Below, piece after piece: positions 1 through 64,000 of a stretch of 64,000 bases of DNA. Source of the stretch: Bacteroidia bacterium (lineage in GTDB: Bacteria > Bacteroidota > Bacteroidia > J057). Each line of letters starts with the position of its first letter. The first letter of the stretch is position 1. Location of the stretch: the NCBI GenBank assembly GCA_030430205.1, contig JAUIGE010000016.1:1-64000 (forward strand). Reading direction: 5' to 3'. The translations under genes and the position numbers were made by a program. The notes under the pieces were generated by a model. That model had not been told where the DNA came from. It searched no databases and saw nothing but the letters and a program-made list of their open reading frames with translations.

Positions 1-1
1 T

Positions 2-94
2 CAACTTGAAAAAATTTGTTTGCTTGCTTTGCTAGAAGATGATGTCGGATTACAGTTTTTCAAAGAACGATTAAAAGAGGATATTATCAAGTAA
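2..94 (+). CDS. 3' end of an unidentified gene (partial)
   Basis: An open frame enters from the left edge and ends at TAA (92-94), giving the last 30 residues of a protein. The visible tail is charged and helical-looking (ends FFKERLKEDIIK). It lies 17 bp before the probable start of the bestrophin-like gene on the same strand. The fragment is too short to assign a family, and it could be a chance open frame. Confidence 0.35.
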   Translation, partial: QLEKICLLALLEDDVGLQFFKERLKEDIIK

Positions 95-212
95 GATACT
101 TCGACTTTTGAATGAACACGACTAATTTCAGACCATCAATTGGGGGCTGAAGTTTATCATCATATTTTTCATATATGATACAGCGCTGGTACTGCTGTAC
201 CAATTACTGGAT

Positions 213-1121
213 GTGAAATGGATGAGTTTGCCCTGGCAACCGATCTCGCTCATCGGTATCGCGGTGGCTTTTTACCTGGGATTTAAAAACAATTCCTCCT
301 ACGAACGGCTTTGGGAAGCCCGCAAGATATGGGGCGGCATCGTCAATACTTCCCGTTCCTTCACTGTTATGGCGCGGGACTTCATCGTGAATGAAGAAGG
401 CAAGTCGGACTTCTCCGAAAGTGAACTGCAAAAGAAGCGCAAGACCCTTGTACATCGGCATGTCGCCTGGGTACATGCCCTGAGCCTGGAGCTTCGCAAG
501 GTCAAATCCTGGGAGCACAATAGCGCCAACGATCACGCCTTTCGCGAAAATTTTGGCACCAACTATGACGAGAAAAAATTCGAAAAGCTGAAAGCCTACC
601 TCTCTGAGGAGGATTATGCTTATATGATGAGCAAAGGCAACAGGCCCTCCCACCTGCTGAGCATACAGTCCCGGGAGATGATGGCGTTGCGGCAGGAAGG
701 ATCTTTGGAACACTTTCGCCACCTGGAGATGCAGGGCCTCCTCACGGAGCTATACGGCTTGCAGGGCAAGTCCGAGCGTATCAAAAATTTCCCTTTTCCC
801 CGCCAATACGCTACCGTGAATTTCTTCTTCACCGTGCTCTTCGTCGTTTTGCTGCCTTTGGGGATGCTGGATGTATTTGCTGGCCGTGAGATAGACTGGC
901 TTATATGGCTTTCCATCCCCTTTTCGGTTATGGGTTCCTGGGTCTTCTGGACCATGGAGATGATCGGAGACTATAGCGAAAATCCCTTTGAGGGATTGTA
1001 CAACGATGTGCCCATCTCTTCGATGGCCACAGGCATCGAGATCGACATCCGGCAGATGCTGGACGAAAGCGACCTGCCGGAAGCGATGAAGCCGGAAGGC
1101 GTCTTTAAGATGTTGCTGTAG
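213..1121 (+). CDS. Bestrophin-like (YneE/RFP-TM family) anion channel, 5' end probably frameshifted
   Basis: The protein resembles bacterial bestrophin homologues, which form pentameric anion or cation channels in the inner membrane. The family's signature region is clear near the N-terminus: a hydrophobic segment followed by GFKNNSSYERLWEARKIWGG. Two more hydrophobic segments lie around residues 200-245, followed by an NPFEG motif typical of the family. The frame opens only at a GTG (213), which would remove the first membrane helix. Just upstream, in the same frame without any normal start codon, the sequence encodes a hydrophobic helix (LKFIIIFFIYD). An ATG at 112 encodes MNTTNFRPSIGG in another frame. 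Adding one G to the G5 run at 142-146 joins the two. The 3' end overlaps the convergent DinB gene by 17 bp. Family call is firm; the start is not. Confidence 0.8.
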   Translation: MKWMSLPWQPISLIGIAVAFYLGFKNNSSYERLWEARKIWGGIVNTSRSFTVMARDFIVNEEGKSDFSESELQKKRKTLVHRHVAWVHALSLELRKVKSWEHNSANDHAFRENFGTNYDEKKFEKLKAYLSEEDYAYMMSKGNRPSHLLSIQSREMMALRQEGSLEHFRHLEMQGLLTELYGLQGKSERIKNFPFPRQYATVNFFFTVLFVVLLPLGMLDVFAGREIDWLIWLSIPFSVMGSWVFWTMEMIGDYSENPFEGLYNDVPISSMATGIEIDIRQMLDESDLPEAMKPEGVFKMLL

Positions 1122-1581
1122 GGGAAACCATCTTCTTAATCAAAGCAATCTGCCCCAAATGATAGTGGCAGTGCTCAATGATTCCCTGGATATTGCGGTA
1201 ATAATTGCCATACTTTTCATCCGAAAAAGTCTCCCACAGCTGATGCTCAGGCAGGGCTTCGACCAGGTCGGAAAATCTTTCCGCATCTGCCCATACCTTG
1301 TTAAGCAAGGCTGACCAATCATTCTGAGAGCGGATTGGAGGCACATCAAAGCTATACTTGTCATGTGCGTCTAGCGGCCTGCCTTCCAATACTTCCATTG
1401 CAGCCTGCACAAAATAATGGATATGGTACACAAGCTTTGCGATGGTATTGAATGAATAAACCTGCGTGGTGGCCTGTTGCCAGCTCACATCGGCGAGCTG
1501 CTCTTTCAGGTTGGATGAAGTCCAGTTGGGGCCGAAGTGGATTTCCCTGAAGTGCTTTGCCAGGTGAAAGGGGAGGTTCAT
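1105..1581 (-). CDS. DinB-like four-helix metal-binding protein
   Basis: A 158-residue protein, the size of DinB/YfiT-type proteins, which fold as four-helix bundles and bind a metal through three histidines. Candidate ligands are His53 or His55 in LVYHIHYF and the C-terminal pair His137/His141 in IEHCHYHLGQI, matching the usual H...HxxxH layout. I chose ATG at 1581 (MNLPFHLAKH) because the 19 residues available upstream are basic and unlike the family. Members include thiol transferases and stress-induced proteins of unknown substrate, so the substrate cannot be named. The gene converges on the bestrophin-like gene, with 17 bp overlap at the stops. Confidence 0.75.
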   Translation of the reverse strand: MNLPFHLAKHFREIHFGPNWTSSNLKEQLADVSWQQATTQVYSFNTIAKLVYHIHYFVQAAMEVLEGRPLDAHDKYSFDVPPIRSQNDWSALLNKVWADAERFSDLVEALPEHQLWETFSDEKYGNYYRNIQGIIEHCHYHLGQIALIKKMVSPTATS

Positions 1582-1665
1582 ATCTTTTTTTCTAAAAATA
1601 AGGCGGCTCGGAGAATTAAAAAAGACCCATTTGGGCATTTCATCCTACCCACATCATCCTAATGA

Positions 1666-1905
1666 TTACCTCATGAGCCGAATAACCACATTCCCCGCTT
1701 TCTCTCCACTGTCCACGTAGCGATGCGCTTCTACCATCTCTTCCAGGGGATAACTACGGTCAATGACCGTTTTTAATTCCCCTGCTGTCACCGTAGTCGC
1801 GTGTATTTTGATGAGAACCTCATCCTCTTTGGGTGTAGGGATGGGGATATCCCGAAGCTCAAGCACTTCCGGCGGGCCATATTTCGTGACGACAATTGCT
1901 TTCAT
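1666..1905 (-). pseudogene. Remnant of a zinc-type alcohol dehydrogenase / quinone oxidoreductase with its middle deleted
   Basis: The 79-codon frame starts as a typical MDR-family oxidoreductase ([17 protein letters not shown]...[21 protein letters not shown], the N-terminal GroES-like part). From about residue 44 it continues directly with what is normally the extreme C-terminus of the same family ([18 protein letters not shown]...GNVVIRL). Intact members have 310-340 residues, so roughly 240-260 internal codons, including the whole Rossmann domain that binds NAD(P), are missing. The junction is near 1774-1778 and the frame is kept. The product cannot be an active dehydrogenase. I infer a single in-frame deletion; an assembly error is the alternative. 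Confidence 0.8.
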
Positions 1906-2018
1906 ATTTTGCTTTTACAGTAAGTCGCCTCTTCACTTGGCTTTGTTACAGAGAAAAATATTGTCCTTCTTCCCAAATCCTCAAATCCCTAATTTGCATC
2001 CCAATCAGTGATTTATCC

Positions 2019-2660
2019 ATGTATAAGCAGCTGTTGCTCTTCTTCCTTTTCCTTTCCCCATCTCTGCTTTTCTGCCAGGAAGCAAGCTGGATAGATGGCA
2101 CCCGCTATCGCCTTACCCAGGGCTTTGCCTCCTTTATGCCCCAACCTTTGTGGGGGCGCTATCTCTATTTGGAGCATTGGCAGGCAGTGCCGCCCCGTGA
2201 CATCCAGTGGGGCCTCGGGCTGCGCACGACTTATGTCACCGAGGAGGAACGGCCTTTTGGTTCCTATGTCTACCAGATCGGGGAAAGGCGTTTTGAAAAA
2301 ACGCTGATGCTGGAACTGACGGCGACGCCGGCTTTGGTGATCTTCTATGTGCATCGCGCAGGCAGCAAATTTGCGGGGCGGTTTCGCCTGGAAGTGCCCG
2401 TAGGGCTGGCCGCGCTCATCGGCGGAGGCGAGAAGCTGGAGCGGATCGATCCGATCATCGTAGATGGCAGGGTAGTGGGAGAACGGCCCATTTGGCACAG
2501 AGAAGGCCCTTTTTTGCTGCGACCTACGCTGGGAGCAGGCTTTTCCTACACCCACAGGATCACAGCTAAATGGGCGATAGGCACACAGTGGGGATATATC
2601 GGAATATTGGAAATGGGCGGCAGCATGCGTGGCGGATTTCTGTTGGAAAGAAGAATCTAA
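2019..2660 (+). CDS. Secreted protein of unknown function, first of two tandem paralogues
   Basis: A 213-residue protein with a clear signal peptide (hydrophobic run LLLFFLFLSPSLLF, probable cleavage before QEASW). The mature part is rich in aromatic residues and alternating hydrophobic and polar stretches, as in outer-membrane beta-barrels or periplasmic beta proteins. I recognise no catalytic motif. It aligns along its length with the product of 3036-3689: both share a signal peptide ending FCQ, WIDG near the mature N-terminus, FYV, a GRFRLE.PV block, GGEKL, IWH, LLRP.LG.G.SYTH and a closing glycine-rich strand. ATG 2019 is chosen because the signal peptide begins there; the open frame upstream is unrelated in character. 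Confidence 0.7.
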   Translation: MYKQLLLFFLFLSPSLLFCQEASWIDGTRYRLTQGFASFMPQPLWGRYLYLEHWQAVPPRDIQWGLGLRTTYVTEEERPFGSYVYQIGERRFEKTLMLELTATPALVIFYVHRAGSKFAGRFRLEVPVGLAALIGGGEKLERIDPIIVDGRVVGERPIWHREGPFLLRPTLGAGFSYTHRITAKWAIGTQWGYIGILEMGGSMRGGFLLERRI

Positions 2661-2710
2661 GAATCCGGTTGTCCTTATAGGAAAAGTAAAAGAATATGTT
2701 GTTACGCTGG

Positions 2711-2935
2711 AAATGCATGGCATTTATGTCTTGGGGTTCCCGGATAAAATGCCTTCGCAAAGCCTTGGCATTTTTCCGGGATGACGCCTTTGGCGTTGGA
2801 GTGGGTAAGCTTCTCAGGCAGGCAAAAGCCTGCCGAAACCCGTCCATGCCCCACGGCTGTGCCGTCATGCCGGAATTTTTCGAGGTTTTGGGAGGAAAAT
2901 ATCCGGTATCTCCAAGGCATAAGCGCAGTGCGCTT
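2711..2935. repeat. Palindrome-rich repeat element with imperfect terminal inverted repeats
   Basis: This is the only long non-coding stretch near the left end (2661-3035). Two roughly 50-bp arms, 2735-2785 and 2864-2913, are imperfect inverted copies. The left arm begins GGTTCCCGGATA and ends CCGGGATGAC; the right arm begins GTCATGCCGG and ends CCGGTATCTCC. Between and beside the arms are small perfect hairpins: AAATGC-ATG-GCATTT (2711-2725), ACGCC-TTT-GGCGT (2784-2796), GGCAGGC-AAAA-GCCTGCC (2817-2834), ACGGC-TGT-GCCGT (2853-2865) and AAGCGC-AGT-GCGCTT (2921-2935). The same plan occurs at 12857-14463. It looks like a MITE-like or REP-like element; no open frame of its own is convincing. Confidence 0.65.
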
Positions 2936-3035
2936 TATATTCACAATTTATTTTTTATCAACCCTTAGAGAAAAATATTCCCCTACTTTCCCTTCTGTTG
3001 ATTCTTTACTTTGTGGTTAAATCAGCGATTTCTCT

Positions 3036-3689
3036 ATGCTCAACCGCCTATTCCTTTTCTCTCTTTTCCTTTTCCCCACCCTGCTTTTCTGCCAATTTGA
3101 AACCTGGATTGATGGAAAACGCTTCCGCGCCACCCAAGCTCACGGAACTTTCGAAAGACTGCCACTTCGATCCTATACCTTATCATGGGAGTATTGGCAA
3201 CCGATGGACACCGATGACCTCCAGGGGGGACTAGGCCTTCATCTGTTGTATATAGAAAGAGACCCCTTCAGGGATGAGCCCTACACCCTACAAGTGGGGG
3301 ATAGAAATTTCGATGGATCCCTGGCTCTGGGGCTCAGTACAAATTTTGGGGTGAATATTTTTTATGTGAATGACAAAAGAGCCACTTATTCGGGGCGGTT
3401 TCGTCTGGAGATTCCCGTCAGCATTGAGGCTTTTATCAGTGGAGGGGAAAAGCTGGTACAAAGAATACCCATTACCCGACCGGGCCGCGGCAGCGATGAA
3501 AGATTGATTTGGCATAAAGAAACGATTGCATTACTCCGCCCCTCATTGGGGCTTGGCCTTTCCTATACCCACAATTTTACCCATAATATCAGCCTGGGGG
3601 CACATTTTGAATATATGTGGATTCCCGGCCTGGGCATATACCAGCAAGGAGGGATCATGCTGGAATTCCGCCAAAAAAGGCGCTGGTAA
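3036..3689 (+). CDS. Secreted protein of unknown function, second of two tandem paralogues
   Basis: A 217-residue protein with signal peptide (MLNRLFLFSLFLFPTLLFCQ). It is a diverged tandem copy of the 2019-2660 product. Both keep WIDG at the mature N-terminus, the SGRFRLEIPV block, GGEKL and IWH followed by LLRPSLGLGLSYTH, and both end with a short strand rich in glycine and aromatic residues. No known domain is recognisable. The strand-like pattern in the second half could be an outer-membrane barrel, but this is inference. The two copies are separated by the palindromic element, so duplication came before or together with the element's arrival. Confidence 0.7.
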   Translation: MLNRLFLFSLFLFPTLLFCQFETWIDGKRFRATQAHGTFERLPLRSYTLSWEYWQPMDTDDLQGGLGLHLLYIERDPFRDEPYTLQVGDRNFDGSLALGLSTNFGVNIFYVNDKRATYSGRFRLEIPVSIEAFISGGEKLVQRIPITRPGRGSDERLIWHKETIALLRPSLGLGLSYTHNFTHNISLGAHFEYMWIPGLGIYQQGGIMLEFRQKRRW

Positions 3690-3794
3690 AAAAAAAAGAT
3701 TATATTTTTTTCAAAAAGTGTTGATGAGGATGAGGCGTCTGCGTCTAATACGGGCAAAGACTAAAAAGGAAATCTGAACCAAACCCTTTTCATC

Positions 3795-4226
3795 ATGAAT
3801 CACACAATGGAATCCCCCAAAGCCCGGCTCCTTACTTTGCGAGCCATGACACTGACAGAGTTGCTGGTAGTACTGGCGATATTGGGCATCTTGCTCCTGC
3901 TGGCTTTTCCAGCGCTCAAGCCCCTGATCAGCCGTACCTACGCCATGGAGGCGCGCCAAAACCTCAAGCACCTCGCCAACCTACAGGAAAGTCATTTCCT
4001 CGAACACATCCGCTACGCCGAGGAGCTGCCCCAACTGGGCTTCCAGCAAGCGAAGCTTGTCACACAGGAAAATGGCACCGCCCATTACCAGGTAGAAATC
4101 CTGCAGGCAGGAGCTGACGAATTTCTGGCGAGAGCCACCTCCGTCACAGACTTTGACGGAGACGGTATCTACAACGTCTGGGAAGTGAATAAAAACGGGC
4201 AACCACGTGAAATGACGCCGGATTGA
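3795..4226 (+). CDS. Major pseudopilin, GspG-like
   Basis: A 143-residue type IV pilin-like protein. The leader ends with a prepilin peptidase site Ala17|Met18-Thr-Leu-Thr-Glu22, keeping the obligatory Glu at +5, followed by the conserved hydrophobic helix (LLVVLAILGILLLL). Alanine at -1 in place of the usual glycine is unusual but tolerated. The C-terminus has a DFDGDGIYNVWE motif, like a calcium loop; GspG pseudopilins are known to need calcium, so this suggests the main pseudopilus subunit. It is the first gene of the secretion operon and lies 38 bp before the peptidase that should process it. A second start is possible at ATG 3807. Confidence 0.8.
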   Translation: MNHTMESPKARLLTLRAMTLTELLVVLAILGILLLLAFPALKPLISRTYAMEARQNLKHLANLQESHFLEHIRYAEELPQLGFQQAKLVTQENGTAHYQVEILQAGADEFLARATSVTDFDGDGIYNVWEVNKNGQPREMTPD

Positions 4227-4264
4227 CTCCTCCATTTCCCACAAAAAGAAAGGAGGATACAACC

Positions 4265-4726
4265 ATGTACTATTTCATCATCGCTTGTTTATGCGGAATA
4301 GCCATCTTTTGGCAGGACATCAAAACACGGGAGATACACATCCTGCCCGTGCTCCTGCTCGCCGGAAGTGGTCTGCTATTTCACTGGAAAAAACTGGGTA
4401 AAACAGCCCTTTTATCATTTGGCATCAACCTCAGCTTTGTTGCTTGTATGCTGCTCTGTGTGCTTGTCATCTATCGTCTGAAAGGCGAAAAACAGATCAT
4501 GGACCGCATGCTCGGCTGGGGAGATATCGTGACTTTGGCTGCCCTGGCAGCCTGGATGGAGCCCCCAAGATTTTTGTTCTTTTATACGGCAGCGACCGTT
4601 TTGATCGCAACTGCCTTCGGTATGCTGAGATGGGTAGGCCGGGTCGATCCGGCCTATCCCATCCCCCTCGCAGGCTGGCTAAGCCTCCTGTTCAATTGTT
4701 ACCTGACCTATTATTTTTTGGTATAA
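4265..4726 (+). CDS. Prepilin peptidase (A24 aspartyl protease), short form without the methylase zinc domain
   Basis: A 153-residue polytopic membrane protein. The two catalytic aspartates of the A24 family are visible: Asp18 in FWQDIKTREI and Asp87 in the GxGD motif (LGWGD). It lacks the N-terminal methyltransferase and cysteine motifs of full-length PilD/GspO and so resembles CpaA/TadV-type peptidases. ATG 4265 is supported by a strong Shine-Dalgarno (AAGGAGG, 8 nt upstream), which is rare in this phylum. It should cleave the leaders of the pseudopilins at 3795, 12162 and 12533. Confidence 0.82.
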   Translation: MYYFIIACLCGIAIFWQDIKTREIHILPVLLLAGSGLLFHWKKLGKTALLSFGINLSFVACMLLCVLVIYRLKGEKQIMDRMLGWGDIVTLAALAAWMEPPRFLFFYTAATVLIATAFGMLRWVGRVDPAYPIPLAGWLSLLFNCYLTYYFLV

Positions 4727-4727
4727 A

Positions 4728-6098
4728 ATGGAATCCTCAAGCCCCCAAATAGACCCCACCCTCCTCAGCCTGCTGACAGCAGAGCAGGCACATGCCTTCC
4801 GGGCAGTGCCGCTAGCCAAAAAGGACAATGTCCTGCAGCTCTGGGGAGACGATACGACCCTGACCAAAAAATCACAGATACGATTAGTTTTAGGTTGTGA
4901 CATTGAGGCATGTAAATTGGAAAAGGTGTCCCTGGATCGCCTGCTACTCATGTACTATCCCCGCCCGGGGGCAACAAATAGTATCCGGCAGGATGGAAAT
5001 GAAGGGGACACCATCCAGTTTGTCAATCAGGTGATTGAAAGTGCCGCAGGCATGGGCGCGAGTGACATCCACATCGAGCGCTATGAAGAAATGGCCCGCA
5101 TCCGCTTTCGCTGGGAAGGCCGCCTGGTAGAGAAATACAAAATCCCTCTCGCCCAATACAATGGCCTGATCAGCCGCCTGAAAATCATGGCGGAGCTGGA
5201 CATCGCCGAGCGGCGATTGCCGCAGGATGGCAGAATCCATCTGCAGCTCGGCACCCAAAGCGTAGACATACGCCTTTCCACCATCCCTGGCAAGCAGGGA
5301 GAAAAAGCCGTCCTCCGCCTGCTCATGCGTTCGCAGGCCCAACTCAATCTGCATGCCCTGGGCATGCCTGCCCGGGAGCAGAGCGAATACGAATCCGCCA
5401 TCCAGGCTCCCAACGGCATCATCCTGATCACCGGCCCTACGGGCAGCGGCAAAACCACCACCCTCTACGCTACGCTCAACAAACTGAACGCGCCCGAGCG
5501 CAATATCCTCACCGTCGAGGACCCTGTCGAGTACAAACTCGAAGGCATCAACCAGCTACAGGTCAAGCCCGAAATCGGGCTGGATTTTGAGCGCGCCCTG
5601 CGCGCCTTCCTGCGGCAGGACCCTGATATCATCATGGTAGGCGAGATCCGCGACCTGCCTACGGCGCAGATCGCCGTGAGAGCTGCCCTGACGGGCCACC
5701 TCGTCTTCTCGACCCTGCATACCAACAATGCCTGGGATGCCATCACCCGCATGGCGGATATGGGTGTGGAGCCTTATCTGCTCGCAGCTGCGCTACGCAT
5801 GATCGTCGCGCAGCGACTGGTGCGCGTACTTTGCACCAACTGCAAGCTGCAGACAGAGAAAAACTGGATCCCCCAGGGCTGCCCCCAATGCCATTATACA
5901 GGCTACCAGGGCCGAAAAGCAAGCTTTGAAGTGCTGCCCATCCGAGGCGAATTGCTGGAGTGGATCAAGCAGCGAAAAGGCAGTAGCCGGGAGGCCCTGC
6001 AACACATCGGCATAAACAGCCTGGAAGACAACCTGCTCGACATGGTGAATAAGGGTGAAAGTTCACTCGAAGAAGTTCTCACCCATTTATCAAGATAA
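4728..6098 (+). CDS. gspE: GspE/PilB-type secretion ATPase
   Basis: A 456-residue hexameric traffic ATPase that would drive pseudopilus assembly from the cytoplasmic face of the inner membrane. Walker A is GPTGSGKTTT (236-245), Walker B DPDIIMVGEIRD (298-309) and the His box TGHLVFSTLHTN (about 322-333). A zinc knuckle CTNC...CPQC (369-372 and 385-388), typical of GspE/PilB, is present. The N-terminal part is about 50-100 residues shorter than in proteobacterial GspE, so the domain that docks to GspL is reduced. ATG 4728 follows the peptidase stop by one base, and the secretin gene begins 2 bp after this gene's stop. Confidence 0.92.
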   Translation: MESSSPQIDPTLLSLLTAEQAHAFRAVPLAKKDNVLQLWGDDTTLTKKSQIRLVLGCDIEACKLEKVSLDRLLLMYYPRPGATNSIRQDGNEGDTIQFVNQVIESAAGMGASDIHIERYEEMARIRFRWEGRLVEKYKIPLAQYNGLISRLKIMAELDIAERRLPQDGRIHLQLGTQSVDIRLSTIPGKQGEKAVLRLLMRSQAQLNLHALGMPAREQSEYESAIQAPNGIILITGPTGSGKTTTLYATLNKLNAPERNILTVEDPVEYKLEGINQLQVKPEIGLDFERALRAFLRQDPDIIMVGEIRDLPTAQIAVRAALTGHLVFSTLHTNNAWDAITRMADMGVEPYLLAAALRMIVAQRLVRVLCTNCKLQTEKNWIPQGCPQCHYTGYQGRKASFEVLPIRGELLEWIKQRKGSSREALQHIGINSLEDNLLDMVNKGESSLEEVLTHLSR

Positions 6099-6100
6099 TC

Positions 6101-8146
6101 ATGAAAAAGATATTAGCCCTTTTACTCATCTCGCTTTCGCTCCAGCTCGCTGCCCAGCAGACAGATAAATGGCAGCAACTCCAGCTGCAGCTGGATGTCT
6201 GGGCTGAGAGCATGCCTGCACTGAATGATTCGGTGAACCTGAGTTTGCAGGATGTGCCTTTGCACGAGTATGTGCGTGCCATCGGCAGAGCCCATCAGCT
6301 CAATGTATTTATCGAAAATACCCCCCAGCTGCGCATGACACAGCGCCTGACCAACGAACCCGTGAAATCAGTATTTTACTTTATCTGCCGCCAATATCAA
6401 TACAAAATAGTATTGACAGGTGGGATTTTTAGCTTTTTGCCGGATATCCCTGCACCCAAAATATGGATCAAAAAAGCCAATATTTCCTATCAGGATAGCC
6501 TGCTGAGCATGGACCTCCGGCAGGACAGCCTGCTCAGCGTGATCAGAGAAATCAGTCGCCTGACGGGCCAGAAAATCATTGCGCAGCAAGGAAGCGAAAA
6601 ACTGCTAACAGTTTTTATATCCCCTTCGACCGTGGAGCTGGGGTTGGAGTTGCTGGCAAAGGCCAATGGCCTGATACTGAGCCGCAACCGCAAAGGATAC
6701 TTTGTGCTGGCGAATGGAGAAGGCAGGCTGGCTGCCGCCACTTCTGCACACGCCCAGGCGGTTTCTGCCCAAAGAAGCAGCGGCAATTTTTCCGTGGAAG
6801 CTTTTACCGACGGAGCGAAAAACTTCCTCTCCATCACAGCGGTCCAGGCCGATCTGGCGAGCCTGCTGCGCGAGATATTCGCCCAGGCTGGAACCGATCA
6901 TTTCATGCTCGGAGAGCCGGAGGGCCAGGTGAGCCTGCAGCTGGAAGCTGCTAGCCTCGACGAAGTCCTGACACACATACTGCGGGCCTCGCCCTTCAGC
7001 TACAAAAAAGCGGGCCGCTTTTACCTGATCGGCCCGGAGGAGCTGCCCGACATGCAAAGCATGGAGATCGTCGAATTGCGTTTTCGCCCCACAGCGCAGG
7101 CGCTGGATTTGATCCCGGGGGGGAGTGGGCAGTATGCAGTGGGTAGTGGGCAGTATGCAGTGGGTAGTGGGCAGTATGCAGTGGGTAGTGGGCAGTATGG
7201 AGTGGGCAGTGGCCAGGTGGGGGGAAGTGGGCAGTATGCGGTGGGTAGTGGGAAGGTGGAGGAATCTGAAAGTCATCAGCGGAGGCTGATAGATGGGGTG
7301 GAGCTGATTGAGTATCCCGAACTCAATCGGATCATCCTGCGGGGGCCGCAGGATCATGTGGAGGAGATCGCAGCTTTGCTGCGAAGTATCGACCAGCCGA
7401 TCCCTATGGTGAAGGTAGAACTGATCGTGGTCGAGCTCAGCAAAAATTCTGCTTTGCAGACAGGCATACGGGCGGGGCTTGGCAGTCCGCCGGACTCGGC
7501 CCGGCGCGACATCCTGCCAGGGCTGGATTATAGCCTGGATGGCCAGAGCCTGAACCGCATTTTGCGCAATTCTCCCAGCCCTTTTTTGCAAAGCTTAGGC
7601 GTGCTCAACCCTCAATTTTACCTGCAGCTCAAAGCGCAGGAAGCCCTCGGCAACCTTGAAGTGGTGATGAGCCCCATGCTCTCCATGCTCAATGGCCGGG
7701 AGGCCACGCTGACCATCGGCCAGAAGCAGTATTACCTGCTCGAAACCACCACCGCATCCAATGGAGCAGTCAATAACTACCAGCAGTTTTCGCAGCAGTT
7801 TACAGAAATTGAAGCCAATATATCCCTGACTATCAGGCCTTTTATCTCAGATGGTGAAATGGTCACTCTGGACATCCTGCCCGACTTCAGCACGCCGGTA
7901 GGCGGTTTTGTGGCGGGCGTGCCACCGACCATCGCTACGCGAAAATTTGACTCCAGCATCCGCGTTCGCAATGGCGAAACCTTCATACTCGGAGGCCTGA
8001 GTCAAAAAGAAGAAAGCCAGAATTCCAGCGGCTTTCCGCTGCTCGGAAGACTCCCCATTTTGAAATGGATTTTTGCCAGCCAGAACAAAAGCAAAGGCGA
8101 GAGCTCGCTGGTTATTTATGTCACCCCTCATATCTATTACCAATGA
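6101..8146 (+). CDS. gspD: GspD-like outer-membrane secretin with an internal in-frame tandem repeat
   Basis: A 681-residue protein with a signal peptide ([20 protein letters not shown]). N-terminal N-domains occupy roughly residues 40-330. The C-terminal secretin domain (about 420-680) carries recognisable segments: [40 protein letters not shown] and the [18 protein letters not shown]...[14 protein letters not shown] block that defines secretins. It would form the outer-membrane channel of the system. Residues about 341-384 are a glycine-rich tandem repeat (GSGQYAV units) encoded by 21-bp DNA repeats between N-domain and secretin parts, where a flexible linker may be tolerated. The next gene overlaps by 4 bp (ATGA). 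Confidence 0.9.
7124..7254 (+). repeat. 21-bp in-frame tandem repeat inside the secretin gene
   Basis: Unit AGTGGGCAGTATGCAGTGGGT is repeated about four times cleanly, then two or three more times in degenerate form. Because the unit is 21 bp, the frame is preserved and the protein gains GSGQYAV heptads. The same core (AGTGGGCAGT) occurs as a non-coding array at 45756-45812, and the related AGTTGGCAGT at 57471-57550 and near 18350. The coding repeat therefore looks like a dispersed intergenic repeat that settled in a gene. Copy number probably varies between strains. Confidence 0.85.
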
Positions 8147-9180
8147 AAATGTTGCAAAAAATAGGTTTTTGGGGCATGCGCCGCATGCTGCTTTGGGAAC
8201 TCGACCCAGCGGCCTGCCGCTTTGCCGGTCGGTTACTTTTTGCCCGCCAAAAACATACACAGATACAAGCGGAGGCAGTCTTCCCCAAATTCAGCGAATT
8301 GGTGGAGTGGACAGCGCAATTCCCGGACTATCCGATTTTCATTTATTTGTCGCTCGAAGAGGTGGTAGAAGGCTTTGTGGATAAAAAAAGTTCAGATTGG
8401 ATCACCGATGTCCTGGGCGTAAAAGTAGCCCAACCGAGTCTGTTCTGGTGCCAGGTAAAAGAGGATGTTTCGGATAATATGCGCGTTGCTGTGATCCGAA
8501 AGGCACTTTTGGAAAATAACATGGCAAAGTGGGCTGCAATCGAAAACCGCCTGATAGGCTTTAGTTTGTTTAAACAGGAAGAAGAAATTCAATTTTTTCG
8601 AACTGAATATTATTCTCAACCGAAACAACTTATTGAAAATAAAGTACATGTAAGTAAATCCTTTTGGATAAGCAGGTTGACCCTGGCTGTTTCCTGTTTC
8701 AGCCTTGTTGTCAGCCTGTCTTTTTTGCTCCTTACGCAAAGCATTCAGCACAAAACGCAGCACCGCCAGCAGCAAACCGCTGCCTCCCAGGAGCAGCTGG
8801 ATTCCATCCGGCACAATGAGGCCCTCCTCGCTCAGCAAAGCAGCATGCTGCTGCAAAGCCAACAGCTTTCTCCTTCCGCTTTCAGCTACTCTGCCGACCA
8901 ATTGGCGGCCATCGCGCCCGAAAATTTGCGGTTCGAAAAATTGATTTTTCGCCCCGATAAGCAAGACCGAAAGCTGCTTTCCCCCCTCCTGAAAAATGAC
9001 AGCCTGGCTTTCCTTCTGGCGGGTACCGCCTCGGAAGCTCAGGCGATCACAGAGTTATCTTCTCAGATGGAAAAACTGGATTTTGTAGAAAAAGTGAACT
9101 TGCTGGAAACGCCTTTTGAGCAGGAAAGCAAGACCTATCGCTTTGTATTGGCAGGCGAATTTGAAAAAGAGAAAAGGTAA
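8143..9180 (+). CDS. GspL/PilM-PilN-like inner-membrane assembly protein
   Basis: A 345-residue bitopic protein. A cytoplasmic part (1-176) precedes one transmembrane helix (about 177-198, LTLAVSCFSLVVSLSFLLLT). A glutamine-rich, probably coiled-coil stretch and a small C-terminal domain in the periplasm follow. This layout and the place between secretin and GspM-like genes match GspL or a fused PilM-PilN. I see no clear actin-fold nucleotide motif in the N-terminal part, so the call leans on topology and context. ATG 8143 overlaps the secretin stop by 4 bp, indicating translational coupling. Confidence 0.6.
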   Translation: MKMLQKIGFWGMRRMLLWELDPAACRFAGRLLFARQKHTQIQAEAVFPKFSELVEWTAQFPDYPIFIYLSLEEVVEGFVDKKSSDWITDVLGVKVAQPSLFWCQVKEDVSDNMRVAVIRKALLENNMAKWAAIENRLIGFSLFKQEEEIQFFRTEYYSQPKQLIENKVHVSKSFWISRLTLAVSCFSLVVSLSFLLLTQSIQHKTQHRQQQTAASQEQLDSIRHNEALLAQQSSMLLQSQQLSPSAFSYSADQLAAIAPENLRFEKLIFRPDKQDRKLLSPLLKNDSLAFLLAGTASEAQAITELSSQMEKLDFVEKVNLLETPFEQESKTYRFVLAGEFEKEKR

Positions 9181-9191
9181 AAAAAGCGGAA

Positions 9192-9710
9192 ATGAACTTT
9201 CAAAAAATGAAAATACAGTTGTTGCTTATCGCACTCTCACTCCTGTTTCTCAGCCTGGCAGGCTGGACGCTGGAGCGATGGGTGGGGAGTAAAGCCGCTT
9301 TTCGGCGGGTGGAGCGCGCATGGCAGCAGGCGGCGCAAGCACCGCACATCCTCAGCCAACAACAGGCAAAGCTGAGCGCTTTGCAGACACAACTCCACAA
9401 GCAGCAAGCTGCTTTGAAGACGGGTACAGCCCTGCTGAGGCAGGTAGAGGCTGCCTGTCGGCAGCAGGGCGTGCAGCTCCTCAGCCTGCCGCAAGAGCGG
9501 CAGTTGACGGGAAGCGATGCCCGCTTCAGCGAGCTGCGTTTCAGCCTGCAAGGCAGGCTGCAGGACATCCTCCAGCTCAGCCATCGCTGGGAATACCAGG
9601 ACCGACTCGGTCGCCTCACCTACTTCCGCCTCGCCAGAGAAAATCTCCGGCAAGGCCCAAAAAAAGAGCCCCAGCTCATCGCCAGCCTGCGTTTCAAAAG
9701 ACTTTTATAA
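9192..9710 (+). CDS. GspM/PilO-like protein
   Basis: A 172-residue bitopic protein: a short N-terminus, one membrane helix at about 7-27, a long glutamine- and alanine-rich coiled coil (about 45-95), then a small alpha/beta domain. This is the architecture of GspM and PilO, which pair with GspL/PilN in the periplasm. It sits right after the GspL-like gene, 11 bp downstream. Sequence alone does not separate GspM from PilO. Confidence 0.6.
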   Translation: MNFQKMKIQLLLIALSLLFLSLAGWTLERWVGSKAAFRRVERAWQQAAQAPHILSQQQAKLSALQTQLHKQQAALKTGTALLRQVEAACRQQGVQLLSLPQERQLTGSDARFSELRFSLQGRLQDILQLSHRWEYQDRLGRLTYFRLARENLRQGPKKEPQLIASLRFKRLL

Positions 9711-9729
9711 CCCCCCAAGCCCTTATATC

Positions 9730-10428
9730 ATGAAAAACACATTTGCCCAACTGCTCTTCGGCCTGCAACTCCTCCTGATCAGTTGCACCGAATTTCTCTC
9801 CCCCAACGTTTCAGCCCTGGAGCTGAAAGTGCTCAGTCCGCCGGACAGCCTCTTCACGGATCGTGAAGTCATACATTTTCGCTGGCAGCCGGAAGACTTG
9901 GCCGAAAGCTATCATTTTCAGCTGTTTGTAGCTGAAGGCGGGCAGCAGTACCTGCTGACAGATAGCCTGCTCCGCGAAGCAGAGCTTCGCCTTCGGCTGC
10001 CGGAAGGCAGCTACCGCTGGCAGCTTCGCGCTTTCAATGAAAGCTCCACTTCGGCTTTCCAGACACAAAATCTTTTTGTGGATCGGACTGCGCCTGTGCC
10101 TGCACAGGCACTGTATCCGCTTCCCGGAGACAGCCTGGCTCCGCCGGATGATCCCTTGGCTTTGCGTTGGCAAAGCGGTGATGCCGTCGGAGACGGGCAG
10201 CTGATGGCAGTGCGCGATAGCGTGTATTTCTACCATTGGCGTGGTGGTTGGCCCTTTTTGCTCCAGGCTTTTGCGCTGGAAGAAAAGGCAGAAAAGCTGA
10301 TTTTACTGGAAAAAGCCCTGGCAGAAGGCTCAAACTTGCAAGCGGGAGAATACCGTTGGGAAGTGAAGTCTTTTGATCGCCTGGGCCATGCGAGTTGTAG
10401 CCGCCTATTCAATTTTTTCCTCCCATGA
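9730..10428 (+). CDS. Operon-encoded lipoprotein with fibronectin III-like domains
   Basis: A 232-residue protein with a lipoprotein signal: a hydrophobic run and the lipobox LISC, making Cys19 the lipidated residue. The mature part contains two stretches that read like Fn3 or Ig-like beta domains (FRWQPEDLAESYHFQL...GSYRWQLRAFN, and LRWQSGD...GEYRWEVKSFDRLGH). It could be a pilotin-like or accessory outer-membrane lipoprotein for the secretin, judged only by its place in the operon. ATG 9730 is chosen because the signal peptide starts there. It overlaps the next gene by 4 bp. Confidence 0.65.
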   Translation: MKNTFAQLLFGLQLLLISCTEFLSPNVSALELKVLSPPDSLFTDREVIHFRWQPEDLAESYHFQLFVAEGGQQYLLTDSLLREAELRLRLPEGSYRWQLRAFNESSTSAFQTQNLFVDRTAPVPAQALYPLPGDSLAPPDDPLALRWQSGDAVGDGQLMAVRDSVYFYHWRGGWPFLLQAFALEEKAEKLILLEKALAEGSNLQAGEYRWEVKSFDRLGHASCSRLFNFFLP

Positions 10429-10910
10429 AAAACAAGAAACTCAACCGGCTGCTGCTGCCTGCGGTGCTGCTGATCTGGCTGGCGGTCATCTTCCGCTGGG
10501 ACAGCTCCGGCGAAGCACATTCCGTTTTTGTGAAAGCACAAAACGAATCGCTTTTGCAGGAGGATTCCCTGCTTGTTATTCCGGAATTGACGCTTGCGTA
10601 CAGAGATCCCTTTCTGGAAAAACCTTTTTTCGCCAGGCCACCAGCGCGTGAAAGCGGGCTTGTCCCTCAGCTGATCCAAGCCACCTTTTTGGAACAAAAA
10701 AAGGCCCTGAACAGCTTTTTGTACAAAGGAAATATCGAAGTAGATGGACAAAAGCTGGCCCTGCTTTCCTACAATTCTACCATGAAATATGTGGCCCCCG
10801 GCGAAAAACTGGCGGACTGGGAAGTCGCCTCTATCGAATGGAATCGTTTGTGTCTGACACAAAAAAAACAAGCCGTATGTCTGCAAACAGCCCAGGATAC
10901 CCTGATGTGA
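10425..10910 (+). CDS. GspC/PilP-like inner-membrane clamp protein
   Basis: A 161-residue protein with one N-terminal membrane helix (about 9-24) and a small periplasmic domain. A YRDPF motif around residue 59 and the beta-rich C-terminal half (FLYKGNIEVDGQKLALL...YVAPGEKLADWEVASIEW) resemble the PilP/GspC homology region that links the inner-membrane platform to the secretin. It overlaps the preceding lipoprotein by 4 bp and the following gene by 34 bp. Homology is distant; the context makes it likely. Confidence 0.55.
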   Translation: MKNKKLNRLLLPAVLLIWLAVIFRWDSSGEAHSVFVKAQNESLLQEDSLLVIPELTLAYRDPFLEKPFFARPPARESGLVPQLIQATFLEQKKALNSFLYKGNIEVDGQKLALLSYNSTMKYVAPGEKLADWEVASIEWNRLCLTQKKQAVCLQTAQDTLM

Positions 10911-12169
10911 AAAGGATAAAAACCCTCCGATTATATGGCGGCAGCATGGCTTATGTGCTGATGATCTCGCTGATGGTCAGCGGTTTGTTTTCCGCTTTCT
11001 GGCTGATGCAAAGCCATCAGCAACAGTTTCTCAGCAAAGTGCTGGGGGAGGAGCGGGCATACGCTAACCTGATTTCAGGATTGAATCTTTTTTGTATTTC
11101 GGAAAAAAAAGGAGATTCCTGGCGAACAGCTTTATTTGAAAGTCCTTCAGATAGCGCAGCTATGGTGTTGGAGCCCTGGGGGCTTTATCGGCTCGCAATA
11201 TGTAGCGGCCGCAGCGGCCAGCAGCGGGTTCAAAAAATGGCCCTGCTGGGGCAGGCCCCCGGTGGGTATTTTGCCAAAAGTCTTTTTTTGGCGGATCACA
11301 GGCAGCCGCTCTGCCTGGCAGGCGATAGCCACCTCGGTGGCGAGCTGTTTCTGCCCGGCGGCAATTTCAAAACGGCGAGCGTTTTGGGCAAGGGGTTTAC
11401 AGGCAAAAAGCTGCCGCGAGGCCCTGTTTACAACAGCTTTTTAAAAAAAGCAGAAACCCATATCCCGAATCTGCATTCCCTGCAAAAAGCGTTTTCTTTT
11501 TCGCAAAAACCCGCAGTATACAGTTTGCGGGACTGGCGGCTGCGGCAGCCCTGGGACAACCAGGCCTTTGAGCAGCAGCTCGATGGCAAACTGCTGATCG
11601 AAGCCTGCGAGATCTCCGGTAAATGCAGCTTCGCTGCCAGTGAAAATATCGAAATCAGCGCGGATGCGAAGCTGGATATGGTGCAGCTTTTTGCGAAGCA
11701 TATTTATATAAAAAGCGGCTTTCATGGCCGTATTCAGGCATTTGCTTCGCAGAGCATTCGCCTGGATTCAGGTGTGATCCTGAACTATCCTTCGGTATTG
11801 ATGCTGATGCCTGGAAAAGAAGGCGGCGAGATATCGCTGGGGAAATCCTGCGAGATCGTAGGCGGAATCGGGGTCGAAAGCCCGCCGGAGGCGGGAAGCA
11901 CTTTGGTCAAAATTGACGAAGGCAGCCATGTCCAGGGCCATGTCTGGGGCATGGATAAGCTGGACCTTCGGGCCCGGATAAGCGGCTGCGTGATCACGGA
12001 AAATTTTATCCTGCAAACGGCCGGTGGCCATTTTCATAATCACTTGCGGGACGCAAGTATAGACTTTCGGGAATTGCCGGCAGGCTTTGCCATGCCCTTT
12101 TTGCAGCGGGATGCGGCCTTGAGGCCGGTGGGGTGGTTGGGGGAGGAAAGAATGACGAACAATGAATGA
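10877..12169 (+). CDS. Pilin-like anchored protein with a probable beta-helix domain
   Basis: A 430-residue protein of unknown family. One N-terminal hydrophobic helix at about 25-45 (AYVLMISLMVSGLFSAFWL) is preceded by basic residues, like PilX/GspK minor pilins but without a clear prepilin cleavage site. Residues about 245-385 read as repeated short strands (SFAASENIEISADAKLDMVQ, then HIYIKSGFHGRIQAFASQS and further similar runs), suggesting a bactofilin-like or right-handed beta-helix fold. The place just before two pseudopilins is where gspK is often found, so a tip or minor-pilin role is possible. ATG 10877 is preferred; ATG 10838 is an alternative. Confidence 0.5.
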   Translation: MSANSPGYPDVKRIKTLRLYGGSMAYVLMISLMVSGLFSAFWLMQSHQQQFLSKVLGEERAYANLISGLNLFCISEKKGDSWRTALFESPSDSAAMVLEPWGLYRLAICSGRSGQQRVQKMALLGQAPGGYFAKSLFLADHRQPLCLAGDSHLGGELFLPGGNFKTASVLGKGFTGKKLPRGPVYNSFLKKAETHIPNLHSLQKAFSFSQKPAVYSLRDWRLRQPWDNQAFEQQLDGKLLIEACEISGKCSFAASENIEISADAKLDMVQLFAKHIYIKSGFHGRIQAFASQSIRLDSGVILNYPSVLMLMPGKEGGEISLGKSCEIVGGIGVESPPEAGSTLVKIDEGSHVQGHVWGMDKLDLRARISGCVITENFILQTAGGHFHNHLRDASIDFRELPAGFAMPFLQRDAALRPVGWLGEERMTNNE

Positions 12170-12536
12170 CGAACAAGGAATGGAGAAGGTAAAGAAGAAA
12201 CCGACGCTACGCGGCCAAAGTCTGCCGGAGGTGCTGACCAGCATGCTTTTGCTGGGGATTTTGATGATGGTTGCCTATAGCGCCTTGCAGCGAGGCATGG
12301 GAATGGCCTCTCCTGCACAGCAGTATGTGCATGCAGAGATGCTGCGGGAGATGATGTCGGAGGACTGGCAGTCAGGTGAAACGGAGTATGAACGAAAAGG
12401 TCGCTTGCTGAAGCGGAAGGTGATTTGCTTGGATGAGAAAGAAGGGATCTATGAGGTGGATGTCCGATGTTTTGTAGGAGAGAAGCAAGTGGCGGGATAC
12501 AAACGGATTATTCGAAAAACACCAGATAAACGATGA
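12162..12536 (+). CDS. Minor pseudopilin (GspI/GspH-like)
   Basis: A 124-residue protein with a type IV prepilin leader: cleavage is expected at Gly18|Gln19-Ser-Leu-Pro-Glu23, which keeps Gly -1 and Glu +5, followed by a hydrophobic helix (VLTSMLLLGILMMVAY). The C-terminal part is short. The start overlaps the previous stop by 8 bp inside an AATGACGAAC direct repeat; ATG 12180 is an alternative start giving a shorter leader. It overlaps the next pseudopilin gene by 4 bp. Confidence 0.72.
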   Translation: MNDEQGMEKVKKKPTLRGQSLPEVLTSMLLLGILMMVAYSALQRGMGMASPAQQYVHAEMLREMMSEDWQSGETEYERKGRLLKRKVICLDEKEGIYEVDVRCFVGEKQVAGYKRIIRKTPDKR

Positions 12537-12895
12537 AAACCAAAGGATTTACTCTGATGGAAATGCTGATCGCAATGAGCCTGATGGGTCTGATATTGAA
12601 CATAGGCGGGAAGTTGTATCAACATTTGCAAGGCAATGTTCTTCGCGCTCAGGAGCAACAGCAGACGATGATGGCGCAGCTTATCAGCCAGCGAATCCTG
12701 CAACAGGATTTACGGGAAAGCACGGAGGTGCTGTCGGTGACGGACTCTTCTCTTTGTTTGATAAAACACCCATTTGATCCTCCTGTCTGCTATGTGTGGC
12801 GGGATTCGTTGCTGTTTCGGCAGCGGGAGGGGGGGAGCGATACGCTGCCTGGCGTGGTAGTCAGGAGATTCCTCGTCGAAGACTCCTCGGAATGA
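12533..12895 (+). CDS. Minor pseudopilin, GspJ-like, 3' end formed by an invading repeat
   Basis: A 120-residue protein with a textbook prepilin leader: MKTKG|FTLME, Glu at +5, then hydrophobic IAMSLMGLILNIGG. GspJ-type proteins usually have about 190-200 residues, so this one is short. The last codons, from about 12857 (VVRRFLVEDSSE and stop), are identical or nearly so to the left end of the repeat elements at 13456 and 14055. The element has therefore supplied the C-terminus and the stop codon. No remainder of gspJ is seen after the array. Activity may be impaired. Confidence 0.75.
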   Translation: MKTKGFTLMEMLIAMSLMGLILNIGGKLYQHLQGNVLRAQEQQQTMMAQLISQRILQQDLRESTEVLSVTDSSLCLIKHPFDPPVCYVWRDSLLFRQREGGSDTLPGVVVRRFLVEDSSE

Positions 12896-13083
12896 CAACC
12901 CTGGGAGGCTGCCGCCTCCTGCTCGTCCAGGGCACGGCCCTGGCGACGCTTGCCATTCTCAAGGCATAGCCTTGAAAGACCTGACAGCGCTGCTGTCGAA
13001 ATCCTCAGGGCAGGGCCCTGAAAACCTGTCTTTTCGAGCGAATCTGAGGCTCCGCGAAGGTTCGTCGAGAAACCTCCTGAGAA
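12857..13083. repeat. Hairpin-rich inverted-repeat element, copy 1
   Basis: The left arm (12865-12896, GAGATTCCTCGTCGAAGACT...GGAATGAC) and right arm (13028-13083, GTCTTTTCGAGCG...TTCGTCGAGAAACCTCCTGAG) are imperfect inverted copies. Between them stand five perfect hairpins: GGAGGC-TGCC-GCCTCC (12904), CCAGGGC-ACG-GCCCTGG (12927), TCAAGGC-ATA-GCCTTGA (12959), GACAGC-GCT-GCTGTC (12983) and CAGGGC-AGG-GCCCTG (13006). Each stem closes with GC on either side of a 3- or 4-nt loop. The left arm lies inside the 3' end of the pseudopilin gene. Confidence 0.85.
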
Positions 13084-13111
13084 CCCGAAAAAATCATTAA
13101 AAAAAATCACC

Positions 13112-13459
13112 ATGAAAATACCCGGAGACCACAACTACTATTTCTATTTCACTACCAACACAAGACGAACCGTCCTCTACGCTGGAGTGACAAACGATCT
13201 GAAACGCAGAGTTCAGGAACATTTCCAGGCTAGCGGAAATCGAAAAACCTTCGCCGGAAGGTACCGTTGTTTTCACCTCATTTATTATGAGTGGTATGGA
13301 CATATTGAGGATGCTATAGCCAGAGAAAAGAAGATTAAAAAATGGCGAAGGGAAAAGAAGGAATGGCTGATTGCTCGGGTAAATCCCCAATGGTTTTTTC
13401 TCTCGGAGCATTTGTATTGGAAGCGGATAGAGATGTTTTGTGGTAATGAATTACCGTAG
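13112..13459 (+). CDS. GIY-YIG family nuclease, copy 1
   Basis: A 115-residue single-domain GIY-YIG endonuclease of the small UPF0213/YhbQ-like type. The first motif strand is YYFYF (9-13) and the second LYAGV (22-26). Arg32, His37 and the catalytic metal-binding Glu72 in AREKKIKKW are in the expected places, and the family's NPQW is at 91-94. Its stop codon lies in the first bases of repeat element copy 2, and it begins 28 bp after the right arm of copy 1. It is identical in sequence to the gene at 13711-14058. Its setting between hairpin elements suggests it belongs to them rather than to the secretion operon. Substrate unknown. Confidence 0.85.
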   Translation: MKIPGDHNYYFYFTTNTRRTVLYAGVTNDLKRRVQEHFQASGNRKTFAGRYRCFHLIYYEWYGHIEDAIAREKKIKKWRREKKEWLIARVNPQWFFLSEHLYWKRIEMFCGNELP

Positions 13460-13682
13460 TCATGAGATTCCTCGTCGAAGACTCCTCGGAATGACAATCC
13501 ATGGAGGCTGCCGCCTCCTGTTCGTCCAGGGCACGGCCCTGGCGACGCTTGCTATTCTCAAGGCATAGCCTTGAAAGACCTGACAGCGCTGCTGTCGAAA
13601 TCCTCAGGGCAGGGCCCTGAAAACCTGTCTTTTCGAGCGAATCTGAGGCTCCGCGAAGGTTCGTCGAGAAACCTCCTGAGAA
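13456..13682. repeat. Hairpin-rich inverted-repeat element, copy 2
   Basis: Same arms and five hairpins as copy 1, shifted by 599 bp. The left part differs from copy 1 at a few bases (TCATGAG for TCAGGAG, ATCCATGG for ACCCTGGG, TTCG for CTCG) but matches copy 3. From about 13554 onward it matches copy 1. The left border overlaps the stop codon of the first GIY-YIG gene. Confidence 0.85.
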
Positions 13683-13710
13683 CCCGAAAAAATCATTAAA
13701 AAAAATCACC

Positions 13711-14058
13711 ATGAAAATACCCGGAGACCACAACTACTATTTCTATTTCACTACCAACACAAGACGAACCGTCCTCTACGCTGGAGTGACAAACGATCTG
13801 AAACGCAGAGTTCAGGAACATTTCCAGGCTAGCGGAAATCGAAAAACCTTCGCCGGAAGGTACCGTTGTTTTCACCTCATTTATTATGAGTGGTATGGAC
13901 ATATTGAGGATGCTATAGCCAGAGAAAAGAAGATTAAAAAATGGCGAAGGGAAAAGAAGGAATGGCTGATTGCTCGGGTAAATCCCCAATGGTTTTTTCT
14001 CTCGGAGCATTTGTATTGGAAGCGGATAGAGATGTTTTGTGGTAATGAATTACCGTAG
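13711..14058 (+). CDS. GIY-YIG family nuclease, copy 2 (identical to copy 1)
   Basis: A second 115-residue GIY-YIG protein, identical to the product of 13112-13459 in every residue, with the same 28-bp leader after the right arm of the preceding element. Motifs are the same: YYFYF, LYAGV, Arg32, His37, Glu72 and NPQW. Lack of any difference, even at silent positions as far as I can read, indicates a very recent tandem duplication, gene conversion, or an assembly duplication. The stop codon falls in the first bases of element copy 3. Confidence 0.83.
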   Translation: MKIPGDHNYYFYFTTNTRRTVLYAGVTNDLKRRVQEHFQASGNRKTFAGRYRCFHLIYYEWYGHIEDAIAREKKIKKWRREKKEWLIARVNPQWFFLSEHLYWKRIEMFCGNELP

Positions 14059-14463
14059 TCATGAGATTCCTCGTCGAAGACTCCTCGGAATGACAATCCA
14101 TGGAGGCTGCCGCCTCCTGTTCGTCCAGGGCACGGCCCTGGCGACGCTTGCTATTCTCAAGGCATAGCCTTGAAAGACCCGACAGCGCTGCTGTCGAAAT
14201 CCCTGGGGCACGGCCCTGTTTGTTCCTTGCTTGAAAGACCTGACAGCGCTGCTGTCGAAACCCTCAGGGCACAGCCCTGCTTGTCCCTTGCTTGAAAGAC
14301 CCGACAGCGCTGCTGCCAAAATCCTCAGGGCAGGGCCCTGCTTGTTCCTTGCTTGAAAGACCTGACAGCCCGGCTGTCGAAATCCTTAGGGCAGCGCCCT
14401 AAAAACCTGTCTTTTCGAGCGAATATGAGGCTCCGCGAAGGTTCGTCGAGAAATCTCCTGAGG
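14055..14463. repeat. Hairpin-rich inverted-repeat element, copy 3, expanded by 61-bp tandem units
   Basis: This fills the 433-bp gap between the second GIY-YIG gene and gspF. The left arm (14063-14094) and right arm (14409-14463) match copies 1 and 2. The middle is expanded: four tandem units of exactly 61 bp start at CTTGAAAG 14169, 14230, 14291 and 14352. Each unit carries a GACAGC-NNN-GCTGTC hairpin (its stem broken at one base in unit 3) and a GGGC-NNN-GCCC hairpin. Loops vary (GCT, CCG; ACG, ACA, AGG, AGC) while stems are mostly kept. In the last unit CAGGGC/GCCCTG became TAGGGC/GCCCTA, a paired change. No open frame is convincing. Confidence 0.85.
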
Positions 14464-14491
14464 ACAGAAAAAACAATTAAAACAAAAAACC

Positions 14492-15601
14492 ATGGCCATA
14501 GCCCTCAACACCCCCCCGCGCAAAGCGCAGCCTCCCATCTGGCAGCGCCAGATATTCATCGGCAAAAAACTGAAGCTCAAAGAGCGTCAGCAGCTTTATC
14601 AGCAATGGAGCACCCTGCTGGGTGCAGGTTTAGGCATCATTGATTGCCTGGAGATCATCATCGGGCAGACGAGGCTGCCGCATATCCGGGACATGCTCCT
14701 CCGGCTAAAAGCCGGATTGGAAGGCGGCAACAGCCTCTCCGACAGCTTTGCTGCGGAAAAAGGCTGGTTCGATAGCTTCGAACAGCAAAGCATCAGGATC
14801 GGTGAGCAGACGGGTCGTCTGGCGCAGGTGCTGGGCCAGTTGGCTGCTTTTTATGAAAAGCAGCTGCGCTTGCGGCGCAAACTCATGCAGGCGCTTTCTT
14901 ATCCGATCGTGGTGATCACCATCGCCATCGGCGTTGTCGCCTTTATGCTGGGCAAGGTGGTGCCCATGTTTGAGGACATTTTCAGCCGCTTCGATGCGGC
15001 TCTGCCCGCGATCACGCAGCTGATCATGGACGCATCCAGCGTCTTTCGGACTCATTTGGGCTGGCTGATGCTCAGCGCTTTGCTGGTAAGTATGCTGGGT
15101 TGGCGGCTGAGCAAAAACGCTGTTTTTCAGCTTCAGGCAGCAAAGCTGCTGCTGCGGCTTCCGCTGATCGGCAAACTCCTTTTGGAGTTGCACCTGGCGC
15201 GGCTTTCGGCCGCGCTGGCGATGCTGCTGGAGGCACGGGTGCCGCTGGACCGCGCCTTGCGGCTGCTGGAAGGCATGCTGCGCTTTGCGCCGCTGAGGGC
15301 GTCTCTGCCTGCCGTCAGGCAGGCGGTGGTGCAAGGCGAAAGCCTTTGCGAGGCCGCAGGCAGAGAAAAGCTCTTTCCTCTTTCTTTTATCCAAATGCTG
15401 CAGGTAGGTGAAAAAACCGCACGGCTCGATGAGATGCTGACACATCACGCCCGCGTGAGCGAAGAAGCCGCTGAAAACCGGCTCAATCAGCTGACTCAAT
15501 TGCTGGAACCCTTGCTGATTCTCAGCCTGGGAGGTCTGGTCGCGATCATTTTGATCGCGATGTATCTGCCGATGTTTGAGCTGAGCAATGTGATGGGTTA
15601 G
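14492..15601 (+). CDS. gspF: GspF/PilC-type inner-membrane platform protein
   Basis: A 369-residue polytopic protein with two T2SSF domains. The first includes WSTLLGAGLGIIDCLEII and ends in a membrane segment around 140-160 (YPIVVITIAIGVVAFMLGKVVPMFEDIF). The second has LARLSAALAMLLEARVPLDRALRLL and a C-terminal helix (LLILSLGGLVAIILIAMYLPMF), as in GspF/PilC. It would form the platform next to the ATPase. It is cut off from the rest of the operon by the roughly 1.6-kb GIY-YIG/hairpin array, so its transcription may depend on read-through. The 3' end overlaps the convergent gene by 4 bp. Confidence 0.9.
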   Translation: MAIALNTPPRKAQPPIWQRQIFIGKKLKLKERQQLYQQWSTLLGAGLGIIDCLEIIIGQTRLPHIRDMLLRLKAGLEGGNSLSDSFAAEKGWFDSFEQQSIRIGEQTGRLAQVLGQLAAFYEKQLRLRRKLMQALSYPIVVITIAIGVVAFMLGKVVPMFEDIFSRFDAALPAITQLIMDASSVFRTHLGWLMLSALLVSMLGWRLSKNAVFQLQAAKLLLRLPLIGKLLLELHLARLSAALAMLLEARVPLDRALRLLEGMLRFAPLRASLPAVRQAVVQGESLCEAAGREKLFPLSFIQMLQVGEKTARLDEMLTHHARVSEEAAENRLNQLTQLLEPLLILSLGGLVAIILIAMYLPMFELSNVMG

Positions 15602-16527
15602 GTTTTTCTGGAAATGGCATTTAACCGATTTTTGAAGACTTGAGAAAGGATGCCCTGGACGGATTTTTTGAGCTGTTGGAGTTGATCCGGTGAAATGTTT
15701 TCTCCTGCGTAAATGGCCTGGTCGCCTGTTTTTGCTACCTGAAGCAGGTTTTGCTGCTGCTCGGAATTGATTTCTGTGAGCTGTGACAAATGATGCATCA
15801 ATTCGCTGGTCGTATAGCTTCGCAATGAGAGGCTGTGCCTGGGATCCAGGTAGCTTTTCCAATATTGATTTAACAAATCCAGATAAGTGGCGGGTTTGTC
15901 GAGGAACTTGCTGAGTTGCCTGAGGTTTTTGTTGCATGTTGCCCATTCCCGTTTGACTTTTCTCCTGGAAAAATACTCTCTGACAGGCTTTCTCAAACTG
16001 AAAATCAGAAAAGCCAGCACCAATAGCCCTATGAGGCCCATGATCCCAAGACGGCGGTAATCCGGTGGCGTAGAAACAGGAATGATGCTCTCTCTGCTTT
16101 TGAAAGGCGGCGGCGGGGCCAGGGAAATCACCTGCTTTTTGATGATAAGGGTATCACTTTGAACGCTGCTGTAAATACTATCTCCCTCAGGGTAGTAGGC
16201 AAAAGGCAGTTTCAAAAACTGGAAAGGGTAGAGGAAAAGGGTGCGTAAATGTATGCGTAGGGTATCGTTGGAAATGCCATTTTGGGTATGTGTAAGTTTG
16301 GGCTCTAGCCGTACGATTTCAAAAGGCTTAAAAACAGGTCCGGAATCTGGAAATGCCACCATCATATCCTGCGGATGACTAATCACAAAATCCATTTGAA
16401 CGACTTCTCCCACATAAGCAGAATCCTGCAAAAAATGCAGTTCTGCATGCACAGATTGCGCCAATAGCTTTCCTGACATGCTCCCAAAAGCAATCACGAA
16501 AAAGCTATATATCAGTTTTTGAATCAT
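15598..16527 (-). CDS. BatD-like or aerotolerance-type membrane protein of unknown function
   Basis: A 309-residue protein with a signal peptide (cleavage likely after GKLLAQ), a periplasmic beta-rich domain (AELHFLQDSAYVGEVVQMDF...) and a single membrane helix at about 160-178. A cytoplasmic C-terminal part of about 120 residues follows. In Bacteroidota such proteins accompany DUF58 genes in moxR/bat gene clusters, and here the DUF58 gene lies 51 bp upstream on the same strand. The molecular role of these proteins is not established. The 51-bp gap contains a GCTAATC-type short repeat. Confidence 0.55.
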   Translation of the reverse strand: MIQKLIYSFFVIAFGSMSGKLLAQSVHAELHFLQDSAYVGEVVQMDFVISHPQDMMVAFPDSGPVFKPFEIVRLEPKLTHTQNGISNDTLRIHLRTLFLYPFQFLKLPFAYYPEGDSIYSSVQSDTLIIKKQVISLAPPPPFKSRESIIPVSTPPDYRRLGIMGLIGLLVLAFLIFSLRKPVREYFSRRKVKREWATCNKNLRQLSKFLDKPATYLDLLNQYWKSYLDPRHSLSLRSYTTSELMHHLSQLTEINSEQQQNLLQVAKTGDQAIYAGENISPDQLQQLKKSVQGILSQVFKNRLNAISRKT

Positions 16528-16578
16528 TCAAACTCTCCAAATCTGCTAATCACCTCATCTGCTAATCCTCTCATCCTC

Positions 16579-17460
16579 TCATCTTCTTCTTGAATTTCTC
16601 TTACGAAAATAGCGCTCCAGTACAGGCAAATAATCTTTTTCTGTATCAATAGGCAAATAACCGATTCCGTATTTTTTGCAGAATTTTTCCAGCTCCTGAT
16701 GGATTTCTTCAAATCGTTGGACCAGTTGTCGCCGATAGCCCATATCACCTGCATTGATCCAGATTTTTCGGCCGTGCTCCATATCAATGATAGGGATGGT
16801 ACCTACGCTGGATTCAAATACTTCATGCGGATGAAAAAGCCGGATCAGGATGATCTCATGCTTCTGCGCCAGGGCGCGCAACATTTGCTGATAGTCATCA
16901 GCCAAAAAGTCCGAAATCACCAGCAAGATGCTGCGCCTTTTGAGGGTTTTGCTGACAAAGTCCAGCGCTTTGCTGAGGTCTGTCAATCGGCTTTCCGGTT
17001 GGTGGGTGAGGAGCTCGCGTACGAGCGCGAGGATGTGTTTGCGGCCTTTTTTGGGCTGATAATACTTTTCCACCTGATCGGAAAAAGTGACAAGGCCGAT
17101 TTTGTCATTATTTTTCAATGCTGAAAAAGCCAGAATGGAGGCGATTTCTGTACCAATGATGCGTTTGTTCGCATCGCTCGGGCCGAAGTCTTCGGAGCCA
17201 CTTATATCAAACAGGACAAAAAGCGTTTGTTCACGCTCTTCTTTGAACAATTTCACATAAACATCGCCTGTCTTGGCCGTCACATTCCAGTCAATGGCCC
17301 GAATATCGTCTCCATATTGGTACAAACGGACTTCGTCAAACTCCAGGCCCTGTCCCTTGAAGGCAGAATGATACTCCCCGGCAAAAGTGCTATCCACTCT
17401 TTTGCGAATCTTTATCTCCAGCCGCTTTATTTTCTTGAGTATCTCCTTCATTTCGAGCAA
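16579..17460 (-). CDS. DUF58 domain protein
   Basis: A 293-residue soluble protein. The DUF58 signature is clear: GEYHSAFKGQGLEFDEVRLYQYGDDIRAIDWNVTAKTG around residues 28-65. A von Willebrand A-like part follows (LFVLFDISGSEDFG, with a DxSxS metal site, and SILLVISDFLADD). DUF58 proteins usually work with a MoxR AAA+ ATPase, but none is encoded next to it here. The upstream neighbour is thyA, 4 bp away on the same strand, so the two are probably co-transcribed. ATG 17451 is a possible alternative start. Confidence 0.85.
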   Translation of the reverse strand: MLEMKEILKKIKRLEIKIRKRVDSTFAGEYHSAFKGQGLEFDEVRLYQYGDDIRAIDWNVTAKTGDVYVKLFKEEREQTLFVLFDISGSEDFGPSDANKRIIGTEIASILAFSALKNNDKIGLVTFSDQVEKYYQPKKGRKHILALVRELLTHQPESRLTDLSKALDFVSKTLKRRSILLVISDFLADDYQQMLRALAQKHEIILIRLFHPHEVFESSVGTIPIIDMEHGRKIWINAGDMGYRRQLVQRFEEIHQELEKFCKKYGIGYLPIDTEKDYLPVLERYFRKRNSRRR

Positions 17461-17464
17461 TTGC

Positions 17465-18259
17465 CTAGACTGCGATCGGTGCTTTAATCACCGGATGAGG
17501 ATCGTAGTTCAATAACTGAAAGTCCTCATACCCAAAGTCAAATATGGAAGAAATGGCTGGATTGAGCTTCATCTGGGGCAAAGGACGGGTTTCCCGGCTG
17601 AGTTGCAGTTTGACCTGCTCAAAGTGATTGTGGTAGATATGTGCATCTCCAAAGGTATGCACAAAGTCGCCCGGCTCAAGGCCTGTGACCTGAGCGATCA
17701 TGAGGGTGAGCAAGGCATAGGATGCAATGTTAAAAGGAACGCCGATAAAGAGATCTGCGCTTCGCTGATACAACTGGCAGGAAAGCTTGCCATCGGCCAC
17801 ATAAAACTGGAAGAGGCTGTGGCAGGGCGGCAAGGCCATATTGGGGATTTCAGGCACATTCCAGGCGCTAACGATCAGTCGGCGGGAGTCAGGTTTGTTT
17901 TTGATCATGTCAATCAGATTGGAAATCTGATCCACAGTTTGGCCATCGGCCCCGCGCCAGGAGCGCCATTGAACCCCATATATGGGGCCCAGTTCGCCGG
18001 ATTCATCCGCCCAGGGATCCCAAATCCTGACCTTGTTTTCTTTAAGGTATTGAATATTGCTTTCGCCCTTCAAAAACCAGAGCAATTCATGAATAATAGA
18101 GCGGGTATGCACTTTTTTGGTGGTGACCAGGGGAAAACCATCAGCCAAATCAAAACGGATTTGACGGCCAAATACAGAGCGTGTGCCCGTTCCGGTTCTA
18201 TCTCCACGGTCGATGCCGTTCTCCAAAACATCCTGTAGCAGGTCTAGGTAATTTTTCAT
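17465..18259 (-). CDS. thyA: Thymidylate synthase
   Basis: A 264-residue enzyme, the same length as E. coli ThyA, which methylates dUMP to dTMP with methylene-tetrahydrofolate. The catalytic cysteine is Cys146 in [12 protein letters not shown]. The dUMP-binding arginines ([22 protein letters not shown]) and folate-site residues ([29 protein letters not shown]) are intact. ATG 18259 ([10 protein letters not shown]) is chosen over 18283 because family members begin there. The usual folA neighbour is not in this position. Confidence 0.96.
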
Positions 18260-18345
18260 AAAAATGTGTAGTCTGGTCTTCAAATTTCCTCATTTTCCTT
18301 CATTTTCCCCTGCTTTCTTTTTCCACATATCCACAGAACAAAGTT

Positions 18346-18400
18346 TTTAGTCGGCAGTTGACAGTAGGCAGTTGAATTTGTACATCAGCAAATCTGCACA
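18346..18400. repeat. Short dispersed repeats between thyA and the thioesterase gene
   Basis: This part of the gap contains fragments of two repeat families seen elsewhere in the window: GTCGGCAGTTGACAGTAGGCAGTT (AGTTGGCAGT type, 18351-18374) and CATCAGCAAATCTGCACATT (GCAGATTAGCAGATG type, 18383-18402). They lie in the divergent promoter region of thyA and the next gene. Confidence 0.5.
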
Positions 18401-18417
18401 TTCTCTAATTTCCTCCT

Positions 18418-18425
18418 TACATTTG
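18418..18425 (+). promoter_or_regulatory. Candidate -7 box immediately before the thioesterase gene
   Basis: TACATTTG matches the Bacteroidota -7 consensus TAnnTTTG and ends 4 bp before the ATG at 18430. No good -33 TTTG is present at the right distance. If used, the transcript would be almost leaderless. Confidence 0.35.
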
Positions 18426-18429
18426 TCGC

Positions 18430-18945
18430 ATGAAAACAAAAAAAGCCTCAGAAAGCTATACGTTTAAAACCGAAATGGTGCTTCCCAATGACACCAATAC
18501 CCTGGGGAACCTCATGGGGGGGAAGCTTATGCACTGGATAGATATCATTGCTGCCATTGCTGCTCAAAAAGCAAGTAACCGAACCGTTGTAACGGCTTCT
18601 GTCGATTCGATTTCATTTAATTCACCGATTCTACTAGGCGAAATCGTAGAGCTGGAGGCCCAGGTGACCCGCTCTTTCAATACTTCCATGGAAATACGGG
18701 TGAGTGTAAAAGCTACCAATCTAAGGACAGGAGAATCCCGACCATGTAATATCGCTTACCTGACTTTTGTGGCGGTGGATCAGAACGGGAATCCTATACC
18801 TGTGACGAATATCATACCGGAAAATGAGCAGGAAGAGACCTGGTTTGAAGAAGCTCTCCAAAGGCGTGAAATGCGTCTTTTTTTAGCGGGTAGAATAGAG
18901 ATTGATGAAAGCCAAGAATTGAAGAAAATTCTTCGTAAATCGTGA
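18430..18945 (+). CDS. Acyl-CoA thioesterase, hotdog fold (YciA/BFIT-like)
   Basis: A 171-residue single-hotdog protein. The family pattern is evident: MVLPNDTNTLGNLMGGKLMHWIDIIAAIAA in the N-terminal third, with the Asn/Asp of the active site, then VVTASVDSISFNSPILLGEIVELEAQVT and a C-terminal helix. These enzymes hydrolyse medium to long acyl-CoA in the cytoplasm, with hexameric organisation typical of the class. The extra C-terminal 45 residues are charged and lineage-specific. It stands alone between a divergent thyA and the Lrp-type regulator. Confidence 0.85.
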   Translation: MKTKKASESYTFKTEMVLPNDTNTLGNLMGGKLMHWIDIIAAIAAQKASNRTVVTASVDSISFNSPILLGEIVELEAQVTRSFNTSMEIRVSVKATNLRTGESRPCNIAYLTFVAVDQNGNPIPVTNIIPENEQEETWFEEALQRREMRLFLAGRIEIDESQELKKILRKS

Positions 18946-19052
18946 ACTTGTTTGGCCAAATTCTAGCTACTTACAATTTATTTACTAATTTGGATGGATT
19001 CACTTTTATCCTTGAATTCAGTATCCACGCAAAACCCTTGATTATTTGATAT

Positions 19053-19556
19053 ATGGCGAGCGAAATCCAACTCGACAAACTGGACCGGACCATTTTGCAG
19101 CATTTACTCGAAGACGCCCGCACCCCCTATTTGGAAATAGCACGTGCATGCAATGTTTCAGGAGCAACGGTTCATCTTAGGGTACAAAAACTGGAAAAAC
19201 TGGGCCTCATTTTAGGCTCAAGGCTTATTATTGATTATAAAAAACTGGGTCTGGGAATTCGGGCATTTTTGGGGGTATACCTTGATAATGTCACAAATTT
19301 TCCAGAGATATTTGAGCACCTGAAAGGCATTTCTGAAGTGGTTGAATCCCATTATACTACGGGTAGCTATGCCTTATTTTTAAAGGTTTATTGTCGTGAT
19401 ACTGATCATTTGCGGGAAGTCCTGATTGATAAAATCCAGAGTATTCCCCATGTCCGCCGTACGGAGACCTTTATTTCCCTTCAGGAAACGATCTCTAAAG
19501 AACCGGGCCTGGATGAAGTATTGGGCGCCCTCGAGAAGAAGAGTAAAAGCAAGTAA
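19053..19556 (+). CDS. Lrp/AsnC-family transcription regulator
   Basis: A 167-residue protein with an N-terminal winged helix-turn-helix ([25 protein letters not shown] then [18 protein letters not shown], residues about 8-55). A C-terminal RAM ligand-binding and dimerisation domain follows (residues about 70-150). Such regulators sense amino acids or related metabolites and act as octamers; the ligand is not predictable. The stop overlaps the start of trmD by one base (TAATG), so the two are translated in coupling. Confidence 0.88.
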
Positions 19557-20236
19557 TGCGCATAGATATACTTTCCTGTGTACCCAGGCTTTTGGAAAGC
19601 CCACTTTCCCATAGCATTATTCAACGAGCAAAGGATAAAGGACTGGTCGAGATTCATATCCATGATATCCGAGATTATGCTCCCGGCAAGCATCGTCAGG
19701 TGGACGATTATCCTTATGGTGGCGGTGCCGGCATGGTGATGATGGTTGAGCCTATCGCCAATGTTATCCGGCATTTGCAGCAAGAACGTGATTATGAGGA
19801 AATCATTTACCTCTCACCAGACGGCGTGCGTCTGGACCAAAAGCTCGTTAATCGACTTTCATTGACTCAAAATATGATCTTGCTTGCAGGACACTATAAG
19901 GGCATAGATCAGCGGGTAAGAGATTTATTTGTTACCCGGGAAATTTCTGTGGGAGATTATGTCCTTTCAGGAGGGGAGCTCCCCGCCTTGGTTTTGACCG
20001 ATGCTTTGGTGCGCCTGATTCCAGGCGTCTTAAGTGATGAATCATCAGCTTTATTTGATTCATTCCAGGATCAGTTACTAGATGCCCCTGTTTATACACG
20101 TCCTGCCGAATTTGAAGGCCATCAAATACCGGAAGTTCTTCTCTCTGGACATGAAAAAAACATCCAGGAATGGCGTTATGAGCAAGCCTTGAAAAAAACC
20201 CAGGAGAGAAGGCCAGATTTATTGGAGGAAGATTAA
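19556..20236 (+). CDS. trmD: tRNA (guanine-N1)-methyltransferase TrmD
   Basis: A 226-residue SPOUT methyltransferase that forms m1G37 next to the anticodon in tRNAs for Leu, Pro and Arg. Conserved parts visible are DIRDYA, the YGGGAGMVM loop, [13 protein letters not shown] and the trefoil-knot segment [19 protein letters not shown], plus the C-terminal PPVYTRP-like [13 protein letters not shown]. It precedes rplS as in many bacteria (rpsP-rimM-trmD-rplS), but rpsP and rimM are absent here. Confidence 0.95.
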
Positions 20237-20254
20237 TATTTTTCACTTTCTCTA

Positions 20255-20286
20255 TTGGTTGGTAAAATTTATTCCGCTAAATTTGC
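20255..20286 (+). promoter_or_regulatory. Bacteroidota-type promoter for rplS
   Basis: TTGG at 20255-20258 and TAAATTTGC at 20278-20286 are separated by 19 nt, matching the TTTG-N19-21-TAnnTTTGC pattern of the phylum. The ATG of rplS is 24 nt downstream of the -7 box. Confidence 0.65.
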
Positions 20287-20309
20287 AGTCCGTTTATAAA
20301 AAATGAGAA

Positions 20310-20657
20310 ATGGAAGAGTTGATTAAACTTGTACAGGCTGAATATGCCAAAGATGATGTTCCCCAATTTAAAGCGGGAGATACATTAAATGTGTATGTGA
20401 AAATTAGAGAGGGCGAAAAGGAGCGTGTACAGCAGTTTAAAGGTACTTGTCTTCAGCGCAGAGGAAGTGGTGCTACAGAAACATTCACAGTAAGAAAAAT
20501 ATCTGGAGGTATTGGCGTAGAAAGAATTTTCCCAATCCACTCTCCTAGTATTGAACAAATAGAGGTTCTGAGACAAGGCAAAGTCCGTCGTGCAAGGCTA
20601 TTTTATCTGCGTGATAAGATAGGAAAGAAGGCGCGTATCAAAGAACTAAGAAAATAA
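20310..20657 (+). CDS. rplS: 50S ribosomal protein L19
   Basis: A 115-residue protein of normal length for L19, located at the 30S-50S interface. Recognisable family segments are [63 protein letters not shown] and RAKLFYLR-like [19 protein letters not shown]. It has its own promoter, 73 bp after trmD. Confidence 0.97.
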
Positions 20658-20677
20658 CAAAATTTTTGTGCGCATTT

Positions 20678-20710
20678 TTGGACTTGGTAATATACTTTTC
20701 TAAGTTTGCT
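20678..20710 (+). promoter_or_regulatory. Promoter for the tRNA-tuf operon
   Basis: TTTG at 20678-20681, a 20-nt spacer and TAAGTTTGC at 20702-20710 make a full match to the Bacteroidota sigma-ABfr consensus. The first tRNA begins 12 nt downstream. Confidence 0.75.
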
Positions 20711-20722
20711 GCGCTTTTTAAT

Positions 20723-20796
20723 GCCGGTGTAGCTCAGTTGGCCAGAGCAGCTGATTTGTAATCTGCAGGTCGCCAGTTCGAATCTGGCCGCCGGCT
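20723..20796 (+). tRNA. tRNA-Thr (anticodon TGT)
   Basis: A 74-nt cloverleaf with acceptor stem GCCGGTG/CGCCGGC, D-arm AGCTCAGTTGGCCAGAGC, anticodon loop TTTGTAA and T-arm GCCAG-TTCGAAT-CTGGC. The anticodon stem GCTGA/TCTGC has one central T-T mismatch. CCA is not encoded. Confidence 0.93.
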
Positions 20797-20836
20797 CTCT
20801 TTAAAGTTCTGATTTTTACATAGTTACATTATCTCT

Positions 20837-20918
20837 GGGGAGATACCGAAGCGGTCAAACGGGGCAGACTGTAAATCTGTTGGCATAGCCTTCGTAGGTT
20901 CGAATCCTGCTCTCCCCA
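20837..20918 (+). tRNA. tRNA-Tyr (anticodon GTA)
   Basis: An 82-nt type II tRNA with acceptor GGGGAGA/TCTCCCC, anticodon loop with GTA (CAGACTGTAAATCTG), a long variable arm (TTGGCATAGCCTTC) and T-loop GGTTCGAATCC. Discriminator A, as expected for Tyr. Confidence 0.95.
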
Positions 20919-20948
20919 CACCAACAGTTCTTTATTATATAAAATTAA

Positions 20949-21021
20949 GCGGGAGTAGCTCAGTTGGTAGAGCATCAGCCTTCCAAGCTGAGGGTCGCGG
21001 GTTCGAATCTCGTCTCCCGCT
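20949..21021 (+). tRNA. tRNA-Gly (anticodon TCC)
   Basis: A 73-nt cloverleaf with acceptor GCGGGAG/CTCCCGC, anticodon stem TCAGC/GCTGA around CTTCCAA, and T-arm with GGTTCGAATC. Discriminator T. Confidence 0.95.
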
Positions 21022-21043
21022 CTATACTTTTAGAAAAGTAGAA

Positions 21044-21116
<73 letters not shown>

Positions 21117-21177
21117 CTCTGCATTTTTATCTTTTCTCTATTCTATTTGCAAACTATAATTTTTCAAAGAAAGAATA

Positions 21178-22386
21178 ATGGCTAAGGAAAAATTTAACCG
21201 TAACAAACCCCACGTAAATATCGGTACAATCGGCCACGTGGACCACGGTAAAACTACATTGACGGCTGCTATCACAGTTGTTTTGTCCAAAGGTGGAACA
21301 GCTCAGGTACGTGACTTCGCATCAATTGATAACGCCCCTGAGGAAAAGGAGCGTGGTATTACCATTAATACCTCTCACGTTGAGTACGAAACTGAGAATC
21401 GCCACTACGCACACGTTGACTGTCCAGGTCACGCTGACTATGTGAAAAACATGGTAACAGGTGCTGCTCAGATGGATGGTGCCATCCTCGTAGTTGCTGC
21501 GACTGACGGCCCTATGCCACAGACTCGTGAGCACATCCTGCTTGCACGTCAGGTTGGAGTTCCTCAGTTGGTTGTATTCATGAACAAGGTTGACCTTGTT
21601 GATGATGAAGAGCTCTTGGAGCTTGTTGAGCTTGAGATTCGTGAGCTGTTGAGTTCTTACGAGTATGATGGCGACAACATCCCAGTTATCCAGGGTTCTG
21701 CTTTGGGTGGATTGGACGGCCAGCCACAGTGGGAAGAAAAAATTCACGAATTGATGGCTGCAGTTGATGAATACATCCCTGCTCCTACTCGTGACCAGGA
21801 CAAACCATTCCTGATGCCTGTAGAGGACGTATTCTCTATCACAGGCCGTGGTACAGTTGCTACAGGTCGTATCGAGCGTGGTGTTATCAACACCGGCGAT
21901 GCAATTGACATCGTTGGATTGGTTGACCCTGAGACACTCAAAGGTGGCAAGCCTATGTCTTCTGTAGTAACAGGAGTTGAGATGTTCCGTAAGATTCTTG
22001 ACCGTGGCGAAGCCGGTGATAACGCAGGTCTTCTTCTCCGTGGTATTGATAAAGACGCAATCAAGCGTGGAATGGTACTTTGTAAGCCTGGTAGCGTGAA
22101 CCCTCACACAGAGTTCAAAGCTGAGGTATATGTACTGGGTAAAGATGAAGGTGGTCGTCACACACCATTTTTCAACAACTACCGTCCTCAGTTCTACTTC
22201 CGTACCACTGACGTGACTGGTTCTGTTACACTTCCTGAAGGTACTGACATGATCATGCCTGGTGATAACACAACCTTCACCGTTAAGTTGATCTACCCTA
22301 TCGCTATGGAAAAAGGTCTTCGCTTCGCGATTCGTGAAGGTGGCCGTACCATTGGCGCGGGTCAGGTGACTGAGATCTTGAAATAA
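21178..22386 (+). CDS. tuf: Elongation factor Tu
   Basis: A 402-residue GTPase that delivers aminoacyl-tRNA to the ribosome. G1 is GHVDHGKT (about 19-26), G2 [10 protein letters not shown]3 DCPGHADY, G4 NKVD and G5 around SAL; domains II and III follow, ending [17 protein letters not shown]. Codon use is visibly biased compared with flanking genes (few rare codons), as expected for a very highly expressed protein. It lies within a tRNA-tuf-tRNA-secE transcription unit. Confidence 0.98.
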
Positions 22387-22403
22387 GACACCCCTATCAT
22401 ACA

Positions 22404-22431
22404 GTAGAGCCTCTTTTGAGGCTCTACTTTT
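22404..22431 (+). terminator. Hairpin terminator after tuf
   Basis: GTAGAGCCTC-TTTT-GAGGCTCTAC is a perfect 10-bp stem (22404-22427) followed by TTTTATCTATTT. It ends 9 nt before tRNA-Trp, so partial read-through into the secE-nusG unit is likely. Confidence 0.75.
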
Positions 22432-22439
22432 ATCTATTT

Positions 22440-22512
22440 ACGGGTGTAGCTCAATTGGTAGAGTGGCGGTCTCCAAAACCGTAGGCTGTGGGTTCGAGTC
22501 CTACCACCCGTG
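22440..22512 (+). tRNA. tRNA-Trp (anticodon CCA)
   Basis: A 73-nt cloverleaf with acceptor ACGGGTG/CACCCGT and discriminator G, anticodon stem GCGGT/ACCGT around CTCCAAA, and T-loop GGTTCGAGTCC. It precedes secE, as in many bacteria. Confidence 0.95.
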
Positions 22513-22528
22513 CAAAGCAAAGAATATT

Positions 22529-22732
22529 ATGATCAATAGAATTCGCGCATATTTTAAGGAGTACGTGGAAGAACTGCTGTACAAAGTTCAGTGGCCAAGC
22601 CTTGAAGAATTACAAAGTAGTACAGTTACGGTGCTGATTGCTTCTATTTTGATCGCTCTGGTCATTTTTGCAATGGATACTATATCCAAAATCGTCCTGA
22701 CGGATGGTTTGTATCAGCTTTTTATCAATTAA
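22529..22732 (+). CDS. secE: Preprotein translocase subunit SecE
   Basis: A 67-residue single-span SecE. Cytoplasmic helix IRAYFKEYVEELLYKVQWPSLEEL contains the conserved KVxWPS motif, and one membrane helix follows (TVLIASILIALVIFAMDTI). ATG 22529 is the natural start; an open frame that begins earlier runs through the tRNA. It stabilises the SecY channel in the inner membrane. Confidence 0.95.
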   Translation: MINRIRAYFKEYVEELLYKVQWPSLEELQSSTVTVLIASILIALVIFAMDTISKIVLTDGLYQLFIN

Positions 22733-22758
22733 TACTAAGATAGTTCAAGCAGGTAGCG

Positions 22759-23301
22759 ATGGCAAGAGAGTGGTATGTAGTAAGAGCTGTTAGCGGACAG
22801 GAAAAAAAAGTTAAACAGTATATCGAAAGCGAAATTACTCGCCTTGGGTTACAGGATAATATTTTTCAAGTACTGATCCCCACTGAGAAAGTTTTTGAAA
22901 TGCGCGGAGGGAAAAAACGCGTACGGGAAAAAAACTTCTTGCCCGGATATATTTTGGTTGAAGCGATAATTACACCAGAAGTCATATCATCAGTTAAAGA
23001 TGTGCCTTCTGTTATTGGCTTTTTAGGAGCCAAGAAAGGCGGTCCGCCTATTCCCCTGAGGCAGGCAGAATTGAATAGAATTCTGGGTAAAGTAGATGAA
23101 GTCAATGAGAAAGGTGAAATGCCTGAAGAACCATTTATCAAAGGTGAACCGGTTAAAGTAATGGCAGGACCTTTTAATGGCTTTGATGGGGTTATAGATG
23201 AAGTTTACGAAGACAAGAAGAAATTGAAAGTAGTTGTAAAAATATTTGGGCGTAATACCCCAGTAGAGTTGAACTATTTTCAAGTTGAAAAACAATATTA
23301 A
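22759..23301 (+). CDS. nusG: Transcription termination/antitermination factor NusG
   Basis: A 180-residue protein with NGN domain (WYVVRAVSGQEKKVKQYIE ... FLPGYILVE ... VPSVIGFLG) and a C-terminal KOW domain (KGEPVKVMAGPFNGFDGVIDEV). Length and order are normal. It binds RNA polymerase and links it to Rho or the ribosome. Confidence 0.97.
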   Translation: MAREWYVVRAVSGQEKKVKQYIESEITRLGLQDNIFQVLIPTEKVFEMRGGKKRVREKNFLPGYILVEAIITPEVISSVKDVPSVIGFLGAKKGGPPIPLRQAELNRILGKVDEVNEKGEMPEEPFIKGEPVKVMAGPFNGFDGVIDEVYEDKKKLKVVVKIFGRNTPVELNYFQVEKQY

Positions 23302-23411
23302 GGTTTTATTTGTGGGCTTTTTGAGTCGTTAGCTGTTTTAAAGCTTCCCACCTGATGACACAAGGACACACAAACCGGGACCATTCAACTGTTAATTGAG
23401 CACAAGTCAAT

Positions 23412-23855
23412 ATGGCTAAGAAAATAGAAACTTATGTAAAGCTCCAGGTAAAAGGAGGACAAGCCAACCCGGCTCCGCCGATTGGACCTGCGCTGGGTGC
23501 TAAAGGACTCAACATCATGGAGTTCTGTAAGCGTTTTAACGCACAGACCCAAGATAGAATGGGCCAGGTATTGCCTGTAGTTATCTCTGTTTATGGGGAC
23601 AAAAGTTTTGATTTCATTATCAAAACTCCTCCCGCTCCCGTTTTGCTGCTGAATGCTGCAAAATTGAAAGGCGGCTCTGCTGAGCCCAACCGGAATAAGG
23701 TAGGAAAAGTAAGCTGGGATGATGTCAGAACCATAGCTGAAACCAAAATGCCCGACCTGAACTGTTTTACAGTTGAGTCAGCCATGAAAATGGTAGCAGG
23801 AACTGCACGCAGCATGGGATTGAGAGTTACAGGAAAAGCTCCCTGGCAGAGCTAA
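23412..23855 (+). CDS. rplK: 50S ribosomal protein L11
   Basis: A 147-residue protein with the family's [33 protein letters not shown]-terminus and the rRNA-binding C-terminal domain ending [10 protein letters not shown]. It forms the GTPase-associated centre with L10-L12. It begins the rplK-A-J-L block, 110 bp after nusG. Confidence 0.97.
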
Positions 23856-23934
23856 GAATTAATTTTATCATTTGGCAGGAGTGAGGGATATCCTAAATCA
23901 AGGGACCCGTTTGCAACTCAAAAGCTAAAAAATC

Positions 23935-24636
23935 ATGGGAAAAAAAGGAAAAAATTATAGAAACGTAGTTGGCAAAGTTGATCCGGAGCGTTTGTATCCG
24001 CTTCGTGAGGCTGCAACTTTGGTCAAAGAAGTTTCTTATGTAAAATTTGACGCTTCCGTAGATTGTCATGTTCGTTTGGGAGTGGATCCTCGCCAGGCCA
24101 ATCAGATGATTCGTGGTACTGCAACCATGCCTCATGGTACAGGTAAGGAAGTAACCGTTTTGGTACTGACTACCCCTGACAAGGAAGATGCAGCAAGAGA
24201 AGCGGGTGCGGATCATGTAGGTTTGGATGATTACATCGCCAAAATACAAGGTGGCTGGACCGATATCGATGTGATTATTTGTTCTCCGGATGTGATGCCT
24301 AAAGTAGGCCGTCTGGGCCGTGTTTTGGGACCTCGTGGCTTGATGCCTAACCCCAAAAGTGGTACAGTAACACCAGATGTTGCTAAAGCTGTTTTAGAAG
24401 TAAAAGCAGGTAAGATTGACTTCCGTGTTGATAAAACTGGGATTATTCATACCTCTATAGGTAAGGTATCTTTCACTGCAGATCAATTGGCAGAAAATGC
24501 TGCGGAGTTGCTTGCAACCCTGCATCGAATGAAGCCGCAAGGGCTGAAAGGTAACTATTTCAAAGGGATTACCATTGTTCCTACAATGGGGCCTGGCATT
24601 AAAGTAGATAAATCTTCAGTAGAAGGAATCAACTAA
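23935..24636 (+). CDS. rplA: 50S ribosomal protein L1
   Basis: A 233-residue protein with typical motifs ([60 protein letters not shown]). L1 often represses its own operon by binding the mRNA; I did not find a clear mimic of its rRNA site in the 79-bp gap upstream. Confidence 0.97.
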
Positions 24637-24642
24637 GGAGTC

Positions 24643-25179
24643 ATGACAAAAGAACAGAAAATCGAATTAGTAAAAGAATTGGTTGAACGTTTTCGTACGT
24701 ATCCCAACTTTTATATAGCGAATACTGGCGGCATGACTGTCGCAGAAGTACACGAATTAAGAGCTGCATGCTTTAAGAGTAAAGTCAAGATGCAGGTCGT
24801 TAAAAATACATTGATAAAAAAGGCATTGGAGCAACTAGATGTTGATTTGTCAGGCGTTTATCCTGCTTTGAAAGCAACCTCCGCTGTATTCTTTATCGAT
24901 GAAGAAAATCCAAGTGTTCCTGCTAAAGTATTGAAAGAATACCGAGGCAAGAAAAAGGAAATTCCTGCTTTGAAAGGAGCTGTTATTGAAACATCTATCT
25001 TTCTTGGGGATGACCAACTTGAGGTTCTTGCCAACATGAAATCCAAAGGAGAACTTCTTGGAGAGATCGTTGGATTGCTGCAAAGCCCAGCCAAAAATGT
25101 TTTGGGTGCATTGCAGTCTGGTGGTTCAACGCTTGCAGGTCTTATCAAGACTCTGCAGGAGCGTGGAGATGCCGCATAA
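24643..25179 (+). CDS. rplJ: 50S ribosomal protein L10
   Basis: A 178-residue protein. N-terminal RNA-binding part includes NFYIANTGGMTVAEVHELR and VVKNTLIKKAL; the C-terminal helix for L12 dimers ends LAGLIKTLQER. It starts 6 bp after rplA with an AAGGAG ribosome site. Confidence 0.95.
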   Translation: MTKEQKIELVKELVERFRTYPNFYIANTGGMTVAEVHELRAACFKSKVKMQVVKNTLIKKALEQLDVDLSGVYPALKATSAVFFIDEENPSVPAKVLKEYRGKKKEIPALKGAVIETSIFLGDDQLEVLANMKSKGELLGEIVGLLQSPAKNVLGALQSGGSTLAGLIKTLQERGDAA

Positions 25180-25322
25180 ATTTTTGTAGTCGGGGAGCTT
25201 ATATTTTGATCATACACAGTGAAGTAAATAGACCTTAAATGCTTCCCTAGATATGGAACTGTGATATTCTTGAAAAAAGGCTCCTTATTTTTCATTCAAA
25301 CAATTAACTAAAAAAATTAAAG

Positions 25323-25706
25323 ATGGCTGATTTGAAGCAATTTGCCGAACAACTTGTCAACCTCACTGTTAAAGAGGTAAATGAGTTGGCTCAAATATTG
25401 AAAGAAGATTACGGTATCGAGCCTGCTGCAGCAGCAGTAGCAGTAGCAGCTGGCCCAGGTGGTGCTGCTGGTGGTGACGATGCTCCAGAGGAAAAATCTG
25501 AATTCGACGTAATCCTCAAAGAACATGGCGATAAAAAACTGAATGTGGTAAAAGTTGTAAAGACTGTTACCGGCTTAGGTTTGAAAGAAGCTAAAGCTAT
25601 CGTGGACGGCGTTCCTGGACCTGTAAAGGAAGGAGTTCCTAAAGACGAAGCCGAAGCAATCAAAGCACAACTCGAAGAGGCTGGTGCAGTAGTAGAACTA
25701 AAGTAA
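25323..25706 (+). CDS. rplL: 50S ribosomal protein L7/L12
   Basis: A 127-residue protein with an N-terminal dimerisation helix, an alanine-rich hinge ([17 protein letters not shown]) and the globular factor-binding domain ([39 protein letters not shown]). It lies 143 bp after rplJ, a gap in which I see no other gene. Confidence 0.97.
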
Positions 25707-25744
25707 TTGAAACCTAACGTTTCAAACAACGTTTAAGGACATTC

Positions 25745-25774
25745 GGTAGACCTGATTTTTCAATCAGGTCTACC
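25745..25774 (+). terminator. Strong hairpin between rplL and rpoB
   Basis: GGTAGACCTGATT-TTTC-AATCAGGTCTACC is a perfect 13-bp stem. The T-run after it is weak (CCTGTCTATTTT). In other bacteria this gap holds an attenuator that lowers rpoBC relative to rplJL, and the same role is likely here. Confidence 0.7.
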
Positions 25775-25851
25775 CCTGTCTATTTTGGTACGGTTATTTC
25801 ATACGCTCTTTTTGGTATAGAATTATTCTTTAACCTCTAAATTTATTAAGG

Positions 25852-28800
25852 TTGGCTAACGTATATAGCTCTAACAGGGTATCCTTCGCGAAAATCAAGA
25901 AGGTAATTGACTATCCAGATTTCTTAGAGGTGCAGTTGAAGTCCTTCCAGGAATTCATGCAGGTCGATACACCTTCTGATCAACGCAAAACTGAGGGACT
26001 GTATAAGGTTTTTAAAGAGAACTTTCCAATTACGGATGCTCGGGAAAATTTCGTTTTGGAATTTCTCGATTACTACATTGACCCTCCTAAGTATTCTATT
26101 GATGAATGCAAAGAGCGTGGGTTGACGCATTCCGTTGCTTTAAAAGCCAAATTATTCCTCTATTGTACCGATCCGGAAAACGAAGATTTTGAACCCGTAA
26201 CACAGGAAGTGTATTTGGGAAATATCCCTTACATGACCAATAACGGAACCTTTATCATCAACGGAGCGGAACGTGTTGTGGTAAGTCAGCTCCACCGCTC
26301 TCCTGGTGTTTTCTTCGGTCAGTCGCTTCATGCAAATGGAACGAAACTGTATTCTGCACGAATCATTCCTTTCAAAGGTTCCTGGATCGAATTCTCTACC
26401 GACGTAAACAACGTGATGTATGCCTATATCGACCGGAAAAAGAAATTTCCGGTAACTACGCTTTTACGAGCGATAGGATATGGCACAGATAAAGATATAC
26501 TTGAAATTTTCGGCCTGGCTGAAGAAGTAAAAGTAAGTAAAACGGGCCTTAAGAAGGTTGTAGACAGGAAGCTGGCTGCACGTATCCTTCGTACTTGGAC
26601 AGAAGACTTCGTAGATGAGGATACCGGTGAAGTGGTTTCCATTACCCGTAATGAGGTATTGTTTGAAAGGGATCACATCATTGGTAAAGAAGATCTTGAG
26701 GAGATTCTGGATTCAGGTGTTGCCAGTGTTATTCTGGTAGCGGACTCTACCAATGCGGCAGAGTTTTCCATTATTTACAATACTCTTCAGAAAGACAACG
26801 CAAACTCGCAGAGTGAGGCCGTAGATTTGATCTACCGCCAATTGCGAAATGCCGAGCCACCAGATGAGGAAACAGCGCGAAGCGTAATTGATAAATTGTT
26901 CTTCAGTGATAAGCGATATGACCTCGGGGAAGTAGGCCGCTATCGTCTTAACAAACGCCTCCATGAGACATTTGACGAGACCAGCCAGGTACTTACCAAG
27001 TCCGATATCATTCGGATTGTTGCGAATCTGGTGGAGTTGCAAAACAGCAAGATGAATGTCGACGACATTGACCACTTGAGCAACCGGAGGGTTCGTACCG
27101 TTGGAGAACAATTGTATGCACAGTTTAGTGTAGGTCTCGCACGTATGGCTCGTACCATCCGTGAGCGTATGAATATTCGCGACAATGAGGTCTTTACGCC
27201 TTCTGACCTGATCAATGCCCGTACATTGTCGAGTGTGATCAATTCCTTTTTTGGTACAAATCAGCTGAGTCAGTTTTTGGATCAAACCAATCCACTCAGT
27301 GAGATAACACATAAACGCAGGGTATCAGCTCTGGGACCTGGTGGACTTTCACGTGAAAGAGCCGGTTTTGAAGTAAGGGACGTGCACTATACGCACTATG
27401 GTCGTCTTTGTCCAATTGAAACACCTGAGGGACCTAATATTGGTCTGATTTCTTCCCTTTGTACTTATGCAAAGGTAAACGAAATGGGTTTCATTGAGAC
27501 ACCTTACCGAAAGGTGACAGCAGGCGTTGTCTCCCAAAATGCAGAGTACCTCAGCGCTGAGGAAGAGGATAATCTAACCATTGCCCAGTCTAATGCGCCA
27601 ATTGATGATAAAGGAAACTTCCTCAATAACAGGGTGAAGGCAAGAAAAATGGGTGACTTCCCGGTTGAAGATCCAACCAATGTTACCTATATGGATGTTG
27701 CTCCTAACCAGATTGTTAGTGTAGCGGCTTCTTTGATTCCTTTCCTTGAAAATGATGATGCCAACCGTGCCTTGATGGGCTCGAACATGCAACGTCAGGC
27801 TGTGCCTTTGCTCAAACCTGAAGCACCTATTGTAGGTACAGGTATCGAAGGAAAAGTAGCACAGGATTCCAGATCTCTTCTCGTTTCTGAAGGAAAAGGG
27901 GTGGTGGAATATGTTGATGGAGGAAGCATCAAAATTCGCTATGACCGGGATCATGTTGAAGAAATTATCAGCTTTGACTCCAATGTAGTTACCTATACAG
28001 TACCTAAATTTCGCCGTACCAACCAAAATACTTGTATCAACCTCAGACCTGTGGTCAGAGTCGGAGACAAAGTGGATGTTGGCACAGTACTGTGTGACGG
28101 ATATTCAACCGAAAAAGGAGAATTGGCTCTTGGCAAAAACCTACTTGTAGCGTTTATGCCTTGGCAGGGGTTCAACTTTGAGGATGCTATCGTGATCTCT
28201 GAGCGTGTGGTTGCAGAGGATGTTTATACCTCTGTTCACGTAGATGAGTTTGAGATGCAGGTCCGGGATACCAAGCGTGGTGAGGAAGAACTTACAAGGG
28301 AAATTCCTAACGTAAGTGAGGATGCCATTAAGCATCTTGATGAAAACGGTCTTATCCGCATTGGTGCGGAGATCAATCCTGGTGATATTCTGATAGGAAA
28401 AATTACTCCTAAGGGAGAGACTGATCCAACACCTGAGGAAAAATTGCTTCGTGCCATTTTTGGTGATAAAGCCGGAGATGTGAAGGATGCTTCCCTTCGT
28501 GTACCGCCTTCTATCAATGGAGTAGTTATTGATAAAAAGCTTTTCTCAAAAGAAAAGAAAGAAGCTCGTGGGAAAGCAAAAGCCAAAAAGCTTTTGACGA
28601 CTCTGGAGGAAAAATATAACTCAGAACTTTCTGACATTCACAATCAGATGATGTCCAAATTGATGACTTTGCTTGGTGATACCAAGTCAAAAGGCGTCAA
28701 GAATGTCTTCAACGAAGAAATTGTGCCTTCTGGCAAAAAATTCACAGAGAAGACTCTGATGGCTTTGAACTTCCTGGATGTAGTTCCTAGCAATTGGACA

Positions 28801-29655
28801 GCAAATGATGAGTTGAATGGACATATCGTCAACCTATTCAGAAACTATAAGCGTCAGTTTGACCTGATTGAAGGGCAATTCAGACGTGAGGAGTATCAAA
28901 TCAGAGTAGGTGATGAGTTGCCTTCTGGTATTCTGAAGCTTGCCAAAGTTTATGTTGCTAAAAAACGGAAACTGAAAGTAGGAGACAAAATGGCTGGTCG
29001 CCACGGTAATAAAGGGGTAGTCGCGAAAGTCGTTCCTGTAGAGGATATGCCTTTCCTGGAAGATGGAACCCCTGTTGATATTGTGCTGAACCCATTGGGA
29101 GTACCTTCGCGGATGAATCTGGGCCAGGTTTTTGAGACCATTCTTGCCTGGGCAGGACAAAAACTGGGGCTCAAATTTGCCACACCTATTTTTGATGGAG
29201 CATCTATTGATGAGGTAAATGGCTATTTAAAGAAAGCTGAGCTTCCTGAATATGGTGTCACTCAACTAAACAATGGGCAGACCGGAGAGCAATTTAGCCA
29301 ACCGACAACTGTCGGCATTATCTATATGCTTAAACTCAACCACTTGGTTGATGATAAAATGCACGCCCGTTCTATCGGACCCTACTCCCTTATTACGCAG
29401 CAGCCACTCGGTGGTAAAGCGCAATTTGGTGGGCAGCGATTTGGTGAAATGGAGGTGTGGGCATTGGAGGCCTTTGGCGCAGCCCATATCTTGCGAGAGT
29501 TGCTTACTGTGAAATCAGATGATGTCATCGGTAGGGCCAAAGTGTATGAGGCTATCGTGAAAGGAGATGTCATGGCAACGCCTGGCATTCCAGAGTCTTT
29601 CAATGTATTGATCCACGAACTTCGTGGTCTTGCCCTGGAAGTTACACTGGACTAA
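25852..29655 (+). CDS. rpoB: RNA polymerase beta subunit
   Basis: A 1267-residue subunit. The N-terminus ([26 protein letters not shown]) is complete in family terms, and the only usable start before it is TTG 25852 (TTG GCT AAC). The rifampicin region is present ([40 protein letters not shown], about 463-502), as are the lobes with [15 protein letters not shown] and the C-terminal clamp ([29 protein letters not shown]). Ser, Asp and His at the usual rifampicin positions look wild-type. It is followed by rpoC after 70 bp. Confidence 0.98.
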
Positions 29656-29725
29656 TACTTGTTGTAAAGCAAGGAAGAAGGAACATTCTATAAGTTTTAT
29701 TTGGTAAAAAAATCGGAGGATCCGC

Positions 29726-32700
29726 ATGCCTGCACCCAAAACTGCCAAAATCAATAGTAATTTTTCAAGAATTACAGTCTCACTGGCTTCCCCGGAAGCT
29801 ATCCTGAATCGCTCTCATGGCGAGGTATTGAAGCCTGAGACGATCAATTATCGTACATATAAGCCAGAAAAAGATGGACTTTTCTGCGAGCGCATTTTTG
29901 GCCCTGTAAAGGACTACGAATGTCACTGCGGGAAATATAAAAGAATCCGTTATAAAGGCATCATTTGTGACCGCTGTGGGGTTGAGGTTACAGAGAAAAA
30001 GGTACGGCGTGAGCGTATGGGACATATCCAGTTGGTGGTGCCTGTAGCCCATATCTGGTACTTCCGTACTTTGCCCAGTAAAATCGGTTACTTGCTTGGA
30101 TTGACTTCCAAGAAGCTGGATCAAATCATCTACTATGAGCGCTATGTCGTTATTCAGGCAGGCGTAATGGAAGAAGAAGGTTTGCAAAAGATGGACTTCC
30201 TCACTGAGGAAGAATATTTGAACATCCTGGAGACTCTTCCAAAGGAAAACCAAATGCTCCCTGATGAGGACCCACTAAAATTTACAGCCAAAATGGGCGC
30301 AGAAGCCCTGGAGGCAATTTTGGGCTCCCTGGACTTGGATGGCCTTTCCTATTCTCTCCGCCAAAAAGCGGCTACAGAGACTTCTCAGCAGCGTAAAAAC
30401 GATGCCCTTAAGCGGCTGAAAGTCGTTGAGGCTTTCCGTGCAGCAAATCGCCGCATCGAAAACCGCCCTGAGTGGATGATTGTACGTATTGTTCCGGTGA
30501 TTCCACCTGAACTTCGTCCATTGGTTCCATTGGAAGGGGGCCGTTTTGCTACCTCTGACCTCAATGACCTGTATCGTCGGGTTATTATCCGCAATAACCG
30601 CCTTAAGCGATTGATCGAGATCAAAGCCCCCGAAGTAATCCTGCGTAATGAAAAACGCATGCTTCAGGAAGCTGTCGATTCTCTTTTTGATAATACACGT
30701 AAAGTGAACGCGGTTCGCTCTGACTCAAATCGTGCCTTGAAATCCCTTTCAGATATGCTGAAAGGAAAGCAGGGACGTTTCCGTCAGAACCTGCTCGGTA
30801 AGCGTGTTGACTATTCCGGCCGTTCAGTAATCGTCGTAGGCCCCAAACTCAAACTCTATGAGTGTGGTATTCCTAAAAACATGGCTGCTGAGCTTTTCAA
30901 GCCTTTTGTTATCCGCAAATTGATTGAAAGAGGAATTGTTAAAACGGTGAAAAGCGCGAAGAAACTCGTCGATCGCCGAGATCCGGTAATTTGGGATATT
31001 CTTGAAAATATCCTCAAAGGACATCCGGTGATGCTTAACCGTGCCCCGACCCTTCACCGTTTGGGTATTCAGGCATTCCTGCCAAAACTGGTGGAAGGAA
31101 AAGCGATTCGCTTGCACCCACTCGTTTGTACAGGTTTCAACGCTGACTTTGATGGTGACCAAATGGCTGTTCACGTACCACTAAGTAATGAGGCTTGCCT
31201 CGAAGCCTTGGTACTCATGCTGGCCAGCCACAACATTCTCCACCCTGCAAACGGTAACCCGATTACCCTGCCTACACAAGACATGGTATTGGGAGTTTAC
31301 TATTTGACCAAGGATCGCCCAGGCGTAAAAGGGGAAGGATTACTTTTTGGCTCTTCAGAAGAGGTTGAAATTGCCTATAATGAAGGCGTTGTAGCCATGC
31401 ATGCAAAGATCAAACTCCGTCATCCTGTTGTGGATGAAGAAACAGGAGATACCATCATTGATGCAGAAACGGGACAACCCAAGATGCACATCTTTGACAC
31501 TTCTGTTGGTAGAGTGCTCTTTAATAAAATTGTGCCTAAGGAGGCTGGTTACATCAATATTCTGCTCACAAAGAAGAGTATGCGTAAGGTAATTCGCGAA
31601 ATCTTCTTTAAAGTAGGCATGGTGAAAACAGTCAAATTCCTCGATGATCTGAAAGATCTTGGGTTCATGGAAGCCTTTAAAGGAGGTCTATCCTTTGGCT
31701 TAAATGAGGTATTGATTCCTCTCGAAAAAGAGGTTTATATCAAAGAGGCTGAGAGCAAAATCGATGAAGTTCAGATGAACTACGAGATGGGCCTCATTAC
31801 TGATACAGAGCGTTATAACCAGGTAATAGACATTTGGACGCACACCAACTCCAAATTGACCAAAACCCTGATGACGCACCTGGAAGAAGACAAAGACGGG
31901 TTCAACAACATCTACATGATGTTTCACTCCGGTGCTCGTGGTTCTAAAGAACAGATTCGTCAGCTGGGGGGAATGAGGGGCTTGATGGCCAAACCACAGA
32001 AAACCCTTAAGGGTTCTTCAGGGGCCATTATTGAGAACCCGATTCTTTCCAACTTTAAAGAAGGACTCTCTGTACTTGAGTACTTTATCTCCACACACGG
32101 TGCGCGTAAAGGTCTTGCGGATACAGCTTTGAAAACGGCTGATGCAGGTTACCTGACTCGTCGTCTGGTGGATGTCGCACAGGACGTAATCATCAAAGAA
32201 GATGATTGTGGTACCCTGAGAGGATTGACAGTAACAGCATTGAAGGAGAACGAGGACGTTATTCAGGTTTTGAGTGAAAGGATTTTAGGAAGGGTTGCAC
32301 TGGATGATATCGTGGATCCAATCAGTGGCGAAATATTGGTTCATGCAGGAGACGAAATCACTGAGGCTAAGTCTGAGTTGATTGAAGAAAGTCCTGTAGA
32401 AGAAGTAGAAATTCGTTCTGTACTTACCTGTGAGTCTAAGTCTGGTGTTTGTGCCAAATGTTATGGCAGAAACCTGGCAACGGGCAAAATCGTGCAGGAA
32501 GGAGAAGCTGTTGGGGTTATGGCTGCCCAGTCTATTGGTGAGCCGGGCACACAGCTTACTCTCCGTACCTTCCATATTGGTGGTACAGCCCAGCGTATTG
32601 CTGCTGTAAGTGAACTGAATGCAAAGTTTGGAGGTAAAGTAGTACTTGAAAACGTCCGTACTGTGGATCGTATGGTTGATGGTGAAAACAAGAAAATTGT

Positions 32701-34036
32701 TGTTAGCCGTACCGGTAAGATCAAAGTGTTGGATGACCAGGCAAGAATTTTATTCTCCAATAAAGTCCCTTATGGTTCCAGCCTCTTTATCAAAGATGGT
32801 CAAAACATAGAAAAAGGAGATGCCATTTGTCTCTGGGATCCACATAACTCCCTGATTCTTTCCGAGTTTAAAGGAAAGATCAGCCTGGTGGATGTAAAAG
32901 AAGGTAGTACCTTCCTGCAAAATGAGGACAGCACAACAGGTCACCGCGAAAAAGTCATCATTGATAGCCGTGATAGAACAGTGAATCCGACTGTAGTCAT
33001 CATGGATAGCGATGGAGAAGAACTGCGTGCGTATAACCTGCCTGTAGGTGCTCACCTCGTTGTTGATGACGCCGAGGAAATCGAAGCTGGCCACATCCTC
33101 GCCAAGATTCCACGTTCTAGTGGTGGTACTGCGGATATTACCGGTGGTCTTCCTCGTGTGACGGAGCTATTTGAAGCACGTAACCCATCCAACCCCGCAG
33201 TTGTTTCTGCTATTGAAGGTACAATCAGCCTGGGAGGCATCAAACGCGGTAACCGCGAAGTTTTTGTGACTTCCCCTGATGGTACTGACAAGAAACGTTA
33301 CCTCGTTTCCCTGAATAAGCACATCCTGGTTCACAATGATGACTATGTCATGGCGGGTGAGCAGCTTTCTGATGGTGCTACCGCACCTAAAGACATCCTT
33401 TCTATCAAAGGACCATCGGCTGTACAAGCCTACATCGTCAACGAGATACAGGAAGTATACCGCATGCAGGGTGTACCGATCAACGACAAACACGTTGAGG
33501 TGATCGTGCGCCAGATGATGCGGAAAGTTGAGATTGTAGATTCAGGAAATACCATTTTCCTTGAAAAGGAGATCGTCGATAAGATTGACTTTCAGGAAGA
33601 GAATGACTGGATCTTTGACAAGATATATGTAACCGATCCGGGAGGATCTACCAACCTCAAGCCAGGACAGATCGTTTCTCGTCGTCGCTTGCGTGATGAA
33701 AACTCTCAAATGCGTAGGGCTGACTTACCGCTCGTAACGGCAGAAGTAGCCAAGCCGGCTATCTGTCAGCCTGTATTGCGAGGAATCACACGTGCCTCTT
33801 TGGGTACCAAAAGCTGGCTCTCTGCCGCTTCCTTCCAGGAAACGACCAAGGTGCTCAGTGAAGCTGCTATCACCGCCAAGACGGATGATCTCGATGGTCT
33901 CAAAGAAAATGTGATCGTTGGACACCTGATCCCGGCTGGTACAGGTAGAAAAGACTACCAGGATATCCTGGTAGGGCCTAAAGAAGATCGTGACGAGGTT
34001 TCAGAAAGAACTGCTGGAACGGAAGTTTTGTCGTAA
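29726..34036 (+). CDS. rpoC: RNA polymerase beta' subunit
   Basis: A 1436-residue subunit. The N-terminal zinc finger is [20 protein letters not shown] (about 71-90), the catalytic magnesium loop [15 protein letters not shown] lies around 472-486, and the second zinc site is [14 protein letters not shown] near 900. ATG 29726 follows a good ribosome site (GGAGG). It ends the transcription unit, with a terminator hairpin 21 bp beyond the stop. Confidence 0.98.
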
Positions 34037-34056
34037 AGAACATCCTTGATTTAAAT

Positions 34057-34118
34057 AACCGCAGAGAGGCAGTGGGAAGTGATTTCATTTCTTTGCCCTC
34101 TGCGGTTTCATTTTTATA
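34057..34118 (+). terminator. Rho-independent terminator after rpoC
   Basis: AACCGCAGAG-A-GGCA (34057-34071) pairs with TGCC-CTCTGCGGTT (34094-34107), with one bulge, followed by TCATTTTTATA. Confidence 0.8.
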
Positions 34119-34128
34119 AGGTCTTAGT

Positions 34129-34653
34129 ATGACTGAAAATCAGGTTAGAATACTGGATAAGCATGATGTAGACGCCCGCATCAAAAGGATTGCTTTTGAG
34201 ATTTATGAAAATAATTTTCAGGAGAAAGGCCTTGTTCTACTTGGGTCAGATGAACGGGGTGGATACATCGCTGAGCAATTGTTTGCTCATTTGAAAGAGA
34301 TTTCTCCCCTAAAAATAGCACTCTGGAATGCCAGTTTTGACAAGAAGGACAGGCAGGGAAGAGCAGGTCGAATGGAGGTCACCTTCTCGGCCGATCTGAA
34401 AAAACTTGCAGGTCAAAATGTCGTCATCGTGGATGACGTCTTATACAGTGGAAATACCCTGCTGCACCTGGTTGCCCCTCTTCTGGAGGTGATGCCTCGA
34501 AAAATTGAAGTGGCTGTCCTCATTGACCGCGGGCACCGCAATATGCCCATCTCCCCTACTTATGTTGGCCTGGAGTTGGCGACAACCATCCACCAGCTTG
34601 TAGCAGTTGAAGTAGATTTTGAAAAGCGATCCATTGAAGCCTTTTTGGTATAA
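34129..34653 (+). CDS. PyrR-like phosphoribosyltransferase
   Basis: A 174-residue type I phosphoribosyltransferase. The PRPP loop is VVIVDDVLYSGNTL (about 101-114). Flanking features LLGSDERGGYIAEQL, IDRGHRNMPISPTYVG and the order of strands match PyrR (uracil phosphoribosyltransferase / pyrimidine regulator). No pyr genes lie nearby, so whether it regulates pyrimidine genes or only salvages uracil cannot be told. The next gene starts 5 bp downstream. Confidence 0.8.
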   Translation: MTENQVRILDKHDVDARIKRIAFEIYENNFQEKGLVLLGSDERGGYIAEQLFAHLKEISPLKIALWNASFDKKDRQGRAGRMEVTFSADLKKLAGQNVVIVDDVLYSGNTLLHLVAPLLEVMPRKIEVAVLIDRGHRNMPISPTYVGLELATTIHQLVAVEVDFEKRSIEAFLV

Positions 34654-34658
34654 AAAAC

Positions 34659-35597
34659 ATGCAATTTTACGTTGGGCAAAAAGTCAGTTTACTCCATGAT
34701 TCCGGAGAAGGAAAAGTGGTGTCTATTATAGACAAATATCATGTGGAAGTAGACTTTGGGGATGATTTCCCCTATGATGTGCATGTAGATGAAATCATTC
34801 CCAATAATCCGGAAGAAGAAAAATACTTCGCCAAAGAAAAAGAAAAGCCGGAAGAGCGAAGCGCTCCCCAAAGTCTGGGAATCAGGCTGATAGACATCAG
34901 CCTCGCTGTCACCCGCGAAAGCGGGTCCGAATATCGCTTCACCCTGCTTAATCCAGAGGCTTATGAAATCCTCTACACCGTTTTCGAAAAACGAAAACAC
35001 AAATACCATGGCCTTGCCTATGGGAAAATAGATGCCGGCGGCAAAGACTTAATCGGCATTTTTGCGGAAGAACAACTCAAAGCACTCAAAAATCTCTATT
35101 TCCAATTGCTTTTTTACAAAGCCGGTGCGATGATGCCTCAGGCTCCTCTCATTACCCATATTGATTGGAAAAACAGCCTGCTGGAGCAGGAGTTTCACCT
35201 CATTCCGCCCTTGAGGCAGGATGGTTTGTTGTTTTCGTTGCGAAAACCCAATAAGCCAGAGGAAGAAGAAAAAGCGCAAAAAGCGCTTCAGAAAAACGCC
35301 AGAAAATCTGGCACTGAAGAGCGTATCATTGATTTACACATAGAGGAACTGACCATCTTTCCACATCAGCTTAGTGCTGTCGAGATGTTGGAAATTCAGA
35401 TTGAGCATTTTGAGAAATGCCTTTCAGATGCGCTTGTTTCCAATGTGGGCAAGCTGATTGTCATTCATGGTATAGGCGAGGGTAAATTGAGAGCCGAAAT
35501 ACGAAATCGCCTGAAGGAGACTGAACATGTGAGAAGCTATCATCCCGCTGATCATCAGCGTTTTGGAAATGGAGCTACCGAGGTCGTTTTTGAGTGA
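34659..35597 (+). CDS. DUF2027 and Smr domain protein
   Basis: A 312-residue two-domain protein. The N-terminal DUF2027-like part begins with a small beta domain (VGQKVSLLHDSGEGKVVSI...VEVDFGDDFPYDVHVDEIIP). The C-terminal Smr domain has IDLHIEEL (about 228-235) and the nuclease-associated GKLIVIHGIGEGKLRAEIR (about 267-285), with DxH and HGxG intact. Smr domains nick DNA or cleave RNA in some proteins. This domain pair is frequent in Bacteroidota; its substrate is unknown. Confidence 0.8.
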   Translation: MQFYVGQKVSLLHDSGEGKVVSIIDKYHVEVDFGDDFPYDVHVDEIIPNNPEEEKYFAKEKEKPEERSAPQSLGIRLIDISLAVTRESGSEYRFTLLNPEAYEILYTVFEKRKHKYHGLAYGKIDAGGKDLIGIFAEEQLKALKNLYFQLLFYKAGAMMPQAPLITHIDWKNSLLEQEFHLIPPLRQDGLLFSLRKPNKPEEEEKAQKALQKNARKSGTEERIIDLHIEELTIFPHQLSAVEMLEIQIEHFEKCLSDALVSNVGKLIVIHGIGEGKLRAEIRNRLKETEHVRSYHPADHQRFGNGATEVVFE

Positions 35598-35602
35598 TAT
35601 GC

Positions 35603-35827
35603 CTATTTTTTGAATGATTTCGATCCATATCCCAAACCCACCAGAATACTTAATATCCCGCCCCCTATAAATAGGTAGGCTTCCGTTTTTGAGTCCGTAT
35701 TTTGAGCCTTGATTTCAAGCTTGCCAATTTCAATAATTGGCTTGTTGCTTTTTTCCATTTTTGTATACCCAACATAGCCCAGGCCGAGCCCAAAGAGGAT
35801 AAATGCGAGAGCGATTATTTTTTTCAT
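35603..35827 (-). CDS. Small two-span membrane protein of unknown function
   Basis: A 74-residue protein with two hydrophobic helices (IALAFILFGLGLGYVGY and AYLFIGGGILSILVGLGYG) joined by a charged loop. The layout resembles DUF3185-type small membrane proteins, a weak comparison. It converges on the Smr gene, 5 bp apart, and has its own start after a terminator of the upstream minus-strand gene. Confidence 0.6.
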   Translation of the reverse strand: MKKIIALAFILFGLGLGYVGYTKMEKSNKPIIEIGKLEIKAQNTDSKTEAYLFIGGGILSILVGLGYGSKSFKK

Positions 35828-35860
35828 GTGTTTATCGATTATTATAAGGTGCAGGTCTCA

Positions 35861-35900
35861 AAAAAAATTGCCCTTACAGGCATCTCTGTCCTGTAAGGGC
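35861..35900 (-). terminator. Rho-independent terminator of the subtilase gene
   Basis: Read on the minus strand: GCCCTTACAG, an 11-nt loop, CTGTAAGGGC, then AATTTTTTTTG. A perfect 10-bp stem and eight T residues. Confidence 0.88.
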
Positions 35901-35926
35901 GAATATATTGAATGCCGGATTCCGGC

Positions 35927-37576
35927 TTAAAAAGTCAATTGAGGCTCAGTGCCAATTGTTTTACCTGTCATTTTTTCCAATACAGCTTTTGGCTGTATCA
36001 ATTTTCCCACTTTGGGAGAATCAGCGATATCTGAGCCTGTGGCCTTCAGTATATCATAAGCTTGCTGAGTAGTGATATCGGGATTAAATGCCCGCATCAT
36101 CCCTACAAGGCCGGATACGATAGGCGTCGCCATAGATGTACCGCTGAATTTCTGGTACTTGCTTCCAGGAATGGAAGACATGATATCTACACCAGGCGCA
36201 GCAATCGGCATCTTCAGGCTGGTATTGGTATTGGAAAAGCTGGCTTTATTGAGGTTTTGATCTACCGCGCTCACGCAGATCACGCCGGGGACACTTGCCG
36301 GCGAAAAGTTTTTCGCATCACGGTTGCTGTTGCCTGCGGCAACGATCACGATAGCGCCTTTTTTAAAGGCATATCTGATGGCGTCGGCTTGTGCCTTGGA
36401 AGGGCTGCCAGGGCCGCCCAGGGACATAGAGATCACATCTGCGCCGCCATTGGCGGCGTCTATGATGGCCTGCGAAACGGAGCGGTCCGTTCCAAAGCCG
36501 TTTCTATTCAGGGCAGGATAGCCCTTCAGGTCTATAAATTTACCTTCCCAGTTGAGGGAAGCCACGCCAAGGCCATTGTTGGTGACAGCACCTGCCAATC
36601 CCGCGCAGTGAGTGCCATGACCATGGCTATCTGTATTGCCTTTGCTTTTCTTAAAAGCACTTTTGATGTCTTCGTGATCTCCTTCTACTCCTGTATCCAC
36701 AATGGCCACAATGGCTTTGCGCCTGGGTTTGACAGATTGGAGAAATTTATGGCAGTCATTGTATGCCAAAGAAGAGGCAAACCACTGGGAAGAAAGCTGT
36801 GGGTCGTTGGCGAAGTAGTTGCCGCGCTGCAGGATATCTGCCTCTGAAGCAATATTGGGGATAAGCGAAACACGGTCATTGATTTCCAGCGCATCTACAT
36901 TTTCCCGATCGCTTTGCAGTTCTTTTTGCAGCAAATCGGCGAAGTCAGGATCAACATGGACCAGGTAATAGTTACCCAGGTTGCGGTCATTTTTATTTCT
37001 CTCTTCCGGAGCCTGAAAATCATCATCCAGGCTAGCGTCTATATCTCCCTCTATATCACTAAAGGCAAGGGTATAGGTCGCTTTGTATTTATCCAGGAGG
37101 GGCGAAATCTCTGAAATGGTATCGTCAGGGCCCAATTCAACCAACAATTCGGTATAACCGGATTTGTCTTTGATGCCGTCTGCCACCCTTTCAATCAATG
37201 CAGCAAAGAGATAAATGGCTGCAGAAATCACAAGTGCCAGCACGCCGGGTACCCAGAAAAGCTTGGAGTTGTGCTTTTTATAGGCGAGATAACCCGCATC
37301 TATACACATACCAATACCAAAATCCATCAGGGCGATCGTCACCCTGTCGAGCAGCATATCAAAAGTAGAACTGTTGGCATGAACAAAGCCATAGGCTCCT
37401 ACCAGCACTTCCTTGGGCACCACAAAGTGGTATCCAATGGCTGCCAGCATCAATAAAAAGGCAGGAAGCGGCCGAAAACGCTTTCCGCGGGTTCTATTGA
37501 TAATTCCCTTGCCGAACATCCAGAAGGCCAGCATGACGAGAACCGGGCCAAAAATGTGAATGAATTTTAGTTCCAT
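35927..37576 (-). CDS. Membrane-anchored subtilisin-like serine protease (S8)
   Basis: A protein of about 549 residues. The N-terminal third carries several hydrophobic helices (HIFGPVLVMLAFWMF, LPAFLLMLAAIGYHF, a weaker span and VPGVLALVISAAIYLFAAL). A linker and an S8 catalytic domain follow, with Asp294 (IVDTGVEGDH), His320 (HGTHCAG) and Ser481 (GTSMATP); the oxyanion Asn is in AAGNSN. I prefer ATG 37576 because the longer start (37603) would run through the terminator hairpin of the upstream gene. The fusion of several spans before an S8 domain places the protease at the membrane; the side and target are unknown. Confidence 0.88.
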   Translation of the reverse strand: MELKFIHIFGPVLVMLAFWMFGKGIINRTRGKRFRPLPAFLLMLAAIGYHFVVPKEVLVGAYGFVHANSSTFDMLLDRVTIALMDFGIGMCIDAGYLAYKKHNSKLFWVPGVLALVISAAIYLFAALIERVADGIKDKSGYTELLVELGPDDTISEISPLLDKYKATYTLAFSDIEGDIDASLDDDFQAPEERNKNDRNLGNYYLVHVDPDFADLLQKELQSDRENVDALEINDRVSLIPNIASEADILQRGNYFANDPQLSSQWFASSLAYNDCHKFLQSVKPRRKAIVAIVDTGVEGDHEDIKSAFKKSKGNTDSHGHGTHCAGLAGAVTNNGLGVASLNWEGKFIDLKGYPALNRNGFGTDRSVSQAIIDAANGGADVISMSLGGPGSPSKAQADAIRYAFKKGAIVIVAAGNSNRDAKNFSPASVPGVICVSAVDQNLNKASFSNTNTSLKMPIAAPGVDIMSSIPGSKYQKFSGTSMATPIVSGLVGMMRAFNPDITTQQAYDILKATGSDIADSPKVGKLIQPKAVLEKMTGKTIGTEPQLTF

Positions 37577-37581
37577 AATAT

Positions 37582-37621
37582 TTTTCAAAAATAAAGGCAT
37601 CACAAAATAAACTGTAATGCC
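37582..37621 (-). terminator. Probable terminator of the small gene at 37634-37849
   Basis: On the minus strand GGCATTAC and GTGATGCC form an 8-bp stem with one G-T pair, followed by TTTATTTTTG. Confidence 0.6.
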
Positions 37622-37633
37622 TGTTAAAATATC

Positions 37634-37849
37634 TTATAATGTGGTGATTTTCAAAATATTAACCTGCTCTCCCCACATGAAAATGCTCATCCCATCGGCA
37701 GCTTTCACCTGAGCTTTGACCGCCAGGCCGGGCTTTTGATAAATAGCAGGAAGTCCATTTACGGGTCGGTACTGGCGACCATCAGAGGATTCTATTCCCC
37801 AAAAACCACCGGACAAATCTATAAATACTACTTTTCCGCTTATTTGCAT
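37634..37849 (-). CDS. Small hypothetical protein
   Basis: A 71-residue soluble protein, beta-rich in pattern (GKVVFIDLSGGFWGIESSDGRQYRPV, then VKAQVKAADG and EQVNILKI), possibly a small OB- or SH3-like barrel. I recognise no family. It has its own probable terminator, so it is likely expressed separately from the subtilase gene. Confidence 0.6.
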   Translation of the reverse strand: MQISGKVVFIDLSGGFWGIESSDGRQYRPVNGLPAIYQKPGLAVKAQVKAADGMSIFMWGEQVNILKITTL

Positions 37850-37981
37850 GTTGGTATCTGTGTGGAAAATTGGTTGACTACCTTTGCCAGTCTTTGGCGT
37901 AATTCGCAGGAGTAAATTCTCGTTTTTTTCCTGCGAATAATAACCCTTAGCTTACGAATAATAGCTCTTTAAGGTTTTGGT

Positions 37982-38314
37982 TTACTCTTTTCGCTTCAGC
38001 AATTCATGAAGGATGAATGCGCGTTTGATATCATTTTTGTCTCTGAAAATACCTGGACTTTTCCTGGAGCGTGAAGCACTTTCGACTTCCGGCGCTTTGT
38101 TGCGCCTGATAGGTTGACTACGATCTGGAACCTGGTGTTCGCTGTGTTTTTGGGTATGTCGTTTTTGGGGAATACTGCTTTGCGTGGAACCCGGGAAGAT
38201 GCCTTGCGATTGGATTTTATCTTTATCTTTGTCACCCAATTGGCGGGAGACATAAGTTGAAATCCCCAAAATTGTTAAAACCAATATGCCAATAAGTATA
38301 AGCCAGGCTTCCAT
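37982..38314 (-). CDS. Single-span membrane protein of unknown function
   Basis: A 110-residue protein with one N-terminal membrane helix (AWLILIGILVLTILGIS) and a basic, low-complexity tail rich in Arg, Lys, Ser and Gln. It ends with a short helix (IKRAFILHELLKRKE) that could be a contact site. It is divergent from smc, with 52 bp between the starts. No family recognised. Confidence 0.6.
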   Translation of the reverse strand: MEAWLILIGILVLTILGISTYVSRQLGDKDKDKIQSQGIFPGSTQSSIPQKRHTQKHSEHQVPDRSQPIRRNKAPEVESASRSRKSPGIFRDKNDIKRAFILHELLKRKE

Positions 38315-38366
38315 AGTTATTCATTAAGCTAAGCTAAATATACGAAAAAGATATTCCGACGATACT

Positions 38367-41300
38367 ATGCAACTTACCAGTCTTGAGATTTTTGGCTTTA
38401 AAAGCTTTGCCGAACGAACAAAATTCGTTTTTGACCAGGGCATAACCGGTATTGTCGGCCCCAATGGATGTGGCAAGTCAAATGTCGTTGACTCCATACG
38501 CTGGGTGCTTGGCGAGCAAAAGACGCGCAACCTGCGCTCTGACAAGATGGAAAATGTCATTTTCAATGGCACCCAGGCTCGCCGCAAATCCAACCTCGCA
38601 GAGGTTTCTCTTACTTTCGAAAACACCAAAAATGTCCTCCCTACGGAATATTCCACGGTGACCATCACCCGCAAACTCTATCGCTCCGGCGATAGCGAGT
38701 ACCTCATCAATGGCGTCACCTGCCGTCTCAAGGACATCCAGAACCTCTTCATGGATACCGGTGTCAGCTCCGACTCTTACGCCATCATCGAGTTGAAAAT
38801 GGTGGATGAAATCCTGACCAATAAGGACAACGAGCGCCGAAAATTTTTCGAAGAAGCTGCCGGTATTTCTAAATACAAAGTCCGGAAAAAGCAGACAATG
38901 AAGCGCCTGGCTGATACAGATGCCGATCTGGAGAGGGTGGAAGATTTGCTTTTTGAAATAGATAAAAACCTCAAATCGCTCGAAAAGCAGGCGCGACGCA
39001 CCCAGCGTTATTTTGAACTCAAAGAAGAATATAAGCTGATCAGCTCGCAGTATGCCTACCTCAAGATGCAGGCTATACATGAGCAAAAATTGCAGATAGA
39101 GCGGGATGAAGGATTTTTGAAAGATCAGCTTTTGCAGATCCAATCAGAAACCGCCCAGCGCGAGGCGCGCCTTCAGCAGCTCAAAAAAGAGCTGCTCGAT
39201 CACGAAAAAGACCTCTCTGAGGCCCAATATGCCCTCAATAAGCATTTCAGCAAGATTCAATCCGTCGAGACAGAAAAATCCGTCAAAAATGAACGCCTCA
39301 AATACCTCCAACAGCGGGAGCAGGCGGTGATGAATCAGATGGAAACGGAGCGCAATCAGCTCAAGAAAAATGAAGAAAAGCTGGGCGAATTGCTGGTGCA
39401 AAAAGAGCAGCTCAGCCAGGAGCTCAAGGCTTTTGAGGAAGCAGAGAAAAAATTGCGGGAGGAAGTAGATCGCTTGCGCAAAGACAATGACGAGCAACAG
39501 CTCAATACCGATGAACTGGCACGCGAACACCGCGAGGCTGAGCAGGAAGTGCAGAGTTTGCGCCAGGATATAGAAATAAAAGGTGTGCAAATGCGCAGCC
39601 TGGAAGGAGAATTGGAGCGGGCGGAAGCTGACAAAAGCCAGCGCCGGGAAGATATAGGCGCTTTTACCGAAAAAGCCCAGCAACTGGCCGCTGAGTTGAA
39701 ATCACTGGAGAAGCAGGCCACAGAGCTGGAGCAAAAGAAAGCTCAGCATGAGCAGGACGTAAGCGAAACTGAGTTGCTGATCAATGAGTTGAAAGACCAG
39801 GTCTATAAGCGCAACCGCGTCATGGACGCAAAACAGAACGAATACAACCTCACCAAAAGCCTGGTAGAAAACCTCGAAGGCTTTCCCGAGAGTGTGAAAT
39901 TTTTGAAAAAGAACGCAAAATGGATCAAGGATGCTCCTTTGCTTTCGGATATCTTTGCTACTCCCGAGGCTTACAAAATTGCTTTTGAAAATTACCTGGA
40001 TCCTTTTCTGAGTTATTATATCGTGCCGAGCCGGGAGGATGCGATCCTCTCCGTGCACATGCTCGCCAAAGCGGCCAAAGGCCGCGCAAACTTCTTCATC
40101 CTCGATGAACTGGAGGAATACAAAAGCAGCAATCCGCTGCTCTTTACCCATGCCCAGCCAGCGCTGGAGCTGGTGGACTTTGCGCCGGAATACCGCAAAC
40201 TGGCAGCCTTTCTGCTGAGCAATGTCTACCTCGTCGAATCCGAAAACGATATTCCGGATGAGGTGCCGGAAGACATGATATTCCTGACCAAAGCAGGAGG
40301 GATTTCGCGCAAGCGCTATATGCTTGGAGGCGGCTCTTTGGGCTTATTTCAGGGAAAAAGATTGGGCCGCGCCAAAAACCTCGAAAAGCTGGATAAGGAG
40401 CTGAAAAAGCTCAACAAAGAGCTGACAGCGGAAAAAATAAAGCTGGACACTGCCCTGGAGAACATGAACCAGCTCAGAAAAATTAATTATTCAAAAGAGC
40501 TCGATCCCCTTCGCCGACAGCTTCTGGAGCGCCAGAAAGACCTTTCGGTCTTGCAGACCCGGGAGAAGGAATACAACGAGTTTCTCGCTCGCGTAGGCAA
40601 GCGCACAGGCGAGCTCCTGGAGGAGCTCGAAAAAATTCGCGACTCAGTTGAGGGAAAAATTCCCAAACTGCGCTTCCAGCAGGAAAACCTGCAGCAGCTC
40701 ACCTCCCGCCTGGCGCTCAACCGCCAGCGTTCGCAGGAATGCGCCGAGGCGCTGAGCGCAAGCTCCAATAAATACAATGAGTCCAATATTCAGCTTATCC
40801 ATCACCGCAACCGAGATAGCTTGTTGGTGCGGGAAATCACCCAGAAACGGGAACAAATTCAGCAATACGATCAGACCCGAAACGAGCACAAAGCACAGCT
40901 AAAGCAAGTAAATGCTGATGTCAATGAGCTGATAGAAAGTAATTTGCAGGACGATGGCATGATCATGAACCTCTATGCTCAAAAGAAAGAGCATGAGACC
41001 AGGGTCGATCGCTTCGAGCAATTGGTTTCCAATGCAAAAAACAGCATTCTTCAGGTTGAAGAGACCATGAGTGAGCACCGCAAAAAGCGGGAAGATGTGC
41101 TGGAGCGCCAGCGGTTGCTGCAGGAGCGGGTGACCGAAAACCGCATCCAGACCCATTCATTGGCTGAGCGGATGTCCGTTGAGTTCCAGGTGGAGTTGGA
41201 TTTGCTGAGCAAAGTAGCGCTTTTTGATAAGCCGCTGGAGGAGTATGATGTGGCGGAAATTGAAGATAAACTGCAAAAACTGAGGCATCGCGTTCACAAT

Positions 41301-41933
41301 TTTGGGGACATCAACCCCATGGCTGTAGAGGCTTACAACGAAATGAAAGAGCGGAACGACTTCATTATGGTCCAAAAAGAGGATCTGGCCAAAGCCAAAC
41401 AATCCTTGCTCGATACCATCTCGGAGATAGATGAAGCCGCCCGAATCAAGTTTATAGAGACGTTTGAGGTGGTGCGCGAAAATTTCAAAAGGGTGTACCA
41501 AAGCCTTTTTACAGAAGATTCCAAATGCGATTTGATCCTGAAAGACCCCGACAACCCGCTCGAATCAGATGTGGGCATCATGGCACGTCCCAAAGGCAAG
41601 CGCCCCCAAACCATCTCTCAGCTTTCCGGAGGGGAAAAAACGCTGACAGCCGTAGCGCTGCTCTTTTCCTTTTACCTTATCAAACCTGCTCCTTTCTGCA
41701 TATTTGATGAAGTCGATGCGCCCCTGGATGATGCCAACATTGACAAATTCAACAACATCATCAAGGAATTCTCCGGTGAATCCCAATTCATCATCGTGAC
41801 GCACAACAAGCGCACCATGGCCTCCACAAATGTGATGTATGGCGTCACCATGGAAAATCGCGGCATATCACGCGTGGTGCCGATTGACCTGGATACGATC
41901 TACCAAAGTACGGATGAGAAGGATGTAGCCTGA
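38367..41933 (+). CDS. smc: Chromosome segregation protein SMC
   Basis: An 1188-residue SMC ATPase of normal length. The head has Walker A GPNGCGKSN (about 32-40); two long coiled coils flank a hinge (about 510-670, with the FPESVKFLKKNAKW start and GGGSLG near its end). The C-terminal head has the signature LSGGEKTL (1086) and Walker B CIFDEVDAPLDDAN (1111-1124). It compacts and segregates the chromosome; scpA and scpB are not in the window. Confidence 0.97.
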   Translation: MQLTSLEIFGFKSFAERTKFVFDQGITGIVGPNGCGKSNVVDSIRWVLGEQKTRNLRSDKMENVIFNGTQARRKSNLAEVSLTFENTKNVLPTEYSTVTITRKLYRSGDSEYLINGVTCRLKDIQNLFMDTGVSSDSYAIIELKMVDEILTNKDNERRKFFEEAAGISKYKVRKKQTMKRLADTDADLERVEDLLFEIDKNLKSLEKQARRTQRYFELKEEYKLISSQYAYLKMQAIHEQKLQIERDEGFLKDQLLQIQSETAQREARLQQLKKELLDHEKDLSEAQYALNKHFSKIQSVETEKSVKNERLKYLQQREQAVMNQMETERNQLKKNEEKLGELLVQKEQLSQELKAFEEAEKKLREEVDRLRKDNDEQQLNTDELAREHREAEQEVQSLRQDIEIKGVQMRSLEGELERAEADKSQRREDIGAFTEKAQQLAAELKSLEKQATELEQKKAQHEQDVSETELLINELKDQVYKRNRVMDAKQNEYNLTKSLVENLEGFPESVKFLKKNAKWIKDAPLLSDIFATPEAYKIAFENYLDPFLSYYIVPSREDAILSVHMLAKAAKGRANFFILDELEEYKSSNPLLFTHAQPALELVDFAPEYRKLAAFLLSNVYLVESENDIPDEVPEDMIFLTKAGGISRKRYMLGGGSLGLFQGKRLGRAKNLEKLDKELKKLNKELTAEKIKLDTALENMNQLRKINYSKELDPLRRQLLERQKDLSVLQTREKEYNEFLARVGKRTGELLEELEKIRDSVEGKIPKLRFQQENLQQLTSRLALNRQRSQECAEALSASSNKYNESNIQLIHHRNRDSLLVREITQKREQIQQYDQTRNEHKAQLKQVNADVNELIESNLQDDGMIMNLYAQKKEHETRVDRFEQLVSNAKNSILQVEETMSEHRKKREDVLERQRLLQERVTENRIQTHSLAERMSVEFQVELDLLSKVALFDKPLEEYDVAEIEDKLQKLRHRVHNFGDINPMAVEAYNEMKERNDFIMVQKEDLAKAKQSLLDTISEIDEAARIKFIETFEVVRENFKRVYQSLFTEDSKCDLILKDPDNPLESDVGIMARPKGKRPQTISQLSGGEKTLTAVALLFSFYLIKPAPFCIFDEVDAPLDDANIDKFNNIIKEFSGESQFIIVTHNKRTMASTNVMYGVTMENRGISRVVPIDLDTIYQSTDEKDVA

Positions 41934-41982
41934 TGTTTTTGTGATTTTTTGAAAATTAATTTTACTTTAAAGTTGAATTTTG

Positions 41983-41990
41983 TATATTTG
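41983..41990 (+). promoter_or_regulatory. Candidate -7 box for the DUF2851 gene
   Basis: TATATTTG matches TAnnTTTG and lies 23 nt before the ATG at 42014. A clear -33 TTTG is not seen at the normal spacing. Confidence 0.4.
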
Positions 41991-42013
41991 GGTAACAAAA
42001 TAACCCAAGTCCT

Positions 42014-43345
42014 ATGTTCAACTTACCTGAAGACTTTCTTCATTTCATTTGGCGTAGTCTGCATTTTGATGCCCGCAATATGCGGACGGCGCAAAACCAA
42101 CAGCTTCAGATTCAATATGTCGGTTCCTGGAACCATAACCAGGGGCCGGACTTCCTGCAGGCGCGCTTGCTGCTGGATGGCGTAGCCATGCACGGGCATG
42201 TGGAGATTCACATCAAAAGTGATGACTGGTATCATCACAGGCATCATGAGGATCCTCATTACAATGGAGTCGTGCTGCATGTGGTTTGGGAAAAGGGCAA
42301 AAAGCCCATTCTGAGAGAGGATGGCACAGCCATCCCCGAGTGGGTGCTCGCACCCCATGTATCGCCTGCGGCGATCGAACGCTACCACCGCCTGAATCTG
42401 TCTACAGATGATATTCCCTGCGCTTCCAGCCTGCCAGGCCTGAGTGAAAGATTGAAAGTCATGACCCTGGAGCAAATGGCGGTAGAGCGCATCATCGAAA
42501 AAGCAGGCTTTTTTCAACAGCGCTTGCAATCCTGTAAGCAGGACTGGAACCAGCTTCTCTGGGAAGAGCTTGCCGCCATGATGGGTGGCCCTGTGAACAA
42601 AGCCGCATTTCGTGAGCTGGCGCAGCGCTTGCCCTACGCGCTCCTGCTCAAATACCGTGATCGGCCTGAACAGCTCGAAGCTTTGCTGATGGGCATTTCG
42701 GGCCTTCTGGCCACGGAAAAACCCAAAGAAGACAGCTACTACCAGTTGCTACGGGAAGAGTGGCTTTTTCTGCGGAAAAAGCACCAGATCCCTGATGAAG
42801 GCATGCCGGCCCTGCGCTTCTCGCGGATGCGACCGGCTTCATTTCCTACTGTACGTATAGCGCAGCTTACTGCCCTGATATGCCATTGGCCGCAGCTGAC
42901 ACAGTTGCTTCAGGAAGCGCATTTTGCGCTTTTTCTGGCGTATCGCATCGAGCCGACTGCCTATTGGCAGACGCACTATCGCTTTGGCGAAGCCAAAGGG
43001 GTGAGTAGCAAACAATTGGGGCGCAGCCAAAAAGAGATTTTGCTCATCAATTGCCTCATTCCGATTGCCTGGTTGTACCAGAAATCTCACGGAAATGCCT
43101 TTCCGGAGGCATTGGTAGAGGATGCCCTGGCGGCATTGCCGCCGGAGGATAACCGGATCATCCGGCAATTTGCCGATTTGAAGGTAGGCGCGGCGAATGC
43201 CGCGCATTCGCAGGGAATGATTCAATTGAAGAAAAAATATTGCTCCGAGAAAGCTTGTCTGAAGTGCCAGATTGGCTATCACCTGCTTTCCAAAAAAGCA
43301 GTAAGCTCGCCTTCAAACCAGGCTGTCAGCAAACTGGCCCCCTGA
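42014..43345 (+). CDS. DUF2851 family protein
   Basis: A 443-residue protein of a family widespread in Bacteroidota and of unknown function. Recognisable family features are the start (LPEDFLHFIWRSLHFD), the NQGPDFLQARLLLDG and GHVEIHIKSDDWYHHRHHEDPHYNGVVLHVVWE block with many histidines, and the C-terminal cysteine motif YCSEKACLKCQIGYHLL. The histidine cluster and cysteines suggest metal binding, which is inference. The last 22 codons overlap the convergent SGNH-like gene. Confidence 0.85.
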   Translation: MFNLPEDFLHFIWRSLHFDARNMRTAQNQQLQIQYVGSWNHNQGPDFLQARLLLDGVAMHGHVEIHIKSDDWYHHRHHEDPHYNGVVLHVVWEKGKKPILREDGTAIPEWVLAPHVSPAAIERYHRLNLSTDDIPCASSLPGLSERLKVMTLEQMAVERIIEKAGFFQQRLQSCKQDWNQLLWEELAAMMGGPVNKAAFRELAQRLPYALLLKYRDRPEQLEALLMGISGLLATEKPKEDSYYQLLREEWLFLRKKHQIPDEGMPALRFSRMRPASFPTVRIAQLTALICHWPQLTQLLQEAHFALFLAYRIEPTAYWQTHYRFGEAKGVSSKQLGRSQKEILLINCLIPIAWLYQKSHGNAFPEALVEDALAALPPEDNRIIRQFADLKVGAANAAHSQGMIQLKKKYCSEKACLKCQIGYHLLSKKAVSSPSNQAVSKLAP

Positions 43346-44244
43346 TCGTTCAGGTGATCCTGGTCAGAGAAGTTGGCTTTTTTCTGAAAAATAGAATCAG
43401 GAGGTATCCAGACGGGCCCTAACTGGCGGTAGACATCTATCTCCCAGGGCTCGGGAGCGGGATGTCCATAATTTTTCAGGTAGTAAAACACGATGGGAAC
43501 ATCTGCTTCTTTTGCCAATGCGGCCATCTCTCCGAGAACTTTTCGCGGATAGCGGTAGCTGATCCGATCAGCTATGCCTCTGCCTTCTTCCAAATACCGA
43601 TGGTATTTCTCGGTGGTTTTTTCCTGATGTGTCTGCAACATCTGCGGATCGGCTGTTACCTTCACAGATACATAGCTGTGTGGGCGCAGCTGGGCGCTGT
43701 CTACCGGCTCAAAAGCTATGTCGAGCAGCTTATGTCTGCTATAATCCCAACGGCATTCCAGCGCGTCCACTAAGCTTTCGGGATAGCGTTGGTTGAAGAG
43801 GATATTCTGTGAAAAAAGGTCTTCACTTTCTGCAATGAATGGAAAATCCTTGTGTGAAAAGCGATCTTCGCGAAATCTGGCCTCGATGAGGATCAGTTGA
43901 GGCTTATGGTGAGCAAGCAGGTCTTTCAGGATGACATAGCGGAGATTCCTGCCCGGTCGGCAATAACTTAAGTTGGCGAGGTGGTATGTTTTACCTGTTT
44001 GATGATTGATCCGCTGTTCCAGGCTGTCATCCATGATCCCGCACAAAGTGACGGAAGTACCCAAAAATGCGATGTCTATATTGTCGCTTTCGAAGAGTTT
44101 GTGGTAGAGAAAATCGCTTCTTCCGCAGCTTTCCAGCAGGTAGCTATAGCCAAATTGTTTGTTTAGAGGCATTAGCCAAAGATAAGCTGTCCCTATAAGC
44201 AGGGGCAGCATAAACAAGCCGAATCGTTTCAGAAAAGCTTTCAT
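43279..44244 (-). CDS. SGNH/DltD-like membrane-anchored protein, partner of the MBOAT acyltransferase
   Basis: A 321-residue protein with an N-terminal membrane anchor (FGLFMLPLLIGTAYLWLMPL) and a periplasmic SGNH-like domain. FLGTSVTLCG (about 67-76) fits block I with the nucleophile Ser, and SDQDHLNDQGA near the C-terminus fits block V with Asp and His. It follows the MBOAT gene after one base, as algJ/dltD-like genes do. Together they probably O-acylate a surface polysaccharide or similar acceptor. ATG 44244 is used because it follows the MBOAT stop directly. Confidence 0.75.
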   Translation of the reverse strand: MKAFLKRFGLFMLPLLIGTAYLWLMPLNKQFGYSYLLESCGRSDFLYHKLFESDNIDIAFLGTSVTLCGIMDDSLEQRINHQTGKTYHLANLSYCRPGRNLRYVILKDLLAHHKPQLILIEARFREDRFSHKDFPFIAESEDLFSQNILFNQRYPESLVDALECRWDYSRHKLLDIAFEPVDSAQLRPHSYVSVKVTADPQMLQTHQEKTTEKYHRYLEEGRGIADRISYRYPRKVLGEMAALAKEADVPIVFYYLKNYGHPAPEPWEIDVYRQLGPVWIPPDSIFQKKANFSDQDHLNDQGASLLTAWFEGELTAFLESR

Positions 44245-44245
44245 C

Positions 44246-45673
44246 TTAAAATTGGAAGTAAACAAACTCTCGGGATTCGGTAAAATCTGCGAGCAGCAAA
44301 ATGAAAAGAATCAAACTGTAATATATCAGCCAGCGGTATGGCCGTCGCCAGCTGAAGATGGCCAGGTGAAAATCTTTTTTCCCAATGCGGATTTCCATCA
44401 GCACAAAAAATAGCAAAGCTATTGCCAGCAAAAATCCCTCGCGGAGGGATTCATAAGCCACCGAAATCGGTGGCAGCCAGCCCGTCCACTCGGTCAATTG
44501 ACCGAGGAGAAGCAGACTTTTATCAAAAGTCTCAGCCCGGAAAAGTAGCATCGGAAGGCTGAAAGCCAAAAAGACATAAACCATCGAAATCCCTGCGGGC
44601 AGCTTGAAAGTAGCCTTGAAGTTTCGCAGAAAAAAGGCCTCTGTCAGGTAAAAAGCGCCCAGCGCAAATCCCCATATCAGAAAATTGTAATTCGCTCCAT
44701 GCCAAAGGCCAGACACCAAAAAGGTGGTCAGAATGGCCAAAGACCATCTTCCGACTCCTTTGCGGCTGCCTCCCATGGGGATGTACACATAGTCCCGAAA
44801 CCAGGTCGAAAGCGAGATGTGCCAGCGATTCCAAAATTCCTGTATGCTTGTGGAGAAAAAGGGCGTCCTGAAATTGGTCATCAATTGGATGCCGAAAAGC
44901 CGGGCGATACCGATCGCCATATCTGAATAGCCAGAGAAGTCTCCATACACCTGTATGGAAAAGGCGAAAAGGGCGAGCAAAACGCCCATACCCGTAGCAT
45001 GGGTCGGCTCAGCGAAAACTTCGTTTACATACCATCCCAGCCGGTCTGCGATCACAATTTTTTTGAACAGCCCCCAGAGGATAAGCCGTAGGCCTGAGGC
45101 CGCTTCATCTGCGTTAAATTTTCTGCTTGCAAAAAACTGAGGCAGCAAACGTTCAGCGCGTTCAATCGGCCCAGCCATCAGCTGCGGGAAAAAAGAGACA
45201 AAAGTAAAAAAGGACAAAATGTCCTTTGTCGGTTCTAACTTTCCCCTGTAAATATCAATGGTATAGCTAAGGGTCTGGAAGGTATAAAAGCTGATGCCTA
45301 CCGGCAAAATGACATTCAGCGTGATGGGGTCGGCTTCCATGCCGATAGCCTGGATGAGCCGCGCAAAGGCATCAGCGAAAAAATTGAAGTATTTGAAAAA
45401 GCCGAGGATGCCGAGGTTTACCCCCAGGCTGAGGGCCAGCCAAAGCTTCTTTTGGCGAGGGGAATCGCTTTTCCCCATATACAAACCCACCACATAGTCG
45501 GTCAGGGTCGATATGAAAATCAGCACCAAAAACCGCCAGTCCCAAAAGCCATAAAAAACATAGCTGGCAAGCAACAGGACAAGGTTTTGGCGCTGCCGAT
45601 GCTTTTTCCATAGCCAATATGCCGCAAAAACCAGCGGAAGAAAAAAGGCAAAGGAAAGTGAATTGAAAAGCAT
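44246..45673 (-). CDS. MBOAT-family O-acyltransferase (AlgI/DltB-like)
   Basis: A 475-residue polytopic membrane protein. The invariant histidine is His325 in LVSGLWHGANYNFLIWG, and the second conserved histidine is His285 in WNRWHISLSTW. Other typical parts are GISFYTFQTLSYTID and FPQLMAGPIERA. AlgI-like proteins pass acyl groups across the membrane to an extracellular acceptor. The acceptor is unknown; no alginate, teichoic acid or exopolysaccharide genes adjoin. Confidence 0.9.
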   Translation of the reverse strand: MLFNSLSFAFFLPLVFAAYWLWKKHRQRQNLVLLLASYVFYGFWDWRFLVLIFISTLTDYVVGLYMGKSDSPRQKKLWLALSLGVNLGILGFFKYFNFFADAFARLIQAIGMEADPITLNVILPVGISFYTFQTLSYTIDIYRGKLEPTKDILSFFTFVSFFPQLMAGPIERAERLLPQFFASRKFNADEAASGLRLILWGLFKKIVIADRLGWYVNEVFAEPTHATGMGVLLALFAFSIQVYGDFSGYSDMAIGIARLFGIQLMTNFRTPFFSTSIQEFWNRWHISLSTWFRDYVYIPMGGSRKGVGRWSLAILTTFLVSGLWHGANYNFLIWGFALGAFYLTEAFFLRNFKATFKLPAGISMVYVFLAFSLPMLLFRAETFDKSLLLLGQLTEWTGWLPPISVAYESLREGFLLAIALLFFVLMEIRIGKKDFHLAIFSWRRPYRWLIYYSLILFILLLADFTESREFVYFQF

Positions 45674-45699
45674 TCAACAGTATTTGCCCGCAAATATAC

Positions 45700-45742
45700 A
45701 GGAAAACAGAAAAGGCGTGAAGGATTTCCCACACGCCTTTTC
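45700..45742 (-). terminator. Terminator after the type IX-sorted protein gene
   Basis: GAAAAGGCGTG (45709-45719) and CACGCCTTTTC (45732-45742) form a perfect 11-bp stem with a 12-nt loop. On the minus strand it is followed by TGTTTTCC, a modest T-run. Confidence 0.65.
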
Positions 45743-45755
45743 GTTAGTTGAAAAT

Positions 45756-45812
45756 ACTGCCCACTGCCCACTGCCCACTGCCCACTGCCCACTGCCCACT
45801 GCCTACTGCTTA
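45756..45812. repeat. ACTGCCC minisatellite at the end of the type IX-sorted protein gene
   Basis: Seven tandem copies of ACTGCCC, followed by two diverged ones. Read on the other strand this is the AGTGGGCAGT core found in the secretin repeat. The last codons and the stop (TAG at 45803-45805) of the minus-strand gene fall in the array. Confidence 0.85.
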
Positions 45813-47506
45813 CTAACCTTCTTCACCACGGTCTCAAAACCTTGACGTATCCGGAAAATATACATGCCAGCTGGCAGACCAGCGATATCCATTACCGCTT
45901 CGTTGGAGCCTGGCATCATGTGAAATTCCATTTGGCGCAGGCTTTTGCCTGAAAGATCCATTAACTCAATGGAGACATTGCCTGCCTGGGAACTACCGAG
46001 GCGGATGCGTACCTGTTCCTTCATCGGAACGGGATAGATGGCATCCAACTCCAGGCCTTCGGCCTGGCGCAAAACCTCAATGGTTTTGGAATGAACAAAG
46101 CGTCCATCCTGATCTACAAGCTTCAGGCGGTAGTAAGCACTGCCGATAGGCGCATGATTGTCCACAAAGTCATAGGAGTTTATCTGTCCTTCGGCCACAT
46201 TGCCTATTCCACTGACAGTACCCAGCGATTGGTACACCATATTATCGGTACTGACCTCGACCTCAAAAAGGTCATGATTGCTTTCGTAAGATGTCTCCCA
46301 ATACAGGTAATTGGATTTGCCGCGGTTGGTGCCTTCAAAGGCAGAAATGCTTACCGGGAGTACAGGGTTGATGGTAGATCGGGTGACCAGGATATTGATG
46401 TCGCATTGAGAGTTTCTTGTGCCATCAAGCAGGATATGGTAGGTTGTGCCTGCGTTGAGAGAGAGATTGGACCAGGTAAGGTCCGAGGAGGGCATATTAC
46501 CCTGGACCCCAAACTTATCGCATCTTATCCGCGTGGCCACATCCGCATCACCGCAATTCACTCCGCTGAGGAGCATGGCTACCATGTTATTGGGTTGTTG
46601 GAGACATTGGCTCGCACTGCCAAAATGGATGTTCCATTGGCTACTGCTTAGCGGAACCTGAAAACTGTACCAGACGGTATTTTCCAGAAATTCATCACAG
46701 GGACTCTGCGAAAAAGGCCAGGAACCTACATCGCCTACGTTTCCAGCCCAATGGCATATGCCTGCAAAACGGCTTCCATAATGATCTTCCGTAGGATCTG
46801 CTCCCCCTGCCTGGCAAGGATCATTCATGCGCTGTTTGGTGGCGCAGGTGATAGAAGCGGGCGCACTTACAGACCAGCTTGCGATGGAAGAAGTACTCGT
46901 ATTGGGGTCCAGGCCAACGCCCGAAGTAAGTACGGTCGGTGTAGAACAGCGGTCGTTGGTAGGTGCTGTGCAGGTTCCGTTGAGCCTTGGCTCCACTGTG
47001 ACCGAGCCTCCCGTGCCTCCGATTCTTTCGATCAGGATAAAGTAATGACCGGAGCCATCCATTCCTCTATTGCGCAAAAAGTAAATATGGCCGGGGCCCG
47101 TCAACGCTTTATTGCATACAGAGTTGTAATAGGTATAGCCTTCGGTATTTGCATCCCATTGGCAGGGATCGCCGGCATCCACTGATTCAGAGTACAGGAT
47201 TGCCATATTGACACTTCCTGCAAAGCTGATTTCAATTTTGAATGTCATGTCATAGTTGGTGGTGTTATTCCCTCCGGGAATCCACTCAAACCAGGCGTCT
47301 CCATTGGGAGAGGTAGAGCTACAGGGCCGCTGTCCTACGGGACTGTAGTCAACAAAATTGTCAAAACTAAGTGTTGTAGGAGTCCCAGCGGTTACGCTTG
47401 CAGCAGAACCGCAGTCGTTGGCCATACTGGAAAGGGCCAGGCATAGAAGTAGGGTAGAAATGAAATACAAGCGCATCTTCAGAATCACGTTAGGGTTAAT
47501 TTTCAT
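45803..47506 (-). CDS. Secreted protein with a type IX secretion C-terminal sorting domain
   Basis: About 567 residues. A signal peptide (FISTLLLCLALSSMA) precedes two beta-rich domains with many cysteines and Gly/Ser/Thr, possibly discoidin- or PPC-like (the patterns WFEWIPGG and YHILLDGT are typical of PPC/DUF-type carriers). The end is a por-type sorting signal: AIYPVPMKEQVRIRL, then VSIELMDLSGKSLRQ and LPAGMYIFRIRQGFETVVKKVSKQ. This directs export through the type IX system and surface attachment. No catalytic motif is seen. ATG 47476 is an alternative start. Confidence 0.82.
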   Translation of the reverse strand: MKINPNVILKMRLYFISTLLLCLALSSMANDCGSAASVTAGTPTTLSFDNFVDYSPVGQRPCSSTSPNGDAWFEWIPGGNNTTNYDMTFKIEISFAGSVNMAILYSESVDAGDPCQWDANTEGYTYYNSVCNKALTGPGHIYFLRNRGMDGSGHYFILIERIGGTGGSVTVEPRLNGTCTAPTNDRCSTPTVLTSGVGLDPNTSTSSIASWSVSAPASITCATKQRMNDPCQAGGADPTEDHYGSRFAGICHWAGNVGDVGSWPFSQSPCDEFLENTVWYSFQVPLSSSQWNIHFGSASQCLQQPNNMVAMLLSGVNCGDADVATRIRCDKFGVQGNMPSSDLTWSNLSLNAGTTYHILLDGTRNSQCDINILVTRSTINPVLPVSISAFEGTNRGKSNYLYWETSYESNHDLFEVEVSTDNMVYQSLGTVSGIGNVAEGQINSYDFVDNHAPIGSAYYRLKLVDQDGRFVHSKTIEVLRQAEGLELDAIYPVPMKEQVRIRLGSSQAGNVSIELMDLSGKSLRQMEFHMMPGSNEAVMDIAGLPAGMYIFRIRQGFETVVKKVSKQ

Positions 47507-47707
47507 GAATATAACATAGAATTGGCTGAAAGTAAACGATGTAAGCAAAATCTTATTTTAATTCCATAGCTAGTACATCTTTGAATTCCAGTCAAATAGC
47601 GGTCAACCAAAGCGTGATTAATCGGTATGAAATGGGCTAAAAGGAGGATTAGTATTCCTTATTCCCTCCGTAGCGTTTCGGCTGTTAGAGCAGTTTGGGC
47701 AGCTTTT

Positions 47708-50119
47708 CTACTCTGCCCGGAGGGCATCGATGGGGTTGCGTAAGGCCGCGCTCAAAGCCTGGCTGCCTATCGTCAGGGCGCCCAGGGCGAGCATCAGAAA
47801 AACGCCCCACCCGAAGTAAAGCAGGTTCATATTGATGCTGTAGGCAAATTGGCTGAGCCAGCTATCTGTCAGCCACCAGGTCAGCGGTAGCGCGATCACT
47901 ACCGCGACGAGCAGCAGAAGCAAAAAGCCTCTGGAAAGCAAATAGACGATCTGCCGGGGCGATGCCCCGAGGATTTTGCGGATGCTGATTTCTTTCAGCC
48001 TGCTCTCCGCCTGATAGGCGGAGATACCCAGCAATCCCAGACAGGCGATCACGATCGCGATGAAGCTAATGAAGCCCACCACTTTGGTGGAGTCCTTGAT
48101 CGTAATCAGAGTCTCGGCAATCTGCGCATCGTGAAAGTCCATGGAAAGATCATGAATGGCATCTATTTCGGTCCAGCTTTCTTCAACAAAAGCCACTCCT
48201 TCGGCTAATTGTTTGCCGTTGAGGCGGATATTAGCCCAGCGGATTCCATCCATTCTGTTTCTCAGTACCAAAGTGCCGATTTCACTCAGCAGGCTTCTGT
48301 AGTGAAAATCTTTCACCACGCCTATGACCTGACTCGAAAAAGCTGTCTCGGGATCAGAACCAAAGAAAATCTGCTTTCCCAGCGCTTGTTCAGGACTGTT
48401 GAATCCAAATGCCGTGACAGCTTGTTCGTTGATCACTACATATTGCTCGGCAGAATCACTGCCCGCCCGGGTGCTGACATCAAAGCCCTTGCCTGCAAGG
48501 ATTTCCAGTTTCATGTTCTGAATATAGCTATCGTCTATATAGAGGATGTGCGTTTGTCGAACATCGCTTTCTCCCGGAAGGCGGATGATATCCGCCTGGT
48601 TGCTGCCTGTGGCGGGGATGAGCGAAGAGCCCGAAATGCCCTCGATGCGGCTGTCCCTTTGCAATTCATTTTTCACCAATTCAAAATCATTGCCCTGCAA
48701 AGCCAGATTCAGCACATATTCTTTGTCAAAACCATAATCAGCCTGTAGCATAAATGCGGACTGCTGATTGAGAAAGGTCGAAGAAATAATGAAGACAAGG
48801 GAAAGGACAAACTGCACGACGATCAGGATTTTCCTCAATCCCCACTTGCGGTTGGGACTGAGGCTTTTGAGCCGGGTCAGGACTTCTATGGGTTTGAATT
48901 TGGAAAGGAAAATGGCAGGAAATGCTCCGGCAAGTAAGCCCACAAGGATGGCCAACCCCAAAAATTGCAGGTAGATGGAGAAGGAAGCTTCCAGCTCCAG
49001 GTTGAAAAAGCGGCTGAAAAACATGCTTTTAAATTGTGGCAAAATAAGGACTTCCAGTATCCCCCATGCGATAAGCATGGAGAAGATGGCCAGCACGATG
49101 GCTTCAACCACAAATTGCAGGATCACCTGGATACGATGCGCCCCGATCACCTTGCGTACGCCTATCTCGCGGGCGCGGTAGAGGGAACGGGCTATCGAGA
49201 GGTTGGTATAGTTGAAGGCAGCCGTAAGGATGATCAGGAAGGCGAAAATGGATAAAATCACCACGATTTGGAAAGGCATTCCAAAGGAAAGGTCATTTTC
49301 CCGCATCTCAGGCGGCATGATATCGGTTACTTTCTGCAACTGAAAGTCCAGTCTGTAGTTTTCCATGGCGGCGTATTGCGCCTCCGAGATAGCTGGAAAC
49401 AGCTTTTGGATATCCGAAGGCTTGCTGTTTGCGCGCAGTCGGAAATAGAGAAAACCGTTATTGGTATCGCTCCAACTGTTGAAGGGTGTGCGTTCCTGAT
49501 CCGCAAGCCGTGCTTGCAGGCTGCTGAGAGAAGCCAGCGCATCAAAGCGCAGGTGGGTCCGCTGCTCGGGATCCTTCAGGATCCCGGTGATGGTATAGCT
49601 TTCAGCTCCGGAAAGTTCCAGCACTTTTCCGACGGCTTCTGCCTCATCTATGCCAAATTTTTTGGCGGAGGCCTGCGTAAGAATGATGGTATTGGGCTCT
49701 GAAAGCGCATTTTTCGCAGACCCCTGTACAAACTCAAACCCAAACAATTCAAAAAATGCGGGTTCCGTAAAGAGCCCGTTCAGGGGTAAATTTTTATCTC
49801 CAAATATGAAATCTCCCCGCAAAGAGCGGTGGATGCGTAGCGCCTTTTCCACTGCGGGCATTTCCGTTGTCAGTTTTTCATAAAGCGGCAGAGGCGCAGT
49901 CGCAAAAGTAGAAGAATTGCGGCTTGTGCGGTCGCTTACCACGCGATACAGGCGGTCTTCATCAGGATGAAAATGGTCAAAACTCCGCTGATCATTGATG
50001 ATCAGGGTGAGCAGCATGCAGATAGAAAGCCCCATGGCCAGACCAAAGATATTGATGAAAGAGAAGATTTTGTTTTTCAACAAATTCCTGAGCGCGACTT
50101 TGATGTAGTTTTTCAGCAT
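47708..50119 (-). CDS. ABC transporter permease, MacB/FtsX type
   Basis: An 803-residue protein of the large Bacteroidota MacB-like permease family. N-terminal start MLKNYIKVALRNLLKNKIFSFINIFGLAMGLSICML is characteristic. A periplasmic MacB core follows (about 45-270), then an FtsX domain (three helices at about 285-410). A second half-repeat follows (helix at about 435, periplasmic part, FtsX helices at about 690-800, with QAESRLKEISIRKILGAS). The matching ATPase is not next to it. It may act in mechanotransmission or export. Confidence 0.9.
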   Translation of the reverse strand: MLKNYIKVALRNLLKNKIFSFINIFGLAMGLSICMLLTLIINDQRSFDHFHPDEDRLYRVVSDRTSRNSSTFATAPLPLYEKLTTEMPAVEKALRIHRSLRGDFIFGDKNLPLNGLFTEPAFFELFGFEFVQGSAKNALSEPNTIILTQASAKKFGIDEAEAVGKVLELSGAESYTITGILKDPEQRTHLRFDALASLSSLQARLADQERTPFNSWSDTNNGFLYFRLRANSKPSDIQKLFPAISEAQYAAMENYRLDFQLQKVTDIMPPEMRENDLSFGMPFQIVVILSIFAFLIILTAAFNYTNLSIARSLYRAREIGVRKVIGAHRIQVILQFVVEAIVLAIFSMLIAWGILEVLILPQFKSMFFSRFFNLELEASFSIYLQFLGLAILVGLLAGAFPAIFLSKFKPIEVLTRLKSLSPNRKWGLRKILIVVQFVLSLVFIISSTFLNQQSAFMLQADYGFDKEYVLNLALQGNDFELVKNELQRDSRIEGISGSSLIPATGSNQADIIRLPGESDVRQTHILYIDDSYIQNMKLEILAGKGFDVSTRAGSDSAEQYVVINEQAVTAFGFNSPEQALGKQIFFGSDPETAFSSQVIGVVKDFHYRSLLSEIGTLVLRNRMDGIRWANIRLNGKQLAEGVAFVEESWTEIDAIHDLSMDFHDAQIAETLITIKDSTKVVGFISFIAIVIACLGLLGISAYQAESRLKEISIRKILGASPRQIVYLLSRGFLLLLLVAVVIALPLTWWLTDSWLSQFAYSINMNLLYFGWGVFLMLALGALTIGSQALSAALRNPIDALRAE

Positions 50120-50132
50120 GGTGGAAGAGGAT

Positions 50133-50170
50133 GAGGGGATTAGCAGATGTGCAGATTAGCAGATGAGGGG
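50133..50170. repeat. GCAGATTAGCAGATG-type short repeat upstream of the permease gene
   Basis: GGATTAGCAGATGTGCAGATTAGCAGATGAGG contains the 10-mer ATTAGCAGAT twice. The same family appears, in the other orientation, at 16539-16570 and as shorter pieces at 18383 and 62249. Confidence 0.6.
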
Positions 50171-50304
50171 TACTCTTCAATCCCTATTCCAAAGGGGTAA
50201 GTGGCTGATAATCAGTTAATATCTCATTCTTCTCTTTTGATTTTCACTTAATGTTGTTTCGCAACGAAACATTTGGCATGTTTCAGGCTGAAACAGTGGT
50301 ACAC

Positions 50305-51426
50305 ATGCATATTGCATCTTTACAGTTAACTCAATTTCGAAATTATGACGAGCTGGCGCTCGAATTTTGTCCGGGCATCAATTGCCTGACGGGCCCCAAT
50401 GGCTCGGGCAAGACCAATGTGCTGGATGCGATGCATTACCTGGCTTTCACGCGGGGCTTCCGCAATTCGCAGGACAAAATGGCTGTGCAGGAGGGCGAGA
50501 CTTTTTTCTTTATAGGAGGAGATTTTCAGAAAAAAGGCGTGATGCGCTCCATACAATGCAATTTTGTTAAAGGAAAAAACAAAACCGTCATGGTCAACCG
50601 CCAGGCAGTCGCCAGGATGAGCGACCATATCGGCACCTTGCCGCTGGTGGTGATTCTGCCCGCAGATACCGACCTGATCAACGGCCCCTCGGCGGATCGC
50701 CGCCGTTTTATGGATATGCTGATTTCCCAATACAGCAAAAAATACCTCACCCACCTCATCCATTATGAGCGGCTGCTGGCGCAGCGCAACGCCCAATTGA
50801 AGCACTTTGGCGAGCATCGCTACTTCGATCAGGACCAGCTCGATATGTGGACGACCCAGCTTATTCCGCATGGAATAGCCATTTTTAAAGAGCGAAAAGC
50901 ATTTGTGGAGGAGTTCCGGCCTGTCTTTGAGGAAAAATTCAAAAAGATTGTTTCGGTAAAAGAAAAGCCTGCCATAAACTACCGCTCGCAGGTGGATGAA
51001 AATACGATAGAAGCCTGGTTGACCCTTTTTACTGAAAATCAACCCAGGGACCTGGCCAATCAATACACGGGTGTAGGCATACATCGCGATGACCTGCCCT
51101 TCAGCATCAATGAGCAATCCGTGCGCAATTTTGGCTCCCAGGGCCAGCAAAAGACTTTTGTCATTTCTCTCAAGCTCGCCCAGTACAGGCTGCTTCAGGC
51201 TCATACCCAGGAGCCTCCGGTGCTCCTGCTGGATGACATTTTCGACAAGCTCGACGAGCATCGGCTTGCGAGTATCGCCCGTATCCTCGATCGGGAGATA
51301 GAAGGGCAGATTTTCGTCACCGATACTTCATTGGAAAGAATGCGGGAAATCTTCGCCCAAAGCGAGAAAGCCGTGAAATTCTTTCAGGTAAAAGAGGGTA
51401 GGGTGAGGGAAGAAGGGGCGTTTTGA
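50305..51426 (+). CDS. recF: DNA replication and repair protein RecF
   Basis: A 373-residue SMC-like ATPase. Walker A is GPNGSGKTN (about 30-38), ABC signature QGQQKTFVISLKLAQ, and Walker B PPVLLLDDIFDKLDEHR, followed by the D-loop region. It loads RecA at single-strand gaps. ATG 50305 (MHIASLQLTQFRNY) is chosen because the family starts there. It is not next to dnaA or dnaN here. Confidence 0.95.
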   Translation: MHIASLQLTQFRNYDELALEFCPGINCLTGPNGSGKTNVLDAMHYLAFTRGFRNSQDKMAVQEGETFFFIGGDFQKKGVMRSIQCNFVKGKNKTVMVNRQAVARMSDHIGTLPLVVILPADTDLINGPSADRRRFMDMLISQYSKKYLTHLIHYERLLAQRNAQLKHFGEHRYFDQDQLDMWTTQLIPHGIAIFKERKAFVEEFRPVFEEKFKKIVSVKEKPAINYRSQVDENTIEAWLTLFTENQPRDLANQYTGVGIHRDDLPFSINEQSVRNFGSQGQQKTFVISLKLAQYRLLQAHTQEPPVLLLDDIFDKLDEHRLASIARILDREIEGQIFVTDTSLERMREIFAQSEKAVKFFQVKEGRVREEGAF

Positions 51427-51468
51427 GTTTTGGGTTTCGGGTTTCGGGTTATTCTCGAAACCCAAAAC
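51427..51468. terminator. Bidirectional hairpin between recF and the caspase-like gene
   Basis: GTTTTGGGTTTCG (51427-51439) and CGAAACCCAAAAC (51456-51468) form a perfect 13-bp stem. The arms are themselves built from a GGGTTTCG-type repeat. It begins directly after the recF stop and lies between convergent genes. Confidence 0.7.
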
Positions 51469-51482
51469 CCGAAACCTCCTCC

Positions 51483-53513
51483 CTACTCCGTGATGAAGAG
51501 CGGAATATTCCCAAAAAGATTGATCGGTGTAAAAGGGTGCTGACGCCCGCCAGTGAGCGTTTTGACGCGCTCTGAGACGAAGAGATTCAGCTCGTGAAGC
51601 GAGACCACCTGATCGCCGTTCAGATCGGCATTGCCGTCGAGGCCTTCCAGCATCGCTTTGGTAAAAGCGCCATGCCCCCACCTTTCGGTTTCGTAAGAGT
51701 ATTCTCTTCCGCTGGAGGAAGTCATCACGGTCAGGCCCGGCTCAGCGCTGATCAGTTCGCGGATGATTTGGTCCTGATCCACCGCTTTGCGGGTATCAAA
51801 TTCGAGCAGATCAAAACCCGACTGCCCGCTATGGCAGGCATCCAGCATCACCAGTTTTTTGCAAGGCACGCCATTGACACCCTCGGTGATGTCCCGGATG
51901 TTGAGCGCCGTAGCGAAAAGGTTGTAAGCGTTGAAGTCTGTAGGCAAAATGTAGAGGTTGCCTTTGTGATCCAAAGCGCCATGCGAGGAGACAAAAACGA
52001 GAATCACATCGTTTTGGGTGGCCTGTCTTTCCAGCCAGTTGATGGCTGTTTTGATGTTGACGAGGGTAGCGTCCCGGTTCAGGACTTTTTTGACTTCTAC
52101 TTTGTTGAATATCTTTCCCTGCATCAGGCTAAAGCGATCTGCTATGGCCTCAGCATCTGAGTGTGCATAGGTCAGGTTGACCGAAGGGTCGTGGTATTGA
52201 GAAATACCGATTGCCAAAATGTAAAGATTCGGGCGGTACATGGGATCATTATTGATCTCGACGGGCTTGCTGCCTACAGGCACCTCCGGTTGGGGCTTGT
52301 TGTTTTGGGCCACCACTGAAGGTGCCGCAAAAGACTCATCTCCATCAAAATGCCCATATCGGTTGGTCTTGATCAACCACATATCGGCTCCGCCGAGGGC
52401 GAAGCTCTTGGTGGCTCCCGCCAGGATATAGCCTCCGTCATGGCAAGATGCAATGGCATGGCCGTATTCGTCGCTGCTGCCGCTCAGGCGGCGCTCCCAG
52501 GCGAGCTCACCGAACTCGTCGGTCTTGACGAGCCAAAGGGCTTTGTTGCCGCCCTCATGTGACTCCATGGTGCCCAGCAGGGCGAAGTCGCCCAGAGGAG
52601 AGACCGTCAGGTCGTAGAAAACGTCCTTGCCCGATCCCCCAAAGGTATGTTGCCATTGGTAGACACCATCGTTGTCAAGCAGGAGCAATGCGCCATCGAG
52701 GCTACCATTGCCTTCGGAGCCTGTCCAGCCAGCGATAGCAAGCTCTCCGCCAGCCGTTTGCACGATGGCCTCAGCCGCATCATTGCGGTCACCACCATAG
52801 TTGCGTCTCCATTGTTCATTGCCGGAAGCATCCACCTTCATCACAAGCATGTCTGCTCCACCATTGCCAAAAGACTCGGTGTAGCCCACCATAACGAAGC
52901 TGCCATCGGCTGTTTCTATCAGGTCATTGACGACATCGGTTTGCTTGCCGCCATAGTTTTTTGACCACAGCTGAGTTCCTTTTTTATCTAAACGAAGCAG
53001 CCACAGATCGCTTTTTCCCCTGCTAAAAGAATTGCTGAAGCCGCCCACAGCCAGGCCGCCATCGGCTGTTTCTATCACGCAGGTGGCCTCGTCGGTCTCT
53101 TCTCCTCCAAAGGTTTTGGACCACTCCTGGTTGCCCTTTTTATCCAATTTGAAAATCCAGGCATTGAGAGTTCGGGTGTTGGGATTGAGAGTAGAGCGAC
53201 CTGCCACGACGACACCGCCGTCTGAGGTTTCTACCAAATCAGTAGCCCATTCAAAATCTTCTGCTCCCATATAGGTGCGCCATTTTTCGTCGCCGTAGCG
53301 GTTGACGCGCATCACCCAGATGTCGCTTTTCCCAGCTCCAAAGGAGTAGGTATAGCCTGCGACGAGGTAGTCGCCGGTGCGTGTTTGGGTTACTGCCAGA
53401 GCGTGCTCATCGGCACTGCCTCCGTAAGTTCGTTGGAAGGTTTGAGCATACATGACTCCCTGTATCAGGAGCAGGCTCAGAGCTGTTGTAAGAAGTGTTT
53501 TGGCTTTCATCAT
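51483..53513 (-). CDS. Secreted caspase-like (C14) protein with an N-terminal beta-propeller
   Basis: A 676-residue protein with a signal peptide (cleavage after GVMYAQ). Residues 26-391 contain about seven repeats of around 52 residues, each with a YGG, ET.DGG...GYT, then a D.W...L/V D..G...W pattern, which should fold as a beta-propeller. Residues 428-676 are a caspase-like peptidase with catalytic His511 (VSSHGALD) and Cys560 (LDACHSG). An EF-hand-like DLNGDQVVSLHELN (630-643) hints at calcium control, as in metacaspases. No type IX sorting tail is present. ATG 53513 or 53510 is the start with the signal peptide. Confidence 0.88.
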   Translation of the reverse strand: MMKAKTLLTTALSLLLIQGVMYAQTFQRTYGGSADEHALAVTQTRTGDYLVAGYTYSFGAGKSDIWVMRVNRYGDEKWRTYMGAEDFEWATDLVETSDGGVVVAGRSTLNPNTRTLNAWIFKLDKKGNQEWSKTFGGEETDEATCVIETADGGLAVGGFSNSFSRGKSDLWLLRLDKKGTQLWSKNYGGKQTDVVNDLIETADGSFVMVGYTESFGNGGADMLVMKVDASGNEQWRRNYGGDRNDAAEAIVQTAGGELAIAGWTGSEGNGSLDGALLLLDNDGVYQWQHTFGGSGKDVFYDLTVSPLGDFALLGTMESHEGGNKALWLVKTDEFGELAWERRLSGSSDEYGHAIASCHDGGYILAGATKSFALGGADMWLIKTNRYGHFDGDESFAAPSVVAQNNKPQPEVPVGSKPVEINNDPMYRPNLYILAIGISQYHDPSVNLTYAHSDAEAIADRFSLMQGKIFNKVEVKKVLNRDATLVNIKTAINWLERQATQNDVILVFVSSHGALDHKGNLYILPTDFNAYNLFATALNIRDITEGVNGVPCKKLVMLDACHSGQSGFDLLEFDTRKAVDQDQIIRELISAEPGLTVMTSSSGREYSYETERWGHGAFTKAMLEGLDGNADLNGDQVVSLHELNLFVSERVKTLTGGRQHPFTPINLFGNIPLFITE

Positions 53514-53626
53514 GAAGTGGAGAGTTCTCGCATTAAGACAAACGATATGAGGTAAAGAATATTGAGCTTTCTTAGCTTTGCCGACAAATCGGTTTATCTT
53601 TATTCTTTTCTCAAAATATAAAAATA

Positions 53627-53821
53627 ATGAAAACACTAGCGTATGTCGGCCTGTTTATGGGTTCCCTCTTTGTTACTATTGGCATCCTGATGCCTCTTAT
53701 TTTTCCCCCTATTATTGAGGATTGGGGCAATACGGGAAATTACATCGTAGGGGTGATCGTTGTTTTGTATGGTATCCTTCGGCTGAATCGGGCGTATAAA
53801 GTCCTGAAAAATGCCCGATAG
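53627..53821 (+). CDS. Small two-span membrane protein
   Basis: A 64-residue protein with two hydrophobic helices (LAYVGLFMGSLFVTIGILMPLIF and YIVGVIVVLYGILRL) and a basic C-terminus (NRAYKVLKNAR). It is divergent from the caspase-like gene and 2 bp before the next gene on the same strand. No known family recognised. Confidence 0.65.
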   Translation: MKTLAYVGLFMGSLFVTIGILMPLIFPPIIEDWGNTGNYIVGVIVVLYGILRLNRAYKVLKNAR

Positions 53822-53823
53822 TC

Positions 53824-55293
53824 ATGCAAAAGTACAAAACAGCCATTTTATTCTTTGTAGTAAGTCTTTTATTCCTTTCTCCTGAGCTGAGAGCTCAGGA
53901 AGTAGTAGCCCAGCTTGACCTCGGCCGGCGTGATCCTCAACCGGATTTTATTGAATATAGCCCCGCTGATGGCGGCTTGATAACCCTGGGGCCAGGGAAC
54001 ACACGCTCCACCCGCTTTGTCACCATTCGCAAGTATGACAAAGACCTGAAACCGACCTGGACCAAAGAGGTCATGGAACAAAATGGCCGCAAAAACCTGG
54101 ACTTTTTGTCTGTCATCGGCGAGAATATTCTCGTTTTTGTCTCTGAATTTTACCTCAGGGAAGGCATTATCAAAACCTATTATTATCGCTATGACCTGGA
54201 AGGAAATCTCCTCGGAGATCAGGAAACCCTTTCCGTTTATCCCAACCAGAAAGAACAAAAAGTAGACCTCCAGTATGTCCTGTCTTCCAATAGGCGAAAG
54301 CTGCTATGCTTTAAAAATCTGGAGAACCGCAAGGAGTCTGAAAAGCTGCTTTATTACGTTTTTGATGAAGAAGGAGCTTATACCCGCAGCGGGGAAATCG
54401 CCCTGAATTTTCCCGATAACCAGTTTGCGATCAAATCTGTGCAGGTCAGCAATGACGGCAATGTGTTTTGGCTGGGAAAGCTTTTCCTCAAAAACCGGGT
54501 GAATAATCCGGAGGCTTTCAAGTATATCATGTATCGCTATGATACCCGGGATGAGAAAATGACAGAGGTCGAAATAGACCTGGGCGGGCGCTATATCACC
54601 GATTTGGCTTTTAAGCTGGATAGAGAGGAAAATATCTACCTCGCAGGATTTTATTCCTACAGCAGCACCGATCGCATGATCGGCACGATCATGCAAAAGA
54701 TCAAGCCTGATGGCAAAGCCATCATAGACGCCACCGAGCCCTTTAGCAAGGAATTCCTTGCCAATTACCTGACCCATAGTCAGATCAGTCGTGGCCGCGA
54801 ATTGCGAAATTTTTACCTCAACAAGATCGTACTGCGATCTGACGGAGGCGTGCTGCTGCTTGCCGAAAAATTTTACATTACTTATCGCTCCTATCGTCAC
54901 CCACAGGGCTACTGGGTAGATCGGGAGGTATATCACTATGAGGATATCATCCTGACATCGGTCTCTGCTGAAGGCAAGATCGAGTGGCAAAATATCGTGG
55001 AAAAATCACAGGTATCGGAAAATCCTTCTACTCTTTCCTATTTCAATGCCATGAGTCAGCAGGGCGCTCATGTATTCTACGAATATCGCCCCATGAACCT
55101 CGAGTACAACGTCTACTACAATACCATTGACATCAATGGCAACGTATCTGCGCGTATGCCGCTGATTCCGGCTTACCGATCCAGCTACGAATATTACCCG
55201 CGCTTTTGCCAGCAGATCAATAGCAGTGAATCCCTGATGGTCTTTTATCAGACGCGAGGGAAGATTTTGTCGATTGTGAGGGTGGCGATATAG
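53824..55293 (+). CDS. Secreted protein of unknown function
   Basis: A 489-residue protein with signal peptide (AILFFVVSLLFLSPELRAQ). The mature protein is beta-rich and has repeated short motifs (R.YDKDLKPTW, YRYDLEGNLLG, VFDEEGAYTR, YRYDTRDEKM), suggesting a propeller-like fold. No catalytic motif seen. It forms a unit with the small gene in front and converges on tex, 2 bp apart. Confidence 0.7.
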   Translation: MQKYKTAILFFVVSLLFLSPELRAQEVVAQLDLGRRDPQPDFIEYSPADGGLITLGPGNTRSTRFVTIRKYDKDLKPTWTKEVMEQNGRKNLDFLSVIGENILVFVSEFYLREGIIKTYYYRYDLEGNLLGDQETLSVYPNQKEQKVDLQYVLSSNRRKLLCFKNLENRKESEKLLYYVFDEEGAYTRSGEIALNFPDNQFAIKSVQVSNDGNVFWLGKLFLKNRVNNPEAFKYIMYRYDTRDEKMTEVEIDLGGRYITDLAFKLDREENIYLAGFYSYSSTDRMIGTIMQKIKPDGKAIIDATEPFSKEFLANYLTHSQISRGRELRNFYLNKIVLRSDGGVLLLAEKFYITYRSYRHPQGYWVDREVYHYEDIILTSVSAEGKIEWQNIVEKSQVSENPSTLSYFNAMSQQGAHVFYEYRPMNLEYNVYYNTIDINGNVSARMPLIPAYRSSYEYYPRFCQQINSSESLMVFYQTRGKILSIVRVAI

Positions 55294-55295
55294 TT

Positions 55296-57461
55296 TTACC
55301 TCCGTTCCCGCCTGGGCGGCGGTCCCTGCCCTTCTGCCTTCATCGAAAGGCTGATCCGCTTGCGCTTCACATCCACTTCCACGATGCGGACTTTTACCTT
55401 CTGTTGAACCTTGAGGATTTCGCTGGGATGCTTGATAAAGCGATTGGCGATCTGGGAGATATGCACCAGCCCGTCCTGATGGACGCCAACGTCCACAAAA
55501 GCGCCAAAATCGGCGACATTGGTGACGATGCCCGGTAGCCACATACCGACCGAAAGGTCTTCGATGGCGTTGACGCGCTCGTCGAAGCTAAAAGCTTCGA
55601 ACTGCTGGCGCGGGTCGCGCCCGGGTTTGGCGAGCTCATCGAGGATGTCGCGGAGGGTAGGCAGGCCGACCGTGTCGGTCACATACTCTTTGAGGCGTAT
55701 CTGCCTGCGCAGATCGTCATTTTTCATCAGGTCAGCGAGGCTCACGCCGAGGTCTTTCGCCATTTTTTTGACGATATCATAACTCTCAGGATGCACAGCG
55801 CTGGCATCCAGCGGGTTTTTGCCGTCGCGGATGCGCAGGAAGCCTGCGGATTGCTCAAAGGCCTTTGGGCCTAGTCTCGGTACTTTTTTGAGTTCTGCGC
55901 GGGATTGGAAAGGCCCGTTTTCATTGCGGTAGTCAATGATATTTTGGGCCAGGCCCGGGCCGAGGCCCGAGACATAGGTGAGCAACTCCCTGGAAGCCGT
56001 ATTGACCTCCACGCCTACGGCATTTACACAAGACATGACGGTGTCATCGAGGCTCTTTTTGAGCAGGCTCTGATCCACATCATGTTGGTATTGGCCAACG
56101 CCGATAGATTTGGGATCGAGCTTGACAAGCTCCGCCAGCGGATCGGCGAGACGCCGACCGATAGAAACCGCGCCGCGCACGGTGAGGTCCAGATCGGGAA
56201 ATTCTTCCCGCGCCACTTCAGATGCAGAGTAGATAGAAGCACCGCTTTCATTGACCATGACGACCTGCGTCTCTTTGGGTAGCTTGAGTGAGCGCACAAA
56301 GGCCTCCGTCTCGCGGCCGGCAGTGCCGTTGCCGATGGAGATAGCTTCGATTTTGTATTTGTATATCAAATCCATCAGCGTCATCTCCGAACGGACATTC
56401 TGACGCTGGGGCGGATGGGGATAAATGGCGGTAAAATCCAGCAATTTGCCCTGGGCATCCAGGCAAACCACTTTGCAACCCGTGCGAAAGCCCGGGTCAA
56501 TGGCCATGATGCGTTTTTGACCAAAAGGCGCTGCCATGAGCAATTCGCGCAGGTTCTGCACAAAAACCTGAATAGCAGTTTCATCTGCCTTGTCTTTGCT
56601 CCAAATGCGGATTTCTGTCTCCATGGAGGGTGACAAAAGGCGTTTATAACTGTCTCTGACAGCCTGGCGCACCTGCTCACCGGCGGGACCCTCGTTGGCT
56701 ACATAATAATCTTCGAGTAAATACAGGGCTTCGCCTTCATCAGGCCCGATGCTCAGCGAAAGGATCAATTCCTTTTCTCCCCTTCTCAAAGCCAGCAAAC
56801 GATGCGAAGGCATCTGTTCAATGGGTTCATTCCATTCAAAGTAATCTTTGAATTTTTCTCCTTCTTCTTCTTTCCCTTTGATCACTTTTGCCTGCACGAC
56901 CCCTCCTTTGATAAAGAGTCTGCGCATATCGGCGCGCACTTCGGCATCTTCATTGACGATTTCAGCGATGATGTCTCGGGCGCCTTGCAGGGCTTCTTCA
57001 ACGTTGTTGACGCCTTTTTCCTCATTGAGGTATTTGGAGGCTTCAGCTTCGAGGTCGAAGTTGTCCTGCTCCAGGATGCGCTCAGCCAGGGGCTGGAGGC
57101 CTTTTTCTTTGGCGATGGTGGCGCGTGTGCGCCTTTTGGGGCGGTAGGGAAGATAAATATCTTCGAGCGTTGCCATGTTCTCAGCGGCCATGATGGCCTT
57201 CTGCAATTCATCTGTCAGGAGCTCCCGCTCCTCTAGCGAGGCCAGGATGGCTTCGCGGCGCTTGTCAAGCGCTGTAAGCGCTTCAGATTGATCGCGGATC
57301 GCGGCGATCTGTACCTCATCGAGGGTGCCTGTGGCTTCTTTTCTGTAGCGGGCGATAAATGGAACGGTGGCACCTTCTGCCAGAAGGTTGATGGTGGCGC
57401 TGACTTGTCCGCGGTTGATGCCCAGGTTTTGGGCGATTTTGTGAATATGACTTTCCTGCAT
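55296..57461 (-). CDS. tex: Tex-family RNA-binding transcription accessory protein
   Basis: A 721-residue protein of normal Tex length. An N-terminal helical part contains EGATVPFIARYRKEATGTLDE, then a YqgF-like RNase H domain (RIMAIDPGFRTGCKVV). A helix-hairpin-helix region follows (VNTASRELLTYVSGLGPGLAQNIIDYRNENG). The C-terminal S1 RNA-binding domain is LSVGMWLPGIVTNVADFGAFVDVGVHQDGLVHISQ (about 635-670). Tex is conserved and binds nucleic acid, but its precise job is unclear. Confidence 0.95.
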   Translation of the reverse strand: MQESHIHKIAQNLGINRGQVSATINLLAEGATVPFIARYRKEATGTLDEVQIAAIRDQSEALTALDKRREAILASLEERELLTDELQKAIMAAENMATLEDIYLPYRPKRRTRATIAKEKGLQPLAERILEQDNFDLEAEASKYLNEEKGVNNVEEALQGARDIIAEIVNEDAEVRADMRRLFIKGGVVQAKVIKGKEEEGEKFKDYFEWNEPIEQMPSHRLLALRRGEKELILSLSIGPDEGEALYLLEDYYVANEGPAGEQVRQAVRDSYKRLLSPSMETEIRIWSKDKADETAIQVFVQNLRELLMAAPFGQKRIMAIDPGFRTGCKVVCLDAQGKLLDFTAIYPHPPQRQNVRSEMTLMDLIYKYKIEAISIGNGTAGRETEAFVRSLKLPKETQVVMVNESGASIYSASEVAREEFPDLDLTVRGAVSIGRRLADPLAELVKLDPKSIGVGQYQHDVDQSLLKKSLDDTVMSCVNAVGVEVNTASRELLTYVSGLGPGLAQNIIDYRNENGPFQSRAELKKVPRLGPKAFEQSAGFLRIRDGKNPLDASAVHPESYDIVKKMAKDLGVSLADLMKNDDLRRQIRLKEYVTDTVGLPTLRDILDELAKPGRDPRQQFEAFSFDERVNAIEDLSVGMWLPGIVTNVADFGAFVDVGVHQDGLVHISQIANRFIKHPSEILKVQQKVKVRIVEVDVKRKRISLSMKAEGQGPPPRRERR

Positions 57462-57470
57462 TTTGTTTTC

Positions 57471-57560
57471 AGTTGGCAGTTTCTAGTTTGCAGAATTTAA
57501 GTCAACTGTATACTGCCAACTGCCAACTGCCAACTGTATACTGCCAACTTCATACTGCAC
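57471..57560. repeat. AGTTGGCAGT dispersed repeat between tex and its neighbour
   Basis: AGTTGGCAGT (57471-57480) faces several copies of its complement (ACTGCCAACTGCCAACTGCC, then ACTGTATACTGCC) at 57508-57546, so the region can form stem-loops. It is the same family as the arrays at 45756 and 7124, with AA for CC or GG in the spacer. Confidence 0.7.
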
Positions 57561-57567
57561 ACTAGTC

Positions 57568-58191
57568 CTACTTTTCGACCAAATCTAAAGTTTTGCCATC
57601 AAAGATATAGGAAAATTTGCGACCGTTGCGCTGTTTTTGCTCGATTTGTCCGGGTTGAAGTAAAACGGTGCCGCGGAACTCAAAGAGGATTTGGGTTCCT
57701 TTTTGGTAGATATCCATTTGCTGCAAAATGCTGGCAGGATAATTTTCGGGCGGGCGGGTGCCTGCGAGGTTGAGAAAACCTACATCTATCATCCCGCTAT
57801 CCTGGATGGAGAAGACGTGTACGCCCCAGGAGTATTCGGTGCCGATTTCAGCAATGACGATGCGGTGACCCTCTTGGGTTTGGAAAAAATAGGGATTCAA
57901 ATAATAGCTTTCGCCTTGCCCGTGGGTAGAAAACTTCACCTTAAACCGGTCATTTTCTTTTTTGAGGTAATAGAGCCTCAGTCCATCGGTATAGGATTTA
58001 TTTTTTTTGCCAATGAGCAAAAATTCTTCTTCAGAAAGCTTGTAGGTCTCAAGTTCATTGAAGCCTTTTACATCAATATTTTCCTTGAACCTGATGGGGA
58101 CAAAAGGTTCATATAGGAATTGGTCCTGAGCCCAGAGGGCTGGAGCAGTTAACAAGCAGCAAAATGTCACAATGAGGGCTATCCGACTCAT
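57568..58191 (-). CDS. Secreted protein of unknown function
   Basis: A 207-residue protein with signal peptide (ALIVTFCCLLTAPALWAQ). The mature part is beta-rich and charged (FVPIRFKENIDVKGFNELETYKL, then ENDRFKVKFSTHGQGESYY). No family recognised. ATG 58191 starts the signal peptide; ATG 58206 is an alternative. It lies 24 bp after the SDR gene on the same strand. Confidence 0.65.
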   Translation of the reverse strand: MSRIALIVTFCCLLTAPALWAQDQFLYEPFVPIRFKENIDVKGFNELETYKLSEEEFLLIGKKNKSYTDGLRLYYLKKENDRFKVKFSTHGQGESYYLNPYFFQTQEGHRIVIAEIGTEYSWGVHVFSIQDSGMIDVGFLNLAGTRPPENYPASILQQMDIYQKGTQILFEFRGTVLLQPGQIEQKQRNGRKFSYIFDGKTLDLVEK

Positions 58192-58215
58192 GTTTGTTGG
58201 CGGCATTAATGCGTA

Positions 58216-59088
58216 TCAGGACGGCAATATAGTATGAAAATCGGGTATTTGAAATGGGGGAATATACCTACCGTCTATATCGGTAAACCCGTAGGCTTTG
58301 GCGAGGCTTCCGACGGAGAGGCATTTGCCACTTTTCTTCAGTATATCCTTATCTGCTGCCAGGGCAGCGATGGCTCTCCCGACATATTGGGGAGAGTGTG
58401 TGCCCGAAAGTTCTTCTTTGGGCGCATCTTTCATGGCTTGCATCACGCGCTCGGTACGGACCCAGCCGGGGTGGATCGCCAGAGCGGCTATCTTGTGCTG
58501 ATAAAGCTCGAGGGCCATGCCATAGGCGAGGCGATCTACCGCCGCCTTGGCGGTGTCATACATGCTTGTGTGCAGAAATTTACCCTGATCTCCAGCGGAG
58601 ATATTGATGATCAGGCCGGCGCCTTTGGCGATCATGAGAGGAGCCGCCAGGCGGCTGGCGTTATAATGGGCACGCAGCCCTGCTGTAAACATCCCGTCCC
58701 AACGGGAGAGATCCTGCTCCCAAAAGGGCTCGCTAAAAGTGTCGTCATGATGCTCATAGCCTCCCCAGACATTGTTGACAAGGATGTCAATGCGGTTGTG
58801 GTTGTGTCGGATCTCGGCGAAAAGGTGATCCACCTGCTCATCTTTTGTGTGGTCACAAAGGACAGCGATGCCTTCGCCTCCAGCCTGGCTGACAAGTGCC
58901 GCTGTTTCTTCCAGGGTGCCCGGCAGCTCGTCACTGTTGGGACGACCTTCCCGGCTCCTTCCCGTCACATAGACGGTCGCGCCGGCCTGGCCCAAAACGA
59001 TTGCAATGCCGCGGCCCACGCCACGGCTGGCCCCTGTAACCAGGGCTACCTTTCCTTGTAAGTTGGGAGGGATATAGGAATTACTCAT
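58216..59088 (-). CDS. Short-chain dehydrogenase/reductase
   Basis: A 290-residue classical SDR. The dinucleotide motif is VTGASRGVGRG (about 18-28), and NNVWGG fits the NNAG position. The catalytic Tyr166 and Lys170 are in MYDTAKAAVD, with Ser153 upstream in INISAGD. The active-site set is complete; the substrate is unknown. Its start overlaps the end of the FRG-domain gene by 8 bp, so the two are translationally coupled. Confidence 0.9.
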   Translation of the reverse strand: MSNSYIPPNLQGKVALVTGASRGVGRGIAIVLGQAGATVYVTGRSREGRPNSDELPGTLEETAALVSQAGGEGIAVLCDHTKDEQVDHLFAEIRHNHNRIDILVNNVWGGYEHHDDTFSEPFWEQDLSRWDGMFTAGLRAHYNASRLAAPLMIAKGAGLIINISAGDQGKFLHTSMYDTAKAAVDRLAYGMALELYQHKIAALAIHPGWVRTERVMQAMKDAPKEELSGTHSPQYVGRAIAALAADKDILKKSGKCLSVGSLAKAYGFTDIDGRYIPPFQIPDFHTILPS

Positions 59089-59881
59089 GATCTTCTTTTC
59101 TGATATCTTTATAGTGTCTTTTTAGCCAGGTTGCCAGGCCGTCCAAACCGGGAAAAAGCACCCGCTCGTTTATATTGGATTGATCCAGTTTATCTCTGAT
59201 TTCCCATTTGAGGTGGGCAGGGATACAGATTTTAAAAGAACGGATTTCTTTGGCATGAATCCATTCATGCAGTTGGGTATCCGGATTGGACATCATCGAA
59301 AAGAGCGCATATTGGTTGACAATGCGTTGGTCCATGGAAGGTGGCTCAAAAAATACCACAAAATCATCTTCCTTTAAAGATTTCAAATCTTCCAATGAAC
59401 GGGCAGCCCTATCCAACATTTCCGCAGTAAACACATGCGAACCTTCTGCATAAATAATGCTTTTCAGCTGATCGGGCAAATAGTTGATGGCATCTACATA
59501 ATTTACTGCCCAGATCACGCCATCAATATGGAACTGGGAGAAGTCTGCTGTGGCGAAATGCAGCGCCACATAAGGCGAATAGGTCCAGTCAAGCAGCCTG
59601 GTGGGCAAGCCGTGGTGCTGGGCTATGGCCAGCCAGTTCCAGATGGATTTGTTATCATCATCATCCATCTGGGAGTATTTGCGGAAATTGCGCAGCAGAT
59701 GCGGTTCGAGATGAGATTCTCCCAGCCGGTTGAGGCTGCTTGAGAGGTCATATTTCAGGCTATGCAAGCCCCGGTAGATGTAGGAAGATCGAAAACGTTT
59801 GAGCTTAGGCTGATAAGCGTCATGATAAAGTGCGTCCTGAAGCTCAGTCCAGGAGTTTACCTCAATGATGTGTTCTTCCAT
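59081..59881 (-). CDS. FRG domain protein
   Basis: A 266-residue protein with an FRG domain. The motif IYRG (around 34-37) is present, and the family's QHHGLPTRLLDWTYSPYVALHFA block is at about 107-129. FRG domains occur alone in many bacteria and in some defence-associated proteins. Their biochemistry is mostly unknown, although a link to ADP-ribosyl-type folds has been suggested. No toxin or nuclease domain is attached here. It is coupled to the SDR gene. Confidence 0.82.
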   Translation of the reverse strand: MEEHIIEVNSWTELQDALYHDAYQPKLKRFRSSYIYRGLHSLKYDLSSSLNRLGESHLEPHLLRNFRKYSQMDDDDNKSIWNWLAIAQHHGLPTRLLDWTYSPYVALHFATADFSQFHIDGVIWAVNYVDAINYLPDQLKSIIYAEGSHVFTAEMLDRAARSLEDLKSLKEDDFVVFFEPPSMDQRIVNQYALFSMMSNPDTQLHEWIHAKEIRSFKICIPAHLKWEIRDKLDQSNINERVLFPGLDGLATWLKRHYKDIRKEDHE

Positions 59882-59890
59882 ATATCCATT

Positions 59891-61033
59891 TTAGTACTGC
59901 GCTCTGTAAAAGCGAAATTCCTGGCTTACAGGCATAGGATTTTCCCTAAACCAATTGACAAAGTTATCGAAGGATTCGCTGTTTTGCTCATACCAATCGT
60001 CAAAAACTTTTTCATCGCCTTTCAACAATAGCCACATGCTATATGCCTCAAAGTAGCCCAGCCCCTTCAATTCATTTTGCCATTCCAGCATTACGTTGGG
60101 ATATTTTTCTCCGCTATTGGCGTCTTTATTCTCATCAAACCATTGATCCAGAAAGAGAGTCCGTAGCTCGGTGATCGCTACTGCATCCAGTTTTTGTTTC
60201 TTTTTCAGCTTGTGGTTGGTGCTATATACAGCCAGGCTGGTGGAGAAGGTCATTTCAAAGATTAGGTTAAAAGGAAATATCAATCCGCTGGCGAGGTCCG
60301 CCGTATCCTCAATGCTGATGGTGATTTGATTGGAGGAAAAATCGACCTTCATTTTCTTTTTTGATGTGATCTCGATGTTCTCCTGATAGGTATCGTGCAG
60401 CAATTTGCTGATTTCAATGGTGCGGTTGGTATTTCTTTCAAGGTTCATGAAAATCTCTCCATATATCAGGCCCCAGACCTTTTCTTCCGTCGCTTTGCAA
60501 AATACCTTGGAAGCCCAATAGTAATTGGATGGATAAGCCGGAGCGACTTCTATCCCCTTTTCCCAAATGGACAGGCCCTTCTCCAGATTTTCTTTTACCA
60601 AGCCTTCTACCACACCCAGCTCCAGATAAAGACCTCCAGCGAGGGGAAATAATGCTAATCCTTCTTTATATATTTCTATGGCTTTGTCCGGATCTCCTTC
60701 TATGTCATGAAGGCTTCCTAAAAGCTGATAAACCAGTGCGCCCGTGCTGTCAAAGTCAGCCAGGAGCTTATTGAGGACCTCAATAGCCTTTTGATTTTCG
60801 CTTTGGAGGTGGTAGGAAAGGGCAATTTCGTAGGAATAAATATGGTTTTCCGGGTCCAGCTTGTTGCATTTTTCAAGCAGCCTGCGGCTTTCATCATATT
60901 CGCCTTCGTCCATCAATTCGATGGCTTCTCCTGCGATTTTTTTGGCTTCCTCCTGGGAGTCCTCCTGGGCAAAAAGAGAAATAGGGGCTAGAATCAGGGA
61001 AATAAAAACAAGGATAAGGATGAAGTTTTTCAT
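59891..61033 (-). CDS. Secreted or periplasmic TPR protein
   Basis: A 380-residue protein with a signal peptide (FILILVFISLILAPISLFAQ). Residues about 25-175 contain four or five TPR-like repeats (AIELMDEGEYDESRRLLEKCNKLDPEN, and YEIALSYHLQSENQKAIEVLNKLL). The second half is helical and of unknown family. It probably acts as a scaffold in the periplasm. It lies 9 bp before the FRG gene on the same strand. Confidence 0.75.
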   Translation of the reverse strand: MKNFILILVFISLILAPISLFAQEDSQEEAKKIAGEAIELMDEGEYDESRRLLEKCNKLDPENHIYSYEIALSYHLQSENQKAIEVLNKLLADFDSTGALVYQLLGSLHDIEGDPDKAIEIYKEGLALFPLAGGLYLELGVVEGLVKENLEKGLSIWEKGIEVAPAYPSNYYWASKVFCKATEEKVWGLIYGEIFMNLERNTNRTIEISKLLHDTYQENIEITSKKKMKVDFSSNQITISIEDTADLASGLIFPFNLIFEMTFSTSLAVYSTNHKLKKKQKLDAVAITELRTLFLDQWFDENKDANSGEKYPNVMLEWQNELKGLGYFEAYSMWLLLKGDEKVFDDWYEQNSESFDNFVNWFRENPMPVSQEFRFYRAQY

Positions 61034-61058
61034 GAGACTTGGATATTAAAGGTTTTAC

Positions 61059-62228
61059 ATGATAATTGAAATTAGTAAAAAATTTCCAATCATCTTGGCA
61101 GGCATCTATCTCCATATCCCCTTTTGCAAGCAAGCTTGCAGCTATTGTGACTTTCACTTTTCGACCAATCTCAGCCGGAAGGCTGATGTGGTGGCAGCCA
61201 TGGTGATGGAAATTGCCTTGCAAAAAGATTTTTTTGACGAAAAAACCATACTCCAAACGATCTATTTTGGCGGAGGCACGCCCAGCATCCTGAGTGAAGC
61301 GGAGCTCCGCCAGCTTTTTGAAGCCATTTATTTTCACTTCCCGGTGGCCGAAGATGCAGAAATCACCCTGGAAGCAAATCCAGACAATATGCATGAGGCC
61401 AATCTCCAGGCCTGGAGATCTCTCGGTATCAACCGCCTCAGCGTCGGTATCCAGTCTTTCAGACAGGATGATATGAAGTGGATGCGGCGCAGCCACAGCG
61501 TAACCCAGGCACGCCAATGCGTGCAGGATGCCCGCAAAGCAGGCTTTGACAAGCTCTCCCTCGACCTCATCTTCGGCGGGCCAAACCTCAGCCTCGCCGC
61601 ATGGCGGGAGAACCTCGAAAGCCTGTTGGCTTTTCAGCCCGAGCATATTTCGCTCTATGCCCTGACCATAGAAGAAAAGACCATCCTGCACAATTGGGTG
61701 CAGAAAGAGAAGCTGGAGCCCGCTTCAGACGAAGTCTACCAGCAGCAATTTTTGCTGGCGCATGAGCTGATGACAGCCGCAGGCTATGAGCACTACGAAG
61801 TCAGCAACTTCGCCCGACCCGGCTACCGCTCCCGCCACAACAGCTCCTACTGGAAAGGCCTGCCTTACCTCGGCATCGGGCCATCGGCCCACAGCTACGA
61901 CGGCCAGCAGCGCAGCTGGAATATTTCCAACAATTTCAAATACATGCAAAGCCTGCAGCAAGGCCAACCCGCAACCGCAGAAAGGGAAGAATTGAGCCTG
62001 AAAGACCGATATCATGAGCATATCATGACGGGATTGAGGCGGGTCGAGGGGATTGATCTGGCGGAAATAAAGGCGCTTTTCAATATAGATATGCAAAAAA
62101 ACTTTGCATCAGAGCTGGAAGGGCTGCTTCGCAGAAAGCAGATGTGGATGCAAGGAAACCGGCTTGGCTTTGAGCCGGAGGGATGGATTATTTCGGATGA
62201 GATCATCAGTCGGTTTTTCATAGATTGA
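61059..62228 (+). CDS. hemW: HemW-like radical SAM protein (heme chaperone)
   Basis: A 377- to 389-residue radical SAM protein. The cluster motif is CKQACSYC (Cys23, Cys27, Cys30), the CxxxCxxC form used by HemW, followed by YFGGGTPSIL and NPDN. HemW-type proteins are often called coproporphyrinogen oxidase but act as heme chaperones; the spacing fits HemW. Family members start as MAGIYLHIPFC, so TTG 61095 (encoding AGIYLHIPFC after it) may be the real start rather than ATG 61059. Confidence 0.9.
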   Translation: MIIEISKKFPIILAGIYLHIPFCKQACSYCDFHFSTNLSRKADVVAAMVMEIALQKDFFDEKTILQTIYFGGGTPSILSEAELRQLFEAIYFHFPVAEDAEITLEANPDNMHEANLQAWRSLGINRLSVGIQSFRQDDMKWMRRSHSVTQARQCVQDARKAGFDKLSLDLIFGGPNLSLAAWRENLESLLAFQPEHISLYALTIEEKTILHNWVQKEKLEPASDEVYQQQFLLAHELMTAAGYEHYEVSNFARPGYRSRHNSSYWKGLPYLGIGPSAHSYDGQQRSWNISNNFKYMQSLQQGQPATAEREELSLKDRYHEHIMTGLRRVEGIDLAEIKALFNIDMQKNFASELEGLLRRKQMWMQGNRLGFEPEGWIISDEIISRFFID

Positions 62229-62269
62229 AATCTAGCCGCCTGCAAACCAGCACATCTGCAAATTTTCCC

Positions 62270-62278
62270 TATCTTTGC
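62270..62278 (+). promoter_or_regulatory. Candidate -7 box for the Wzz-like gene
   Basis: TATCTTTGC is an exact fit to TAnnTTTGC. No clear -33 TTTG is seen at the expected distance. The ATG is 29 nt downstream. Confidence 0.45.
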
Positions 62279-62307
62279 GCAAATTTTGAGGAACCCATGT
62301 TCCTATC

Positions 62308-63465
62308 ATGACTATGGCAAACGAGCAAACACTCAACCTCTCCTATCTGGTCGCAGTCGTGCGACGGTATTTCTGGTATCTGGTCCTGGTGGTCGGGCTG
62401 GCAGGCCTGCTGGCAATTGTTTTCACCATGCCCAGCTTTTACCCGCCGGAATACCGCTCCAGCACCGTGATTTTCCCCACCAACCCGGAGCGCTTTGATG
62501 GAGTAGGGCTTTTTGATGAAGAGCCTACCCTATACCTCTACGGCGATGGCAAATCAGTAGAAAAGCTGATTAATATCGCCACCTCCGAGGAGGTGATGCT
62601 GCGGGTACTGGATTCATTGAATCTTTGGGCTGCCTATGGCATTGACCCCAATGATACAGCTTCTGCACCCAAGTACAAGGCAAACCGGATCTACAGCGAC
62701 ATCATGCGTGTGGTGAAAGTAGGTGGAAATGGGGTGGAAATATCTGCGCTGGATGTGAATCCACGCCGTGCTGCTGCCATCGTCAACCTGGTGGTTTATC
62801 TGACAGATAAAATCAACCGGGACATGCTCAACACCAACAAATCACGCATCCTGAGCATTTATGAGGGGAGTTTGGAGAAATTGAAAGACCAAATGGGCTT
62901 TTATGCCGACAGCGCCAGCAAGGTACGTTTGCAATATTTTGTCTTTGAAAATCAGGGCCAGACAGAGATGGTGGTAGGCGAAGTGCTGAGGGCACAGTCG
63001 GATCTGGCTGCTGCCAACGCCAGGCTGAAGTCTGTCAAAAGCCGCTTTGGCGCCGCCTCCGAGAAGGCAAAAGATGCCCAAATGGAAGTCGCCATGGCTG
63101 AAGGTCGAGTCTACGCAGTCACCAAACAGTCAAGCGGCACGCCCATCAACCTGGAAACCTTTGCCTACGGCATAGACCGCATCACCGCTTTGGGAGACAT
63201 CAGCTACCGTCTCGCAAGCAAAGTGAAAGAGGTTCAAGCCAAAATAGAATATTTGAACATGATGGACACGGGCGAATTCAGCACCATCCTGATTGTAGAA
63301 GATGCCAAACCCGCCGACCGCAAATCGCGGCCTATCCGATGGATCATCCTGGCTGCCAGCATCATGATAAGTGGGCTGGTGAGCCTGATCGCTGTGGTCC
63401 TGATAGATTTTTTGACGAAAAAAGCTGATACAGAAACCCCATCAGATACAGAAACCAAATCATAG
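62308..63465 (+). CDS. Wzz-like polysaccharide co-polymerase
   Basis: A 385-residue bitopic protein. First membrane helix about 20-40 (YFWYLVLVVGLAGLLAIVFTM), a periplasmic helical domain with long coiled coils, then a second helix about 347-370 (WIILAASIMISGLVSLIAVVLI). This matches chain-length determinants of O-antigen or exopolysaccharide assembly (Wzz family). The extreme N-terminus lacks a tyrosine-kinase domain. No polymer genes adjoin in the window. Confidence 0.72.
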   Translation: MTMANEQTLNLSYLVAVVRRYFWYLVLVVGLAGLLAIVFTMPSFYPPEYRSSTVIFPTNPERFDGVGLFDEEPTLYLYGDGKSVEKLINIATSEEVMLRVLDSLNLWAAYGIDPNDTASAPKYKANRIYSDIMRVVKVGGNGVEISALDVNPRRAAAIVNLVVYLTDKINRDMLNTNKSRILSIYEGSLEKLKDQMGFYADSASKVRLQYFVFENQGQTEMVVGEVLRAQSDLAAANARLKSVKSRFGAASEKAKDAQMEVAMAEGRVYAVTKQSSGTPINLETFAYGIDRITALGDISYRLASKVKEVQAKIEYLNMMDTGEFSTILIVEDAKPADRKSRPIRWIILAASIMISGLVSLIAVVLIDFLTKKADTETPSDTETKS

Positions 63466-63470
63466 CCCCC

Positions 63471-64000
63471 TTGGGAAAGATTAATATTGCAATAGACGGA
63501 TTTGCCGGTTGCGGCAAAAGTACGACCGCCAAAGAGGTGGCGCGCCGATTTGGCTACCTATATATAGATACCGGCGCGATGTACCGGGCAGTGACCCTTC
63601 ACTTCCTGAAAGAGCAAATTCCTTTTGAAAAGGATACAGAGGCATTGACAAAGTCCCTCCAAAAGCTCGAAATCGACTTTGTCAATGGACAAGCCAATGG
63701 CAAGAGGACTGTGACCCTCAACGGTCAGGCCGTCGAAAAGGAGATTCGTTCTCCTGAAGTGAATGCGGCTGTGAGCCCTGTGGCGACGCTGGTCTCTGTC
63801 CGCCATGCCCTCGTGGCCCAACAGCAACGCATGGCCTTGCGTAAAGGCGTAGTGATGGATGGCCGTGACATCGGCACGGTGGTGCTGCCGGACGCAGAGT
63901 TGAAAGTCTTTATGACTGCCAATATGGACATCAGGGCAGAGAGGAGGCTGGCAGAAATGCAGCGAAAAGGCATGACAGCTACGCTGGAAGAGGTAAAAGA
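63471..64000 (+). CDS. cmk: Cytidylate kinase (partial, cut by the window edge)
   Basis: At least 176 residues before the edge. The P-loop is GFAGCGKST (10-18), followed by YLYIDTGAMYRAVTL and VMDGRDIGTVVLPDAELKVFMTA, all typical of CMP kinase, which phosphorylates CMP and dCMP. The only usable start is TTG 63471 (TTG GGA AAG ATT AAT), 5 bp after the Wzz-like stop. The lid and C-terminal part are outside the window. Confidence 0.92.
   Translation, partial: MGKINIAIDGFAGCGKSTTAKEVARRFGYLYIDTGAMYRAVTLHFLKEQIPFEKDTEALTKSLQKLEIDFVNGQANGKRTVTLNGQAVEKEIRSPEVNAAVSPVATLVSVRHALVAQQQRMALRKGVVMDGRDIGTVVLPDAELKVFMTANMDIRAERRLAEMQRKGMTATLEEVK

Follow-up and report, generated by a model that had tools for sequence, protein, structure and literature searches.

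A tandem array of GIY-YIG nuclease genes and hairpin-rich elements, and the association of related nuclease genes with tagged palindromes

Results

Two identical nuclease genes alternate with three hairpin-rich elements

The window, the whole 64-kb stretch of DNA that was analysed, carries a type II secretion-like operon. A block of elements and nuclease genes (12857-14491) is located in this operon between a pseudopilin-like gene and a T2SSF gene, 3´ of the secretin gene. The pseudopilin-like gene (12533-12895, plus strand) encodes 120 aa (N_methyl, E 5e-6), and its last codons are read inside the first element. The T2SSF gene (14492-15601, plus strand; E 2e-52) follows the block directly. 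SGQYAVG-type peptide repeats follow one another in the central part of the secretin-like protein (6101-8146).

The block is a tandem array with a period of 599 bp, in the order element, GIY-YIG gene, element, GIY-YIG gene and longer element. Copies of a 300-nt stretch begin at 12857, 13456 and 14055 (spacings of 599 and 599 bp). The second copy is 98% identical and the third, whose interior is longer, only 61% when aligned in register. The right part of the element (12971-13106) is found again at 13570 (100%) and 14352 (88%). On the plus strand, sequence comparison and folding delimit element 1 and its A-rich leader at 12857-13111, up to the ATG of the first nuclease gene (13112-13459), and element 3 with its leader at 14055-14491. 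Element 2 with its leader (13456-13710) was placed by sequence comparison and precedes the second nuclease gene (13711-14058, plus strand), whose 115-aa translation is identical to that of the first. The greater length of element 3 is due to approximately 3.8 copies of a 61-bp tandem repeat (14169-14400, plus strand), which was located by a repeat scan and contains small hairpins in each copy. The alternation noted in the preliminary description is therefore a real 599-bp tandem unit, and its observation that each gene stops within the start of the next element is borne out by both genes, with the stop codons in the first four bases.

In each element, the left arm is on the minus strand, the right arm is a degenerate copy of it in forward orientation, and small hairpins stand in a row between the two. 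The palindrome grammar described below identifies the left arms as tagged palindromes at 12867-12896 (GTCATTCCGAGGAGTCTTCGACGAGGAATC), 13466-13495 and 14065-14094. The right arms lie on the plus strand. That of element 1 (13027-13081; TGTCTTTTCGAGCGA...TCGTCGAGAAACCT) was recognised by eye and falls outside the strict grammar; those of elements 2 (13626-13680) and 3 (14408-14462) were assigned by sequence comparison and by eye, respectively. The window palindrome has five perfect pairs (ATTCC/GGAAT) and a long imperfect loop. Across the 64 kb of the window, the strict grammar has seven matches, comprising the three left arms and four sites scattered elsewhere, one of which is tRNA-like by eye.

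Folded as single-stranded DNA, element 1 (12857-13083) has a z-score of -4.56, with 0/200 shuffles as stable, and element 3 (14062-14463) has a z-score of -4.50, with 0/100 shuffles as stable. The four arms, folded singly, do no better than shuffles (z +0.67 to +1.34). The terminal inverted repeats are therefore imperfect, and the fold signal belongs to the whole element with its inner hairpins; of the structure first proposed, imperfect terminal inverted repeats with hairpin rows, the folding beyond shuffles stands for whole elements and not for the arms alone. Between 12301 and 15300, the sole Rfam match up to E 1 is a sub-threshold radC outside the elements. Chance or artefact as the source of the array is ruled out by the 599-bp copies, the fold z-scores and the enrichment of palindromes near homologues.

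An A-rich leader is common to the T2SSF gene and both GIY-YIG genes and directly follows the right arm (14463-14491 and 13082-13111), so that the element seems to carry its own translation leader. Its spacing is equal, as initially described, owing to tandem copying of the unit. The distance itself had been given as 28 bp; measured from the CTGAG end of the right arm to the ATG, it is 30 bp at each GIY-YIG gene and 29 bp at the gene that follows.

The block was probably gained within the operon

A T2SSF protein match was found in 5 of 13 family genomes. Of the four relatives, G001, G006, G007 and G009, the upstream side of the gene was read in the last two (three loci, 43-49% identity). At these loci the T2SSF gene directly adjoins the pseudopilin gene, overlapping it by 14 and 11 bp or beginning 33 bp after it, and no element, palindrome or nuclease lies between the two. 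The pseudopilin is 120 aa long in the window and 140-152 aa in the relatives. The block was probably gained at the window locus, with loss or replacement of the end of the pseudopilin gene, because it is absent at the three related loci and the pseudopilin is short, with its last residues inside element 1. No target duplication could be defined at the window insertion, and no excision or transposition footprint was found. An intact palindromic empty site was not seen at the gene-free loci of G009 and G007, and a second empty-site comparison, at the gene beside the G009 nuclease, had no synteny. Comparing loci with and without the insertion, as the preliminary description envisaged, thus yields an uninterrupted operon at three related loci but no intact target or footprint.

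Relatives of the nuclease

The only Pfam match of the 115-aa protein is GIY-YIG (PF01541, E 2e-15), and NCBIfam has no match at 0.001. Read by eye, the sequence retains the residues typical of GIY-YIG proteins (a tyrosine pair, an arginine, a glutamate and an asparagine). By sequence, the nearest solved structures are the UPF0213 proteins BH0048 and EF2693 (PDB 1zg2 and 1ywl; E 1.8e-4 and 0.0012), to which the likeness is weak. Close homologues (E<=1e-8) occur in 133/296 genomes of the phylum, with up to 10 copies per genome; named hits such as Bacteroidales and Spirosoma indicate that this phylum is probably Bacteroidota. A plasmid collection contains a homologue in 1/72,556 records, and a phage collection contains none in 50,697 records. 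At the sole plasmid hit (L224; NZ_CP089542.1, from Spirosoma oryzicola), an inverted doublet, TGTCATCCCGAGG...CCTCGGGATGACA, immediately precedes the gene LQ777_RS27260.

Family genomes, the 296 phylum genomes and genome contigs provided 111 genes at 103 loci. The phylum sample, among the matches listed, comprises 29 loci and 60 fetched stretches, with the best match per genome and extras from G155, G199, G086 and G210. The window's own genes (L002, L003, L034, L042), long GIY-YIG genes (L004, L005), repeat entries of the L001 gene (L025, L026, L041, L046, L047, L048) and L049, which overlaps L045, were left out. Within the 111 genes, the gene of L060 was entered a second time under L144, L021 and L022 hardly differ, two or three genes share a locus in seven cases, and 7/111 frames are shorter than 80 aa, some of them broken by stops. 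Near-identical tandem or nearby copies of the nuclease gene are also present at other loci. L144 (G210:C1:1478708-1494278) has three GIY-YIG genes amid very large repeat arrays of several kb. At L158-L162 (G248:C1:120138-122153), five tandem GIY-YIG copies of another subfamily, 450 bp apart, are without tagged palindromes, as are most of the more distant small GIY-YIG genes in the sample.

Tagged palindromes flank the nuclease genes

The up- and downstream 300 bp of 109 of the 111 genes were compared with each other, leaving out two genes with less than 150 bp of flank. The similarity of a gene's own flanks, in either orientation, beats all 60 cross-locus pairs in 77 genes; taken separately, the inverted orientation does so in 28 and the direct orientation in 67, against approximately 2 each by chance. 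The flanking palindromes follow the grammar GTC-A[CT]nnn...n'n'n'[AG]T-C, that is, GTC-[AY...RT]-C. Among 256 tag/tail combinations, GTC..C ranks first, with 354 sites at 87/103 loci. Its density is 4.02 per kb near nuclease genes versus 0.29 per kb at 1.5-2.9 kb, on the same loci from which the grammar was derived; the whole-genome counts and the long-gene control below are based on other sequence. The preliminary description would have been refuted by homologues lacking the elements in most genomes, which is not what was observed: a GTC palindrome lies within 400 bp of 93/111 genes, on both sides of 70, on one side of 23 and on neither side of 18. The nearest flanking pairs of the 70 genes are inverted in 46 cases and same-directed in 24. 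A rule that tags always point outward round the gene is ruled out by 23 outward, 23 inward and 24 same-direction pairs.

With 5-bp stems, GTC is found in 97/103 loci and is the first of 64 tags by both loci and sites. When perfect stems of 6 or 7 bp are required, a setting too strict for these imperfect palindromes, GTC no longer ranks first (35 and 25 of 103 loci); at 6 bp, loci with a GTC-tagged hairpin show no enrichment (28/103 near versus 20/59 far, the far set having 1.7 times the sequence). Among all perfect hairpins of at least 6 bp, TGTC (37) and CGTC (27) are the commonest 5´ tetramers of 1566 sides, and occur 8 and 7 times among 2362 far sides. At the 354 sites, GTC is preceded by T 234 times, by C 76 times, by A 30 times and by G 14 times. 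When AT is not required, 5-bp-stem hairpins open with AT in 227/268 TGTC and 67/113 CGTC cases, and the first base 3´ of the stem is C in 238/268 and 79/113. The tail trinucleotides of the 354 sites include CTT (85), CTC (62), CCA (57) and CTA (57). GTAG hairpins have a density of 0.25 per kb versus 4.3 for CGTC and TGTC together.

Exceptions were also observed. The homologues at L037, L039 and L045 lie in arrays of another palindrome form without the GTC grammar (e.g., CATTCTGCAAGAATCTAG in L039). At the Sulfotelmatobacter loci L023 and L024, related palindromes were recognised by eye only and escape the strict grammar.

Stem type changes with the nuclease

Stem types were compared for 88 genes encoding at least 80 aa and having a scored stem. 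Stem-type similarity is 0.06 below 45% protein identity, 0.11 at 45-55%, 0.24 at 55-65%, 0.54 at 65-80% and 0.85 above, and stem similarity climbs with protein identity (Mantel rho 0.19, 0/999 permutations). Shared ancestry accounts for part of this correlation. Comparison within genomes avoids the genome background. Same-genome pairs below 60% identity are without a common stem type in 27/30 cases (25/28 minus the double entry); the 7 same-genome pairs at 80% identity or more (6 minus the double entry), several of them tandem or neighbouring copies, have a mean stem similarity of 0.90. Among the cross-genome pairs listed at 65-76% identity, 15 have little or no common stem, which would fit either switched specificity or weak scoring. 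Since the sequence of the clusters changes with the enzyme, enzyme and repeat look like long-standing partners.

Palindromes are more numerous in genomes with the nuclease

The 20 long GIY-YIG genes of palindrome-rich genomes, which from their N-termini we take to be 17 UvrC-like proteins and 3 fused to an exonuclease-like part, have sites at 2/20 loci, one each (0.125 per kb). An attraction of palindromes to any GIY-YIG gene is ruled out, as the long genes and most of the distant small ones are without them.

The 296 genomes of the homologue search were also scanned for two palindrome patterns, with backward controls of zero or one. The median is 22 sites per genome with the nuclease and 2 without, and nuclease copies correlate with palindrome sites per genome (Spearman 0.56). 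The other refuting outcome named at the outset, elements equally common in genomes lacking the nuclease, did not arise either: at least 10 sites are found in 95/133 genomes with it and in 31/163 without it (odds ratio 10.6). Within the three single families covered, the direction is the same and significant in two: f18, 9/11 versus 14/53 (p 0.001); f5, 16/21 versus 1/8 (p 0.003); and f17, 8/13 versus 1/3 (p 0.55). The patterns cover only some stems, so that G086 and G078, with other stems in their flanks, are scored as poor.

Weaker hits (E<=0.001), at 22 loci in all, were obtained in eight of the 31 genomes that are rich in palindromes but have no close nuclease. The correct frame was read at 19 of these loci, and 2 of the 19 have a site, one tRNA-like, which argues that most belong to other GIY-YIG subfamilies. 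L217-L219, L146, L151 and L165 were left out of the control and weak-hit reading owing to a wrong ORF. The remaining 23 genomes all have long GIY-YIG frames, and G032, G288, G048 and G261 also have frames of 104-134 codons; the one readable among these four genomes, in G261, has no palindrome beside it. Palindromes can thus persist, or be served otherwise, without the close nuclease.

Palindromes elsewhere in the genome of the window

The full window element matches its own genome at the window locus only, and elsewhere the first ~40 bases match. The genome has 47 sites of GTCATTYCGA...AGRAATC, with 0 for the backward control. By eye, these sites include 11 inverted doublets with tags outward, 72-76 bp from start to start, and no doublets of the opposite orientation within 100 bp. 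The doublets at the 10 loci viewed (L013-L015, L017, L173, L181, L183, L187, L189 and L195) lie in the middle of a MITE-like element of ~195-270 bp with its own terminal inverted repeats. Its ends are AGGAAC[AG]GTGACGAAATAAACTATCAGTTT and a related inverted end, many of them bordered by TA-like bases. Because the doublets ride in this element, spread in the genome may be independent of the nuclease. A second GIY-YIG gene of the genome (L001; C73:78571 or 78574; 47% identity) is hairpin-rich on both sides, with differently stemmed tagged palindromes (CGTCATACCGG...).

Discussion

The association of this GIY-YIG subfamily with palindromes, and the cognate pairing of the two, are well supported by the sequence comparisons. 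As a whole, the observations are probably best explained by a partnership of a small GIY-YIG nuclease with cognate CGTC/TGTC-tagged REP palindromes, for which nicking of single-stranded DNA is predicted. The nuclease would recognise the tagged hairpin (unpaired GTC tag, AT-opening stem and C tail) in DNA left single-stranded during replication, repair or uptake, and most likely would nick it, as is reported for the Ssn family. Its gene sits within an array of such targets, and stem sequence varies with nuclease lineage. Growth of arrays and of gene copy number probably comes from repair that uses neighbouring copies after breakage or replication stalling at hairpins, as suggested by the 599-bp duplication in the window. 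We infer hairpin binding, cutting of single-stranded DNA and a role in spreading the repeats from these associations. The earlier proposal that a GIY-YIG nuclease takes the place of the RAYT enzyme is accordingly extended in its first part, the partnership with palindromes, well beyond the window locus; its second part, hairpin cutting and element movement, is a prediction.

Active spread would go beyond such a partnership: at nicked tagged hairpins, repair would copy the repeat, or the repeat with the gene, in a homing-like drive that replaces the RAYT transposase. The up to 10 gene copies per genome, the correlation of copy number with palindrome number, the 599-bp duplication together with other near-identical tandem or nearby copies, the inverted doublets in the own genome and the absence of the block from related loci are consistent with this process. 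Nevertheless, target duplication, an intact palindromic empty site and an excision footprint were all not found, many own-genome copies ride in the MITE-like element, recombination between repeats suffices for local duplication, and palindrome-rich genomes without a close nuclease exist; we regard active spread as possible but doubtful. Alternatively, the palindromes may be fixed targets through which the nuclease keeps incoming or exposed single strands in check, as it might during natural transformation, with nothing moved. The patchy presence in 133/296 genomes and the 1 to 10 copies better fit a selfish element, and such a host function appears rather unlikely despite its reported precedent in Neisseria Ssn and the near absence of plasmid and phage homologues. 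Finally, the genes could be passengers that collect, without recognition, in repeat-rich intergenic islands grown by recombination or by the MITE. The palindrome-rich genomes without a close nuclease and the MITE-borne copies would agree with this explanation, but diverged same-genome paralogues mostly have different stems and the long GIY-YIG genes of palindrome-rich genomes lie outside such islands, which makes it quite improbable.

The partnership of nuclease and palindrome has a wider implication. We tentatively suggest, with some reservation, that GIY-YIG nucleases could be the dedicated enzyme that the CGTC-tagged REP superfamily has lacked, providing a second, hydrolytic route of spread and maintenance that is parallel to RAYT and co-diverges with the stem. 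The data name a candidate enzyme, and the grammar lets the likely target of a nuclease be read from its own flanks; same-genome paralogues with different stems represent ready-made specificity controls. If cutting is true, the set of sequence-specific single-strand nucleases widens. Should the Ssn work have already matched numerous homologues to palindromes beside their genes, the new part would comprise the CGTC-REP link, the within-genome co-divergence and the window array.

Comparison with known systems

Work from 2025 reportedly describes Ssn, GIY-YIG nucleases that cut single-stranded DNA at Neisseria repeats and have thousands of homologues. This family, said to act on genomic repeats, qualifies the preliminary statement that no such system has been described. 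Its likeness to the present case would lie in a small GIY-YIG protein tied to a genomic repeat. A literature search of titles and abstract openings found no link of GIY-YIG proteins to such repeats. Homing endonuclease genes are inserted in an allele of their own target, which gene-free alleles keep intact; here, the G009 and G007 loci are without gene and palindromes alike.

According to the accessible part of their description, CGTC-tagged REPs occur in five phyla, including Bacteroidetes, and also in Neisseria, with TGTC variants, AT stem starts and inverted dimers; their stems are 8-9 bp, their loops 4-5 bp, their tail a short one of C, mostly CCA, and clusters are rare (Di Nocera et al., 2013; PMC3733652). 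That part presents the superfamily without a dedicated transposase. The likeness lies in the unpaired CGTC/TGTC tag, the AT stem start, the short tail and the inverted dimers, and the differences, as far as that part goes, are the imperfect stems, longer loops, dense arrays and inclusion of a GIY-YIG gene observed here. The window palindrome departs from the 8-9 bp stem and 4-5 bp loop; such stems are present at other loci. The claim of novelty is thus limited, in that these REPs were published in 2013, in the accessible part without an enzyme (PMC3733652); what survives of it is that no publication joining them to GIY-YIG was found.

The accessible parts of the REP literature state that RAYT enzymes bind and cut folded single-stranded REPs, with a varying role of the tag in strand choice (PMC8266576), that RAYT genes lie between inverted REPs, with which they coevolve and whose number they follow (PMC2817692), and that REP doublets are a proposed mobile unit (PMC3116915). 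Membership of the present nuclease in the RAYT family is ruled out, as GIY-YIG is its only Pfam match and GTAG hairpins are rare. The present system differs in having a GIY-YIG enzyme instead of an HUH tyrosine transposase, GTC instead of GTAG, and several gene copies per genome, and strand transfer is not expected of a hydrolytic nuclease. It resembles REP/RAYT in the placement of the gene among its own palindromes, the co-divergence, the copy-number correlation, the combination of tag and hairpin, and the inverted doublets.
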